Shown here piece by piece: positions 1-64,000 of a DNA stretch of 64,000 bases. Every line of letters starts with the position of its first letter. Position 1 is the first letter of the stretch. Where the stretch lies: NCBI GenBank assembly GCA_023150455.1, contig JAKLKW010000019.1:1-64000 (forward strand), in the 5' to 3' direction. The DNA is from Alphaproteobacteria bacterium. Its GTDB lineage: Bacteria; Pseudomonadota; Alphaproteobacteria; JAEULC01. The position numbers and the translations under genes are program-made. Under the pieces are notes generated by a model that worked only from the letters and a program-made list of their open reading frames with translations, was not told the origin of the DNA and searched no databases.

Positions 1-135
1 CATGCGCCTGGCCGAGCTCGATCACGCCGAGATCGCGCTTAGCGCCTGAGCATCCCGCACCAAAACTGTAGTGCCGACTTTTCGGATAACGCCTTGATTC
101 TGCTCAGCCGCACTGCCGATTCTGCGCAAGTTGGG

Positions 136-639
136 CTAGCCGACCGCCTTCGCCATCCGATCGCCTTCGCGGCGATGGCCGCCCGCGACGAACCAGGCGA
201 TGACCGGATCGTCGATCGCCATCAGCGCGCCGTCGCCGATCGGCGTGTGGATCGTGGCGCAGCCATGCGCGCGTGCGAGCGCGTCGATGGCCTCGAGCAT
301 GGTCGCGACGAGCTCGGCGCGGGCGAGCAGGTCGAAGGCGATGAAGTGCTCGACCAGCAGGCGCGGCAGCGCGGAATCGGCTTCGACGCGGTAGCTGAAC
401 AGGCCGTGAATGTATCCGTCGCGGTTGCGGATGGCGCGCATGCCGCATGGCGCCTGCCCGGCCGCCTTGCCGTTCGTGCCCTTGCGCCCGGCCGGCCTTG
501 CCTCGGTCGCATGCACATAGGCGAGAGCCCGCTTGCGCCACTCGTGAAGCGTCATGCCGGGCGCCACCATGCGGACCAGCGGATAGGCCTGGGCGATACG
601 GTCCTCCGCCAGCGGTTCGCTTGAGAATCGTTCCGACAT
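136..639 (-). CDS. hypothetical protein, possibly GNAT-like
   Basis: ORF with likely start at 639 (MSERFSSEPL...); divergent from ccoN; family assignment weak. Confidence 0.45.
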   Translation of the reverse strand: MSERFSSEPLAEDRIAQAYPLVRMVAPGMTLHEWRKRALAYVHATEARPAGRKGTNGKAAGQAPCGMRAIRNRDGYIHGLFSYRVEADSALPRLLVEHFIAFDLLARAELVATMLEAIDALARAHGCATIHTPIGDGALMAIDDPVIAWFVAGGHRREGDRMAKAVG

Positions 640-712
640 GAGCCGCCCGCAAGTGCACCGGCTATCGCGTTGATCCACCGGGTATGTTTGGCGCGAATCG
701 CGGCTGCGGGCG

Positions 713-726
713 TTGATCTATATCAA
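713..726. promoter_or_regulatory. FNR/FixK/Anr-type binding site TTGATCTATATCAA
   Basis: Perfect TTGAT-N4-ATCAA palindrome 94 bp upstream of the ccoN ATG and between divergent genes. Confidence 0.85.
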
Positions 727-819
727 TGTTGACCAGTGTGCGGTGCGGCATGGTGCCCGCCTCCGTCGAAGCGGCGCCGGTCGCGCAACGCGGGCGCCCC
801 AAGCAAGGATATCGAACTC

Positions 820-2301
820 ATGGACGCAGCCTCCGGCACGTTGGCGACGACCCGCGCGACGCCAGACTACGATTTCGGCGTGGTGCGCCTGTTTACCATC
901 GCGGCGATGGCCTGGGGCATCGCGGCCTTCCTGGTGGGCGTCGTCGTCGCCCTGCAGCTGGCCTTCCCGGCGCTGAACCTGGATCTGGAATGGACCACGT
1001 TCGGGCGTCTGCGGCCGCTGCACACCTCGGCGGCCGTGTTCGCCTTCGGCGGCAACACGCTGCTCGCCACGTCGCTCTACGTGGTGCAGCGAACGTGCCG
1101 CGCCCGGCTGTTCGGCGGGCACGAGCTCGCGCGGTTCCTGTTCTGGGGCTACCAGGCGTTCATCGTCATGGCCGGCGTCGGCTACCTGTTCGGGATCACC
1201 CAGAGCCGGGAATACGCCGAGCCGGAATGGTACGTCGACCTGTGGCTGACGCTCGTCTGGGTGGTCTACCTCGTCATTTTCGTCGGCACGCTGGCCAGGC
1301 GCGAAGAGCCGCACATCTACGTCGCGAACTGGTTCTATCTCGGCTTCATCCTGACCATCGCGATGCTGCACGTCGTCAACAACCTGGCGGTGCCGGTGTC
1401 GTTCCTCGGCGCTAAGTCCTACTCGGCCTTCTCCGGCACGCGCGACGCGCTGGTGCAATGGTGGTACGGGCACAACGCGGTCGGCTTCTTCCTGACCGCG
1501 GGCTTCCTCGGCATCATGTACTACTTCGTGCCCAAGCAGGCGGGCAGGCCGGTCTATTCCTACCGCCTGTCGATCGTGCACTTCTGGTCGCTGATCTTCC
1601 TCTACATCTGGGCCGGTCCTCACCACCTGCACTACACCGCCCTGCCCGACTGGGCGCAGACGCTCGGCATGGTGTTCTCGGTGATGCTGTGGATGCCGTC
1701 CTGGGGCGGAATGATCAACGGCATCATGACGCTGTCGGGCGCATGGGACAAGCTGCGCACCGATCCGGTGCTGCGCATGCTGGTCACCTCGGTCGCCTTC
1801 TACGGCATGAGCACGTTCGAAGGCCCGGTCATGTCGATCAAGGCGGTCAACGCGCTGTCGCACTACACCGACTGGACGATCGGCCACGTGCACTCCGGCG
1901 CGCTCGGCTGGGTCGCCTTCGTCAGCTTCGGCGCGCTGTACTTCCTGGTGCCGGCGCTGTGGAACCGCCAGCGCCTGTACTCGACCATGCTGGTCGAGGT
2001 GCACTTCTGGATCGCGACGATCGGCATCGTCCTCTACATCACGGCGATGTGGGTCTCGGGGATCATGCAGGGCCTGATGTGGCGGGCCTACGACAGCCTC
2101 GGCTTCCTGCAGTACTCGTTCGTCGAGACCGTGCTGGCGATGCACCCGTTCTACGTGATCCGCGCGATCGGCGGCGTGCTGTTCCTCACCGGGGCCCTGA
2201 TCATGGCCTACAACCTCTGGCGCACCGCGCGCGGCGACGTGCGCGAGGCCGAGCGTACGGGCGGGGCGGACGTCGCACCCGCGCTCGCAGCGGCTCACTG
2301 A
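820..2301 (+). CDS. ccoN: cbb3-type cytochrome c oxidase subunit I
   Basis: Heme-copper oxidase motifs ([47 protein letters not shown]); start at 820 (MDAASGTLA) rather than 736. Confidence 0.95.
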
Positions 2302-2314
2302 GGAGACGAGAGAA

Positions 2315-3037
2315 ATGTGGCTCAAGCATTCGACCATCGAGACCCGCATCCCGCTGATGATGGCGCTGACCCTCGTCACCGTCTCGATCGGCGGCCTGGT
2401 CGAGATCGTCCCGCTGTTCACGATCGAGACCACGATCGAGCGGGTGCAGGGCGTGCGGCCCTACACGCCGCTGGAGCTGGCGGGCCGCGCCATCTACATC
2501 CGCGAGGGCTGCTACACCTGCCACAGCCAGCAGATCCGCCCGTTCCGCGACGAGGTCGAGCGCTACGGCCACTACAGCCTGGCGGCCGAGAGCATGTATG
2601 ACCATCCGTTCCAGTGGGGCTCCAAGCGTACCGGGCCGGACCTCGCGCGCGTGGGCGGCAAGTACTCGAACGAGTGGCACGCCGCGCACCTGATAAACCC
2701 GCGCTCGGTCGTGCCGGAGTCGATCATGCCGGGCTACGGCTTCATGCAGCGCGAGCTCGGCTACGCCGACATCTCCGACCACCTCAAGGCAAACCGCGCC
2801 GTCGGCGTTCCCTACAACGACGAGATGGTGAAGAACGCCGTCGCCGACCTCGAGGCGCAGGCCAATCCAGAGGCGGACAGCAAGGGCCTCGAGGCGCGCT
2901 ATCCCAAGGCCCGCGTGGCCGATTTCGACGGCGATACGCGCAAGATCAGCGAGCTGGACGCGCTGATCGCCTATCTGCAGGTGCTGGGCACGATGGTCGA
3001 CTTCAAGACCGCGACGCCCGAGAACCTGCGGCAATAG
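2315..3037 (+). CDS. ccoO: cbb3-type cytochrome c oxidase subunit II, monoheme
   Basis: [12 protein letters not shown] heme c motif; follows ccoN. Confidence 0.95.
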
Positions 3038-3050
3038 GGAGGGACGAGCA

Positions 3051-3239
3051 ATGGAACTCGAGCTCGAAGCCCTGCGCGCGATCCTAAAGCCGGCCTGGAC
3101 GGTGTGGATGATGCTGCTGTTCGCCGGCATCGCCATCTATGCGTTTTGGCCCGGCAACCGGCGCCGTTTCGACGCGCTGGGCCGCATCCCGCTGGAAGAC
3201 GACAACCGCACCGCGCGCGCGACGCGCCCCGAGGAATAG
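3051..3239 (+). CDS. ccoQ: cbb3 oxidase assembly subunit CcoQ/FixQ
   Basis: 62 aa single-TM protein between ccoO and ccoP. Confidence 0.85.
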   Translation: MELELEALRAILKPAWTVWMMLLFAGIAIYAFWPGNRRRFDALGRIPLEDDNRTARATRPEE

Positions 3240-3243
3240 AGCG

Positions 3244-4113
3244 ATGCCCACCAAGATCGAGAAGGACTCCGTCACCGGCACGCAGACGACCGGCCATGAA
3301 TGGGACGGCATCAAGGAGCTCAACACGCCGCTGCCGACCTGGTGGATCTACGTGTTCTACGCGACCATCATCTGGTCTGTCGGCTATGTCATCGTCTACC
3401 CGGCGATCCCGTGGTTCACCGGCCATACGACCGGCGTTTTCGGCTACACCGCCCGCGGCGACGTCGCCAAGCAGATCGCGGCGGCGCGCGCGGCGCAGGG
3501 CGAGTGGCGCGCCAAGATCGAGCAGGCCTCGCTCGAGGACATCGCCAAGGATCCCGAGCTGCAGGCCTTCGCGCTCGCCGGCGGCAAGACCGCCTTCGCC
3601 GACAATTGCGCGCCGTGCCACGGCACCGGCGGCGCCGGCGGCAAGGGCTATCCGAACCTCAACGACGACGACTGGCTGTGGGGCGGCAGCCTGAAACAGA
3701 TCTATGCGACCCTGCAGTACGGCGTGCGCGCCGACCACGCCGAGACCCGCCAGTCCGACATGCCGCGCTTCGGCGTCGACGGCATGCTGAATCGCGAGCA
3801 GGTCAACGACGTGGCGGAATTCGTGCTGTCGTTGAGCGGCAAATCGACCGACGCGGCCGCGGTGAAGCGCGGGCAGCCGCTCTACGTCGAGAACTGCGTC
3901 CCCTGCCACGGCGAGAAAGGCGAGGGCAACCGCGAGCTTGGCGCGCCGAAGCTCAACGACCATATCTGGCTCTACGGTGGGGACAAGGCCAGCGTGGCGC
4001 AGAGCGTCCATGCCGCGCGCCGGGGCGTGATGCCCGCGTGGTCGGGGCGCCTCGACGACGTGACCTTGAAGCAGCTCGCGATCTACGTCCATTCGCTCGG
4101 CGGCGGACAGTAG
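3244..4113 (+). CDS. ccoP: cbb3-type cytochrome c oxidase diheme subunit III
   Basis: Two CxxCH motifs (CAPCHGTGG, CVPCHGEKG), N-terminal TM; start at ATG 3244. Confidence 0.95.
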   Translation: MPTKIEKDSVTGTQTTGHEWDGIKELNTPLPTWWIYVFYATIIWSVGYVIVYPAIPWFTGHTTGVFGYTARGDVAKQIAAARAAQGEWRAKIEQASLEDIAKDPELQAFALAGGKTAFADNCAPCHGTGGAGGKGYPNLNDDDWLWGGSLKQIYATLQYGVRADHAETRQSDMPRFGVDGMLNREQVNDVAEFVLSLSGKSTDAAAVKRGQPLYVENCVPCHGEKGEGNRELGAPKLNDHIWLYGGDKASVAQSVHAARRGVMPAWSGRLDDVTLKQLAIYVHSLGGGQ

Positions 4114-4172
4114 GACGCTTGGGACCGCTTTCCATGGCTCCGCCGGATGGACGCGGTCCCGATGGACTTGGC

Positions 4173-5624
4173 ATGACGCTGATCGAAACGCGCCCCACCG
4201 AAGCACCGCCGGACGAGGAGCCGCCGCTCTACGCCAACCGCGTGAAGGTGTACCCGAAGGCCGTCAGTGGACCGTTTCGCAAGCTGAAATGGGCCGTACT
4301 AATCGTTTGCCTCGCGGTCTACTACCTCGCGCCCTGGCTGCGCTGGGACCGCGGCCCGGGGCATCCCGACCAGGCGCTGCTGATCGACATGGAAGCGCGC
4401 CGCGCCTATTTCTTCTGGATCGAGATCTGGCCGCAGGAAGTCTACTACCTGACCGGCCTCTTGATCCTCGGTGCGATCGGCCTGTTTCTGGTGACGAGCC
4501 TGCTCGGGCGCGTGTGGTGCGGGTATTCCTGCCCGCAGACGGTCTGGACCGATCTCTACATGTGGATCGAGCGCCTGATCGAGGGCGACCGCAACGCGCG
4601 CATACGCCTGGACAAGGCGCCGTGGACGGCAAGCAAGCTGGCGCGCAAGACCCTGAAGCACGCGCTATGGCTCGTCATCGCCGCGCTCACCGGCGGCGCC
4701 TGGGTCATGTATTTCAACGACGCGCCGACGCTGGCGCGCGACGTGATGAACCTGAACGTGTCCGGCGGGGTGCTGTTCTTCGCCGCGCTGTTCACGTCGA
4801 CCACCTATCTGCTCGCCGGCTGGGCGCGCGAGCAGGTCTGCACCTACATGTGCCCGTGGCCGCGCTTCCAGGCGGCAATGTTCGACCGCGAGACGCTGAT
4901 CGTCACCTACGAGGCGTGGCGCGGCGAGCCGCGCGGCAAGCACCGCAAAGGCGAGGCCGCCAAGAGCCTGGGCGACTGCGTCGATTGCGGCCAGTGCTAT
5001 CAGGTGTGCCCGACCGGGATCGACATCCGCGACGGCCAGCAGTTGGAGTGCATCGGCTGCGCTTTGTGCATCGACGCCTGCAACGTCGTCATGCGGAAGG
5101 TCGGCCTGCCGGCCAATCTGATCGCTTACGACACGGTCGCCAACCAGCAGGCGCGCGCATCGGGCGGCGTGTCGCGCTGGCGCCCGGTCCGGCCGCGCAC
5201 CATGATCTACGCGGCGCTGCTGCTGGTGGTCGGCGCGGCCATGCTGCTGGCGCTGGCCCTGCGTTCGACGCTCGACATCAACGTCCTGCGCGACCGCAAC
5301 CCGCTGTTCGTGACGCTGAGCGACGGGTCGATCCGCAACGGGTATACGATCAAGATCCTGAACAAGGCGCGCGAAGAGCGCAGCTTCGTGCTGACGGTCG
5401 ATGGCATTCCGTCCGGCGAGATGCAGCTGGCCGGGCACGAGAGCGCGGCCGAATCGGCGAAGCTGACGGTCAAGCCCGACACGGTCGGCACGTTCCGCGT
5501 GTTCTTGCGTGCCCCGCGCGCGAGCCTGCAGACCGAGTCCCTGCCGATCACCTTCGGTCTCAAGGAAACCGCGACCGGCGAGACGGCGCGCCACAGCTCG
5601 GTCTTCGTCGGGCCGGAGCATTGA
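4173..5624 (+). CDS. ccoG: cytochrome c oxidase accessory protein CcoG (FixG/RdxA)
   Basis: Polyferredoxin motifs (WCGYSCPQTVWTDLYMWIE, CTYMCPWPRFQAAMFD, CVDCGQCYQVCPTGIDIRDG); upstream part of the 3300 ORF is antisense/off-frame. Confidence 0.93.
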   Translation: MTLIETRPTEAPPDEEPPLYANRVKVYPKAVSGPFRKLKWAVLIVCLAVYYLAPWLRWDRGPGHPDQALLIDMEARRAYFFWIEIWPQEVYYLTGLLILGAIGLFLVTSLLGRVWCGYSCPQTVWTDLYMWIERLIEGDRNARIRLDKAPWTASKLARKTLKHALWLVIAALTGGAWVMYFNDAPTLARDVMNLNVSGGVLFFAALFTSTTYLLAGWAREQVCTYMCPWPRFQAAMFDRETLIVTYEAWRGEPRGKHRKGEAAKSLGDCVDCGQCYQVCPTGIDIRDGQQLECIGCALCIDACNVVMRKVGLPANLIAYDTVANQQARASGGVSRWRPVRPRTMIYAALLLVVGAAMLLALALRSTLDINVLRDRNPLFVTLSDGSIRNGYTIKILNKAREERSFVLTVDGIPSGEMQLAGHESAAESAKLTVKPDTVGTFRVFLRAPRASLQTESLPITFGLKETATGETARHSSVFVGPEH

Positions 5625-5634
5625 GAGGGCTTCC

Positions 5635-6129
5635 ATGAACGCCGTCGCCAAGCCCCGTCCGTCCGACCGCCTGATCCCGTGGCTGTTCGTGCTCGGCTTC
5701 CTTGTCGTGTTCGCCGTCAACGCGGTGATGGTGACGATCGCGCTCGGCAGCTTCTCGGGTCTCGTGACGGACCGCGCCTACGACCGCGGCCGCGCATACA
5801 ACCGCACGCTAGAGGCGCGCGCCGCGCAGGAAGCCCTGGGCTGGCAGGTGCGACTCGGCGTCGTGCCGGCGGAACCCGGTATCGTGCGGCTGACGGTCGA
5901 GGCTGCCGACCGCGGCGGCGCCCCGCTGTCCGGGGCCACGGTGACGGCAACGCTGGTCCGCCCGATCGAGCCGGGGCACGACCGTGCGGTGGACCTGACG
6001 GAGCGCGGCGCGGGCCGCTACGGCGCAACGCTGCCGGTCGACCTCGCCGGACAATGGGAGGCACGCATCACCGTCGCACGCGGCCAGGACCGCTATCAGG
6101 CCGCGCGGCGCGTGATCGTGCCCCGGTAG
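5635..6129 (+). CDS. ccoH: FixH/CcoH family protein
   Basis: N-terminal TM plus periplasmic domain (GLVTDRAYDRGRAYNRTLEA); between ccoG and ccoI. Confidence 0.88.
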   Translation: MNAVAKPRPSDRLIPWLFVLGFLVVFAVNAVMVTIALGSFSGLVTDRAYDRGRAYNRTLEARAAQEALGWQVRLGVVPAEPGIVRLTVEAADRGGAPLSGATVTATLVRPIEPGHDRAVDLTERGAGRYGATLPVDLAGQWEARITVARGQDRYQAARRVIVPR

Positions 6130-6130
6130 C

Positions 6131-8506
6131 ATGATCGCCAACGCCGCCGCCAGGACGGCACCTGCCTGCGCCCATTGCGGCGCGCGGCTTGGCGCTTCCG
6201 AGACCGCGCGGTTCTGCTGCAGCGGCTGCGCGCAGGCGCACGCGCTGATCGAGCGGCTGGGCCTCGACTCCTACTATGCTCGGCGCGTGCTCGATCCGGA
6301 CGCGCGCGCGCCCAAGCCCGAGCCCGAAAGCGCCTTGCTCGCGGCCGATCCGCCTGCGGCCGACGCGGACGGCATCGCCACCGGCCACTACATGGTGGAC
6401 GGGCTGCACTGCGCGGCCTGCGTATGGCTGATCGAGCAGTCGCTGCTGCACCAGCCCGGCGTGATCTCGGCGCGCCTCAACATGACCACGCGCCGCTTGG
6501 CCCTGCGCTGGAAGCCGGCCGAGGCGGCGGGTGATCCGTCGGCCGTCGTCGCGCGGCTCGGCTATCGCCTGGCGCCGTTCGACGCGGCGCGCCTGGCCGG
6601 CGCCGACCGGGGCGCGGAGTCCGAGCTGCTGCGCTGCCTGGCGGTTGCGGGCTTCGCCGCCGGCAACATCATGCTGCTGTCGGTCTCGGTGTGGTCGGGC
6701 GCCGTCGGCGAGATGGGCCCGGCGACGCGGGACCTGATGCATTGGATCTCGGCCCTGATCGCGCTGCCGGCCGTCGCCTATGCCGGCAGGCCGTTCTTTC
6801 GTTCGGCCGTCGCCGCGCTCGGCGCCGGGCGAACCAACATGGACGTGCCGATCTCGCTCGGCGTGCTGCTCGCGACGGCCATGAGCCTGTTCGAGACGGC
6901 GGCGAGCGGTGCGCATGCCTATTTCGATTCGGCGGTCACGCTGCTGTTCTTCCTGTTGATCGGGCGCTACCTGGACCGGCGCGCGCGCGGCCGTGCGCGC
7001 GGCGCGGCCGAGCTGCTGGCGGCCCTCGATGCCGCCACGGCCGGCGGGCTCGCCGCCGACGGCACGATCACGAGGGTCGCCGCCGACAAGCTGCGCCTCG
7101 GCGACCTCGTGCTGGTCGCGGCGGGTGAGCGCGTGCCGGCCGACGGCCGGGTCGTCGCCGGCAGGTCCGAAATCGACACGTCCGTCGTCACCGGCGAGTC
7201 GCAGCCGGTGGCGGTCGCGGCCGGCGACGCGGTCTTCGCGGGAACGGTGAACCTGGGCGCACCGCTGCGCCTGGAAGTGACCGCTTGCGGCAAGGGCACG
7301 CTCTTGTCCGAGATCGTGCGCCTGATGGAGGCGGCCGAGCAGGGCCGCGCGCGGCATGTCGCGCTCGCCGACCGCGTTGCACGGCTCTACGCGCCGGTCG
7401 TGCATCTGCTGGCGGCGGCGACGTTTGCCGGCTGGATGCTGCTGGACGCGGGCTGGCACGCGGCGCTCATGAACGCGGTGGCGGTGCTGATCATCACCTG
7501 CCCCTGCGCGCTCGCGCTTGCCGTGCCCGTGGCGCAGGTGATCGCGACGGGGCGGTTGATGCGCCGCGGCATCCTGCTCAAGAACGCCACGGCGCTGGAG
7601 CGCCTGGCCGACATCGACACCATCGTCTTCGACAAGACCGGCACCTTGACCGAGGGCCGGCCGGCGCTGGTCGAGCCGCGCGCGGTGGACACGGCGGCCC
7701 TGGCGCGTGCGGCTTCGATCGCCGCCAACAGCCGGCATCCGCTCGCGCGCGCCCTGACCGCTTCGGCCGAAGCGCGCCTCGGCCACGCCGTCGCCGCGAC
7801 CGAGGGCGTCGTCGAGGTGCCTGGTCAGGGCCTGGCGCTGGGCGAGGAACGGCTGGGCAGCCGCGCGTTCTGCAGCGTCGACGGGGACGAGCCTGCCACG
7901 GGCGGCGACGGACCCGAGCTCTGGTTTGCGCGCCCTGGCCTGCGCCCGGTGCGCTTTCTCTTCGCCGACCGGCTGAAGGCCGATGCGGCAGCGTGCGTGG
8001 GCTTGCTCGCCCGACACGGCTTCGCCTTGGAGCTTCTGTCCGGCGATCGCGCACCGGTGGTCGCGACGGTTGCCGCCGAGGCCGGGCTCACGCAATGGCG
8101 CGCGGCGCAGACGCCCGTCGACAAGGTGGCGCGGCTGAAGCAGCTGTCCGGCGAAGGGCGCAAGACGCTGATGGTCGGCGACGGCATCAACGATGCGCCG
8201 GCGCTGGCAGCGGCGCTGGTGTCGGCCTCGCCGGCCGCCGCCAGCGACATCGCGCGCGTGGCGGCGGACGCCGTGTTCCAGGGCGACCGGTTGGGCCCGG
8301 TCGCCGAGCTGCTGGACGTTGCGCGCAGGGCGCAGCGCGTGGTGCGCGAGAACCTGGCGCTGGCGATCGGCTACAATCTCGTTGCCGTGCCGCTGGCGAT
8401 GGCGGGGTTCCTGACGCCGCTCATCGCCGCCATTGCCATGTCCGGATCGTCGCTGGTCGTGGTGGTCAACGCGCTGCGACTGAATCGCGATCGGACGCGG
8501 GGCTGA
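6131..8506 (+). CDS. ccoI: Cu+ translocating P-type ATPase for cbb3 biogenesis
   Basis: CPCALALAVP, DKTGTLTEG, MVGDGINDAPAL motifs; N-terminal Cys-rich metal-binding region. Confidence 0.95.
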   Translation: MIANAAARTAPACAHCGARLGASETARFCCSGCAQAHALIERLGLDSYYARRVLDPDARAPKPEPESALLAADPPAADADGIATGHYMVDGLHCAACVWLIEQSLLHQPGVISARLNMTTRRLALRWKPAEAAGDPSAVVARLGYRLAPFDAARLAGADRGAESELLRCLAVAGFAAGNIMLLSVSVWSGAVGEMGPATRDLMHWISALIALPAVAYAGRPFFRSAVAALGAGRTNMDVPISLGVLLATAMSLFETAASGAHAYFDSAVTLLFFLLIGRYLDRRARGRARGAAELLAALDAATAGGLAADGTITRVAADKLRLGDLVLVAAGERVPADGRVVAGRSEIDTSVVTGESQPVAVAAGDAVFAGTVNLGAPLRLEVTACGKGTLLSEIVRLMEAAEQGRARHVALADRVARLYAPVVHLLAAATFAGWMLLDAGWHAALMNAVAVLIITCPCALALAVPVAQVIATGRLMRRGILLKNATALERLADIDTIVFDKTGTLTEGRPALVEPRAVDTAALARAASIAANSRHPLARALTASAEARLGHAVAATEGVVEVPGQGLALGEERLGSRAFCSVDGDEPATGGDGPELWFARPGLRPVRFLFADRLKADAAACVGLLARHGFALELLSGDRAPVVATVAAEAGLTQWRAAQTPVDKVARLKQLSGEGRKTLMVGDGINDAPALAAALVSASPAAASDIARVAADAVFQGDRLGPVAELLDVARRAQRVVRENLALAIGYNLVAVPLAMAGFLTPLIAAIAMSGSSLVVVVNALRLNRDRTRG

Positions 8507-8515
8507 GAGGGTCGC

Positions 8516-8701
8516 ATGGATGTCTTGCTGGTTCTCGTCCCCGTCGCGTTGAGCCTGGGTTTGCTTGGCCTGCTCGCCTTCCTCTGGTCGCTGCGGAGCG
8601 GGCAGTTCGACGACCTGGACGGGGCGGGCAGCCGCATCCTGTTCGATGACGACCTGGACGCGGCGCCCCGCGCCCGGTCGACCCGCCCTCCCCCGCCCTA
8701 A
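8516..8701 (+). CDS. ccoS: cbb3-type oxidase assembly protein CcoS
   Basis: Small TM protein ending in acidic/Pro-rich tail (FLWSLRSGQFDDLDGAGSRILFDDD) after ccoI. Confidence 0.9.
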   Translation: MDVLLVLVPVALSLGLLGLLAFLWSLRSGQFDDLDGAGSRILFDDDLDAAPRARSTRPPPP

Positions 8702-8712
8702 GGCCGCCCCTC

Positions 8713-9561
8713 GTGGCGTACAACCCTGACTCGCGCGGCTGTCCGTTGCGGGCGGCCCTGCCGGCGTCTAGGCTTCCCGCGATGCCCGCCCATGCCCCTC
8801 TTCGCCGGCCGGCCGACGACGCGCCGGCCGCGCTCGATGCCGTGGAATGCCAGCCCTGCGCCACCTGCGAAGTGCGGGCCGTGTCGGTGTGCTCCGTCCT
8901 GTCGCCGGACGAGCTGGAGCGCCTGGCCGCGATCCTGGTCGATACGCATCTCGATACGGGCAGCGCCATCTTCAGCGAGGGCGACGACGCCGTGTCGCTG
9001 TTCAACGTCACCGGCGGGTCGGTCAAGCTGTACAAGCTGCTGTCCGACGGACGCCGGCAGATCACCGGATTCCTGTTCCCGGGGGACTTCCTGGGGCTCG
9101 CGGTGCGCGATCGCTACGGCTACACGGCCGAGGCGCTGGAGCCGGTCCGGCTGTGCCGCTTCCCGCGCGGCAAGCTCGAGCAGCTGATGCATGAATTCCC
9201 GCACATGAAGGACCGCCTGTTCGCGATGGCCTCGAACGAGCTGCTGGCGGCGCAGGACCAGATGCTGCTCCTGGGCCGCAAGACGGCGCGCGAGAAGATC
9301 GCCTCGTTCCTGCTGCAGCTGCAGCGCGGCGCCAAGCGGCGCCTTCAACCGGACAATCCGATCCGCCTGCCGATGGGCCGCAACGACATCGCGGACTTCC
9401 TCGGCCTCACCACCGAGACCGTCAGCCGTACCGTCTCGGCGCTGAAGCGCGCGGGCGTGATCCGGCTGCGCGAAGGCGGCAATGTCGAGATTCGCGACCA
9501 GGAAGGCCTGCGGATCATGGCCGAGGGCGATGTGCACTCGTTCGAGCAGCCGTCACACTAG
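8713..9561 (+). CDS. Crp/Fnr family regulator, FnrL/FixK type
   Basis: cNMP-binding fold plus HTH (GRNDIADFLGLTTETVSRTVSALKRAGVIRL); N-terminal Cys cluster CQPCATCEVRAVSVC suggests an Fe-S FNR. Confidence 0.9.
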   Translation: MAYNPDSRGCPLRAALPASRLPAMPAHAPLRRPADDAPAALDAVECQPCATCEVRAVSVCSVLSPDELERLAAILVDTHLDTGSAIFSEGDDAVSLFNVTGGSVKLYKLLSDGRRQITGFLFPGDFLGLAVRDRYGYTAEALEPVRLCRFPRGKLEQLMHEFPHMKDRLFAMASNELLAAQDQMLLLGRKTAREKIASFLLQLQRGAKRRLQPDNPIRLPMGRNDIADFLGLTTETVSRTVSALKRAGVIRLREGGNVEIRDQEGLRIMAEGDVHSFEQPSH

Positions 9562-10221
9562 CCGCAACTGTCGGGGTTCGTCGTTGCCGGCGATGAGATG
9601 CGACGGCTCGAGGCCGGCGTCGGCGTAGAGGCGGTCGGCCACCATCAGGCGATGGCAGTCCTTGGCGTCGCGTTCCAGGCACATCAGGCAGACCGGCCCT
9701 TCCGCGGCCAGCGCGATCACCTCGCCCAAGGCCCGGCGCGCCGGCGGCGTGCCGAGATGCGCGAGGAACACGCGCCGATAGGTCGCCATGTCGCCTTCCA
9801 TGGCCGCTGCGCGGCCCGGCGGCGGGTTGCCCAGGTCCTTGAAGTGACGATAGGCGATCCCCGCGCGCTCGACGGCGCCGCGCAGCGCGCCCTGGCGGAA
9901 CTCGAGCCGCCGCGAGAAGGGATGGAAACGAATATCGGCCAGGGTGCGCACGCGATTGCCCGCCAGGCAGGCCAGGAACGCGTCGAGGCCGGCCCCCTGG
10001 TAGCCGATCGTGTAGAGGCGCCGGGAGCGCGGATACCGCGGGTATCCTCGCTCGATGACCGGGCTCCTATCGCGTCGTGCCGGCACGGTTGCCCGCGATG
10101 GGCTGGGCGAATTGCGGCTCGAGGTCCCAGGGGAAGAATATCCACGTGTCCTGGCTGACCTCGGTAATGTAGGTATCGACCACCGGCCGGCCCGCAGGCT
10201 TCGCGTAGATGGTCGCGACAT
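9553..10221 (-). CDS. DUF488 family protein
   Basis: [37 protein letters not shown]; true start uncertain and likely inside the ORF. Confidence 0.8.
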
Positions 10222-10564
10222 GCGCCTTGGGCAGCATCTGCCGGACCGCCCGCATCGTGCTGCCGGTGTCGACCAGGTCGTCGATGATCACCCAGCCTTC
10301 CCCGTCGCCGGCCACGGTGCCCTTGACGATCTGCGTCTCGCCCTGCTTCTGGTGGTCGTAGCTGACGACGCAGATCGTGTCGATCACGCGCACCTCCAGC
10401 TCGCGCGCCACGACGCAGGCCGGCACCATGCCGCCGCGCGTCACCGCGATGACGCCTTTCCACGGGCCCTTCTCGACCAACCGCCAGGCCAGGGCCCGCG
10501 CGTGCCGATGCAGCTCCTCCCAGGAAACCGGGAAGCTTTTCTGGAACCGCTGCGGATCTTCCAC
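10067..10564 (-). CDS. gpt: xanthine phosphoribosyltransferase
   Basis: PRPP motif [17 protein letters not shown]; Gpt-like length and termini. Confidence 0.88.
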
Positions 10565-10633
10565 CGATGCCCCCTCGCCCTTCTTGCCGCGAGGGGCTGG
10601 GTTTAGCGCGCCGGCGCGCCCCTGGGCAACGGA

Positions 10634-11089
10634 TTAGACGTCGTCGCGGCGAAACGCGAGGATGAAGCAGCCGTCGATGCGCCAGACGCCGTCCGGCATC
10701 TGGCGCATCGGATACACCGCCATCACCGCCACGCCGTCCGGTCCGATCACCACGACGCGCTGCGCGGGGCCGCCGTTGAACTCGATGACGTCCTTGAACG
10801 TGACGGCCTGGGGACGGTAGACCGGCTGGTAGCCGCTGCGCACCATCTGCATGAAGACTTCGGGCGTCTGGAACTGGCTCTGGATCGAAGGCGTGGCGAA
10901 GGAAAACGCGGTCGCGCCGTCGTCGCGCAGGAAAGCCTGGATCTGGCTTTCGATCACCTGGCGGATCGCCCGCCGGTCGGGCTCCGGCAGCATGAGCTGC
11001 ACGGCGGTTTCCTGGGCCGAAGGCGCGCGGACGCCCGCCGCCGCCAGCCCGATCGCAACGAGCAGCAGGGAAAGCAACGATCGCCGCAT
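10634..11089 (-). CDS. DUF4864-like exported protein
   Basis: Signal peptide MRRSLLSLLLVAIGLAAAG; domain IRQVIESQIQAFLRDDGATAFSFATPSIQSQF. Confidence 0.7.
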   Translation of the reverse strand: MRRSLLSLLLVAIGLAAAGVRAPSAQETAVQLMLPEPDRRAIRQVIESQIQAFLRDDGATAFSFATPSIQSQFQTPEVFMQMVRSGYQPVYRPQAVTFKDVIEFNGGPAQRVVVIGPDGVAVMAVYPMRQMPDGVWRIDGCFILAFRRDDV

Positions 11090-11356
11090 GCTGGGCCCCC
11101 TTGGTCGCTGACGGGCGCACCGGCGCCCCACTTCATCAACACCGCCGCACCCGGCGCTATTTCGCCGGAGCATCCCTCGATCGACATACGCGACGCGGGG
11201 GATCGCGGATGATACTAGGGCGACAGGACGGGCTTGCGCAGGATTCTTGCCGACCGGTGCGGTGACAATGCAAGGACCTGTTGTTGAATCAAGGCTTTGG
11301 CTACCTATGTCGGGCAACAGGGGGATGCTTGGCCATCGCAGCAGGAGCACGCCGAG

Positions 11357-11569
11357 ATGCCCAGGAAGTCGAGCGAAAAATTCGGCGCCAATGCGCGCGT
11401 TTCAAGCCCGGTCGGACCGGCCGCCCGCTGGGTCGGCATGCACGAAGGACGCATCGCCGCCACCGACCGTAGCCTGGGGCGCCTGATCGCGCGGCTGAAG
11501 AAGGACGGCATACCCGTGGAGGAGGCGACGTTCCGCCTGACCAACGACCACGCCCAGGCCTCCGCCTAG
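11357..11569 (+). CDS. small hypothetical protein
   Basis: MPRKSSEKFGANARVSSP... ORF; weak support. Confidence 0.35.
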   Translation: MPRKSSEKFGANARVSSPVGPAARWVGMHEGRIAATDRSLGRLIARLKKDGIPVEEATFRLTNDHAQASA

Positions 11570-11585
11570 CCCCTGAATCCCGCCT

Positions 11586-12866
11586 CTAGCGAACGTAGAG
11601 ATGGACCTCGTTGACCTGCGCCTGCGGGCTGTTGGTCGCCGATAGCGTCACGCGGTTGGGCGGCAGGCCCATGTTGGTCAGGGAACGCATCACGTTCTCG
11701 GCATTGCGCCGGGCGGCTGTGCCGGAGGTCTGTCCGCGGCCGGGCTTCGACGGCGACACCGCCACGAGGTCGAACATCGCGTCGGGCCGGCGGTCCAGCG
11801 CCTGGCTGATGGCGGCATAGAGCTGCTGGTCGTATTCGACGTTGGACTTGTCGAACTTGATCACCACCAGCGGCCGGCGCGTCCCCGCCGGCTGCGGCGC
11901 CGGCGGCGGCGAGCCCGCCGCGGCGGCCGCGGTCGGTCCGCCCATGTAGACGAACGGCCGGTTGTAGAGGCTGGGGCCGTACAGCTCACCGTTCTTTACG
12001 GCGACGGCCAGGAGCTGCAAGTTGCGCCGCTCGCCGGCCAGGTAGTTGTTCTGCCGCGACAGATCCTCGCTCAGCTCGTTGAGCAGCCGCTCGATCAGCA
12101 CGACCGTGCGGTTGATCTCGTCCTCGAGGATGGCGAGCTGGCGATGGTCCTCGTCGACGGCGCCGGAGAGCGCGTAGGCGGCGCGGGTCGAGTCGAGCAA
12201 ATACGTCGCCATCGAGGCGTCGCCGCCGGTCGCGTTGGTCAGCTGGTTCAGGCGCGCAATGCTGCCGTCGAGCTTGTCGAGCTCACCCTGCGCCTGGGTC
12301 CATTGCGCGGTAAGCTCGGGATTGCCGGGCGTGGTGCCGACCTGCAGCCGCGCATTGATCGCCGCGACGATCTGGTGATAGGTGCGCGACTGCTGGATCA
12401 TAGCGGCCCGGTTCTGCTGCAGGTCGGAGTTGTGGCTCGAGATCTGGCCTTGCAGCCGCACGAGCTCGCCGCGCAGCTGCGCGATCTTCTGGCTGACGAA
12501 GGTGCCGGTCGGCGTACCCGGCGTGTTGGCGGGCGCTGCCTGCGGCTGGGGCTGGGGTTGCGGCGCGGGAGCGGCCGCTTGCGCCATCATGGTCTGGGCC
12601 GGCGTCGGCGCCGCCGGTTGGACCAGGGCCATTTGCCGCGGATACGGCGCGGGCGCCGCCGCGCCGTTTTGGGCGGCCGGCGTCACCTGCGGCACGTCTG
12701 GCTGCGGCGGGTTCGGCGCGAGGTTGGAAACGGCGGTCGGCTCGCCCCGTCCGCCGGGCGGCCCGGCCTTGAGCGAGGGCGACATGTCGCTGAGCGTGCA
12801 GCCGGCGATGAGCGCCATGCCGGCCAGCATCAGGAGACTCCGCAGCGGACTCATCCCCAAGCGCAA
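11586..12866 (-). CDS. putative lipoprotein, Pro/Ala/Gln-rich linker, OmpA-like C-terminus
   Basis: Lipobox LIAGC, low-complexity linker, C-terminal VVIKFDKSNVEYDQQLYAAISQALDRRPDAMFDLVAVSP. Confidence 0.65.
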   Translation of the reverse strand: MRLGMSPLRSLLMLAGMALIAGCTLSDMSPSLKAGPPGGRGEPTAVSNLAPNPPQPDVPQVTPAAQNGAAAPAPYPRQMALVQPAAPTPAQTMMAQAAAPAPQPQPQPQAAPANTPGTPTGTFVSQKIAQLRGELVRLQGQISSHNSDLQQNRAAMIQQSRTYHQIVAAINARLQVGTTPGNPELTAQWTQAQGELDKLDGSIARLNQLTNATGGDASMATYLLDSTRAAYALSGAVDEDHRQLAILEDEINRTVVLIERLLNELSEDLSRQNNYLAGERRNLQLLAVAVKNGELYGPSLYNRPFVYMGGPTAAAAAGSPPPAPQPAGTRRPLVVIKFDKSNVEYDQQLYAAISQALDRRPDAMFDLVAVSPSKPGRGQTSGTAARRNAENVMRSLTNMGLPPNRVTLSATNSPQAQVNEVHLYVR

Positions 12867-13092
12867 CCCTTCGATCGCCTTCCCCTAGTGCGGACGGCAC
12901 AACCGTCCGCCCAGCGACGGACTTGCGGCAAGACGATGCTTTACTTATCTGCCAAGGTATTCGGACGCGTTGGACTTTACTGAAAGCCGACTCCGCCAAC
13001 AAGCGCGATTTCCGCGATCTTCATGGTATTTCCGTGGTTTATGGCCTGCTTGCTATCGCGGACGGTATTGAGTAGTGTCCGCCCTCCTGCGG

Positions 13093-13169
13093 GCGCCCGT
13101 AGCTCAACTGGATAGAGCATCAGACTACGGATCTGAGGGTTGGGAGTTCGAATCTTCCCGGGCGCGCCA
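13093..13169 (+). tRNA. tRNA-Arg (ACG anticodon), CCA encoded
   Basis: GCGCCCG...CGGGCGC acceptor stem, TCAGA-CTACGGA-TCTGA anticodon arm, GTTCGAATC T-loop, 3' GCCA. Confidence 0.96.
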
Positions 13170-13329
13170 GTTTTTCAAATGCTTAGCCAGTCCTGCGGCA
13201 GCCCGGCGCGACCTCGGGCCGACGGCCAGACGCGCATGATCGCCACCCCGCCGGCGCGCTGATGGCACCTGATTCGGGCGGCTGTGTCCGAACTGCAACT
13301 GATCCGAAGAATCCAATGCCGGCGCGGTT

Positions 13330-14325
13330 TCAATCGCCGCGGAAACCCCGCCATGCGCGCCACAGCCGGCCCGGCAGCAGCCTCAGCCCGCCCAGCCAGC
13401 TGGTCGGCGGCACCAGGATGTCCACGGCCCGGCGGACATCCAGGCGGCCGGCCAAGGTCGCCTCGTACGCCAGCAGCAGGTCATAGGCGCAGTCGACCAG
13501 GCCGTAGAGCTCGAGCAGCATGGCGGTCTTGATGACCTCGTCCGCCGAAGGCGGCGCCGGCGGCTGCGAAAAGGAGCCCGGCGAGTCGCGCTCCTGCACC
13601 AGGTCGCGGGCGAAGAGGAAGTTGCAGGTGGCGGGTCGATGGGTGCTGCCGACCATCGCCACCCCGCTGCGCGCCGCCCGCACCCGCTCGGCGTAGGTCG
13701 CGCGCGGCACGCGGTTGAAGCGCAGGTCGAAGACCAGAAGGTTGCGGCGCAGGAGCGGCTCGTAGCTGGCCCAGAAATGCGTGTCCTGGAGGATTGGGCT
13801 GACGTTGAAGCTCGTTTCCATGTCCGCGCCGAGAAGCGGACTTTCCGCCAGGAACCGGCGCGCGCCTTTCAGCACCTCGGGCTCGAAGCCCTCGCAATCG
13901 AGCTTGATGAAATCCGCGCGCGGCACGGTGCCGTCGGCATAGAGCGTGTCGAGTCGGGCGATCGGCACGACGCGCACGCCCCGGCTCCGCCACACCGTTT
14001 CGCTGACCTCGTAGCGCGACGGCGCCTGCGCGTAGAACGACGTCGCCGTCGTGTTGCCCTGCACGTAGAGCTCGCGCTCGCCGTCCTCGTCGCCCAGTGC
14101 CATGGCGAAGTAGCGATGGCCGGGCCGGCTGGCCGCTTCGAGCGGTGCGATCGCCTCGGCCAGCGGATCGAACCCATAGACCCGGATCTGGTCGCCGAGC
14201 GCCGCCCAGCGCGTCGAGATGCCGTCCTGCACGCCGACATCGATCAGGACGAACGGATGCCCCAGCAGCCGCTCCGCCGCCACCCAGCGGGTGAACGGCG
14301 CGTCCAGGTTGCGGATCAGTTCCAT
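13330..14325 (-). CDS. FkbM family methyltransferase
   Basis: FVLIDVGVQDGISTRW and DFIKLDCEGFEPEVLKGARRFL motifs. Confidence 0.85.
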   Translation of the reverse strand: MELIRNLDAPFTRWVAAERLLGHPFVLIDVGVQDGISTRWAALGDQIRVYGFDPLAEAIAPLEAASRPGHRYFAMALGDEDGERELYVQGNTTATSFYAQAPSRYEVSETVWRSRGVRVVPIARLDTLYADGTVPRADFIKLDCEGFEPEVLKGARRFLAESPLLGADMETSFNVSPILQDTHFWASYEPLLRRNLLVFDLRFNRVPRATYAERVRAARSGVAMVGSTHRPATCNFLFARDLVQERDSPGSFSQPPAPPSADEVIKTAMLLELYGLVDCAYDLLLAYEATLAGRLDVRRAVDILVPPTSWLGGLRLLPGRLWRAWRGFRGD

Positions 14326-14362
14326 GGCGGCTCCGGCGGATGACGGCCGCCGGAATACACGG

Positions 14363-15463
14363 CTAGGACGGGCCGAGCAACCGGCCGACGCGCGCGAGGC
14401 TCCTGGGCGGCGCGACGCCATAGCGCTTCAGCACCGGCTCCAGCGTCTGACGCACGACCTCGGCCCCGTCCCCGTCCATCGCCGCGCAGGGTTGCATGTC
14501 CCAGCGCAGCGCGACCCGCGCGCCGAGATCGACCGCCGTCGGCGCGGCGACCGCCTCGTCGATGAGCTGCAGCACCGGAAGATAGACGGCCCCTTGCAGC
14601 CGGCGCGCGATGACGCTGCGCGCCGGGGAGTCGGCCGGCGCGTCGCCAGCGATGGTCCAGGCGCGGTCGGCCTCGCCGCTCTCGACCAGCACGCGCGCGG
14701 GCTCGTAGAAGGCGCCGAGCTTGCCGAGCGTGCGTTGCGCGTGCAGCGCGATGCGCGGCTTGGTGATGTTCATCACCGCAAACGGCCCGAGCGGCGCCGC
14801 GAAGATCTCGCGCGCCACATGGTCGACGGCGCCGGTCGTGTAGCCATCTTCGAGCAGCCGCGCCGCTTCATTCAGATAGGGACAGAAAAAGCGGTTCACG
14901 ACGAAGCCGTGCGCGTCGCGGCAGGCGAGCGGCTCCTTCCCGGTGGCGCGCGCGAAGGCGAGCGCGCGGTCGTAGTTCCGCTGCGATGTGGCCGCGCCGC
15001 GCACGACCTCGACCAGCCGGTTGACGGCGGCCGGACTGAAATAGTGCAGGCCGAGGAAGCGCTCGGGCCCGGGCACGCCGGCGGCTAGCTCGTCGATGCG
15101 CAGCGAGCTGGTGTTGCTTGCGACCAGGTTGTCCTTCGCCAGCATGGGCGCCAGCCGGCGGAACAGCGCCTGCTTGATCGCGAGGTCCTCGAACACCGCC
15201 TCGATCACCAGGTCGCAGCGCGCCACGCGATCGAGCGCGTCGCAGGCGATCAGCCGCGCGCGCGCCGCGGCGGCTTCGGCTTCCTTCATGCGTCCCTTGG
15301 CGACGCCGCGCGCCAGCGCCACGGCGATGCCGTCGAAGGCGCGGGCGACCTGGCCGGGCGTGCTGTCGAACACCATGGCGGTCAGGCCGTGTTCGGCCAG
15401 GTTCTGGGCAATTCCGCCGCCCATCGTGCCGGCGCCAATGACGCCGACCGTCGCGATATCCAT
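14363..15463 (-). CDS. 3-hydroxyacyl-CoA dehydrogenase family protein
   Basis: VGVIGAGTMGGGIAQNLAEHGL Rossmann motif; LHYFSPAAVNRLVEVVRG; start 15463. Confidence 0.9.
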   Translation of the reverse strand: MDIATVGVIGAGTMGGGIAQNLAEHGLTAMVFDSTPGQVARAFDGIAVALARGVAKGRMKEAEAAAARARLIACDALDRVARCDLVIEAVFEDLAIKQALFRRLAPMLAKDNLVASNTSSLRIDELAAGVPGPERFLGLHYFSPAAVNRLVEVVRGAATSQRNYDRALAFARATGKEPLACRDAHGFVVNRFFCPYLNEAARLLEDGYTTGAVDHVAREIFAAPLGPFAVMNITKPRIALHAQRTLGKLGAFYEPARVLVESGEADRAWTIAGDAPADSPARSVIARRLQGAVYLPVLQLIDEAVAAPTAVDLGARVALRWDMQPCAAMDGDGAEVVRQTLEPVLKRYGVAPPRSLARVGRLLGPS

Positions 15464-15489
15464 CGAAGCGCTCCGGCAGGTCTGTTCGA

Positions 15490-16383
15490 TCAGTATTTCT
15501 GGGGCTTGGTGTAGGCGTTGTCGTCCTTGGTGACCTCGAACACGACGTAGACGGGCGTCGCTTCGTGGATCGTGACCTTGAGGCCAGGAATCTGCAATTC
15601 CTTGTTCAGCACAGGATAGAGCGAACGCGTGTGCGTCTTGATGCGGTCGAGCTGCAGCGGATCGTACTGCACCAGGGAAAGATCGAGATGCAGGCCGCTG
15701 CCGCAATTGGCCGGGGCGGCCGCCTTGGTCTTCGCCGAGCCGGGCGTGCGCTGCGGCCGGCAGTCCTTGTAGGGCTGCTCGACGTTGCCGTGGTAGATCA
15801 CGTCGTAGTTCACGTATCCTGCGCTGGTCTTGACCGACTCGCGCAGGATCGGCGACAGCTTCGCCTTCTCCGGCAGCACCGCGAACTCGGCGAAGGTCAC
15901 GAGCTTGCCGCCGCGTAGAACCGCCGGCGCCAGGAAGCCGTCCTCGTTGGCGAAGATGGCGTTGACGTCGGGCGCGGCCGGCGGCGGCGCCGGCAGCGCG
16001 ATCAGGTTGGCCAGCCTTCCGTTCACCAGCATGCGGTCGGCGACGCGGAACAGCGTTCCCTCGGCGATGTCGATGCGCAGCCCGTCGCCGATGAAGCCGA
16101 TCGGCATCTCTGCCTGGTAGGCGCCGGCGTTCTCGTTGACCATGGTGTAGAGCTTGTTTCGGATCATCACCTGGCCGGGCTCGACGCGAAAGCGCTGCCC
16201 GACCTGGTAGTTGCGGTCGACGACGATCCGCTCCTGCTTGTCCTTCTTGAAGTTGTCCATGATCCGCTGGGTCTTGATGTCGGGTCCGTTGCCGAGACAT
16301 CCCGACAGCATCCCCATCGCCATGGCCAACGCGACCAACGGCCCGGTCCGCCACCCCAGCGGATGGAAGCGGCGCTTTTTCAT
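15490..16383 (-). CDS. hypothetical lipoprotein
   Basis: Signal and lipobox MGMLSGCLGN; no clear family. Confidence 0.55.
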   Translation of the reverse strand: MKKRRFHPLGWRTGPLVALAMAMGMLSGCLGNGPDIKTQRIMDNFKKDKQERIVVDRNYQVGQRFRVEPGQVMIRNKLYTMVNENAGAYQAEMPIGFIGDGLRIDIAEGTLFRVADRMLVNGRLANLIALPAPPPAAPDVNAIFANEDGFLAPAVLRGGKLVTFAEFAVLPEKAKLSPILRESVKTSAGYVNYDVIYHGNVEQPYKDCRPQRTPGSAKTKAAAPANCGSGLHLDLSLVQYDPLQLDRIKTHTRSLYPVLNKELQIPGLKVTIHEATPVYVVFEVTKDDNAYTKPQKY

Positions 16384-16553
16384 GATGCGATGCTAGCGCC
16401 GAACTGTGGAAAAATCACGGCGACGCCTGCTTGTACAAGCCACGGCGTAGGTTTACGAGACGCGTTCGCACGCATCGGTAAGGGCAGCCGGGCATTCGGC
16501 CGCGGCGACGATAGGCGCGAGTCCTGACCGCCCGGTCCGCCGGTGACGGCCAG

Positions 16554-17636
16554 CTAGCTCTTCTTCTCTTCCTTCTCGACCAGGTCGTCGAGGCGCGTGA
16601 TGATCTTCTTGGCAGTCGATTCGCTGACGCGGAAGGTGAAGTTGCGCAGGCGGTTGTTCAAGTCGGCCGCCTCCTTCTTCACCTCGTCCGTAGGCTCGAC
16701 CATGGCCGTCTTGTCGCCTTCGGACTTGCGCCACGGCTCGGCCGTGGCCTCGATCCGCACCCATTTCTCGCCGTTGCGATCGGCGAGGGTCAACCGCACC
16801 ATCAGGCCGTCGAAGGTGCGGAACTCCGCCTGCTCGGCGCCGGTGGCGGGGAACGGGATCGCCGTCGCACCCTGGACGTCGTCGATCAGCAACGCGTCGA
16901 GCGTGCCGGCGAGGTCGTTCACGTTCGACTGGCTCTTGATCTTGCGGCCCTCGGGCAGGCTCGCGACCTTGAAATCCTTTTCGTCGGCCTTCTCGCGCGA
17001 CACGACCAGGCGCGACCGGTCGGGCGCGATCGTGGCCACTTCGCGCACGCGCTCGGTCTTGATGCTGACGATGCTGCGCTCGATCCAGTCCGAGACGTCG
17101 AGCCGGATGCGCGGATCGCCCTCGGCGAGCCAGGCGCGCTGGTCGCCCGGCCGGCGCACATAGATGCCGGGGCGCGGGTTCTCCAGCGAATCCGGCCGCG
17201 ACTTGCCCAGGATGATCTTGCCGATCTCGGCGCCCTCTTTGTTCTTGAGGGTCACCAGCATCGACTTGGCGTCCTTGGCCGCCGGGTCGTCGACCTCGAG
17301 GCGCGGCAGCAGTTCCGCCTTGGCTGTCTTCGGCTCCATGAGCCGAAGGCTGGCCAGCGCGTTGACGGCCTTTTGCGCCTGCTCGGTGCGCACCGGGTAG
17401 TCGCCGCGCGCGGCCAGCACCCATTGCTCGCCCCTGCGTTGCAGCGTGAAGCCGGCATCGCCGCGCGCCACGACCACCTGCCCGACCTCGTCGGGCTTGT
17501 CGGCGACTGCGGGAAAGACCGGCTCGCCGCCGGTGGCGGCCGGCCGCGCCGGCGCATGCTCGCGCAGCGCGACGGCGGCGGCGGCGGTCGCAACGACCGT
17601 GACGGCAGCGAGGGCAAGAAGAACCGGTGTGCGCAT
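16554..17636 (-). CDS. DUF4340 domain-containing protein
   Basis: N-terminal TM plus GFTLQRRGEQWVLAARGDYPVRTEQAQKAVNALASLRLMEPKT; next to GldG-like gene. Confidence 0.8.
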   Translation of the reverse strand: MRTPVLLALAAVTVVATAAAAVALREHAPARPAATGGEPVFPAVADKPDEVGQVVVARGDAGFTLQRRGEQWVLAARGDYPVRTEQAQKAVNALASLRLMEPKTAKAELLPRLEVDDPAAKDAKSMLVTLKNKEGAEIGKIILGKSRPDSLENPRPGIYVRRPGDQRAWLAEGDPRIRLDVSDWIERSIVSIKTERVREVATIAPDRSRLVVSREKADEKDFKVASLPEGRKIKSQSNVNDLAGTLDALLIDDVQGATAIPFPATGAEQAEFRTFDGLMVRLTLADRNGEKWVRIEATAEPWRKSEGDKTAMVEPTDEVKKEAADLNNRLRNFTFRVSESTAKKIITRLDDLVEKEEKKS

Positions 17637-17651
17637 CGAGCCCTCCGCTCC

Positions 17652-19631
17652 TCAGGCCCGCGCCACGCGGCGGCGCCGGCGCGCCAGGCGCACCCCACCG
17701 ACGATCAGGGCCAGCACCGCGACCAGGATCGGCACCAGGCCGATATTGACGAAGCGCAGCACCGTTTCCAGCCGCTCGACGTCGCGCCTGAGGCCGTGCT
17801 GCACGTCGCGCAGCTGGCGGCGGATGTCGAGCATCTCCGCGCGGAACTTCTCGATCGACTGCTGCTGCTGCGGCGTCAGCGTGGGCTGGCCGCCGGTCCT
17901 GTCGCCGGTCTCGACGTCGCGCAGGTTCTTCTGCACCTCGGTCAGCTTGTCCCGCAGTTCGCGCTCGGTGCCGCGCAGCCGCGCCTCCGCGTCCTGTTCC
18001 AGCGCGCGGACCACCGTGAAGGGCCGCGCCGAGGTGCCGCGCCCGCGCAGGCCGATCAGGTCGCCGCCGCCGGCGAGGAAGTCGAGCGCATTGGCAACGA
18101 AATCGGCGTTGTTCGCGGTCGGGACCGCCAGCCGCTGGCCGAAGAAATCCTGCACCTGCACCCAGAAGCGGTCGTCGAGCAGGTCGGTGTCGGCGACCAC
18201 GATCACGTTGATCGGCTTCTGCGACTTGGCCACGTGCGGCGGCAGCGGCTTGGCGTCCTTCTGCCCGCTTTCCTTGGATTCTGCCGGCTTTGCCTCGCCT
18301 TCCTTGGGCTCGGGCGGCTTGGGCGGACCGTCGGGGAAGGCGGAACTCGCCTCGCCGCTCACGCGCGCGGCGAGCACCATGCCTTCCATGGTCGGCTTGA
18401 AGCTGCGGACGATCGACAGGATGTCGGGCTGCCCGCCGGGACCGGTGCCGAGCTGCGCCACCTCGATCGGCGCCGACTGCGCCGAGGTTGTGATGAGCGG
18501 CTCGAACGTCGTGGTGGCGCCGTCGCGCTTCTTCAGGATGCCAGCCGAGGCCATGTTGACCTGGCCGATATTGCTCATGATCGGGTCGTCGCGATTGATG
18601 TTGGCGGCGCGCATCAAGAGCCAGGCCGGATACTCGGCCGGGATCACGCGCGATGCCGTGCCGGCATTGACGCGGCGCGCGTTGGCGCGGTCGCCCGCGA
18701 CCTTGTCCTTGGTCATCTCGACGCCCCAGGCCTGGAACAGTCTGGGCAGGTCCGAGGCCGAGGCCGTGCCCGGCCGACCCATCATGTTGGGCCGGCCGAT
18801 CTCGGATTCGGCGTAGGGGTCGACCAGCACCAGCGCGCGGCCGCCCTTCAGCACGAACTGGTCGATGGCGTACTGCGTCTTGTCGCTGAGCGACTTCGGG
18901 TGCGCCAGCATCAGCACGTCGACGTCCTCGGGAACGCGGTCGAGGTCGCCGCCGAGCGTCTTGATGTCGAAGGCGCCCCGCAGCTGCTCCATCACCATCC
19001 AGGGCTGCGTCGGCATGCCGCGCATCATCATCATCATGTCGCCTTCGAGCGGCAGGTCGGTGATGAGGCCGATCATCTTGCGCTTCGGATCGGCGAGGGT
19101 CTGCACCATGCGCGCGAGGTCGTATTCGAGGAATCGCTCGCGCTCGGGCTGCAGGAAGCCGATGGTCTCCTTGTCGTCGGTCGAGTTGGTGCCGGAGATG
19201 CCGAAATAGACCGGGTCGCCGCCCTGGTCGATCGGCACGCCCTGAAGGCCCAGCGCAACGGCGCGGTCCTCGATGTCAGAGAAGGGTTGCGGGTCGAAGC
19301 GCTCGACGACCAGCCGCCCGCGCGCGTTGGCCGCGAACTCGGCCAGCATGTCCTCCACGCGCTTGCCGTAGTTGGCATAGGCGGGGATCTCGCGGCCGAG
19401 CCGGTCGGAGAAGAAGTAGCGCAGCGTCACCGGCTCGTCGATGCGCCCGAGGATCGCGCGCGTGCCGGGCGAGAGGGTGAACAGCTTGTCGCGCGTCAGG
19501 TCGATGCGCGCGCCGGTCAGCAGCGCCTGCGCCAGGAGGTTCATCGCGACGAACAGGATCGCGGCGAGGCCGAGGGCGATGACGGAGTTGCGCCGCCGGG
19601 TCAGGGCCGTGGTGTTGAGGGCAGCCGCCAT
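17652..19631 (-). CDS. GldG family ABC-transporter auxiliary protein
   Basis: ARIDLTRDKLFTLSPGTRAILGRIDEPVTLRYFFSDRL; two TM ends; adjacent ABC genes. Confidence 0.88.
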   Translation of the reverse strand: MAAALNTTALTRRRNSVIALGLAAILFVAMNLLAQALLTGARIDLTRDKLFTLSPGTRAILGRIDEPVTLRYFFSDRLGREIPAYANYGKRVEDMLAEFAANARGRLVVERFDPQPFSDIEDRAVALGLQGVPIDQGGDPVYFGISGTNSTDDKETIGFLQPERERFLEYDLARMVQTLADPKRKMIGLITDLPLEGDMMMMMRGMPTQPWMVMEQLRGAFDIKTLGGDLDRVPEDVDVLMLAHPKSLSDKTQYAIDQFVLKGGRALVLVDPYAESEIGRPNMMGRPGTASASDLPRLFQAWGVEMTKDKVAGDRANARRVNAGTASRVIPAEYPAWLLMRAANINRDDPIMSNIGQVNMASAGILKKRDGATTTFEPLITTSAQSAPIEVAQLGTGPGGQPDILSIVRSFKPTMEGMVLAARVSGEASSAFPDGPPKPPEPKEGEAKPAESKESGQKDAKPLPPHVAKSQKPINVIVVADTDLLDDRFWVQVQDFFGQRLAVPTANNADFVANALDFLAGGGDLIGLRGRGTSARPFTVVRALEQDAEARLRGTERELRDKLTEVQKNLRDVETGDRTGGQPTLTPQQQQSIEKFRAEMLDIRRQLRDVQHGLRRDVERLETVLRFVNIGLVPILVAVLALIVGGVRLARRRRRVARA

Positions 19632-19632
19632 G

Positions 19633-20367
19633 TCAGCTCCCCTTCTTCCATTCGACGACGACGACGTTGGCGTAGAGAAACAGCGCGATCAGCGAGCCGA
19701 AGAACACGATGTCCTTGGCGTCGATCACGCCGCGCGTGATGGCGAGGTAGTGGCCGAGGAAGCTGAAGGACGCGACCGTGTCGACCACCAGCTTCGGCGC
19801 CCAGCCGGAGAAGAAGTTCAGCACGATCGGCGTGCCGCTGACGGTGAACAGGAAGCACGCGGCGCAGGCCACGACGAAGGCGATCACCTGGTTGCGCGTC
19901 AGCGCCGAGACGCAGGCGCCGATCGCCAGGTACGCGCCCGCCAGCACGAAGCTGCCGAGATAGGCGGCAACGATCACGCCGTTGTCGGGCGAGCCCAGGT
20001 AGTTGACCGTGATCCAGATCGGGAAAGTCAAAAGGAGCGCCACGCCGGCGAAGGCCCACGCCGCCAGGAACTTGCCGACGACCGCGCCGGTGAGCGACAC
20101 GGGCAGGGTCAGGAGCAGCTCGATGGTGCCGGTCTTGCGCTCCTCGGCCCACAGCCGCATGGCGATCGCCGGCACCAGGAACAGGTAGAGCCAGGGGTGG
20201 AACGAGAAGAACGGCTCCAGGTCCGCCTGGCCGCGCGCGAAGAAATTGCCGAGGAAGAAGGTCATGGCGCCGCTCAGCGCCAGGAAGATGACGATGAACA
20301 CGTAGGCGAGCGGCGTCGCGAAATACGCGGTGAACTCGCGCTTGAAGACGGCGACCGTCTCACGCAT
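19633..20367 (-). CDS. ABC-2 type transporter permease (GldF-like)
   Basis: MRETVAVFKREFTAYFATPLAYVFIVIFLALSGAMTFFLGNFFARGQADLEPFF. Confidence 0.88.
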   Translation of the reverse strand: MRETVAVFKREFTAYFATPLAYVFIVIFLALSGAMTFFLGNFFARGQADLEPFFSFHPWLYLFLVPAIAMRLWAEERKTGTIELLLTLPVSLTGAVVGKFLAAWAFAGVALLLTFPIWITVNYLGSPDNGVIVAAYLGSFVLAGAYLAIGACVSALTRNQVIAFVVACAACFLFTVSGTPIVLNFFSGWAPKLVVDTVASFSFLGHYLAITRGVIDAKDIVFFGSLIALFLYANVVVVEWKKGS

Positions 20368-21316
20368 GGGCGGTCTCCGGCGCGGCGCGCGTGGTGATGG
20401 CGCGGAACACCTCGTCCAGCCGCCCACGCTCGACGTGGAATTCGGCGATCTGCCATCCCTTTTGGGCGACGAGCGCGCGCAGGCTTGCCGCGATGTCCTG
20501 GCCGTCCGATGGGATCACGGTCAGGCGCACATGCGGACCCGCGCTGTCGCCGAGCTCGACCGCGGCCACGCCGCTCGCCGCCTTGAGCGCTTCGGCCGCG
20601 CCCGGCGCCTGCGCGGCGGGCAGCGCGATCGTCACCGCGTTGTGGTGGCGCGAACGCGCCTCGAACTCGGCCGGCGTGCCGTCGGCCACCAGCCGGCCGC
20701 CGGCGATGATCACCGCCCGCGAGCAGACCGCGTCGACCTCTTCGAGGATATGGGTGGAGATCACGATCGCCTTTTCCGGCGCCATGGCGCGGATCAGGCC
20801 GCGCACCTCGTGCTTCTGGTTGGGGTCCAGGCCGTCGGTCGGCTCGTCGAGGACCAGCACCTCGGGATCGTGCAGCAGGGCCTGCGCCAGGCCGACGCGC
20901 CGCTTGAAGCCCTTGGACAGCGTGTCGATCGGCTGCGCCATGACGCCCTTGAGCTGCGTCAGCTCCACGGCGCGCCCGATGCGCCGGTCGCGCTCGGCGC
21001 CGGAAAAGCCGCGCAGCTCGGCGCAGAAGCGCAGGAATCCCTCGGCCGTCATGTCGGGATAGGCCGGCGCGCCCTCGGGCAGGTAGCCGAGGTGACGCTT
21101 GACCTCGATCGGATGGTCGACGACGTCGAAGCCGCAGACGCGCGCCGTGCCGCTGGTCGGCGACAGGTAGCCGGCGACCATCTTCATGGTCGTCGACTTG
21201 CCGGCCCCGTTGGGCCCAAGGAAACCGAGCACCTCGCCGCGCGCGACCTGGAGGGAGATGCCGTCGACGGCGACGATGGCGCCGAACCGCTTGCCGAGGT
21301 TGTCGATCTCAATCAT
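20360..21316 (-). CDS. ABC transporter ATP-binding protein (GldA-like)
   Basis: Walker A GPNGAGKST, Walker B VLVLDEPTDGLDP. Confidence 0.93.
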   Translation of the reverse strand: MIEIDNLGKRFGAIVAVDGISLQVARGEVLGFLGPNGAGKSTTMKMVAGYLSPTSGTARVCGFDVVDHPIEVKRHLGYLPEGAPAYPDMTAEGFLRFCAELRGFSGAERDRRIGRAVELTQLKGVMAQPIDTLSKGFKRRVGLAQALLHDPEVLVLDEPTDGLDPNQKHEVRGLIRAMAPEKAIVISTHILEEVDAVCSRAVIIAGGRLVADGTPAEFEARSRHHNAVTIALPAAQAPGAAEALKAASGVAAVELGDSAGPHVRLTVIPSDGQDIAASLRALVAQKGWQIAEFHVERGRLDEVFRAITTRAAPETAHA

Positions 21317-21573
21317 CGGCTGCCGAAACCCGTTCCTCGATCGTTCTCGTTGGCCGGCGCCCGGCTTTCAGGCGGGCCGCCCGCGTGCACTGGCTCCCGC
21401 TTCGCCCAAGGGCGACGGTGATTTAGTCGACCACGCGGGAATTGCAAGTGTATTTCCTGTAATCCCCGGGGCCTGGGACGGGGATTCCCGCCGGTCGCCG
21501 ACCGCCGTGGGGCCGGCCCATGGCGACGGGTAGGCTTCCCCTGTATTGATGGCTCGATGCGAAGATCGGCGGC

Positions 21574-23322
21574 GTGCGGGGCATCCGGGCCATGACCAGT
21601 ACGGACGCGGCGACACGGGCCACGGCGCGCCCCTGGCATCTCGACGCCACCGCGATCCGGCGGGCACGGCTGCTGAGCGGCTCGGTGCTGTACACCTATG
21701 TGACGCTGCATCTGACCAATCATGCGCTGGCCCTGGTCTCGCTCGACGTGGCCGAGCGGGTGCTCTTGGTGCTGCGGCTGGTCTGGCGCAGCCCGCCGGG
21801 GACGATCGCGCTCTACGGTGCCTTGCTGGTGCATGCGGTGCTGGCGCTGTGGGCGATCTATCTGCGTCGGCGCCTGCGCATGAACGCGGGCGAATGGGCG
21901 CGCCTGGTCCTGGGCCTCGCTATCGTCCCGCTGATGGCGGCGCACGTGGTGGCGAACCGCGTCGCCCCGGCGGCCTTCGGCATCGACACCGACTACGTCT
22001 TTGTACTCCTCGGGACCTGGGTCCAGGGCCCGGTGGCCAGCCTCCGCCAGGCCATCGGTCTCTTGGCGGCGTGGGTGCATGGCTGCATCGGCCTGCACCT
22101 CGTCTTGCGGTTGAAGCCCTGGTACCCGCGCTGGGTCGCGCTGCTCTATGCCGCGGCCGTGTTGCTGCCGGCCCTCGCGCTGCTCGGTTTCGTCTCGGCC
22201 GGGCGAGAAGTCGAGCTGCTGGCGGCCGATCCGCACTGGATCCGGCAGTACGCTGCTTCACGCCGGCAGCCGACCAGGGAGGAGGTCGACTGGATCTACG
22301 CTGTCGCCGACGGGATCTCGTGGGGATTCGCCGCGCTGCTCGCCACGACGCTCATGGCGCGGACCGTGCGCAGCTATGCCCGGCGGCGCAGCGTCGTGCG
22401 CGTGACCTATCCCGACAAGCGGGTGGTCGAGATCCAGCCGGGCGTCAGCATCCTGGACGCGAGCCGTCAGGCGGGCATCCCGCACGCCGAGGTCTGCGGC
22501 GGCCGCGGCCGCTGCTCGACCTGCCGCGTGCGCGTCGGCATGGGGCTCGAGTCCCTGCCCGCGGCGAGCGACGCCGAGCGCAAGGTGCTGGAGCGCATCG
22601 CCGCCGCGCCGAACGTGCGCCTGGCCTGCCAGACGCGGCCCGTCGCCGACATTGCGGTGATGCCGCTGCTGCCGCCGACCGCGTCGGCGCGCGACGGCTT
22701 CGCCCGCGCCCGGCATCTGCAGGGCCAGGAGCGCGAGATCGCGATCCTGTTCGCCGACCTGCGCGCCTTCACCGGCATGGCCGAGCGCAAACTGCCCTAC
22801 GACGTCGTCTTCCTGCTCAACCGCTACTTCGCGTCGATGGGCAGCGCGATCGAGCAGTCCGGCGGGCGCGTCGACAAGTTCATCGGCGACGGGGTCATGG
22901 CGCTGTTCGGCATCGAGCGCGGGCCGGCCGAGGGCTGCCGGCAGGCGCTCGCCGCGGCCCGCGCCATGGCGCACCAGCTGGACGGGCTCAACGCGACGCT
23001 GGCGCACGACCTGGATCAGCCGCTCAGGATCGGCATCGGCATCCATGTCGGCCCCGCCATCGTCGGCGAGATGGGCTACGGCAGCGCCACCACGATCACC
23101 GCGATCGGCGACGCGGTGAACACCGCCAGCCGGCTCGAGACGCTGACCAAGGACTACGATTGCCAGCTCGTGCTGTCCGAAGCCGTGGCGCAGCGCGCCG
23201 GCGTCGCGCTGTCGGGATTCGCGCGCCACGAGATCATGGTGCGCGGCCGCGAGGGAAAGATGGCGATCCGCGTCGTGCCCTCGGCGCAGGACCTGCCGGC
23301 CGGCGGCGCTGCCGCTAGCTGA
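21574..23322 (+). CDS. adenylate/guanylate cyclase with N-terminal membrane domain and [2Fe-2S] ferredoxin domain
   Basis: Multiple TM helices with conserved His; CGGRGRCSTCRV...LACQ ferredoxin ligands; class III cyclase domain IAILFADLRAFTGMAER / FIGDGVMALFG. Confidence 0.92.
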   Translation: MRGIRAMTSTDAATRATARPWHLDATAIRRARLLSGSVLYTYVTLHLTNHALALVSLDVAERVLLVLRLVWRSPPGTIALYGALLVHAVLALWAIYLRRRLRMNAGEWARLVLGLAIVPLMAAHVVANRVAPAAFGIDTDYVFVLLGTWVQGPVASLRQAIGLLAAWVHGCIGLHLVLRLKPWYPRWVALLYAAAVLLPALALLGFVSAGREVELLAADPHWIRQYAASRRQPTREEVDWIYAVADGISWGFAALLATTLMARTVRSYARRRSVVRVTYPDKRVVEIQPGVSILDASRQAGIPHAEVCGGRGRCSTCRVRVGMGLESLPAASDAERKVLERIAAAPNVRLACQTRPVADIAVMPLLPPTASARDGFARARHLQGQEREIAILFADLRAFTGMAERKLPYDVVFLLNRYFASMGSAIEQSGGRVDKFIGDGVMALFGIERGPAEGCRQALAAARAMAHQLDGLNATLAHDLDQPLRIGIGIHVGPAIVGEMGYGSATTITAIGDAVNTASRLETLTKDYDCQLVLSEAVAQRAGVALSGFARHEIMVRGREGKMAIRVVPSAQDLPAGGAAAS

Positions 23323-23794
23323 GGCCCTTCGACTTCTTGTAGGCGGCGACCGCCTTCTCCAGGTCCCTGCGCTCGGAGCAGCCGCCACACAGCTCGCCGA
23401 GCTTCTTCAAGAGCTCCTCGGCCTTGGGCAGGTTGTCGGTCATCAGATAAAGCTCGCCCAGATACTCGTGCGCCCCCATGTGCTTGGGATCGATCTCGAG
23501 CGCGCGGGTATAGGACTTCAGCGCCGCGTCGTACTGCCCGGTCTTGCGCTGGCTGTAGCCGAGATAGTTCCAGGCATCGGCCTTGCGCGGATCCTTCTGC
23601 ACCGCCTTTTCCAGCAGCTTGATGGCGTCCTTGTATTTCTCGCTCTTCACCGCCTTGACGCCCTTGTCGTAGTCGCTGCCGCCCGTGGTCTGCTCGTCCA
23701 GCGAGGCGGCGGCCAGCGCGGGCGTGGCCGGGGCGGCGAGCCCGAGGGACAAGGCGATCGCCAGGGTGGCGAGCAGGGTCTTGGTGGCCGACAT
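23315..23794 (-). CDS. tetratricopeptide repeat exported protein
   Basis: Signal peptide MSATKTLLATLAIALSLGLA; TPR units ADAWNYLGYSQRKTGQYDAALKSYTRALEIDPKH. Confidence 0.85.
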   Translation of the reverse strand: MSATKTLLATLAIALSLGLAAPATPALAAASLDEQTTGGSDYDKGVKAVKSEKYKDAIKLLEKAVQKDPRKADAWNYLGYSQRKTGQYDAALKSYTRALEIDPKHMGAHEYLGELYLMTDNLPKAEELLKKLGELCGGCSERRDLEKAVAAYKKSKGLS

Positions 23795-23874
23795 GAAGTC
23801 TCTCCTTCGTCTGGTCTTGCCAGGTCCTTGTACGTGTACGTCGGGGCAGGCCGACTTATTCCCCTCCGGGAGCG

Positions 23875-24354
23875 TCAGGCAGAGGAAGCTGCCAGCGCCT
23901 CGGCCAGTTCCTTGGATTCCGGTGCCACGGATGACGGGAAGGCGCCAGCGAGCGCGCCGTCGGGGCCGATCAAGTACTTGTGAAGATTCCAGCGCGGCTG
24001 GCCCGCCTCGCCCAGTTCCGCGGCGACCCAGCGGTAGAACGGATGCGCCTTGCCGCCGATCACCGTCTGCTTGGACGTCATCGGGCAGTCGACGCCGTAA
24101 CGCTGGGAGCAGAACCGGCCGATCGCCGTCTCGTCGCCCGGCTCCCGGGCGCCGAAATCGTTCGACGGCACGCCGAGGACGACGAGGCCGCGGTCGCGCT
24201 CGGCCCGCCACAGCTTCTGCAGGCCGGCATATTGCGGCGTGTAGCCGCATTCCGACGCAGTGTTGACGACCAGCACCGCCTTGCCCTTGAAGCGCGCGAG
24301 CGGCAGCGGCGATCCGTCGAGCGCGATGAAGGAGAAGTCGTGGGCCGAGGTCAT
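23875..24354 (-). CDS. glutathione peroxidase, Cys form
   Basis: VLVVNTASECGYTPQYAGLQKLW and VVLGVPSNDFGAREPG. Confidence 0.92.
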   Translation of the reverse strand: MTSAHDFSFIALDGSPLPLARFKGKAVLVVNTASECGYTPQYAGLQKLWRAERDRGLVVLGVPSNDFGAREPGDETAIGRFCSQRYGVDCPMTSKQTVIGGKAHPFYRWVAAELGEAGQPRWNLHKYLIGPDGALAGAFPSSVAPESKELAEALAASSA

Positions 24355-24400
24355 CGCTTGGCTCCCTGCGCGTGGCCGGTCGGCACGATGATAGCGCGGA

Positions 24401-25213
24401 TCAGCGCCAGCGGAGCAAGCGGCGCTCGAGCCGGCCGAGCACGAAGCTGATCACGAGGCCGAGGACCGACAGCACGACCACGCCCGCCAGCAGCTGGTCG
24501 GTCTGCATCAAGCTGCCGGCCAAGAGCACCAGCGCGCCAATGCCGGTCTGCGCGTTGATCATCTCGGCTGCGACCACCAGGATCAGCGCGATCGAGGCCG
24601 AGATGCGGAAGCCCGAGAGGATGCCGGGCAAGGCGCCGGGCAGCACGACCTTGCGCACGATGTCGAACGGCGGCAGGCCGAAGCTCTGCGCCATGCGGAT
24701 CAGGCTCTTCGGCACGTTGTCGACGGCGCCGAAGGCGGCGATGGCGGTGGGGAAGAACACGCCGAGCGCGATCGTGGCGACCTTCGACGGCTCGCCGATG
24801 CCGAACCACAGGATGAACAGCGGCAGCAGCGCGATCTTGGGGATCGGGAACAGCGCCGAGACCAGCGGCAGGCCGATCGAGCGCACCAGGCCGAACAGGC
24901 CGATGGCGAAGCCCACACCCAGGCCCGCCGCCGTGCCGAACGCCCAGCCCAAGAGGATGCGCCGGAGCGAGGCGGCGACGTGCAGGAACAGCTCGCCGGT
25001 CGCGGCCATCGCGTAGAGCGACGCGGCGATCTGGAGCGGGCTCGGCAGGAACAGCGCGTTGACGAGCTTGAGCGACGCGGCCGCCTGCCAGGCGGCGATG
25101 AGGGCGGCGAAGGCGACGAGGGCCGCGCCGCGATGCAGGCGCGGGGCGAAGCCCCCGCCGCGGAACGGGACCGTGCGCCCGGCGGCCGGTGCCGCTGTCG
25201 CGTCAGGCGGCAT
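24401..25213 (-). CDS. ABC transporter permease (SsuC/TauC/NrtB family)
   Basis: BPD permease sequence; neighbours ATPase and SBP. Confidence 0.88.
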   Translation of the reverse strand: MPPDATAAPAAGRTVPFRGGGFAPRLHRGAALVAFAALIAAWQAAASLKLVNALFLPSPLQIAASLYAMAATGELFLHVAASLRRILLGWAFGTAAGLGVGFAIGLFGLVRSIGLPLVSALFPIPKIALLPLFILWFGIGEPSKVATIALGVFFPTAIAAFGAVDNVPKSLIRMAQSFGLPPFDIVRKVVLPGALPGILSGFRISASIALILVVAAEMINAQTGIGALVLLAGSLMQTDQLLAGVVVLSVLGLVISFVLGRLERRLLRWR

Positions 25214-25970
25214 CGGCCGCGATCTCGCGGTCGGCCGAGGCGGCCTCGTCGCGGATCGTGCGCCAGAGTCGCTCGTGCAGCCCGGCGAGCGCGGCCATGC
25301 TGCGCGCGCCGCGCGGCACGTCGACCGTGACGATCTCGCGGATGCGGCCGGGGCGGCGCGACAGCACGACGACGCGGTCGGCGAGACGGAGCGCCTCGTC
25401 GAGATTGTGGGTGACGTAGACGGCGGTGATCCGCCGCTGCGCCCACAGACGCTCGAAATCCTCCATCAGCAGGTCGCGTGTCTGCGCGTCGAGCGCCGAG
25501 AGCGGCTCGTCGAGCAGCAGCACCGCGGGCCGCGCGGCCAGCGCGCGGGCGACGCCGACGCGCTGGCGCATGCCGCCCGAGAGCTGCTTGGGCAGGGCCG
25601 CGCGAAAGTCGGCCAGTCCCGTCAGCGCCAGCACCTCGTCGATCGCCGCGCGCCGCTCGGCCGCGCCCAAGGAATGATGCTCCAGCGCCAGCGCGATGTT
25701 GGCCTCGACCGTGCGCCAGGGCAGGAGCGCGAAATCCTGGAACACGTAGGTGAAGGGATTGAGCGTGCCGGGCGGCAGCGCGCCGACCAGCCTCACCTCG
25801 CCGCGCGTCGGCCGCAACAGGCCCCCGAGGATGCCGAGCAGCGTGGACTTGCCGCAGCCCGACGGACCGATCAGCGCGAGGATCTCGCCGTCGCGGACCT
25901 CGAGATCGATGCCGTCGAGCGCGACGAGATCGTCGTAGGCGTGTCCGACGCCGTCGACGACCAGTTCCAT
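25203..25970 (-). CDS. ABC transporter ATP-binding protein (SsuB/TauB family)
   Basis: [44 protein letters not shown]; start 25970. Confidence 0.92.
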   Translation of the reverse strand: MELVVDGVGHAYDDLVALDGIDLEVRDGEILALIGPSGCGKSTLLGILGGLLRPTRGEVRLVGALPPGTLNPFTYVFQDFALLPWRTVEANIALALEHHSLGAAERRAAIDEVLALTGLADFRAALPKQLSGGMRQRVGVARALAARPAVLLLDEPLSALDAQTRDLLMEDFERLWAQRRITAVYVTHNLDEALRLADRVVVLSRRPGRIREIVTVDVPRGARSMAALAGLHERLWRTIRDEAASADREIAADAA

Positions 25971-25993
25971 CGCGCCCGACCCGGGCCGGCGGC

Positions 25994-27022
25994 TCAGTTC
26001 GGCACGTCGAGATGGCCCTTGACGAAGCCGAGATCGACCACGCTCTTGGCGTCGAGCGCCTTGTCGACCAGGTTCTGCTGCTGGTACCAGCGCACCTGCT
26101 CGTAGAGATCGCGCACGAGCAGCCGGCCCTGCGGGTCGATATAGGGCAGGCTCTGCTTGATCACCTCGGGCTTTGCCTTGGTGTACTTCTCGATGATCGC
26201 GATCAACTCGTCGGACTTGGGTCCGAACACGCGCTTGCCCTCTGCGTCGCGGCGCTGGAACGCGGCGTCGTAGTCGGCGGCGGCGGCGACCCAGGCCTTG
26301 ACGAAGCGCTCCACGACCGGGCGGCGCTCGGCGATCATCTTGGGCGAGGTGAACACGGCGCCGAGCTGCCACGGCGTTTCCTGATGCACCCAGCCGATGA
26401 TCTTGGCCTCGCCCGCGGCCTGCATCGCGTTGGCGAACTGCGCCGGCGCGATCACGCTGTCGACCTGGCCGCTCTTGACCGCCGCGAGCATGGCCGGCAC
26501 CGAAGGCAAAGGCGTCAGGTTGACCTTGGCGAGGTCGAAGCCGCGCTTCTCCGCCAGGCGCCCGATCATGTAGTGGAAGGTGGAGCCCGTCTGCGTCAGG
26601 CCGAAGCTGTGGCCCGGGAACTGGTCGAGCGACTTGAAGCCGGCGTCATAGGCCTTGTTCGAGACGACATAGGCCGAGAAATCCCAGCCCTTCTCCTCGC
26701 GCGACTGCGCGCAGATGATCCTCAGCGTGCCCTTGGCCGCGAGGTTGAAGAAGCCGCCGGTCAGGCCCGTGAGGCCGAAATCGGCGTCGCCCGAGGTGAC
26801 GGCGACCGCGACCGGCTGGGCGGCGTTGAAGAACTTGATCTCGACCTCGAGCCCTTCGCGGGCGAAGTAGCCCTTGTCCTGCGCGATGAACAGCGGCGCC
26901 GAGGACACGAACGTCAGCGCCGAGACACTGACCTTGTCGGCGGCATCCGCCGCAGGAGCGCCGAACGCCGCCAGCGCGGCCAGCGCCGCGCAACCCTGCC
27001 AGAACCATCGCCGCGCGATCAT
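25994..27022 (-). CDS. ABC transporter substrate-binding protein (NMT1/SsuA-like)
   Basis: Signal peptide, APLFIAQDKGYFAREGLEVEIKFFNAAQPVAVAVTSGDADFG. Confidence 0.9.
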   Translation of the reverse strand: MIARRWFWQGCAALAALAAFGAPAADAADKVSVSALTFVSSAPLFIAQDKGYFAREGLEVEIKFFNAAQPVAVAVTSGDADFGLTGLTGGFFNLAAKGTLRIICAQSREEKGWDFSAYVVSNKAYDAGFKSLDQFPGHSFGLTQTGSTFHYMIGRLAEKRGFDLAKVNLTPLPSVPAMLAAVKSGQVDSVIAPAQFANAMQAAGEAKIIGWVHQETPWQLGAVFTSPKMIAERRPVVERFVKAWVAAAADYDAAFQRRDAEGKRVFGPKSDELIAIIEKYTKAKPEVIKQSLPYIDPQGRLLVRDLYEQVRWYQQQNLVDKALDAKSVVDLGFVKGHLDVPN

Positions 27023-27180
27023 GACCGGTTTCCTCCCTGTCGTTCCTTGTTCGCCGCTTGTCGGCGAGACCCTATATCGGGCGGGGGCACCCGGCGTCAA
27101 ACGGAAGCGACCGTTTTGCACTGCGGGCGGCGCTATCGTATCTGTCGCGCAAACCTGCTCCCCGAGACAAGGATACTCCC

Positions 27181-27801
27181 ATGTACGTGCCCGGCCATTT
27201 CAAACAGGACGACCAGGCGGCGATGCATGCGCTGATGCAGGCGCATCCCTTCGCGCTGCTGGTCTCGGTCGTCGACGGCGCACCCTTCGCCACGCACGTG
27301 CCGGTCGTGCTCGATCCCGCGTGGGGGGCCAGGGGCACGCTGCGCATGCATGTCGCGCGCGCCAATCCGCATTGGCGCGGGCTGGAGACGGACCCCGCCT
27401 GCATGCTCGTGTTCCAGGGACCGAATGCCTATGTCTCGCCGGGCTGGTACGACAAGCATCCCGCGGTGCCGACCTGGAACTACGTCGCCGTGCACGCCCA
27501 TGGCCGCGCCCGCGCCATGGACGACGGCGCGTTGCGCCGGCTGCTGGACGACCTGTCGGCGATCCACGAGGCGAGCCAGCTCGAGCCCTGGACCTCGGCC
27601 AAGCTGACCGAGGAATGGTTCGCCAACATGCGCAAGGCCGTGGTCGGGCTGGAAGTCGAGATCGAGCGGCTGGAAGGCAAGTTCAAGCTGAGCCAGAACC
27701 GGCCGGAAGGCGACCGCCGCAACGTGATCCAGGCCCTCAGCCGCGGCAACGAAGGCGCGCGCGCGATCGCCGCGATGATGCGCGAACGCGAGGAGGCGTG
27801 A
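27181..27801 (+). CDS. FMN-binding negative transcriptional regulator (PaiB family)
   Basis: MYVPGHFKQDD...PNAYVSPGWYDKHPAVPTWNYVAVHAHG. Confidence 0.9.
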   Translation: MYVPGHFKQDDQAAMHALMQAHPFALLVSVVDGAPFATHVPVVLDPAWGARGTLRMHVARANPHWRGLETDPACMLVFQGPNAYVSPGWYDKHPAVPTWNYVAVHAHGRARAMDDGALRRLLDDLSAIHEASQLEPWTSAKLTEEWFANMRKAVVGLEVEIERLEGKFKLSQNRPEGDRRNVIQALSRGNEGARAIAAMMREREEA

Positions 27802-27805
27802 GGGC

Positions 27806-28498
27806 CTATTCCTCCGCCAGTGCGTAGCCGGCGGAGCGGACGGTGCGGATGGCGTCGGTGTCGTGGCCGTTGTTGACGGCCTGGCGCAGGCGGCGGATAT
27901 GCACGTCGACCGTGCGCTGCTCGACCTCGACGTCGCGGCCCCAGACGGCGTCGAGCAGCTGCTCGCGGCTGAAGACGCGGCCGGGGTGCTCCATGAAGTG
28001 GCGCAGCAGGCGGAACTCGGTCGGGCCCAGGTGCACGTCGCGCCCGGCGCGCCGCACGCGATGCGCCGCCAAGTCCATCTCCAGCTCGCCGTGGCGCAGC
28101 GTGGCGCCGCCGAGCGCCGGGCGCGAGCGGCGCAGCACGGCGCGCACGCGCGCCACCAGCTCGTGCGGCGAGAACGGCTTGGTGACGTAGTCGTCGGCGC
28201 CGGTGTTCAAACCCCGGATCTTGTCGGACTCCTCGCCACGTGCCGTGATCATGATGATCGGGATGTCGCGCGTCGAAGGTCCCCGGCGCAGCTGCCGGCA
28301 CAGATCGAGGCCGGACAGATGCGGCAGCATCCAGTCGAGCAGGATCAGGTCGGGCCTGGTCTCGCTGACCGAGACCAGCGCCTCCTCGCCGTCGCTGGCG
28401 GCCGCGACGCGGAAGCCTTCGCGCTCGAGGTTGTAACGCAGCATCTCGGTCAGCGCCGCCTCGTCCTCGACGATCAGGATCGATGGTTTCAGCGTCAT
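27806..28498 (-). CDS. phoB: phosphate regulon response regulator
   Basis: OmpR-family receiver plus winged helix; adjacent phoU/pst. Confidence 0.93.
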   Translation of the reverse strand: MTLKPSILIVEDEAALTEMLRYNLEREGFRVAAASDGEEALVSVSETRPDLILLDWMLPHLSGLDLCRQLRRGPSTRDIPIIMITARGEESDKIRGLNTGADDYVTKPFSPHELVARVRAVLRRSRPALGGATLRHGELEMDLAAHRVRRAGRDVHLGPTEFRLLRHFMEHPGRVFSREQLLDAVWGRDVEVEQRTVDVHIRRLRQAVNNGHDTDAIRTVRSAGYALAEE

Positions 28499-29244
28499 CT
28501 ATCCCCCCGTCCCTCCGGCGCGCCGCCCGAATCGGGCGGCGGCTCGACCACCTCGTAGCTGCTGGTATCACCCTTCGGCCGTGCGCTGGCCGGGCGCTGG
28601 CCGATCACGAGGAAATGCACGGTCTCGGCGATGTTTGTGGCGTGGTCGCCGATGCGCTCGATGTTCTTGGCGATGAACAGGAGATGCGCGCAGGGGCTGA
28701 TGCTGCGCGGATCCTCCATCATGTAGGTCAAGAGCTCGCGGAACAGGCTCGAGGTCAGATCGTCGAGGTCGTCGTCGCGCTGCCACACGGCGATCGCCTT
28801 TCGCGCGTCGTGCTCGACATAGGCGTCGATCACGTCCTTGATCGCCTGCTGCGCCAGGCGGCCCATGCGCGGCACCGCAGCGACCGGCCGGACCGGCGCC
28901 GACTGGTTCAGCGCGATCGCGCGCTTGGCGATGTTGGCGGCCAGGTCGCCGATGCGCTCGATGTCGCTGGCGATCTTGATGGCGGCAAGGATGTCGCGCA
29001 GGTCGCGCGCCACCGGTTGGCGCAGCGCCAGGAGGCGCACGGTCTGGCTCTGCACCACTTCCTCGAGCTGGTCGATCGCGCTGTCGTTGCGCACGACGCG
29101 GCCGGCCAGCTCGCTGTCGCGCTTGGCGACGGCCTGGATCGCCTGGTCGAGCTGGGATTCGGCCGACCCGCCCATCTCGACGATTGCGTTGGTCAGCCGC
29201 TTCAGCTCCTCGTCATAGGACCGGACGATGTGTTGCGCGGTCAT
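28495..29244 (-). CDS. phoU: phosphate signalling complex protein
   Basis: PhoU repeats; CAHLLFIAKNIERIGDHATNIAE. Confidence 0.95.
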   Translation of the reverse strand: MTAQHIVRSYDEELKRLTNAIVEMGGSAESQLDQAIQAVAKRDSELAGRVVRNDSAIDQLEEVVQSQTVRLLALRQPVARDLRDILAAIKIASDIERIGDLAANIAKRAIALNQSAPVRPVAAVPRMGRLAQQAIKDVIDAYVEHDARKAIAVWQRDDDLDDLTSSLFRELLTYMMEDPRSISPCAHLLFIAKNIERIGDHATNIAETVHFLVIGQRPASARPKGDTSSYEVVEPPPDSGGAPEGRGDR

Positions 29245-29272
29245 CGCTGCTCTCCGTTGCCTCCGTCCGGTC

Positions 29273-30091
29273 TCAGCCGAACCGCCCGGTCACGTATTCC
29301 TGGGTCTTCTCGAGCTTCGGCGTCGTGAAGACGGTCTCGGTCTCGCCGTACTCGATCAGCTTGCCCAGGTACATGAAGGCGGTGTTGTCGGACACGCGCG
29401 CGGCCTGCTGCATGTTGTGCGTGACGATCACGATCGTGTAGTGCCCGGCCAGCTCCTCGATCAGCTCCTCGATCTTCGAGGTGGCGACGGGGTCCAGGGC
29501 CGAGCACGGCTCGTCCATCAGCAGCACCTCGGGATCGCCGGCGATGGCGCGTGCGATGCACAGCCGCTGCTGCTGCCCGCCGGAGAGGCCGAGCGCGCTT
29601 TCGTGCAGCCGGTCCTTGACCTCCTCCCACAGGGCCGAGCCGCGCAATGCGCGTTCGGCCGTCTCGGCCAGCATGCGGCGGTCGTTGATGCCGTCGACGC
29701 GGAGCGGATAGATCACGTTCTCGTAGATCGACATCGGGAACGGGTTGGGCTTCTGGAAGACCATGCCCATGCGCTTCCTGAGCGCGATCACGTCGCAGTC
29801 GGGCGCGTAGATGTCGGCGCCGCCGAAGGCGATCCGGCCGCCGATGCGCAGGCCGTCGATCAGGTCGTTCATGCGGTTGAGCGAGCGCAGCAGGGTGGAC
29901 TTGCCGCAGCCCGACGGGCCGATCAGCGCGGTGACGAGGCCCTTTTCGACCGCCATGGTGACGTCGAACAGCGCCTGCTTGGCGCCGTACCACAGGCAGA
30001 ATTCCTCGACCGCCAGGGCCTGGCCGGCCCCGCCGGGCTTGACGTGGTAGACTGTGCCTTGTTCCTCGACGGCCTTGAGCACCGCGACCAT
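29273..30091 (-). CDS. pstB: phosphate ABC transporter ATP-binding protein
   Basis: [56 protein letters not shown]; start 30091. Confidence 0.95.
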
Positions 30092-30108
30092 GGATTCTTC
30101 TCCTGCCG

Positions 30109-31851
30109 CTAGAACTGGCTGCCGGCGAACCGCCGCTTCAGCCGGTTGCGGATCATGATCGCACCGATGTTCATGACGAAAATCAGCGCGACGAGCAACA
30201 ACGTGGTGACGAAGACCATCGGCTTGCCGGCCTCGGAATTGCGCGACTGGAACCCCACGTCGTAGATGTGGAACCCCAGATGCATGAAGCTGCGCTCGAG
30301 GTGCAGGAACGGGAAATACCCGTCGATCGGCAGCTCGGGCGCCAGCTTCACCACGCCGACCAGCATCAGGGGCGCCACCTCGCCGGCGCCGCGCGCCATG
30401 GCGAGGATGATGCCCGTGAGGATGCCCGGCATGGCGCGCGGCAGGACGATGCGGCGGATGGTCTGCCACTTCGACGCGCCGCAGGCGAGCGAGCCCTCGC
30501 GCATGGAGCGCGGCACGGCCGCCAGCGCCTCCTCGGTCGCAACGATCACCACCGGCACGGTCAGCAGCGCCAGGGTCAGCGACGACCACAAGAGACCGCC
30601 GGTGCCGAAGGTCGGCGAAGGCAGGCGCTCGGGGTAGAACAGCTGGTCGATGGTGCCGCCCAGGAAATAGGCGAAGAAGCCGAGGCCGAACACGCCGTAG
30701 ACGATCGAGGGCACGCCGGCGAGGTTGTTGACCGAGATGCGCACGACCGCAACCATGCGGCCCTGGCGTGCGTACTCGCGCAGGTAGAGCGCGGTGACGA
30801 CGCCGAACGGCGCCACCGCGATCACCAGCAGGATGGTCAGCGCCGCCGTACCGAAGATGGCCGGCATGACGCCACCTTCGGTGTTGGCCTCGCGCGGCTC
30901 CTCCGACACGAACTCCCACCAGCGCGACAGATAGACGACGAGCATGTCGCTCCAACCCATCGCGTTGGGCGCGTAGTAGCGCACGATGGCGGAGAGCGGA
31001 ATCTGCTTCTCCTTGCCGGCGATGTCGGCCAGCACGACGCTGTCCCGGGCGTCGCGGTCCTTGAGTGCCTTGGCCTCGGCCGCGAGCGCCTCGTAGCGCT
31101 GGCCAAGGTCCGTCTGGCGCCGGTCGAGCCGGGCCTTGGCTTCGGCATAGGCCGCGCTCGCCTCGCCCTGGTCGATCGCGACCCGCCGCAGACGGAGGCG
31201 TTCCTGCTCGAGCGCATGATTGACCGCGCCGATGTCGCCGCGCTCGATCTCGCGGATCCGCTGCCAGCGCGCGCGCGCCTCGCCGTGCAGCCGCGCCAGC
31301 TCGCCCGGGCCGAGCAGGTCGGGTGCCTGTTGCCGGCCGTCGGCGGTCAGCGACTTGACGGTGCCGATGAAGGGACCCCATTCCAGCCGCTCGAACAGCA
31401 TCATGCCGGGCGGTTGCTCGACGGACCGCGCCTCGAACGAGGTCACCCAGAGGAAATCGTCGCCGTAAAGGTCATAGTTCGCCACCCGGTAGAGCGTGCG
31501 CGGCGCGAAGCCGTCGCTCCTCGCGATCGCCGCGCGCTGGTCCGGCACCAGCTTCGCCAGCACCTCGGGACCGGGCCGAAACAGCTCGCTGCGGATCGGT
31601 TCGCCGGCGATCTTCCTGCCGTCGGCCAGGGTGACGACCGCGATCGGCTTGGGCCAGAAGGTGACCACTCCATTCCAGGCGACCAGCAGCAGGAAGCCCG
31701 CGATCATCAGGCAGCCGAACGCCAGCGCACCGCCGAGCGCCCACAGATAGGGCTCGCCGAGCGACTGGATGTCGACCGCGCGGGCGCGGCTCGCCTCGCG
31801 CGCGCCCGCAACCTCCAGCTTCAGCCTTTCCACGGCTACCGGCGCTACCAT
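30109..31851 (-). CDS. pstA: phosphate ABC transporter permease, extended N-terminus
   Basis: C-terminal PstA permease; 580 aa with coiled N-terminal extension. Confidence 0.92.
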
Positions 31852-31867
31852 GTTTGCCTGCCCCCGG

Positions 31868-34492
31868 CTAGAGCTGCGCGGAGCGCTTGCGGAACCGCAG
31901 CCGCACGATCTCCGCCAGCGTGTTGATGACGAAGGTCATGCCGAACAGAACCAGGGCCGCGAGGAACAGCATGCGGTAGAGCGTGCCGTCCTTGACCGCC
32001 TCGGGCAGCTCGACCGCGATATTTGCCGACAGCGCGCGCAGACCGCTGAAGATGTTCCATTCCAGCACCGGCGTGTTGCCCGCGGCCATCACCACGATCA
32101 TGGTCTCGCCGACGGCGCGGCCCATCCCGATCATGACGGCGGCGAACACGCCGCTGGCCGCCGTCGGCAGGATCACGCGCGTGGCGGTCTGCCAGGGCGT
32201 GGCGCCGCAGGCGAGGCTGGCGCCGCGCAGATGCTCGGGCACCGCATTCAGCGCGTCCTCGGCGATGGTGTAGATCAGCGGGATCACGGCAAAGGCCATG
32301 GCGAAGCCGACCACCAGCGTGTTGCGCTGGACATAGGTGTCGACCAGCGCGCCGCGCGGATCGCCGCCCAGCGCGTCGACCAGCGCAGCCGCCGCGTAGG
32401 CGAGGAGGGCCGAGGTAGCCAGCACGGCTACCCAGCGCGTCATGTCGACCAGGCCGGCCTGCACCCGCGGCATCGAGCGCAATCGCTGCGCGTGGCGCGG
32501 GTCGAGATAGCGGTCGAACAGGTGAAGCGCCGCGAAGAAGGCGAGCGGCCATAGCAGCAGGAACAGGAACGGCGCGCCCGAGCCGCTGCGGGCGTTGACC
32601 CAGGCCTTGAAGTCGCCTCCGAACAGCGCTTTCTCGAAGGCGCCGCCGGCGTAGTAGCAGGAGACGAAGGATCCGGCCAAGGCGAGGAAGATCAACGCGA
32701 ACTTCGGCAGGTTGCCGTAGCGGATCGATACCGGCGTCGGCAACATCTGCCACAGATGCGCGCCGACGAAGAGGCCGAGCGGAACGGCGACGAAGGCCAG
32801 CAGCACGGCGGCGATCCAGGTCTCGACGACCGGGGCCAGGATCAGGGCGGCGATGAAGCCGAGCACGACGGAGGGCAGCGACGCCATCATCTCCATGGTC
32901 GGCTTGACCACGCCGCGCACGGCCGGATGCACGAACTCGGAGGTATAGATGGCGGCGCCCAGCGCGACCGGCACCGCGAACAGCAGCGAGTAGAACGCCG
33001 CCTTGATCGTGCCGAAGATCAGCGGGACCAGCGACAGCTTGGGCTCGAAGCTGTCGGTGCCGGACGAGGACTGCCACGTGTAGCTGGGCTCGGGATAGCC
33101 CTCATACCAGATCTTGCCGAAGATCGCCTTGACCGTCGTCTCGGGATGCGGCGCGTGGACGCCCCAGGCGTGCACGCGCGTTCCTTCCTCCATCGCGACG
33201 ATGCCGTCGTCGCGCGGCGCAAGGGCGAGCGCGCTGTAGCGGACCGCGGCGCTCGCCGGCCTCACCTTGACGACGGTCTGCTCGCTGGTGCCGTGGCGCA
33301 GGAAGACGTTGCCGGTGGCATCGGCGGTCGCGAACAGCTTGCTGCGCTGGCTGGGCGCGATGGCGACGACGGGCGCGGTGTGGCGTTCCAGCTCGTGCGC
33401 CCGCACCAGCGTCGCGCCGTCGGCCGAGCGGGCTCCGTGGCGCGGCAACTTGAAGTAGATGTCGACCCGCCCGTCCGACCCGCCGAGCACGAGCGACTGG
33501 TCGCCGATCAGGAATCCCAGCGCGGTCAGCTCGCCCTCGCCGGCCACCAGGTCGACGCTCTCGGCCAGGACGGGCTTGCGGAAGTCGCGCGTGTCGTAGC
33601 GCGCGACCATGCCGCCACGGTCGGCAATGTAGACTTGGTCGGCCGCCTCGGTGGTCAACAGCGTGGCGACGCGGAAACCCGCCGGCAGCGGCGGCAGCTC
33701 GACGCTGTCCACCGTCGTGCGCGGCTGGCCGGTCATCAGGTTGATCTTGGTTTCGCCCAAGGTCAGCCGGGCGATTCCTTTTGCGTCGACCGTCGCGATC
33801 GTCTTGGTCGGCCGCTCCACCGTTCCCGCGATGTGGTAGTCGGCGGCGACGATCGGCGTCCCGGGATCGGCCACCTTCTCCGCCGGCTCCAGGCGCGCTT
33901 CGACGCTCAGGCGGCGGACCTGTCCGCCCGGGATGGAGGCGTAGATCGCCTCGCCGTCGGTGCGGTCCGGAGAGCCCGGCAGCTCGCTGGCGCCCGCCGG
34001 GATCGACCCGCCGGGCAGAACCTGAACCGCGATTTTCAGCTGTGCGAACCGGATGGACCCGTCGTCGAGGCCGAAGACGATGTTGTCGCCCGCGCGCGTG
34101 CTGGCGAATGCGGTCGCCCGGCGCCCTTCCAGGTCGAAATTCGCGACGCGGAGCGGCGTGCCGGTATCGACATGGATCGCCTGCACCTCGCCGCGGTCGG
34201 TGACGGCGACGGAGAGCGTCTTGTACTCGTCGACGCGGTCGACCAGCACGCGGCCCTGCGTCGCTGGGCGCTCCACGGTGCGCACGGCGGTTACGGAGCC
34301 GCCGGCGAACAGCGGCACCGTCACTTCGGCGAGAAAGGCCATGATGCCGAACACGGCCACGATCACGCCGATCCCGCCGATGCGGATGCCCCAGTCGGCG
34401 ACCATGTCGGCGACGACGACGGACCGGCGCGTCTGGAAGCTGCGCTTGCGCGCCGGGGCGGCTGGGGACGGCGGGGCGGCGGTCGTTGTCAT
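31868..34492 (-). CDS. pstC: phosphate ABC transporter permease with large N-terminal propeller-like domain
   Basis: C-terminal PstC permease; 874 aa with WD40-like segment (VVAIAPSQRSKLFATADATGNVFLRH). Confidence 0.9.
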   Translation of the reverse strand: MTTTAAPPSPAAPARKRSFQTRRSVVVADMVADWGIRIGGIGVIVAVFGIMAFLAEVTVPLFAGGSVTAVRTVERPATQGRVLVDRVDEYKTLSVAVTDRGEVQAIHVDTGTPLRVANFDLEGRRATAFASTRAGDNIVFGLDDGSIRFAQLKIAVQVLPGGSIPAGASELPGSPDRTDGEAIYASIPGGQVRRLSVEARLEPAEKVADPGTPIVAADYHIAGTVERPTKTIATVDAKGIARLTLGETKINLMTGQPRTTVDSVELPPLPAGFRVATLLTTEAADQVYIADRGGMVARYDTRDFRKPVLAESVDLVAGEGELTALGFLIGDQSLVLGGSDGRVDIYFKLPRHGARSADGATLVRAHELERHTAPVVAIAPSQRSKLFATADATGNVFLRHGTSEQTVVKVRPASAAVRYSALALAPRDDGIVAMEEGTRVHAWGVHAPHPETTVKAIFGKIWYEGYPEPSYTWQSSSGTDSFEPKLSLVPLIFGTIKAAFYSLLFAVPVALGAAIYTSEFVHPAVRGVVKPTMEMMASLPSVVLGFIAALILAPVVETWIAAVLLAFVAVPLGLFVGAHLWQMLPTPVSIRYGNLPKFALIFLALAGSFVSCYYAGGAFEKALFGGDFKAWVNARSGSGAPFLFLLLWPLAFFAALHLFDRYLDPRHAQRLRSMPRVQAGLVDMTRWVAVLATSALLAYAAAALVDALGGDPRGALVDTYVQRNTLVVGFAMAFAVIPLIYTIAEDALNAVPEHLRGASLACGATPWQTATRVILPTAASGVFAAVMIGMGRAVGETMIVVMAAGNTPVLEWNIFSGLRALSANIAVELPEAVKDGTLYRMLFLAALVLFGMTFVINTLAEIVRLRFRKRSAQL

Positions 34493-34584
34493 GTCATGCC
34501 GGAAGCGACGGACACGGAAAGAAGCGGGCGCCCGACCTGCACCGCGATGCGGCCGATACGGGCGCCCTAGTCAGAGGGGTCAGC

Positions 34585-35562
34585 CTAATTGACCAGCTTC
34601 TTGGCCTTCAGGTCCTGCTCGGCGATGGTGCTCGGCACCGGGAAATAGCCGTCCTTGACCACGGCCTGCTGGCCCTGCTTCGAATAGATGAACTTCACGA
34701 ATTCGCCCCGCACCGGGTCGAGCTTCTCGTTCGGGTTCACGTTGACATAGATGTAGAGGAAGCGCGCCAGCGGGTAGTCGCCCGAATAGGCGTTCTCGGC
34801 GTTGCCGTCGAAGCACTTGCCGCCCGGCTTGGCGGCCAGCGGCACGGTGCGCACGTCGGCGGTCTTGTAGCCGATGCCGGAATAGCCGATCGCGAACTTG
34901 TCGGATGCGACGCCCTGGACGACGGTCGACGACCCGGGCTGCTCCTTGACGCTGTCCTTGTAGTCGCCGTTGAAGAGCGCGACTTCCTTGAAGTAGCCGT
35001 AGGTGCCCGAGGCCGAGTTGCGGCCGTAGAGCGAAATCGGCTTCGACGCCCATTCGCCGGTCAAGCCCACATCGCCCCAGGTGGCGGCATCCTTGCCGGC
35101 CCCGCCTTTGCGCGTCTTCGAGAAGATCGCGTCGACCTGCTGGAGCGTCAGGCACTGGATCGGGTTGTCCTTGTGCACGAACACGGCGAGCGCGTCGACG
35201 GCGCTGCGGATGGCCGACGGCTTGTAGCCGAACTTCTTCTCGAAGGCGTCGATCTCGGCGCCCTTCATCGGGCGCGACATCGGGCCGAACTGCGACGTGC
35301 CGGCGACCAGCGCGGGCGGCGCGGTCGAGGAGCCCTTGCCCTCGATCTCGATCTTGACGTTGGGGTACATGGACTTGAAGCCCTCGGCCCACAGCGTCAT
35401 CAGGTTGTTGAGCGTGTCCGAGCCGATCGACTTCAAGCTGCCCGACACGCCGCTCACCGGCTTGTAGTCCGACAGCTTTGGGTCGATCTGCTGGGCGTTC
35501 GCGGCAAGGGCCGTGCCCATGGTCAGGGCGGCCGCCGCCATCAAGCCTGTGGTCCAGCGCAT
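34585..35562 (-). CDS. pstS: phosphate-binding protein
   Basis: Signal peptide [52 protein letters not shown]; start 35562 rather than 35745. Confidence 0.93.
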
Positions 35563-35791
35563 TCCGTTGCTCCTCGCGTTCAGTGTGGCGGTGATCTTGT
35601 TGTCTTGCGGGCGGACCTTAGGGCGGCGCGGCAACGCTATTGCTACAGTTGCGTTGCGGATCCGTGACATCATCAAGTCTTTGGAAAAGCTGGCACTTTT
35701 CCATATCCGCCGCACGTGCGCCAAGAAAAAGACATACCATCGCACGGTGGCGGAAGCGTTGATCTGGATCAGGCGGACGAAGGGGCGCCGG

Positions 35792-37219
35792 TCACGGCTC
35801 GGGCAGGGCGGCCGTCCTGCTGCGCTCGGCTTCCGCCGGCCGGGGCGTCGGGCGCGCGGCCGGCACGTAGACGGTGAAGGTGCTGCCCTCGCCCACTTCG
35901 CTCTCGATGGTCAAGGCGCCGCGATGGCGGCTGACGATATGCTTGACGATGGCAAGCCCCAGGCCGGTGCCGCCGAGCTGGCGCGAGCGCGCCGCGTCGA
36001 CGCGATAGAAGCGCTCGGTCAGGCGCGGCAAATGGCGCCGCTCGATGCCGTCGCCGCGGTCGATCACGGCCACCGCCACGGCGCCGAGCGACCCGCCGAC
36101 GAGACCCGGCGCCGCCGTCGCGTGCCAGCCGCGCACGGTCACCGCGGTGCCCGCGCGGGCATACTTGATCGCGTTGACCACGAGGTTCTGGAAGACCTGG
36201 GCCAGCTGGTCCTCGTCGCCGGTCGCCGGCGGCAGGCCGGGTGCGATCTCGAGCTCGAGCGTCATCTTGCGTTCCGCCGCCTGCGGCCGCAGCGCATCGA
36301 GCACCCCGCGCAGCGTCTCGCCGACATCGGCCGTCGCGGTCGGCGGCGTGTGCTCGAACAGCTCGATGCGCGACAGCGACAAGAGGTCGTTGACGAGGCG
36401 CGTCATGCGTTGCGCCTGGTCGTGCATGATGGCGAGAAAGCGCTCGCGCGCCGATTCGTCGTCCTTGGCCGGGCCGCGCAGCGTCTCGACGAAGCCCAGC
36501 AGCGTCGCCAGCGGCGTGCGCAGCTCGTGGCTGGCGTTGGCGACGAAATCGGCGCGCATCTGCTCGCCGCGGCGGATCACGGTCATGTCGTTCAGCGTCA
36601 CGACGGCGGCGACGTCCGGCAGGTCGAGCGCGACCTGCCCGACATGCGCCGTGAAGTGCCGCTCGACCGGCACAGCGAGGGAGAACTCCACCTCGCGCGC
36701 GGTCTCGCCCCCGAGCACGGCGTCGACGGCCTGCAGCAGCAGGGGATGGCGGATCGAGGCGGTCAGGTCGCGGCCCACGCCGGCCTTGCCGACGATCTGC
36801 GCCGCGGCACGGTTGACGCGCACCACGCGCCGCTCGGCATCGAGCAGCAGCAGCGGCACCGGCAGCCCGTCGAGGATGGATTGCGCGACGCGCCGCCCGC
36901 TGTCGCCGACGCGCAGGCTCTGCGCCGCGCGGTCGATCGCGCCCGCCGCGCCGAGCAGGCGGGCGAGGGCGCCGTGGCGCGGCGCTTCGCTCGGCTCGCC
37001 TTCGTTCGATGCGCGCAAGGCGCGCAGGAAGCGCACGGTTTCGGCGGTCGCCAGCGCGCCGAGCACGGCGCCGGCGGCCGCCGACAGCAGCGCCCCGGAC
37101 AGGGCCGCCACGGGCGCCAGCGCACCCGCCAGCCACAGCGCCGCCAGGGCCGCCCAGCCCGGCAGCGCGAGGATGGCGGCGAGCAGCACGGCGCGCAGCA
37201 GCGTCGGCAGCTTGTCCAT
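35792..37219 (-). CDS. phoR: phosphate regulon sensor histidine kinase
   Basis: PAS plus HisKA ([25 protein letters not shown]) plus HATPase; upstream of pstS. Confidence 0.93.
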
Positions 37220-37279
37220 GGCGCCTGAGAGAAAGCCGCGGGCGCGGCCCCCGTCAAGCCTTCGTCCCTGTGGATTGTG

Positions 37280-38407
37280 TTAGCCGATGCGCAGCACGGG
37301 CTCGCCCAGCGCATCCATCAGCGGCACGACGCCGAGCCCCGACGCGGCCGAGGCGGCGAGCGTGCCTTCGCGCCGCTTGGGCGCGCCGACGGCGATCGGC
37401 CTCGTGACGTAGCTGTTGAAGTCGGTCGCCGCGAACAGGAACTCCGGCGCCGTCGAATGCGCGAGATGCGCGATCGCCGCGGTGACGATGTCGCCGCCCC
37501 AGGTGTCCTCGATGATCATGGCGAGGCCGAGCGACTGGCAGAGGTCGCGGATCTGCCGCGCCTTGGTGAGGCCGCCGACCTTGGAGATCTTGAGATTGAC
37601 CACGTCGGCGGCGCGGTCCTGCGCCGCGCGCAGCACCATCCCCACGCCGTCGATCACCTCGTCGAGGATGAACGGGCGCTGTGTGCGCTCGCGGATCGCG
37701 CGGCATTCCTCGTAGCTGGGGCAGGGCTGCTCGATATAGACGTCGACGTCCTTGACCGCGTCGACCACGCGCGTCGCCTGGTGCATCAGCCAGCCCGTGT
37801 TGGCGTCGGCTATCAGCACGTCGCCGGGCTTGAGCTTCTCGGCGCAGGCCTTGATACGCTCGATATCGGTGTCCGGGTCGCCGCCGACCTTGAGCTGGAA
37901 CTTCGAGTAGCCTTCCTTGCGGTAGTCGCCGACGCGGCCCGCCATCTGCTTCGCGCTCTCCTGCGAGATGGCGCGATAGAGCCGGAACGAATCGCCGTGC
38001 GCGCCGCCGAGCAGGGTCGCGACCGGCAGGCCGGCGATCTTGCCGGTGATGTCCCAGCAGGCCATGTCGAGCGCCGACTTGACATAGGGATGACCGCGCA
38101 TCGCCTGGTCCATGCGCCGGTTGAGCGCGCCGAGCGCGGTCGGATCCTGCCCGATCAGCGCCGGCGCCAGCTCCTTGATGCCGGCGCGGGCGCCGGCGGC
38201 GTAGGCCGGCAGGTAGGCAGGGCCGAGCGGACAGACCTCGCCATAGCCGGTCACCCCGGCATCGGTTTCGACCGCGACCACCGTGCTGTCGAACACCGTC
38301 ACCTGGTTCCCGCCCGACCATTTGTAGCTGCCCTCGTGCAGCGGCAGCTCGACGCGCCAGGCGCTGATCTGGGTGATGCGCGGATGGGACTTGGCAGATG
38401 CGGTCAT
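37280..38407 (-). CDS. mandelate racemase/muconate lactonizing enzyme family protein
   Basis: Enolase-superfamily motifs ([41 protein letters not shown]). Confidence 0.93.
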
Positions 38408-38430
38408 GGATGGCGGTCTCCGGCGGCGGA
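38342..38430 (-). repeat. R1: 5' end of the MR/MLE gene plus leader, intact copy
   Basis: About 90% identical by eye to 45588-45675, same orientation. Confidence 0.9.
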
Positions 38431-38504
38431 AGGGCTGAGAGGATTACGCGACCCGTGCCGGTCTGTCACGCCGGGCCGCCGCGACGGCCGCACCGCAACG
38501 AGAT

Positions 38505-38536
38505 GCGGGCGGGGCGCCGTGTAGCATCCCGCCCGC
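38505..38536. terminator. GC-rich inverted repeat between aioA and the MR/MLE gene
   Basis: GCGGGCGGG-N14-CCCGCCCGC perfect arms; no T-tract, so terminator function is uncertain. Confidence 0.4.
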
Positions 38537-38565
38537 CGGATAGGGAAACAGAGTCAGGACCGCGT

Positions 38566-40975
38566 TCAGCCAGTGCGGTATTCCTGCGACTTGAAGCTCA
38601 GCCGCCGCGTCACTTCCGGCGCGTCGGCGATCTTTCGGATATTGGCCCAGGTCTGCTTGTAGTTCGGGATCACCAGCTCGTTGACGCCGGCGTTGATCAC
38701 GTTGCCTTGGACGCCGGTCGGATATGCGAAGAGCATGAAGGTCTGGCCGCGCTTCGCCGATGCCGTGGGCTGCACCATCGCCTGGGTCGACCCGGCCTCG
38801 TTGTAAACCTCGACCAGATCGCCCGCCTGCAGCGAGAGTTCCTTCATGTCGTCCGGATTCATCTCGATGAAGGGGAACGGCATGCGATCCATCACGAAGT
38901 CGTTGTGCTGGTCCATGAAGGCGTTCTGCCAGACGATGTTGGCCCGGCCGTTATTGATGAGGAACTTGTTCTTCGCCTTCTGCTCCGCCTTGCCGGCAGC
39001 CTGCAAGCCGCGCCAGGGGGTCGCCATGAAGCGGGCCTTGCCATCCTTCGTGCTGAACTTGCCGTCGGCATAGAGACGTTGCGTGCCGACGATCTTGTTG
39101 TCCCGGAACCCGGTCGCCGGCTCCTGGAAGCCGTTGTTGCCCATGGCCCGCAGGCGGGCATAGGTGACATGCTGCCCGCCTTCCGCGTGCTTGTTGTAGC
39201 CGTCCATGAAGGCGTCTTCTTCGCTCTTCCAGTCGTAGCCCTTGAACTGCTCGGCGTACTTGGCATTGCCCTGCTCGCGGAAGACGCGCTCCAAAGCTCG
39301 AGCCAGGGCCGCGGCGATCAGGCAGTCGGGCTTGGCCTGGCCGGGGGGGTCGGCGTAACGCTCGGTCAGGCGCATGCGGCGCTCGCCGTTCATCGACGTC
39401 AGATTCATCTCGCCGGCGACCGCCGCGGGCAGCCACACATGGCTCGCCTGGCCGATTTGGGTCGGCACGATGTCGACGTCGACCGAGAACAGGCCGCCCT
39501 GACGGATCGCCACCATGATCGCATCGACCATGGCTTTGCGGTCACCCCAGGGCACGGTGTTCATGGCGTCCTTCACCATGTCGGTGCGCCGCTTGTAGAC
39601 CTGCTTGAACTTGTGGGCGTTCAACGTGGTCTTGTAGTGGTCGCAGGCCCAGACGTGGTGCACGCCACCGCGGCCTTCGATGAGAAGCTTGTCGACATAG
39701 GCCGCCGGGCGGCCGACATGGGCGTCGGAGGGCCGCACGTAGCCTTCCTGATGGCCGCCGAGGCGGACAACGCCGCCACCGGGCCGGCCGACATTGCCCG
39801 TCGCCAGGGCAAGGTTGGTGATCGCCCCGTTGGTGCGATAGTTGTCGTTGCCCCAAATGATGCCCTTCTCGTAGCCGAACATCGTCCGGCGGCGCTTGCC
39901 GCCTTCCTTCGGCTCCGCGATCCAGTGCGCCGCCTTGCGCATGTCCTCGACCTTGAGGCCGGTGATCTTGGCCGCGTCCTCGAGCGAGGTCTTGTTGGTG
40001 GCCAGCGTCGTGGCGAAATCGGTGAGCTCGCCGCCACCGGCCGCGCCACCGCCGGGGCGGGCGGGAACCATGGCCGCGCCGGCAGCGGCAGCCAGAGTGT
40101 GGGCGGCGATGAACTGCTTGTCGACCCAGCCTTTCTCGGCGATGTAGGTCAGCAGCGCGTTGAACAGGACCAGGTCGGTCCCGGACTCGAGCGCCAGGTG
40201 CAGCACGTTGTCCTTGCCCGCCTCCGTCTCGCAGGCGGCGACCGTCACCGTGCGTCGTGGATCGACGATGACGATCTTGGCTGGTGCGTGCGCCTCGCCC
40301 GGCAGTTGCTGTTTCTTCTTGTCCATGGAGGTTCCCCGGAGATTGGGAACCCAATGGTTCAGGAAGTAGTTGGTTTGCGTCTCGAGCGGATTGGTGCCGA
40401 TCGCGACGATCGTGTCGGCAAGCTCGGCATCCTCGTAGCAATTGTTGAGCTCGCCGACGCCCATGTCCCGCGTGGCGTGAACCTCGGAGTTGTAGGCCGG
40501 CCTGTTGTGGATGCGGACGTTCTTGACCTTCATGGAGCCGAAATAGAGCTTGCCGGTGCCCCAGGTGTTCTCGTAGCCGCCTGCGGAGCCGCCATGATCG
40601 AACATCGACACGAACAGACCGTCCTCGCTGCGGCGAGGTGTGGTTTTCGGCCATCCGCGCCCCGCGGATCGACCCGAGCCCCGAGTTCACGACGCAGCCG
40701 ACGTCCGGCTTGATGACGAGGTGAACGTCCTGGCCGTTCTGCTTGACGATGTTGTACATCGACGGCGGGTACCAGGCCGGCGTCTCCGCGCCCTGCTGCT
40801 TGGCGAGGTCCACCCCGAACTTGTTCTGGCTCGGCGCGAAGCCGCCCTGCCGATTGGCGGGCCAGCTATAGGCCTTGTAGCCGCAGCCGACGATGCAGTA
40901 GTGGCAGGTGACGTTGTGTTCCTTGGCGTCGGCCGGGATGATCGGAAGCCGATCGACTTGCCGCTTGAAGGTCAT
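38566..40975 (-). pseudogene. aioA: arsenite oxidase large subunit, apparently disrupted by internal deletion and frameshift
   Basis: N-terminus (MTFKRQVDRLPIIPADAKEHNVTCHYCIVGCGYKAYSWP...GSIRGARMAEN) and remainder (SEDGLFVSMFDHGGSAGGYENTWGTGKLYF...) lie in different frames that meet near 40630. Confidence 0.85.
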
Positions 40976-40986
40976 GGCAGCCCTCC

Positions 40987-41508
40987 TCAAAGCACGTTGG
41001 AAAGCCGGCCGTACAGGAGCTCGTCGACCCCTTCGGCGTAAATGTCGCCCTTGGCGTCGACGCGCAGCGTGAACTGGGCCAGGTTCTGCGTCGCGTGTCC
41101 CCAGATCTGCTGGCCGCCCTTTTCGCAATCGAAGCGACCGTAGTGCCCGGGGCAGTTGAGCGTCTTGTCGGCCGCGACGTAGTTGAGCGGGAAGCCCTTG
41201 TGGGGACACAAGGTCGAGAACGCGACGACGTCGCGTTCCGGCCCGACGCCGCCTTCGACCGCGCGGCCGAGCTTCAGCAGGACGCCCGGGGAGTCCGCGT
41301 CGGGATAGGCGATGTCGACCGGCTGGTCGACCTTCAGATCCTTCACGTTGCCCAGCTTGGCGCCGGGATAGGCGACGCGGGCCAATGTCGGCGCTGCTTC
41401 GGCCCGGTTGGCCACGAACGTGGCGGCTGCGACGCCGGCAGCCGCGATGCCGCCGCCGCGCAGGAAATGACGGCGGCCGATCTCGGCCATCCGATGGCAC
41501 TTGGTCAT
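40987..41508 (-). CDS. aioB: arsenite oxidase small (Rieske) subunit with Tat signal
   Basis: RRHFLRGGG Tat motif; Rieske CPH...CPGH; C-terminal EGVDELLYGRLSNVL. Confidence 0.95.
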   Translation of the reverse strand: MTKCHRMAEIGRRHFLRGGGIAAAGVAAATFVANRAEAAPTLARVAYPGAKLGNVKDLKVDQPVDIAYPDADSPGVLLKLGRAVEGGVGPERDVVAFSTLCPHKGFPLNYVAADKTLNCPGHYGRFDCEKGGQQIWGHATQNLAQFTLRVDAKGDIYAEGVDELLYGRLSNVL

Positions 41509-41556
41509 GCGTGTCCTCCCACCCGACCGTGTGAACAGGTCTTGCCGGCGGGAAGA

Positions 41557-41571
41557 GCAAGCTGCGGACCA
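41557..41571 (-). promoter_or_regulatory. sigma-54 (-24/-12) promoter candidate for aioB
   Basis: Minus strand TGGTCCGCAGCTTGC: GG-N10-GC spacing, 49-63 bp upstream of the aioB ATG. Confidence 0.75.
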
Positions 41572-41668
41572 GCGCGGCAGTCCCTGGCGCGTCAGGGGCT
41601 TAACGATGACGCCGCGGTCCGGCGCCGGTCAGGACGTTCGGAGATCCGGACGCGCCGGCGGGCGCGAT

Positions 41669-41684
41669 GTTCGGGACGCCGAAC
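41669..41684. promoter_or_regulatory. palindrome GTTCGGGACGCCGAAC, candidate upstream activator site
   Basis: 6-bp perfect arms, 4-bp spacer, about 100 bp upstream of the sigma-54 element, just after the aioR stop codon. Confidence 0.4.
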
Positions 41685-41687
41685 GGC

Positions 41688-43034
41688 TCAGGCTTCGCCT
41701 TCGGGGTTCAGGCCGAGCCGCCGCATCTTCTCCCACAACGTCGTGCGCGAGATGCTCAGCAGCTCCGCCGCCTTGCCGACCTGCCCGCCCGTGCGCTCGA
41801 GGGCGGACAGGATGTGGCGGCGCTCGGCTTCGTCGCGCGCCTCGGCCAGCGACATCGATTCGGCGCCGGCCGGCGCGGCTGCGTTGCCGGGCACGGCCTC
41901 CGGGAACAGCGCCGGCGCATCGACCAAGGATGCATCGCTGAGCGCGACCGCTCGCTCGATCCGGTTGCGCAGCTCGCGCACGTTGCCGGTCCAGGCATGG
42001 GTGCGCATCGCTTCGCGGGCGGCGAGCGTGAACCCGCGGACGTCGCGGCCGAACAGGTCGCAGAACTCGTCGAGGAACCGCCGCGCCAGACCCGGGATGT
42101 CCTCCTGCCTCTGCCGGAGCGGCGGGATCGCCACCGGAATCACGTTGACGCGGTAGTAGAGGTCCTCGCGGAAGCGCCCGTCGCGCACGCGCGCATCGAG
42201 ATCGGCGTTGGTGGCGCAGAACAGCCGCGCGCGGAACTCGACCGGCCGCTCGCCGCCGACGCGGAAGAACACGCGCTCCTGCACCAGGCGCAGCAGCTTG
42301 GCCTGCACGGCCGGCGGCAGCTCGGCGACCTCGTCGAGGAACAGTACGCCGTCGCGCGCGCGCTCGGCATAGCCTTCGTGCCGGCTGGTCGCGCTGGTGA
42401 AGGCGCCGCGCTCGTGGCCGAACAGCTCGCTGTCGATCAGCTCGGGCGGGATGGCGGCGCAGTTGACCGCCATGAACGGCTTGACCGCGCGCGGTGAGAT
42501 CCGATGGACGAAGCGCGCGGCCACTTCCTTGCCGACGCCGCTTTCGCCCGTGAACAGCAGGTTGCTGTCGATGTCGCCGACGCGCCGCAGCAGCGTCTCG
42601 ATCCGCCGCATCGGCGCTGACGTGCCGAGAACCGCATCTTCGCCCGGGTGCAGGGCGTCGTGCTGCTCGAGCAGGCGGTCGATGCGCGCGAGGAACTCCG
42701 GTAGGTCGAAGGGCTTGGTGATGTAGTCGTCGGCACCTTCGCGGATCAGCCGCACGGCCTGGGGAATCTCGCCGTAAGCGGTCATGAACAGGACGGGCAC
42801 GTCGCGCAAGCGCGCGCGGGCGCGCTGGAACAGCTCCTCCCCGTTCATGTCGGGCAGGCGGATGTCGCAGATGACGAGATCGGGACGCTCAGCCGAGAGC
42901 CCGGCCAGCGCTTCGCCGCCGGTCTGCCACCAGATCGGCGCGTGCTTTTCCAGCGACAGGCGTTGCACCAGGGACTCGCCCATGATCGGGTCGTCCTCGA
43001 TCACCGCGATGCGACAGGACTTAAGCGACTGCAT
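41688..43034 (-). CDS. aioR: sigma-54 dependent response regulator
   Basis: Receiver, AAA+ (GESGVGKE, GVLFLDEVAELP), Fis-type HTH; between aioS and aioB. Confidence 0.9.
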   Translation of the reverse strand: MQSLKSCRIAVIEDDPIMGESLVQRLSLEKHAPIWWQTGGEALAGLSAERPDLVICDIRLPDMNGEELFQRARARLRDVPVLFMTAYGEIPQAVRLIREGADDYITKPFDLPEFLARIDRLLEQHDALHPGEDAVLGTSAPMRRIETLLRRVGDIDSNLLFTGESGVGKEVAARFVHRISPRAVKPFMAVNCAAIPPELIDSELFGHERGAFTSATSRHEGYAERARDGVLFLDEVAELPPAVQAKLLRLVQERVFFRVGGERPVEFRARLFCATNADLDARVRDGRFREDLYYRVNVIPVAIPPLRQRQEDIPGLARRFLDEFCDLFGRDVRGFTLAAREAMRTHAWTGNVRELRNRIERAVALSDASLVDAPALFPEAVPGNAAAPAGAESMSLAEARDEAERRHILSALERTGGQVGKAAELLSISRTTLWEKMRRLGLNPEGEA

Positions 43035-44472
43035 CGAGCCGTTCTCCCTTCGTGACGGGAACGACAATCGCGAGCGTCGTTCCTTTGCCCGGCGCAGTCC
43101 GGATCGCGACCGTGCCGCCGATCCGGTTCAGCAGCCGCGCCGCGGTCCACAGGCCCAGCCCGACCTTGGCGCTGGGCGCTTCCGGCGATGCGCTGCCGAG
43201 CAGCGCCGCCATGTCGGGCGGGAGGCCGGGCCCTTCGTCGCCGATCTCGAACCGGACACTGTCGCCGTCGCGCGCCGCCGCGACCCGCACACACCCGCCG
43301 ACCGGCGAGGCCGCGCAGGCGTTGAGCAGCAGGTTGAGCACGATCTGCCTGACTGCGGCGCCGTCGACCTGCAGCGTCGCCGGCAGGGAATTGTGCCAAT
43401 CGAGCCGGATCCTCCGCCGGACGGTCTCGTGCCGGACCAGGTAGCGCAGGTCGTCGATGTCGCCATGCGTCAGCCGGTCCGGCTGGTCGCCGCCCTTGTA
43501 GGTCACCAGCGCCGCGCGCACGACGTTCCTGATGCCGGTGAGCCCGCGCTCCAGCAGGTCCAGCGACCGGCGCCGGACGTCGACGTCGTCGCCGTGCTTC
43601 CTCAGCGTATCGACCGCGTTCACCATGCCGCCGAGCGGGTTGTTCACCTCGTGCGCCATGCTGGAGGTGAGCTTGCCCAGAAGATAGACCTTCTCCTCGC
43701 CCGCCAGCCGCTGCGCCAGCGCCTCGCGTTCGCCGATGGCGGCCGCCATCGCGTTGAATCGGTGGAACAAGCGGCCGAACTCGGTGCGCTCGTCGCCCAG
43801 CCGCTCCTGCGGGATCGCCTCGACCCGGCCGCCGCGCAAGCGCTCGACATGGACGCCCAGCAGCTTGATCGGGCCGACCATCCGCCGCGTCATGGCGTAG
43901 CCGACGACGGCGAACAGCAGCGCCAAGCCGGCGTTGAAGAGCACGAGCGTGCGCAGCACCTCGCGGCGCACCTGCAGCAGCTTGGCGATGTCGACCTCGG
44001 CGATCAGGTGCCCGATCAGCGTGCCGCTGTCGAGCAGCGGGCGATGCAGCAGCGCCGTTTTCTGCGCATCGTCGATCACGAGCTGCCGGCGATCGTCCAG
44101 CCGCCCAGCCAGCGCGGCGGTCACCGGATCGCCGACCGGGAAGCTGCGCGGGTCGGACGAGGCCAGCACCGAGCGTCCCGGCAGGGCCACGATGGCGTAG
44201 CGCAGGGTCAGGCCGGCATACCGGCCGCGCGCGCGGTCGAGCGCGTCGAAGGCCTCCCAGACGTCCTGACGCAGCACGGCGGGCGCGATCGCGGTCGACA
44301 GCCCGTCGAGATAGGCGCCGGCCAGCTCGCTGAGATGCGCTTCCTGATCCGACGTCAGGCGGCGGAGGATGACCGTGGACATCGCCGTCGCGACCAGGAT
44401 CATCAGGACAGCCACCGCCGCGGGCACCCTGACGGTCAGCGGCCAGGTCAGCGGCGATCGCCAGCGGGTCAC
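43021..44472 (-). CDS. aioS: sensor histidine kinase
   Basis: Two TM, HAMP, HisKA (LTSSMAHEVNNPLGGMVNAVDTL), HATPase; GTG start at 44472; overlaps aioX and aioR. Confidence 0.9.
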   Translation of the reverse strand: MTRWRSPLTWPLTVRVPAAVAVLMILVATAMSTVILRRLTSDQEAHLSELAGAYLDGLSTAIAPAVLRQDVWEAFDALDRARGRYAGLTLRYAIVALPGRSVLASSDPRSFPVGDPVTAALAGRLDDRRQLVIDDAQKTALLHRPLLDSGTLIGHLIAEVDIAKLLQVRREVLRTLVLFNAGLALLFAVVGYAMTRRMVGPIKLLGVHVERLRGGRVEAIPQERLGDERTEFGRLFHRFNAMAAAIGEREALAQRLAGEEKVYLLGKLTSSMAHEVNNPLGGMVNAVDTLRKHGDDVDVRRRSLDLLERGLTGIRNVVRAALVTYKGGDQPDRLTHGDIDDLRYLVRHETVRRRIRLDWHNSLPATLQVDGAAVRQIVLNLLLNACAASPVGGCVRVAAARDGDSVRFEIGDEGPGLPPDMAALLGSASPEAPSAKVGLGLWTAARLLNRIGGTVAIRTAPGKGTTLAIVVPVTKGERLDAVA

Positions 44473-45359
44473 ACCTGCTTCCTCACGAAGTCGTACTTGG
44501 CGGCGATGCCGTCGAACAGCGCGTCGTCGGGCGCGCCGAAGCGGTCCAGCCGCAGCATCGCCAGCACTCTGCGGCCAAGCGGATGATCGCTCATGCTCAA
44601 GAGGGCATGGCCGAGGCCACGCACGTTGGCCGACGACTCGTAGTTCCTGTTGCAGGCGACGGGGGGAAAGCCCAGCCATTCCGATTTTCGGATCACCCTT
44701 GTCTGCCGCGTGAGATCCGGATCGATCTCGGCGACGACCTCCCAAACGTAACCGTCCACGCTGCCGCTGTGGGCCAGCCCGGCGGCGACGGCGCGGATCA
44801 CGTTGCGGTGCCCGTAGGTGTAGAAGGTTCGCGAGAAGAACGAGGCCGGGCTTTCGCCCATCGTCGCCAGCAGATGGCGGGTCACCAGGAAGCCCGAGTT
44901 GCTGTCCGGGTCCGAGAAGGCGTGGATCTTCCCGCGCAGGTCCTCGACCGACCGGGCCGGGTCGTTCGCGTTGACGACGATGTAGGACTGGTAGCGTCCC
45001 TGGCCGTGATGGATCGGTATGGCCACGAGCGATAGCCGCTCGCGGTACTGGACGTAGGGGAAGCCGCAGATCCACGCGGCGTCGATCTGGCCGGACAGCA
45101 GCAGCGCGGTCATTTCCTGATAGGTGCGCCGCTTCACCAGCGCCACGTCGCGCCCGAGGCTCTCGCTCAGGTACTGCTCGAGCACCGTCAGCAGCTCGAG
45201 GTCCGAATCGAGAAAGACGGGCGTCAGGCCGAACGTCGCCGGCGCGGCGACGCGTGCGACAGCCGCCGGCGACGCCAACAGGACGCCGGCGGCGGCGCCG
45301 AGGAATCGGCGCCGCGACGTTCGCGGCGGCAGTTCTTCCGGCAGGGCGTGCCGGGACAT
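44469..45359 (-). CDS. aioX: periplasmic arsenite-binding protein (PhnD-like)
   Basis: Signal sequence SRRRFLGAAAG; QIDAAWICGFPYVQY; PhnD-type fold; first gene of aioXSR. Confidence 0.9.
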   Translation of the reverse strand: MSRHALPEELPPRTSRRRFLGAAAGVLLASPAAVARVAAPATFGLTPVFLDSDLELLTVLEQYLSESLGRDVALVKRRTYQEMTALLLSGQIDAAWICGFPYVQYRERLSLVAIPIHHGQGRYQSYIVVNANDPARSVEDLRGKIHAFSDPDSNSGFLVTRHLLATMGESPASFFSRTFYTYGHRNVIRAVAAGLAHSGSVDGYVWEVVAEIDPDLTRQTRVIRKSEWLGFPPVACNRNYESSANVRGLGHALLSMSDHPLGRRVLAMLRLDRFGAPDDALFDGIAAKYDFVRKQV

Positions 45360-45478
45360 TTCCTCACCCGTTTCGCGCCGTCGCTGCTCCGCGGCGCCTC
45401 TCGGTCCTCCACCGAGGTTAGTTCCTCACCGCCCACTCCGCAAAGGTCAATCCGCCCGGTGAATGCCGCAATCGCCAA

Positions 45479-45590
45479 CTACCCGATCCGGGACGGCATC
45501 AGGAGCGTGCGCTGGAGCGGGCTCTTGTTGTCGTCGGACATCAGCCACCGCAGCGCGGCGCCCGCATCGGGGCCGTCTCGGGGGCCGCGG
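45479..45590 (-). repeat. R2': remnant of the 3' end of the phytase-like gene
   Basis: About 92% identical by eye to 50230-50341; encodes [34 protein letters not shown] (intact: [34 protein letters not shown]). Confidence 0.9.
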
Positions 45591-45675
45591 CAGCTCCACG
45601 CGCCAGGCGGTGACCTGGGTGATGCGCGGATGGGACTTGGCGAATGCGGCCTTGGATGGCGGTTTCCGGCGGCGA
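45588..45675 (-). repeat. R1': remnant of the 5' end of the MR/MLE gene, fused to R2'
   Basis: Encodes [18 protein letters not shown] (intact: [18 protein letters not shown]); ATG replaced; joined to R2' at GCGGC microhomology. Confidence 0.9.
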
Positions 45676-45872
45676 TTCGGCAGGACTGCGGCCACCAGCG
45701 ACTTGAGCGGCAGGTCCTGAGCCACCTGCCCGATTCCCCACAGCATGATCCCCGGAACGAGGGCGAGGATCCGGTTCCCGGCCGCCGGGCGGCGATGAGA
45801 CCGCCTGGTCTGGCGGTAGTCGCCGATCGATGACATGATCGCGACCGGTCATACGCCACTGCGGCCCGAACC

Positions 45873-46211
45873 ATGCGCAACCGCCACGTCGCCAGCCAGA
45901 GAAGCGCGAGCGACAACCAGCTCTACTCGGGCCTGATCCGGCTGCACATCCTGCACCATGCCGTGCGCGAGCCGATCTTCGGCACCGGCATCATGGAGGA
46001 GCTGGCCCGCCACGGGTACAAGCTGAGCGCCGGCACGCTCTACCCGCTGCTCCACGGGCTGGAGGCGCGCGGCTACCTGCGCTCCCGCCAGGAGCGCAAC
46101 GGGCGCAGCGCGCGCCGGCTCTATCGTGCCACCCCGGCCGGCAGGCGCGCGCTGGCAGAGGCCAGGGAGAAGGTCCGCGAGCTGTTCGGGGAGCTGTTCG
46201 AAGACGACTGA
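45873..46211 (+). CDS. PadR family transcriptional regulator
   Basis: LYSGLIRLHILHHAVREPIFGTGIMEELARHGYKLSAGTLYPLLHGLEARGYL. Confidence 0.9.
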   Translation: MRNRHVASQRSASDNQLYSGLIRLHILHHAVREPIFGTGIMEELARHGYKLSAGTLYPLLHGLEARGYLRSRQERNGRSARRLYRATPAGRRALAEAREKVRELFGELFEDD

Positions 46212-46224
46212 TGCCGGTAGCGCG

Positions 46225-47013
46225 TCAGGCGATGCCCGCGGCCAGCGCCAGGCCGAGTGCGATCATCATCGCGGCCACGAGGATCTGAACGAAACGAAGC
46301 GTCACTTTCTTCAAGAGACGCGCCCCGAGCCAGGCTCCCAGAAAGGCGCTGGCCGTCCCCACCGCGACAGCCGCGAGTACGTGGCGGTCCAAGGCGGCGA
46401 ACTGCGCGGTGTAGAACGACAGGCCGTAGGCGACGAGCCGGACCGTATCCACGATCACCGTCGACACCACGCCGGTGCCGATGAAGGCCTCTTTTGTCAG
46501 GCCCGCCTTGATGAGAAAGGCCGTCCGGAACGCGCCCTGGTTGCCGGTCAGGCCGCCGAAGAAGCCGGAGATCAGCCCGCCCAGAATCAGCAGACGCGGC
46601 GGGACTGCGAGATTCTCCAGGCGGGACGACAGCTCCAGGCTGGCGAAGGCGACGATCAGCAGCCCGACCGTCAGCTTGAGTACGGAAACCTCGTGGGCGG
46701 CGCCGGCGAAATGATAGGTCGCGAGCGGCGGCAGCCCGGCGAACACGGCCAGGAGGCGGGCGCCGAGGATGGCCGCGAGCGCCGCGGGAAGCCCAAACCG
46801 CAGCACGGCCCCCCAGTCCGCCTGCCGCCCGATCAATCCCACCTTGAACAGGTTGTTGGCCAGATGCACTACCGCGGTCGCCGCGATCGCCACTGGCACT
46901 GGAAAGAACAGCGCGAACACCGGCATCAGGACGGTGCCGAGCCCGAAGCCGGAGAACAGCGTCAGGCCCGATACGGCAAGGGCCGTTGCGGCAATGACCG
47001 CGTATTCAGCCAT
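46225..47013 (-). CDS. TauE/SafE family sulfite exporter-like permease
   Basis: FSGFGLGTVLMPVFALFFPVPVAIAATAVVHLANNLFK; GLISGFFGGLTGNQGAFRTAFL. Confidence 0.9.
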   Translation of the reverse strand: MAEYAVIAATALAVSGLTLFSGFGLGTVLMPVFALFFPVPVAIAATAVVHLANNLFKVGLIGRQADWGAVLRFGLPAALAAILGARLLAVFAGLPPLATYHFAGAAHEVSVLKLTVGLLIVAFASLELSSRLENLAVPPRLLILGGLISGFFGGLTGNQGAFRTAFLIKAGLTKEAFIGTGVVSTVIVDTVRLVAYGLSFYTAQFAALDRHVLAAVAVGTASAFLGAWLGARLLKKVTLRFVQILVAAMMIALGLALAAGIA

Positions 47014-47112
47014 GCCGGGCGCCTTCTCATGCAGTCGCCGAGACGATCGGATCCGCTCCGGGCCGATCCGCCGCTGACAGGCAAGTCGCAGGCGTCGGTC
47101 GGGATCCGCTCT

Positions 47113-47628
47113 TCAATTGTGGAAGAGCGGGGCCTGCTTGATCGCGGGAATCCCGACTTGGATGAACTCCACCTTTTCCGCCGTGTGGCACGCGTTGCAG
47201 GCGGCGCGCAGGACGTCGAAGCGCTCCTTGAAGAGAGCGATGTCCTTCTTCTTGATCGCGTCCAACACGTTCGGGTATGCCACCTTCAGGAAGATCTCTT
47301 CGGCATTGGCACGACGCTTGGGTCGGCGCTCGTATCCATTCATGATGGCCCATGCGATCTTTTCGCCCGTATAGCGCGCATAGTCCCAGTTGCCCTCGAT
47401 GGCGCCGAAATACATTTCCGTGTAGCGATAGTTCACCTCGAACATTGCCATGTCGAATCCGCGGAGCTGGCGGTCGATCGCTTCCGTCTGCTTGTCCGGC
47501 GGCAGCGCCTTGAGCCAGCCGCCCGCCTGCGGCGGGTTCGGGACCTGGGCCTGCACGGTGGCGAAGCCGACAAGGGAGGCGACGGCGACGATCCCCATAA
47601 TGGCGCGCGGTCGGCGTAAGTCCATCAT
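47113..47628 (-). CDS. c-type cytochrome-like exported protein
   Basis: Signal peptide; single C-terminal CNACH motif. Confidence 0.75.
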   Translation of the reverse strand: MMDLRRPRAIMGIVAVASLVGFATVQAQVPNPPQAGGWLKALPPDKQTEAIDRQLRGFDMAMFEVNYRYTEMYFGAIEGNWDYARYTGEKIAWAIMNGYERRPKRRANAEEIFLKVAYPNVLDAIKKKDIALFKERFDVLRAACNACHTAEKVEFIQVGIPAIKQAPLFHN

Positions 47629-47740
47629 GCGTACCTCCTAATCTTGGGGTTTGTGGTCCGGTGCCGCAGCCGATCATTCCACGGCGCGCTGCCGCACTTT
47701 CCCAGAGAAGTCCGCGGGACCGGATGGTGCTTGCATTGTC

Positions 47741-47768
47741 TATCGTATACCGATATCGAGAGTCGATA
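47741..47768. promoter_or_regulatory. tandem overlapping palindromes in the chrA/cytochrome divergent promoter
   Basis: TATCG-TATAC-CGATA (47741-47755) and TATCGA-GAG-TCGATA (47754-47768), sharing TA. Confidence 0.75.
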
Positions 47769-47796
47769 CGCCAATTTGACGCGGGGGGCAACGACC

Positions 47797-49062
47797 ATGG
47801 CAAATGACGCTCGAGTGGCCGAGGCGCATGCGACGGCGCGCCGGCACCATCGCCATCGCCGGCCGCTCGGCGAGATCTTCCTGGTATTTCTCCGCCTGGG
47901 GCTGACCTCGTTCGGCGGGCCGATCGCGCATCTGGGGTATTTCCGCGACGAGATCGTCAACCGCCGGAAATGGATGGACGACCACGGCTACGCCGACCTG
48001 GTGGCGCTGTGCCAGTTCACGCCCGGTGCCGCCAGCAGCAAGGTCGGAATCGGCGTCGGCTTGGCGATGGGCGGGCTGCCGGGCGGCATCGCCTCGTGGC
48101 TCGCGTTCACCCTGCCGTCGGCGCTGGCGCTGGTCCTGTTCGCCTATGGCGTCAGCACCTACAGCGATCTTCTCGATTCCGGGTTCCTGCACGGGCTGAA
48201 GGTGGTCGCGGTCGCGGTCGTGGCGCTGGCGGTCTGGGGCATGGCGCGCAACCTGTGCCCCGACCCGACGCGCGCGAGCCTGGCCATTGCCGCGGCCTGG
48301 GCATTCTCGCTGTGGCCGAGCTCGCTTGGCCAGATCGCCGCCATCGCGGGCGGCGGGCTGTTCGGCGTTCTGTTCCTCAAGGACACGCGCGACGGCGCGC
48401 ACGAACCGCTGCACGCCGGCGTTTCCAGGCTTGTCGGTGCGACGGCGCTGTTCCTGTTCTTCGGCCTGCTGGTCGGCCTGCCGGCCTTCGCGGCGGTTTA
48501 TCCTTCGCATGCGCTGGGGATGTTCGACAGCTTCTATCGCACCGGCTCGCTGGTGTTCGGCGGCGGGCATGTGGTGCTGCCGCTGCTGCAGTCCGAGGTG
48601 GTGCAGCCCGGCTGGGTCACGGGCGACACGTTCCTTGCCGGGTACGGCGCCGCCCAGGCGGTGCCGGGGCCGCTGTTCACTTTCGCCGGGTATCTAGGCG
48701 CCGTCATGGACCCGCAGCCCAACGGCTGGCTCGGCGCCGCAATCTGCCTGGTCGCGATCTTCCTGCCGTCGTTCCTGCTGACGCTCGGCGCGCTGCCGTT
48801 CTGGGAAGACCTGCGCCGCGTGCGACCGGTGCGCTCGGCGCTGCTGGGCGTCAACGCCGCCGTGGTCGGGCTGCTGCTGGCGGCGCTCTACAACCCGGTA
48901 TGGACCAGCGCGGTCAAGTCGCCGGCCGACTTCGCCCTGGCGGCGACGGGCTTTGCGTTGCTGGCGTTCTGGAAGTGGCCACCCTGGCTCGTGGTCATCC
49001 TGACGGCTGCCGGTGCCGCGGGCATCGAATCGCTGCCTGGCCTGCCGAGAGCCGGCGCCTGA
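47797..49062 (+). CDS. chrA: chromate efflux transporter, two-domain ChrA
   Basis: LGLTSFGGPIAHLGYFRDEIVNRRKW and FGGGHVVLPLLQSEVV; two CHR halves; start 47797. Confidence 0.93.
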   Translation: MANDARVAEAHATARRHHRHRRPLGEIFLVFLRLGLTSFGGPIAHLGYFRDEIVNRRKWMDDHGYADLVALCQFTPGAASSKVGIGVGLAMGGLPGGIASWLAFTLPSALALVLFAYGVSTYSDLLDSGFLHGLKVVAVAVVALAVWGMARNLCPDPTRASLAIAAAWAFSLWPSSLGQIAAIAGGGLFGVLFLKDTRDGAHEPLHAGVSRLVGATALFLFFGLLVGLPAFAAVYPSHALGMFDSFYRTGSLVFGGGHVVLPLLQSEVVQPGWVTGDTFLAGYGAAQAVPGPLFTFAGYLGAVMDPQPNGWLGAAICLVAIFLPSFLLTLGALPFWEDLRRVRPVRSALLGVNAAVVGLLLAALYNPVWTSAVKSPADFALAATGFALLAFWKWPPWLVVILTAAGAAGIESLPGLPRAGA

Positions 49063-49076
49063 CCGTCATCCCCGTC

Positions 49077-50165
49077 GTGGCCCGCCGACCCGGGCCGGCG
49101 ATTCTGCGCCCGTTCGGCGCGTTGCGGCTCATATTGGCGCTGTTGGTGGTCGTCTACCATTTCGGGATCGACCTGGCGCCGTCCTGGATGGCGAGCCGGA
49201 TCGTGCCGCTCGGTCCCGGCAACGCCGCCGTGATGATCTTCTTCATGCTGTCCGGCTTCATCATCCTCGAGGCCGTGACACATTTCTATGCAGGGCGGCC
49301 GATGCCGTTCCTCGTCAACCGCCTGCTGCGGCTGGTGCCGGGATTCCTGGCGGCGCTCGCACTATCGATCCTCGTGCATGCCGCGCTCTGGGCCGCGGGA
49401 ACGCTGCGCGCGATCGACGGGCGCGCCCTGCCGGCGGCGATCTTCTCCCCGACAAGCCTGTTCGAGAACGTCCTGTCGATCGTGCCCGGCCTGGATCGGC
49501 TGGGCCTCGAGGCCGCGTACGAGTTCCTGTTCCTGGTCTGGTCGCTGCGCGCGGAGTTCCTGTTCTATCTCGCCGTGTTCGCCGCGGTTGCGCTTGCGAC
49601 GGCACGTTTCCACGGCTTGGGTTACGAGCGGATGCTGCGCTGGAACTGGGGCGGGCTCGCCGGCGTCGCAGCGGTCGTCGGGACCCTGTCGCTGCTGGGG
49701 CGCGCGCCGAACCTCTTCCAGTTCGGCCCCTATTTCCTGTTCGGCGCTGCCGTATTCCTTGCGACGCGAGGCAGCCGCGCCGCCCTGGCCGCGGCGCTGG
49801 CCTCGATCCCGCTCATGGCGCTGCAGTTCTGGGACTACAACCCGGCCGTATATGCCGCGTACGGCCGCGACCGGCTGGGACAGTACTTGCTGATGGCCGC
49901 CCTGGCCGGGCTGTTCGCGTGGCTGGGCTGCCGGTCGTCGTGGCGGCCGGGCCGCTGGGACCGCATGCTGGGCGATCTTGCCTATCCGCTCTATCTGAAC
50001 CACCTGACCGTCGGCGTGCTCGCCCGATCGATCGCACCCGACCGTTCCGTGACGGCGGCGCTGCTCGCGTTCGCCGCCAGCATCGCGCTGGCTGCGCTGA
50101 TGCAAGCGATCGTCGAACCGCCCGTGCGCGCCTGGCGCAACCGCTGGCGCGGGGTCGCGATTTGA
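49077..50165 (+). CDS. acyltransferase family 3 (OafA-like) membrane protein
   Basis: LRLILALLVVVYHFGID; FFMLSGFIILEAVTHFYAGRPMPFLVNRLLRLVPGF; start codon uncertain. Confidence 0.85.
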   Translation: MARRPGPAILRPFGALRLILALLVVVYHFGIDLAPSWMASRIVPLGPGNAAVMIFFMLSGFIILEAVTHFYAGRPMPFLVNRLLRLVPGFLAALALSILVHAALWAAGTLRAIDGRALPAAIFSPTSLFENVLSIVPGLDRLGLEAAYEFLFLVWSLRAEFLFYLAVFAAVALATARFHGLGYERMLRWNWGGLAGVAAVVGTLSLLGRAPNLFQFGPYFLFGAAVFLATRGSRAALAAALASIPLMALQFWDYNPAVYAAYGRDRLGQYLLMAALAGLFAWLGCRSSWRPGRWDRMLGDLAYPLYLNHLTVGVLARSIAPDRSVTAALLAFAASIALAALMQAIVEPPVRAWRNRWRGVAI

Positions 50166-50229
50166 AGGTGTCGCGTCCACCGAGCCATGGGCAGGCCGCC
50201 ACTTGGCACGGCCGCGCCCCTTGGCGCGC

Positions 50230-50341
50230 CTACTCGATCCGGAACAGCATCAGGAGCGTGCGCTGGAGCGGGTTCTTGTTGTCGTCGGACATCAGCCACA
50301 GCAGCACGGCGCCTGCGTCGGGGCCGTCGCGGGGGCCGCGG
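50230..50341 (-). repeat. R2: 3' end of the phytase-like gene, intact copy
   Basis: Matches 45479-45590, same orientation. Confidence 0.9.
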
Positions 50342-51201
50342 CCGATCGCCATCGCTTCCATGTTGTCGACGGTCATCGAAGGCTCCCAGTCGGCCAGCAC
50401 CTCGCCGTAGAGCCGGCCGGCGGGCACGACGCGCTGGGCGGGAACGCGGATGACGCGCGCGCCCTGCGAGGCGAACAGCCCGTAGCGCCGTTCGAGCACC
50501 AGCAGATCGCCCGATGGCAGCACGACGGCATCGGTCGGCTGGTGCTCGCCCGAGAGGACGTAGCTGAGCTCGTGCCATTGGCCGCGGGCGCGCAGCCAGG
50601 CCTTGAGGTCGCCGCCATCGCTGCGCGCCAGTTCGCTGATCAGGAGAATCCGCCCGTCCGGCCAGGCGGCGATCGACTCGATGCCGCCGTTGCCGGGCTG
50701 CGAGGCCAGGTCGGCCGGTGCGTCCACCCGCTTGCCGGGCGCGCCGGGCGCGGCGTAGCGCAGCAGTCGGTGGTCGCGCTCGAAGCCGATCAGGAAGCCG
50801 CCGTCGCGCTCGCGACGCAGGCTTTCGGCGTCGGCCTGAAGCTTGCGCTTGAACGGCCGCCCGGCCTCGTCCTTCAGGGGCTCGATCTCGCCGTCGATGG
50901 CGCCGACCAGCCGCCCGTCCATGTCGAAGACGGGGCGGAACACCAGCCAATGCCCGAGATCGGACACCGCGACCAGGCGACCGTCGGGCAGCCGCTCCAA
51001 TCCCGAGTAGCCGCCGAAGCGGCGGTCCGGGCTCTTAAGGTGCAGGCCGCCGCGCCATTGGAGCCGGCCGACCTGCCGCACCTCGGGCCGGCCGGGCACG
51101 AGCTCGACCGGCGCCGCCTCGAGCCGGACCGGCTCCGCCGGGGCGGCGGCGGCGGCGGTGAACCAGACGAAACAGGCAACCAGAAGACGCGCGCGCATCA
51201 C
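50230..51201 (-). CDS. esterase-like activity of phytase family protein
   Basis: [61 protein letters not shown]. Confidence 0.88.
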
Positions 51202-53963
51202 CCCTTTTCCGGCGACAGCAAGGCGCGCAGGCGATAGAGCGCGTCGAGCGCCTCGCGCGGGGTGAGCTCGTCGGGGTTGAGGCCTGCGAGCGTTGCTTCG
51301 AGCGGCGACGGGCCGGCATCGCGCTCATCGCTCGCCCCCTTCGATCCGTTGGGGCCGGTGCGCCTGGCGACAGCGGCGAACAAGGGCAGGTCGGTCGCGA
51401 GCTCGGTCACGACGCCGCTCTGCTCGCCGGCCTCCAGACGCGCCAGGACTTCCTCGGCGCGCTTGACGGCCGCGGCGGGCAGACCTGCCAGGCGCGCGAC
51501 ATGGATGCCGTAGGAGCGGTCGGCCGCGCCCGGCGCCACCTCGTGCAGGAACACCACGTCGCCGTGCCATTCCTTGACGCGCATCGTGTAGGGCGCGAGC
51601 TCGGCCAAGCGGCCGGTCAGCGCCACCAACTCGTGGTAGTGCGTCGCGAACAGGGCGCGGCACCGATTCACCTCATGCAGGTGCTCGACGCAGGCCCAGG
51701 CGATCGACAGACCGTCGAAGGTCGCGGTGCCGCGCCCGATCTCGTCGAGGATCACCAGCGCGCGCGGTCCCGCGAGATTGAGGATCGCCGCGGTCTCGAC
51801 CATCTCGACCATGAAGGTCGACCGGCCGCGCGCGAGGTCGTCCGAAGCGCCGACGCGGCTGAACAGGCGGTCGACCACGCCGATGCGGCATTCCTCGGCC
51901 GGCACATAGGAACCCGCCTGCGCCAGGATCGCGATCAGCGCGTTCTGGCGCAGGAAGGTGCTCTTGCCGGCCATGTTGGGGCCGGTCACCAGCCACAGGC
52001 GCCGGCCGGGCGACAGGTCGCAATCGTTGGCGATGAAGCGCTCGCCCGCGGGCAGCGACTGCTCGACCACGGCGTGGCGCCCGCCGCGCACGAGGAACAG
52101 GGCGCTGTCGTCGACCGCGGGCCGGCAATAGCGCTGCTCGACCGCGAGCTCGGCGAGCGCCGCAGCGACGTCGAGCGCCGCGAGGCCCGCCGCCGCCCGC
52201 GCGATGGCGTCCGCCCGCGCGCGGATCTCGCCGACGAGGTCGTCGAACAGGCCGAGCTCCAGCGCCAGCGCCTTGTCCGCGGCGGCGGCGATGCGACGCT
52301 CGAGCTCGCCCAGCTCGACCGTGGAGAAGCGCATGGCGCCGGCCATGGTCTGGCGATGGATGAAGCGCTGGGGATGCTCGCCCTTGGTCAGCTTGTCGGC
52401 CTGCGCCGCCGAGGCCTCGATGTAGTAGCCGAGCACGTTGTTGTGGCGGATCTTGAGGGAGGCAATGCCGGTTTCCGCCACGTAGCGCTGCTGCAGCTCG
52501 GCGACCAGCCGGCGGCTTTCGTCGCGCAAGGCGCGCTGCTCGTCGAGTTCGGCCAAGTAGCCCTCGGCCACGAAGCCGCCGTCGCGCGCGATCAGCGGCA
52601 GGTCCGGCGCCAGCGCGCGCCGCAGGCGCTCGACCAGCACCTCGTGATGGCCGAGATCGGCGAGCGCCGATGCGAGCTCCTCCGGCGCCTTGGCCAGGGG
52701 GCCGGCCGGCCGTGCCTCGAGCGCGGCCTTGAGTGCGCCGGCGGCGGCGAGCCCGTCGCGGATGGCGGCGAGGTCGCGCGGGCCGCCGCGGCCGAGCAGC
52801 AGCCGGGTCTGTGCGCGCTCGATGTCGGGCGCACCGCCGAGCGCGGCGCGCGCCGCGGCGCGCGCCTCGACGTCGTCGACGACCCAGCCGATCACGTCGA
52901 GCCGCCTTGCGATGGCGCGCGGATCGGTCAGCGGCGACGACAGCCGCGCCAGCAAAAGCCGGGCGCCCGCGCCGGTGACGGAGCGGTCGATCGCGCCGAT
53001 CAGGCTGCCGCGCCGGTCGCCGGTCGCGATCGAGCGGTCGATCTCGAGCGAGCGGCGCGTCGCCGCGTCGATCTCCATGATCGCGCCGTCGCCGAGCAGA
53101 CGCGGCTGCTCCAGCCGCGGCAGGCGGCCCTTCTGGGTCAGCTCGACATAGTCGACCAGCGCGCCGGCGGCGGCGAGCTCGGCGCGGCCGAACGCGCCGA
53201 ACGCGTCCAGCGCCTCGACCTGGTAGATCGCCTGCAGCCGGCGGCGCGCGTTGTCGCTGTCGAAGCGCGGCGACGGCAGCGGCGTCAGCCGCTCCTTCCA
53301 CTGGCCGAGCGCCTCGAACAGCTCGGGGCGCTGCAGCATCCGGTCGGACAGCAGCAGCTCGCCGGGCTGCACCCGCTCGAGCACGGCGGAAAGCGCCGCC
53401 GCCGCCACGTGCTGCACGGTGAAGCCGCCCGCGCTCATGTCGAGCCAGGCGAGCGCCAGGCGCCGCTCAGCCTCGGCCAGCGCGGCCAGGTAATTGTGCC
53501 GGCGCGAATCGAGCAGCGCGTCCTCGGTGATCGTGCCGGGCGTGACGAGGCGCACCACGTCGCGGCGCACGACGGCTTTGCTGCCGCGCTTCCTCGCTTC
53601 GGCCGGATCCTCGAGCTGCTCGCAGACCGCGACCTTGAAGCCCTGGCGAATCAGCCGCAGCAGATAGGACTCGGCGCTGTGCACCGGCACGCCGCACATC
53701 GGGATGTCCTGGCCGGCATGCTGGCCGCGCTTGGTGAGCGCGATGTCCAGCGCCTTGGCCGCGCGGGCCGCGTCGTCGAAGAACAACTCGTAGAAGTCGC
53801 CCATGCGGTAGAACAGCAGCGAGTCGGGGTACTGCCGCTTGAGCTCGAGATACTGCGCCATCACCGGCGAGGCGCCGTCGGTGCGCAACGCGGCCGAAGC
53901 CGGCGCGTCCGGGGCCTGCGCCGCGACGTTGTCCTTGGGCGGATGGGTGCGCACGGAAGCCAT
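51198..53963 (-). CDS. mutS: DNA mismatch repair protein
   Basis: MutS N-terminal [50 protein letters not shown] overlap with next gene. Confidence 0.97.
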
Positions 53964-54140
53964 GGGGCCGGAACGATATCATGCGCGCCTTGCGGCGACA
54001 GTCGCCTTGACGCGTGGCCCGCGGCGCTGGTCAAATGCGATGTGTGCTGGTCGAAGCGGCGGCGCAAGCGCGTACATCGGACGTCTTGTCCCGGCTTCGT
54101 CCGCCCAAGCCAGCACCGGCGAACAAGGGGGAATCACGCC

Positions 54141-55517
54141 ATGCAACGGAAATCGAATCTGTGGCGACTCGGGCTCGCGGCCGGGATCGCGCTCACCCTC
54201 GCCCTGCCCTTGCCGGCAGCGGCGCAGAAAGTCGTCAACGTCTGGCACACCGAGCCCAACCCGAAGACGAAGGCGGCCATCGACGAGATCATCAAGGCGT
54301 TCGAGAAAGAGAACCCGGGCGTCAAGGTGATGCAGGAGGCTGTCGCGTGGGGCGATCTCGACAAGAAGATGCAGGCGGCCCTTGCCTCGGGCGCGTTTCC
54401 CGAGATCGCGCACGGCCAGACCTATGTCGAGCGCTCGCTGTCGGCCAAGGGCTTCCTCCGGCCGCTCAACGACGTGATCGAGTCGATCGGCGAGAACGAC
54501 CTGTTCGAGGTCGTGCGCAAGCTCGACTACAACCCGAAGGACAAGAAGTATTACGGCCTCGCCCACGCGGTCGGCGTCGATCTGATCGTCTACCGCAAGG
54601 ACTTCATGCGCGACGCCAAGCTCGATCCCGAGAAGCCGCCGGCGACGTTCAAGGAATGGCTGGAGCAGCTGAAGAAGCTGACGGTCGACACCAACGGCGA
54701 CGGCAAGCCCGACCGCTACGGCCTGAGCCTTGCCGGCCCCGGCTTCTTCATCAACGAGGACCTCTACATGTGGGTCGGCTCGAACGGCGGTCGGCTGTTC
54801 GACGAGAAGGGCAAGCCGGTCTTCACCGAGAAGCCGGTGCTCGAGGTGCTGGAGTTCTGGAAGCAGCTCAACGACTGCTGCCTCGCGCCCGACTGGCTGA
54901 GCCGGCAGTACCTGGACACGTTCGCCGACTTGGCCACCGGCAAGGCGGCGCAGATCCTGGGCTGGGGCCGCGGCAACGGGTATTTCGAGCAGTATGCACC
55001 CGATGTCGTCGCCAAGGGCAACATCGGCGTCTACGCCATGAAACCGCTGGGCCCGTCGGCCAAGCCCGGGCAGTCGTTCGTCACGCAACTCGACTGCGAG
55101 CCGTGGATGGTGTTCAAGAACTCGAAGAATCCCGAGGAGGCGGCGAAGTTCCTGAAGTTCTTCCACCGCTCCGACAACTACCTGAAGTACATCCAGACCG
55201 TCCCGGTGCACTTCTTCCCGATCAACAAGTCGCTGCGCGAGAACGCGGCCTACAAGGCGACCCCCGAGTTCCAGAAATGGAAGTTCTGGGTCGACGCCCA
55301 GCACGAGGTGATCGCGAAGCACGACCCGCGGCCGCTCTTGATCACGCAGTGGAGCGACCTGGAGCTGCCCTACATCGCCGAGATCGCCGGCTCGACCATC
55401 CTGGTCGACATGGTCACCGACGTGACCAAGAACGGCAAGACGCCGATGGAAGCGGCCACCAAGGCGCAGCAGCGGGCCGAGCAGCTGATCACGCAACTCG
55501 GCTACAAGAAGTGGTAG
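54141..55517 (+). CDS. sugar ABC transporter substrate-binding protein
   Basis: Signal peptide; VVNVWHTEPNPKTKAAIDEIIKAFEKENPGVKV; start 54141. Confidence 0.92.
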   Translation: MQRKSNLWRLGLAAGIALTLALPLPAAAQKVVNVWHTEPNPKTKAAIDEIIKAFEKENPGVKVMQEAVAWGDLDKKMQAALASGAFPEIAHGQTYVERSLSAKGFLRPLNDVIESIGENDLFEVVRKLDYNPKDKKYYGLAHAVGVDLIVYRKDFMRDAKLDPEKPPATFKEWLEQLKKLTVDTNGDGKPDRYGLSLAGPGFFINEDLYMWVGSNGGRLFDEKGKPVFTEKPVLEVLEFWKQLNDCCLAPDWLSRQYLDTFADLATGKAAQILGWGRGNGYFEQYAPDVVAKGNIGVYAMKPLGPSAKPGQSFVTQLDCEPWMVFKNSKNPEEAAKFLKFFHRSDNYLKYIQTVPVHFFPINKSLRENAAYKATPEFQKWKFWVDAQHEVIAKHDPRPLLITQWSDLELPYIAEIAGSTILVDMVTDVTKNGKTPMEAATKAQQRAEQLITQLGYKKW

Positions 55518-55588
55518 CAGGCACGCTTGCCGGCTGAGATGATGCCCCGCGTCGGCCGAGGCCGGCGCGGGGAGCTCTCGGGATCGAC

Positions 55589-56524
55589 ATGTCGATGACC
55601 ACGACCGCCGCCTATGGCGAGCGCAAGGCGCTGCCGGCGCTGAGGCCCAGGCGCATCCCCGAGCATTGGTGGGGCTACGTCCTGCTGGCGCCGGCGGTGG
55701 CGCTGGTCGTCGGCATCATCCTCTATCCCGTCGCCTATTCCTTCTGGATCAGCTTCCATGCCAAGCATGCCTACATGCCGATCCAGAACTGGGTCGGGCT
55801 CGACAACTACATCTTCTTCCTGACGGACTACGACGGGTTCTGGCGCTCGCTGTGGCTGGGCACGATCTACGCCTTCGGCACGGTCACGCTGCAGATCGTG
55901 GTCGGCGTGGCCGCCGCGCTGGTGCTCAACGAAACCTTCATCGGCCGCGGCTTCGTGCGCGGGCTGACGCTGTTCCCCTACATGCTGCCGACGATCGTGG
56001 TCGTGATCCTGATGCGGTGGCTGTTCAACGACAGCATCGGTGTCGTCAAGTACCTGCTCGAGTCGACCATCGTGACCCGGGCCATCGTGTGGTTCGCGCC
56101 CGAGACGATCATGGTGACGATGATCCTGGTCAGCACCTGGACGTTCTTTCCGTTCGTCGTGATCGGCACGCTGGCGCGGATGCAGACGATCGATCCCGAG
56201 CTCTACGCCGCCGCCAAGGTGGACGGCGCCGGCATCCTGCGGCGTCTCTGGCACGTGACGCTGCCGCAGATCCGCAGCGTGCTGTTCGTGGTGGTGTTGC
56301 TGCGCTTCATGTTCATGTTCACCAAGTTCGACGTGATCTGGCTGTTCGCCGGTGCCGGCGGTCTTGGCTCCTACGTGCGCACCTTGCCCATCTACACCTT
56401 CGTCAAGAGCTTCGGCGAGCTGCAGGTCGGCATGGGAGCGGCCCTGTCGACGATCATGTTCATGATGCTGGCGGCGTTCGTGGCGCTGTATTTCCGCTTG
56501 TTCAAGCGCGACGAGAACCTCTAG
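55589..56524 (+). CDS. sugar ABC transporter permease (MalF/UgpA type)
   Basis: EAA-loop DPELYAAAKVDGAGILRRLWHVTLPQIR. Confidence 0.93.
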   Translation: MSMTTTAAYGERKALPALRPRRIPEHWWGYVLLAPAVALVVGIILYPVAYSFWISFHAKHAYMPIQNWVGLDNYIFFLTDYDGFWRSLWLGTIYAFGTVTLQIVVGVAAALVLNETFIGRGFVRGLTLFPYMLPTIVVVILMRWLFNDSIGVVKYLLESTIVTRAIVWFAPETIMVTMILVSTWTFFPFVVIGTLARMQTIDPELYAAAKVDGAGILRRLWHVTLPQIRSVLFVVVLLRFMFMFTKFDVIWLFAGAGGLGSYVRTLPIYTFVKSFGELQVGMGAALSTIMFMMLAAFVALYFRLFKRDENL

Positions 56525-56527
56525 GCC

Positions 56528-57358
56528 ATGGTCGCCCAGATCGCACAGCGCACGGCGATCTACCTGTCGGCGGGCGTCATCTGCCTGATGTGCGGGTTCC
56601 CGCTCTACTGGATGGTGCTGACCTCGCTCAAGCCCGACGCCGAGATCATCCAGGCGGTGCCGACCTTCTTTACCTGGCAGGCGCATCTCGACGCCTATCA
56701 GCGGCTGTTCACGCAAACGCGCTTCCTCACCTATTTCATCAACAGCATCACCGTGGCGGGCTCGGCGACGCTGCTGACGATCCTGGTCGCGGTGCTGGCG
56801 GCCTATGGAATCACGCGCTTTCGCTTCCGCGGGCGCGAGGCGGTGGCGGGCACCATGCTGTTCACCTACATGTTCGCGCCGATCATGATCGTCGTGCCGT
56901 TCTATATCCTGATGCGCAGCGTGGGGTTGGTGAACTCGCACCTGGGCCTCATCCTGTCCTACACGACCTTCTCGCTGCCGTTCAGCATGTGGATGCTGCG
57001 CTCGTTCTTCCAGTCGATCCCGCTCGAGCTCGAGGAAGCGGCGATGATCGACGGCGCCTCGCGCCCGCGCGCCGTCGCGCTCATCATCGTGCCGCTGGCA
57101 CTGCCCGGCGTCATCGCCGTGTCGATCTTCACCTTCATCGTGGCGTGGAACGATTACCTGTTCGCGCGCGTCCTGATCGGCGCCGACCAGCTCAAGACCC
57201 TGCCGGTGGGCATCCAGGACCTCTACGAGTCGACGGTCACCGACTGGGGCATGGTGATGGCGGCCGGCGTGATGATCACGATCCCGGCGCTGGTCTTCTT
57301 TGTTGCGGTGCAGCGTTATCTCGTCTCGGGCTGGGGCGCCGGCGCGATCAAGGGATAG
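56528..57358 (+). CDS. carbohydrate ABC transporter permease (MalG/UgpE type)
   Basis: EAA-loop IPLELEEAAMIDGASRPRAVALIIVPLALPG. Confidence 0.93.
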   Translation: MVAQIAQRTAIYLSAGVICLMCGFPLYWMVLTSLKPDAEIIQAVPTFFTWQAHLDAYQRLFTQTRFLTYFINSITVAGSATLLTILVAVLAAYGITRFRFRGREAVAGTMLFTYMFAPIMIVVPFYILMRSVGLVNSHLGLILSYTTFSLPFSMWMLRSFFQSIPLELEEAAMIDGASRPRAVALIIVPLALPGVIAVSIFTFIVAWNDYLFARVLIGADQLKTLPVGIQDLYESTVTDWGMVMAAGVMITIPALVFFVAVQRYLVSGWGAGAIKG

Positions 57359-57451
57359 CGTTTCTTCCCGGATTGCTGGACAGGCAAGCGACAAACCTGG
57401 GATTATCTCAGGTAACGACTCCAGGAACTTCGGGGATAAGGAAACGCCGCC

Positions 57452-59722
<2,271 letters not shown>

Positions 59723-59738
59723 GGACATCGCGCGCGCC

Positions 59739-60995
59739 TTGACCGTCGCAAGCGGAGGCGAGCCGGGGTCCAGCGGCGTCTCGGCGCGCGCCTGGGCGGC
59801 GTGGCTGCTGGCGTCGCTGTTCTTCTTCTACGCCTTCGCCCAGCGCGTGGCGCCCTCGGTGATGGTCGAGGAGCTGATGCGCGACTTCGCCGTCGGCGCG
59901 GCGATCCTCGGCAACCTCGCCGCCTTCTACTTCTATGCCTATGCCAGCCTGCAGATCCCGATCGGCTTCATGCTGGATCGGCTGGGACCCCGCCGGCTGA
60001 TGACGGGCGGGCTGCTGCTGGCGGGCATCGGCAGCCTGGTGTTCACCGCCGGCGAGTCGATCCTGTTCGCCTATGCCGGCCGCCTCTTGATCGGCGCCGG
60101 CTCCGCGTTCAGCTGGGTCGGCGCGCTGACGGTGGCCCTGCAGTGGTTCCCGCCGCGGCGCTTCGCCGGGCTCGCCGGCGGCACCCAGGCCTTCGGCATG
60201 GCGGGCGCCGTGTTCGGCCAGGCGCCGGTCGCCGCGCTGGTGGCGGGCTGGGGCTGGCGCGGCGCGATGATGGCACTGGCAGCGCTGGGCCTGGCGCTCG
60301 CCGCCGCGATCTGGGCCGTGGCACGCGACAAGCCGGTGCCGACGCACGCGGCGGTCGGCCTGGGCGCCGGATTGCGCATCGTGCTGGCCCGGCGCCAGAC
60401 CTGGCTGTCGGGCATCTTCGGCATGGCCATGGTGTCGCCCATGGTCGCCTTCGGCGGTCTCTGGGCCGTGCCCTACCTGACCCAGACGCAAGGCATGACG
60501 CGGGCCGAGGCCGCGGCGCTGACTTCGATCATGTTCATCGGCTGGGGCATCGGCGCGCCGCTGGTCGGCTGGCTGTCCGACCGGATCGGCCGGCGGCGGG
60601 TGCCGATGCTGGCGAGCGGTGCGCTCACCACGTTGATGCTCGCGGCCCTGCCGCTGGTCGACGGCGCGCCGGCCTTGGTCATCGCCGGCTTGATGACCGT
60701 GCAGGGGTTCTGCGCCTCGACCATGGTGGTGGGCGTGGCGCTGGCGCGCGAATCCACTCCGCCGCACGTCAGCGGCACGGTGCTGGGCGTGGTCAATACC
60801 TTCGTGGTCGGCAGCGGCGCCCTGCTGCAGCCGCTGATCGGCGCGCTCTTGGACCTGCAGTGGGACGGCACGATGTCGGGCGGCGCACGCGTCTATTCGG
60901 CCTCGGCCTACTATCACGCCTTTGCCGTGCTGCCGCTGATCATGGCGATCGGGACCGTCGCCGCGCTGCTGTCGCGCGATACGGCGAAAGCCTGA
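59739..60995 (+). CDS. MFS transporter
   Basis: 12-TM MFS sequence; LQIPIGFMLDRLGPRRLMTGG; VGWLSDRIGRRRVP. Confidence 0.9.
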   Translation: MTVASGGEPGSSGVSARAWAAWLLASLFFFYAFAQRVAPSVMVEELMRDFAVGAAILGNLAAFYFYAYASLQIPIGFMLDRLGPRRLMTGGLLLAGIGSLVFTAGESILFAYAGRLLIGAGSAFSWVGALTVALQWFPPRRFAGLAGGTQAFGMAGAVFGQAPVAALVAGWGWRGAMMALAALGLALAAAIWAVARDKPVPTHAAVGLGAGLRIVLARRQTWLSGIFGMAMVSPMVAFGGLWAVPYLTQTQGMTRAEAAALTSIMFIGWGIGAPLVGWLSDRIGRRRVPMLASGALTTLMLAALPLVDGAPALVIAGLMTVQGFCASTMVVGVALARESTPPHVSGTVLGVVNTFVVGSGALLQPLIGALLDLQWDGTMSGGARVYSASAYYHAFAVLPLIMAIGTVAALLSRDTAKA

Positions 60996-61052
60996 CGCCC
61001 GGGCGGGCGCGGCCGGGCGCGGGGAAGCCCGGCCGGACCGGCGTTCAGCCGA

Positions 61053-61853
61053 TCAGTTGACCGGCTTCCACGTTCCGTCGGGCTGCAGGCACGCCGTGCC
61101 CTTGGTCACCGTCTCCTGGCCTTCCACGACCATCCGACGCTCATAGGGCTGGCAGTCCTGTGCCTGCTGCTGCGCGCCGGCGCCGGGCAGCCGCGGCAAA
61201 TCCGGCCGCGGCTCGGCCTGCTGCACGACGGGCGCCGGCGGCACCGTCACGGGAGCCAGGCTTTGTTGCGGTCCCGGGCCGGGCGGTACGTAGCCGCCCG
61301 AGGGAGTGGCCGTCGTTCGCTGCGGCAGCTGCGGCTGCGTCTGGTGCGACGGCTGCGGCTGGTGCTGCGGTTGGTACTGGGGCTGGCCGGCGCCGGTGCT
61401 GTAAGCGGACAGGCGCTTGCTGCGCAGATGGTCGAGCAGCGCCGGCGACACCACACCGTCCTGCGCCAGCCCGTTGTTGGCCTGGTACGCGCGGACCGCG
61501 TTGGCGGTGCGCGGGCCGGCGACGCCGTCCGCCGGGCCAGGGTTGTAGCCGGCAGCGGTCAGCTCGCTCTGCACCTCGGCGGTCAGGTTGCCGCTCGCGT
61601 AGGCGGGCGCGTAGGCGGAGCCGGTCGCTGCCCGGCGGCCGCTTTGATCGGGCCCGCTCAGCGCCTGGTTCGCGTCCTTCACGACATCCTTCACGCCACC
61701 GCGCGCGTCCTCGTAGGCGCCTGTGAAGGTGTCGACGAACGTGCGCTCGACATCCTTGAAGAAGTCGGCCTTCACGGGCGCTCCACCCGCGACGACCAGT
61801 CCGGCGGCCATGGCCAGCATCATCGCCGATTGGCTCATCGCTTTGTGGATCAT
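61053..61853 (-). CDS. peptidoglycan-binding domain protein with Q/P-rich linker
   Basis: VQSELTAAGYNPGPADGVAGPRTANAVRAYQANNGLAQDGVVSPALLDHL; start 61853. Confidence 0.8.
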   Translation of the reverse strand: MIHKAMSQSAMMLAMAAGLVVAGGAPVKADFFKDVERTFVDTFTGAYEDARGGVKDVVKDANQALSGPDQSGRRAATGSAYAPAYASGNLTAEVQSELTAAGYNPGPADGVAGPRTANAVRAYQANNGLAQDGVVSPALLDHLRSKRLSAYSTGAGQPQYQPQHQPQPSHQTQPQLPQRTTATPSGGYVPPGPGPQQSLAPVTVPPAPVVQQAEPRPDLPRLPGAGAQQQAQDCQPYERRMVVEGQETVTKGTACLQPDGTWKPVN

Positions 61854-61986
61854 CGCCAGAACTCCTATCCTGCTCGTCTCCACCAAGAGCGGTGCGGTCC
61901 AGCGCCTAATGGCGCCGGCCCATGCAGTGAAACGCACAAGCGAAGGTTCTGGTTCCGGCGGGTTTCCGCGCCCGGAACGGCGGGAG

Positions 61987-62166
61987 TCAGCGCCGATAGG
62001 ACGTGTTGGCGCTGCCGCGGACGGTCTGCCAGAGATCGTAGACCAGCAGGGCCATCACGCCGACGGCGATGATGATCAGCGGCACTTCCTTGATCCACGT
62101 CACCACGATGCCGAGAAACGCCGTCATCAGCGCGATCCCGATCAGGCCCGGAACAATGTTCATCAT
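61987..62166 (-). CDS. small membrane protein (59 aa), absent from the ORF track
   Basis: MMNIVPGLIGIALMTAFLGIVVTWIKEVPLIIIAVGVMALLVYDLWQTVRGSANTSYRR*; ATGA overlap with the upstream amidase stop. Confidence 0.75.
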   Translation of the reverse strand: MMNIVPGLIGIALMTAFLGIVVTWIKEVPLIIIAVGVMALLVYDLWQTVRGSANTSYRR

Positions 62167-63539
62167 CGCTTGCCGCCTTTGCCCGTCTGTTTGCCGCGGC
62201 GCGGCTTGCTGCCGAGAGACTCCGCGAGCCAGCGCGCCGTGCGCAGCAGCCGTGCGTCGTTGCCGCGCCGCCCGACCAGCTGCACGCCGAGCGGCATGCC
62301 CGCCGGCCCTTTGAGCAGCGGCAGCGTGACCGCCGGCGTGCCCAGATAGGTCCAGGGCGAGCAGAACACCGGGTTGCCGGTGGCGTCCAGCCCGAGCGGA
62401 GCCTCGCCCGGCGCGGCGGGGGTCACGATCGCGTCATATTCGTCGAAGACGGCGTCGATCGCCGCATTGATCGGTTCGATCAGGTCGACCGAGCGCCGAT
62501 AGGCGACCGCCAGATGGCTGCGGCCGCGCTCGATCAGCTGGCGCAGGCGCAGGCTCAGCTTCTCGGCGCCATCCTCGTATTCGCGGTGCAGGTTGTGCGC
62601 CATCTCGACGTCCATGACCGTGCCGTGCAGCGCGATGATCTCGCCGGCGGCGGACGGCAGCTCGACCTCGCCAGCACCCTCTCCGAGGCTCTCTGCGAAC
62701 GCGACGAAGGCATCCTGCGTCGACTTTTCCGCCTGATCCCACATCGGCGTCTTCACGAAGGCGAAGCGCGGCGGCAGCGGCGGCCTTTCCGCCGCCACGG
62801 CGGCGAGCGGTGGTGTGGCGATCGGCCGCGTGTCGGGATCGCCGTCGTCGTGGCCGGCCATCACCTCGGCCATCAACGCCGCGTCCTCGAGCGTGCGCGC
62901 GAACACGCCGATATGGTCGACCGTGCGCGAGAGCAGCAGGGCGCCGGTGCGCGGGATCAGCCCGTGGGTCGGCTTGAAGCCGACCACGCCGCAGAAGGCG
63001 GCCGGGCGGATCACCGAGCCGGCGGTCTGCGAGCCGATGGCGCCCGGCACCATCGTCGCGGCCACCGCGGCGGCCGAGCCCGAGGACGAGCCGCCCGGCG
63101 TGCGCCTCGGATCGTGCGGATTCGCGGTCTTGCCGGGCGTGAAATAGGCGAATTCGGTCGTCACCGTCTTGCCCATGATGACGGCGCCGGCGGCACGCAG
63201 CCGGGCCACACAGGCCGCATCGCGTCTCGGCATGCGCCCCGCATAAAGCGGCGAGCCGAGCTCGGTCGGCATGTCGCCGGTGTCGAACACGTCCTTGATC
63301 CCGACCGGCACGCCGTGCAGCCGGCCGATCGGTTTGCCTTCGCTGCGTTGCCGGTCCAGCGCCTCGGCCTGGCGCAGGGCGTGATCCGGGTCGAGGAAGG
63401 TCCAGGCGCGAATGTCGCCATCGACCGCCTTGATGCGGCCGAGGCAGGCGCGCACCAGTTCGGCCGACTTGATCCGGCCTTCGCGGATCTCGAGCGCCGC
63501 CTGCGCCAGCGAAAGCGCGTGCAGGTCCGTCATCGCCAT
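62163..63539 (-). CDS. amidase (amidase signature family)
   Basis: GIKDVFDTGDMPTELGSPLYAG; GGSSSGSAAAVAATMVPGAIGSQTAGSVIRPA. Confidence 0.95.
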   Translation of the reverse strand: MAMTDLHALSLAQAALEIREGRIKSAELVRACLGRIKAVDGDIRAWTFLDPDHALRQAEALDRQRSEGKPIGRLHGVPVGIKDVFDTGDMPTELGSPLYAGRMPRRDAACVARLRAAGAVIMGKTVTTEFAYFTPGKTANPHDPRRTPGGSSSGSAAAVAATMVPGAIGSQTAGSVIRPAAFCGVVGFKPTHGLIPRTGALLLSRTVDHIGVFARTLEDAALMAEVMAGHDDGDPDTRPIATPPLAAVAAERPPLPPRFAFVKTPMWDQAEKSTQDAFVAFAESLGEGAGEVELPSAAGEIIALHGTVMDVEMAHNLHREYEDGAEKLSLRLRQLIERGRSHLAVAYRRSVDLIEPINAAIDAVFDEYDAIVTPAAPGEAPLGLDATGNPVFCSPWTYLGTPAVTLPLLKGPAGMPLGVQLVGRRGNDARLLRTARWLAESLGSKPRRGKQTGKGGKR

Positions 63540-63543
63540 TCCA

Positions 63544-64000
63544 TCAGCGCGGCGTATAGAGGTAGTTCGGCAGCCACAGCGCGATCTCGGGGAAGACATA
63601 GACCAGGATCATGCTGAGGAACACCATGCCGACGAAGGGCAGCGCGCCGTTGAATATCTCGCTTAGCTTCACGTGCGGCGGCGCGACGCCTTTCAGGTAG
63701 AAGGCCGCCATCGCCACCGGCGGCGTGTTGAACGCCGTCTGCGTGTTCAGCGCTACCAGGATGCCGAAGAAGATCGGGTCGACGCCGAAATCGTCGAGCA
63801 GCGGCAGGAAGATCGGCACGAAGATGATGATGATCTCGGTCCATTCCAGCGGCCAGCCGAGCAGGAAGATGATCGCCTGAGTCATCAGCAGGAACTGGGT
63901 CGTGGAGAGATTGAGCGAGAGGAAGAACTGCTCGACCACCGACTGGCCGCCGAGCAGGGCGAACACCGACGAGAAGGTCCACGAGCCGATGAACAGGTAG
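63544..64000 (-). CDS. TRAP transporter large permease, C-terminal part, continues past window end
   Basis: WPLEWTEIIIIFVPIFLPLLDDFGVDPIFFGILVALNTQTAFNTPPVAMAAFYLKGVAP. Confidence 0.9.
   Translation of the reverse strand, partial: YLFIGSWTFSSVFALLGGQSVVEQFFLSLNLSTTQFLLMTQAIIFLLGWPLEWTEIIIIFVPIFLPLLDDFGVDPIFFGILVALNTQTAFNTPPVAMAAFYLKGVAPPHVKLSEIFNGALPFVGMVFLSMILVYVFPEIALWLPNYLYTPR

Follow-up and report, generated by a model that had tools for sequence, protein, structure and literature searches.

The aioA gene, which codes for the large subunit of arsenite oxidase, is broken in the 64,000-nt stretch analysed here (the window; contig JAKLKW010000019.1 of the alphaproteobacterial assembly GCA_023150455.1). 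Compared with its homologues the gene lacks 128 bp downstream of the [3Fe-4S] domain, the reading frame is shifted at that point, and the joint carries a short sequence, GCGAGG, which fits both sides. It is the single aioA of the genome. That a deletion in the organism itself, a polymorphic one included, gave rise to this allele appears rather likely.

The two halves of the gene lie in different frames of the minus strand. The 5' part (40629..40975, minus strand) corresponds to AioA residues 1 to about 115-117 and contains the Rieske_3 [3Fe-4S] domain (Pfam PF18465, E 2.5e-43) with the sequence CHYCIVGC, which fits the C-x2-C-x3-C cysteine motif of the [3Fe-4S] cluster. It starts with an ATG at 40975, just downstream of a ribosome-binding site, GAGGAGG. 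The 3' part (38566..40626, minus strand) contains the molybdopterin and Mo-dinucleotide-binding domains (PF00384, PF01568) and is otherwise intact; its frame is open from 40686, the match to AioA begins at 40626 and the stop codon is at 38566. On the NCBIfam profile TIGR02693 the 5' part occupies positions 1-107 and the 3' part positions 149-806, leaving a hole of 41 positions. The 3' part scores 1044.7 bits and thus lies above the equivalog cut-off of 359, while the 156.7 bits of the 5' part alone are below this whole-protein cut-off, as expected for a fragment. In the alignment to NT-26 AioA that a preceding sequence-only reading had recommended, the two parts cover residues 1-114 and 159-844. 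A continuous full-length AioA frame of about 840 aa is absent, the break being located at 40623-40628. The frame opened by the aioA start codon (39542..40975, minus strand) comprises 477 aa. Its first 117 codons are AioA, and the about 360 C-terminal residues, up to the stop at 39542, are out of frame and unrelated to AioA. The predicted product of the start codon consequently has the [3Fe-4S] domain and no molybdopterin domains, and the 3' fragment, if ever translated, would lack the [3Fe-4S] domain.

For a measure of the missing segment, 66 related loci were obtained from a scan of genome contigs, 65 of which span the deletion site. The distance between the RMAE and ED motifs is 147 bp in 64 of these and 150 bp in the remaining one, so that the frame is kept in all 65. 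In the window this distance is 19 bp. Hence 128 bp (3n+2) are absent and the frame is off by two, in good agreement with the 120-130 bp, not a multiple of three, that the sequence-only reading had estimated when it proposed an internal deletion with frameshift after the Fe-S domain. Related loci, TIGR02693 and NT-26 AioA all confirm this proposal. The absent protein segment is the linker after the [3Fe-4S] domain. It holds 13 positions that are invariant in 64 loci, among them those of W-x-D-A and LVxxVT, and includes the LVWRYGxMQPTSWDDAL-like stretch which that reading had named as lost.

The neighbouring genes, all on the minus strand, are preserved, as had been stated from the sequence for the remainder of aioXSRB. 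Directly upstream of aioA lies aioB (40987..41508) for the Rieske small subunit, which has a TAT signal, covers TIGR02694 at positions 2-129 of 129 and is 68% identical to its counterpart in locus L012 over the full length. The regulatory genes aioX, aioS and aioR adjoin, so that AioA has its usual partners in the cluster. The sigma-54 response regulator gene aioR (41688..43067) is of full length according to Pfam and aligns to L012 over residues 2-456 of 459. For the sensor kinase gene aioS (43021..44480, start approximate), with HAMP, HisKA and HATPase_c domains, an alignment without stops to L014 extends over residues 212-674 of a 684-aa open frame. The gene for the periplasmic oxyanion-binding protein, aioX (44469..45359; PF12974), is of full length and 58% identical to that of L012. 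Judged by family membership and alignment, AioB, AioR and AioX are intact, and so is the kinase part of AioS. The genome also has a gene for the arsenite efflux protein Acr3, located on a different contig (G000 contig C262:35580-36566), and the organism may thus tolerate arsenite without oxidising it.

The deletion joint GCGAGG (40623..40628, minus strand) was compared with the relatives L012, L033, L013 and L029. The window reads CAG CGA GGA C at this position. On the left it matches the Q-R-G codons of relatives such as L012 (CGA GGC), on the right the G-E-D codons, which are GGC GAG GAC in L033, L013, L029 and L019 and GGC GAG GAT in L012. Of the 5-6 bp of microhomology, five have a direct match in L012, and the sixth has one in L033. 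With flanking bases taken from L012 and L033, the repeat would have stood at both ends of the lost segment and one copy would have been kept; we infer the left GCGAGG copy in this way, the lost sequence itself being unseen. When cuts were paired at random, 60-250 bp apart, in three aioA sequences (those of L012, L033 and the window), a microhomology of at least 5 bp occurred in 0.7-1.3% of the pairs and one of at least 6 bp in 0.24-0.48%. The left copy also forms the 3' arm of a perfect 6-bp hairpin, CCTCGC-CGCA-GCGAGG (40623..40638, minus strand). The list of perfect stems of this kind for the 2.4-kb gene has eleven entries, which makes the one at the joint only suggestive and weak by itself. 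Taken as a whole, the joint has the anatomy that slippage between short direct repeats would be expected to leave. In E. coli, deletions between such repeats that do not require RecA are documented (PMC5426353).

We lean towards a genuine recent deletion, because the joint shows microhomology of a short direct repeat, the contig around it is clean and no other lesions are seen. On this view the one aioA that the alphaproteobacterial genome has is probably a recently inactivated allele, formed as follows. Slipped mispairing (RecA-independent recombination) between two GCGAGG copies, sharing 5-6 bp and with the upstream copy lying in the 3' arm of the small hairpin, would have deleted 128 bp, thereby taking out the linker after the [3Fe-4S] domain and shifting the frame. 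Translation would then yield 117 correct residues with an out-of-frame tail of about 360 residues, and no molybdopterin domain. Presumably no arsenite oxidase is made from the aioA locus, although aioX, aioS, aioR and aioB remain.

The sequence downstream of the break gives little sign of age. The 3' part keeps 186 of the 188 columns that are invariant in 61 relatives, which is within the range of the other loci. Its NG86 dN/dS values against four relatives are about 0.10-0.21, although synonymous sites are nearly saturated. In relative-rate counts against L012 the chi-square lies between 0.1 and 4.5, depending on which of six outgroups is used; this means no acceleration in some and a borderline one in others, without consistency. 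Judging from these values there is no clear decay, and if the deletion is real, aioA was presumably functional until recently. With no decay in the rest of the gene, either the lesion arose very recently or it is an artefact.

The second of these possibilities is less likely in our view, but it deserves serious consideration. The organism's aioA would then be intact, and the joint would stem either from scaffolding or gap closing, in which two contig ends were linked through a spurious short overlap (GCGAGG), or from the collapse of a patch with low coverage or mixed strains. The source genome is probably a metagenome-assembled genome (MAG), since it shows typical features of one (279 contigs, 90% completeness and no 16S gene). 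A lesion without accompanying decay looks artefact-like, and a 6-bp overlap suits an overlap join equally well. Moreover, pseudogenes reported from public genomes are in many cases spurious, and such false pseudogenes are common and well documented in low-coverage assemblies (PMC11017572). Several observations nevertheless argue against an artefact. There is no run of N at the joint. No other frame breaks are found among the window genes that can be aligned to same-genus genomes, so the contig is not generally error-prone. A stray copy of the lost segment occurs on no other contig of the source assembly, and a search of that assembly found no second aioA. Furthermore, an overlap of 6 bp is much shorter than the k-mers with which de Bruijn assemblers work, and a plain collapse of the graph cannot produce such a joint. 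A chimera of two organisms was rejected, because both aioA halves share their nearest relatives (L012 and its neighbours). The choice between recent loss and assembly error, with which the sequence-only reading had ended, is what the evidence allows.

A sub-case of the real deletion is a population polymorphism, in which the sampled population carries both an intact and a deleted allele and the assembly represents the latter. A recent deletion without further decay would be expected to segregate, and MAGs are consensus sequences; however, a second allele was not seen in the assembly, and we regard this sub-case as unlikely. Although both frames stay open around the joint, a functional variant, i.e. 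a programmed frameshift or a split AioA naturally without the segment, is extremely improbable and effectively refuted. The segment is present and in frame in each of the 65 homologous loci, 13 of its positions being invariant in 64 of them; 42-43 residues would still be absent even with a frame change, and the two other broken aioA genes found break at other places. Homologues that naturally lack the segment and share a conserved frameshift, which the sequence-only reading had named as grounds to refute its proposal of a broken aioA, do not occur among these loci.

The aio cluster is located in a variable intergenic hotspot (38408-50229) between a hydroxyproline-dehydratase gene (cis-3-hydroxy-L-proline dehydratase; 37280-38407) and a phytase-like gene (50230-51201) that adjoins mutS. 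The gap between the two flanking genes is about 9 bp in the same-genus genome G003, 0.76 kb in G002, 1.9 kb in G001 and 11.8 kb here. None of these three genomes has an AioA orthologue, two of them giving weak matches of 30-32% identity, and accordingly the same lesion was not found in these close relatives. The first part of the 11.8-kb insert contains aioXSRBA, the second part genes for PadR, TauE/SafE and a chromate transporter. Between the two parts, bounding the aio cluster, lies a 196-bp remnant (45479..45674, plus strand), a fusion of copies of the 3' end of the phytase-like gene and the 5' end of the dehydratase gene. It consists of a 113-bp copy of 50230-50342 (92%) and a 91-bp copy of 38338-38428 (90%), which overlap by 8 bp. 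The remnant looks like the joint to be expected if the hotspot had been duplicated in tandem and its two copies carried different cargo, apparently aio in one and the chromate-transport module in the other.

We tentatively suggest, as an explanation of slightly less than even probability, that a lineage whose duplicated intergenic hotspot had taken up aioXSRBA has very recently ceased to oxidise arsenite, owing to one slippage deletion, but still possesses AioB and senses arsenite through AioXSR. If true, the window is a fresh snapshot of the loss of a horizontally gained trait. Surveys that count aioA by partial matches, using primers or HMMs for the molybdopterin domain, would place this genome among the arsenite oxidisers, but as assembled it cannot make arsenite oxidase; if the lesion is an artefact, the survey error is the reverse. 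The duplicated hotspot, which holds an aio module and a chromate-transport module, is mildly interesting with regard to the build-up of metal(loid) islands.

By sequence, both halves are clear members of the AioA family (TIGR02693; Rhizobium sp. NT-26, 4AAY/5NQD; Alcaligenes faecalis, 1G8J/1G8K), and the cluster order aioX-S-R-B-A is the same as in relatives. In contrast to the known AioA proteins, 128 bp are absent, the frame is shifted and no full-length product is encoded. A similar situation was described for Thiomonas CB1 and CB6, in which aioA on a genomic island carries a frameshift and the neighbouring aio genes remain (PMC4589449). These strains, however, have a second aio copy that is expressed (PMC4589449), whereas only one aioA is found here. 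Two further broken aioA genes, both alphaproteobacterial single-locus frame breaks, occur among the 66 loci. In L071 (Methylobrevis pamukkalensis PK2; 4524-7053) the frameshift is near residues 349-358. In L077 (Rhodospirillum sp. MAG; 4524-6284) it is near 271-279, and about residues 575-804 are lost in addition. Both differ in position from the break in the window, whose aioA adds a further case to a type of event already known, an ordinary inactivation.
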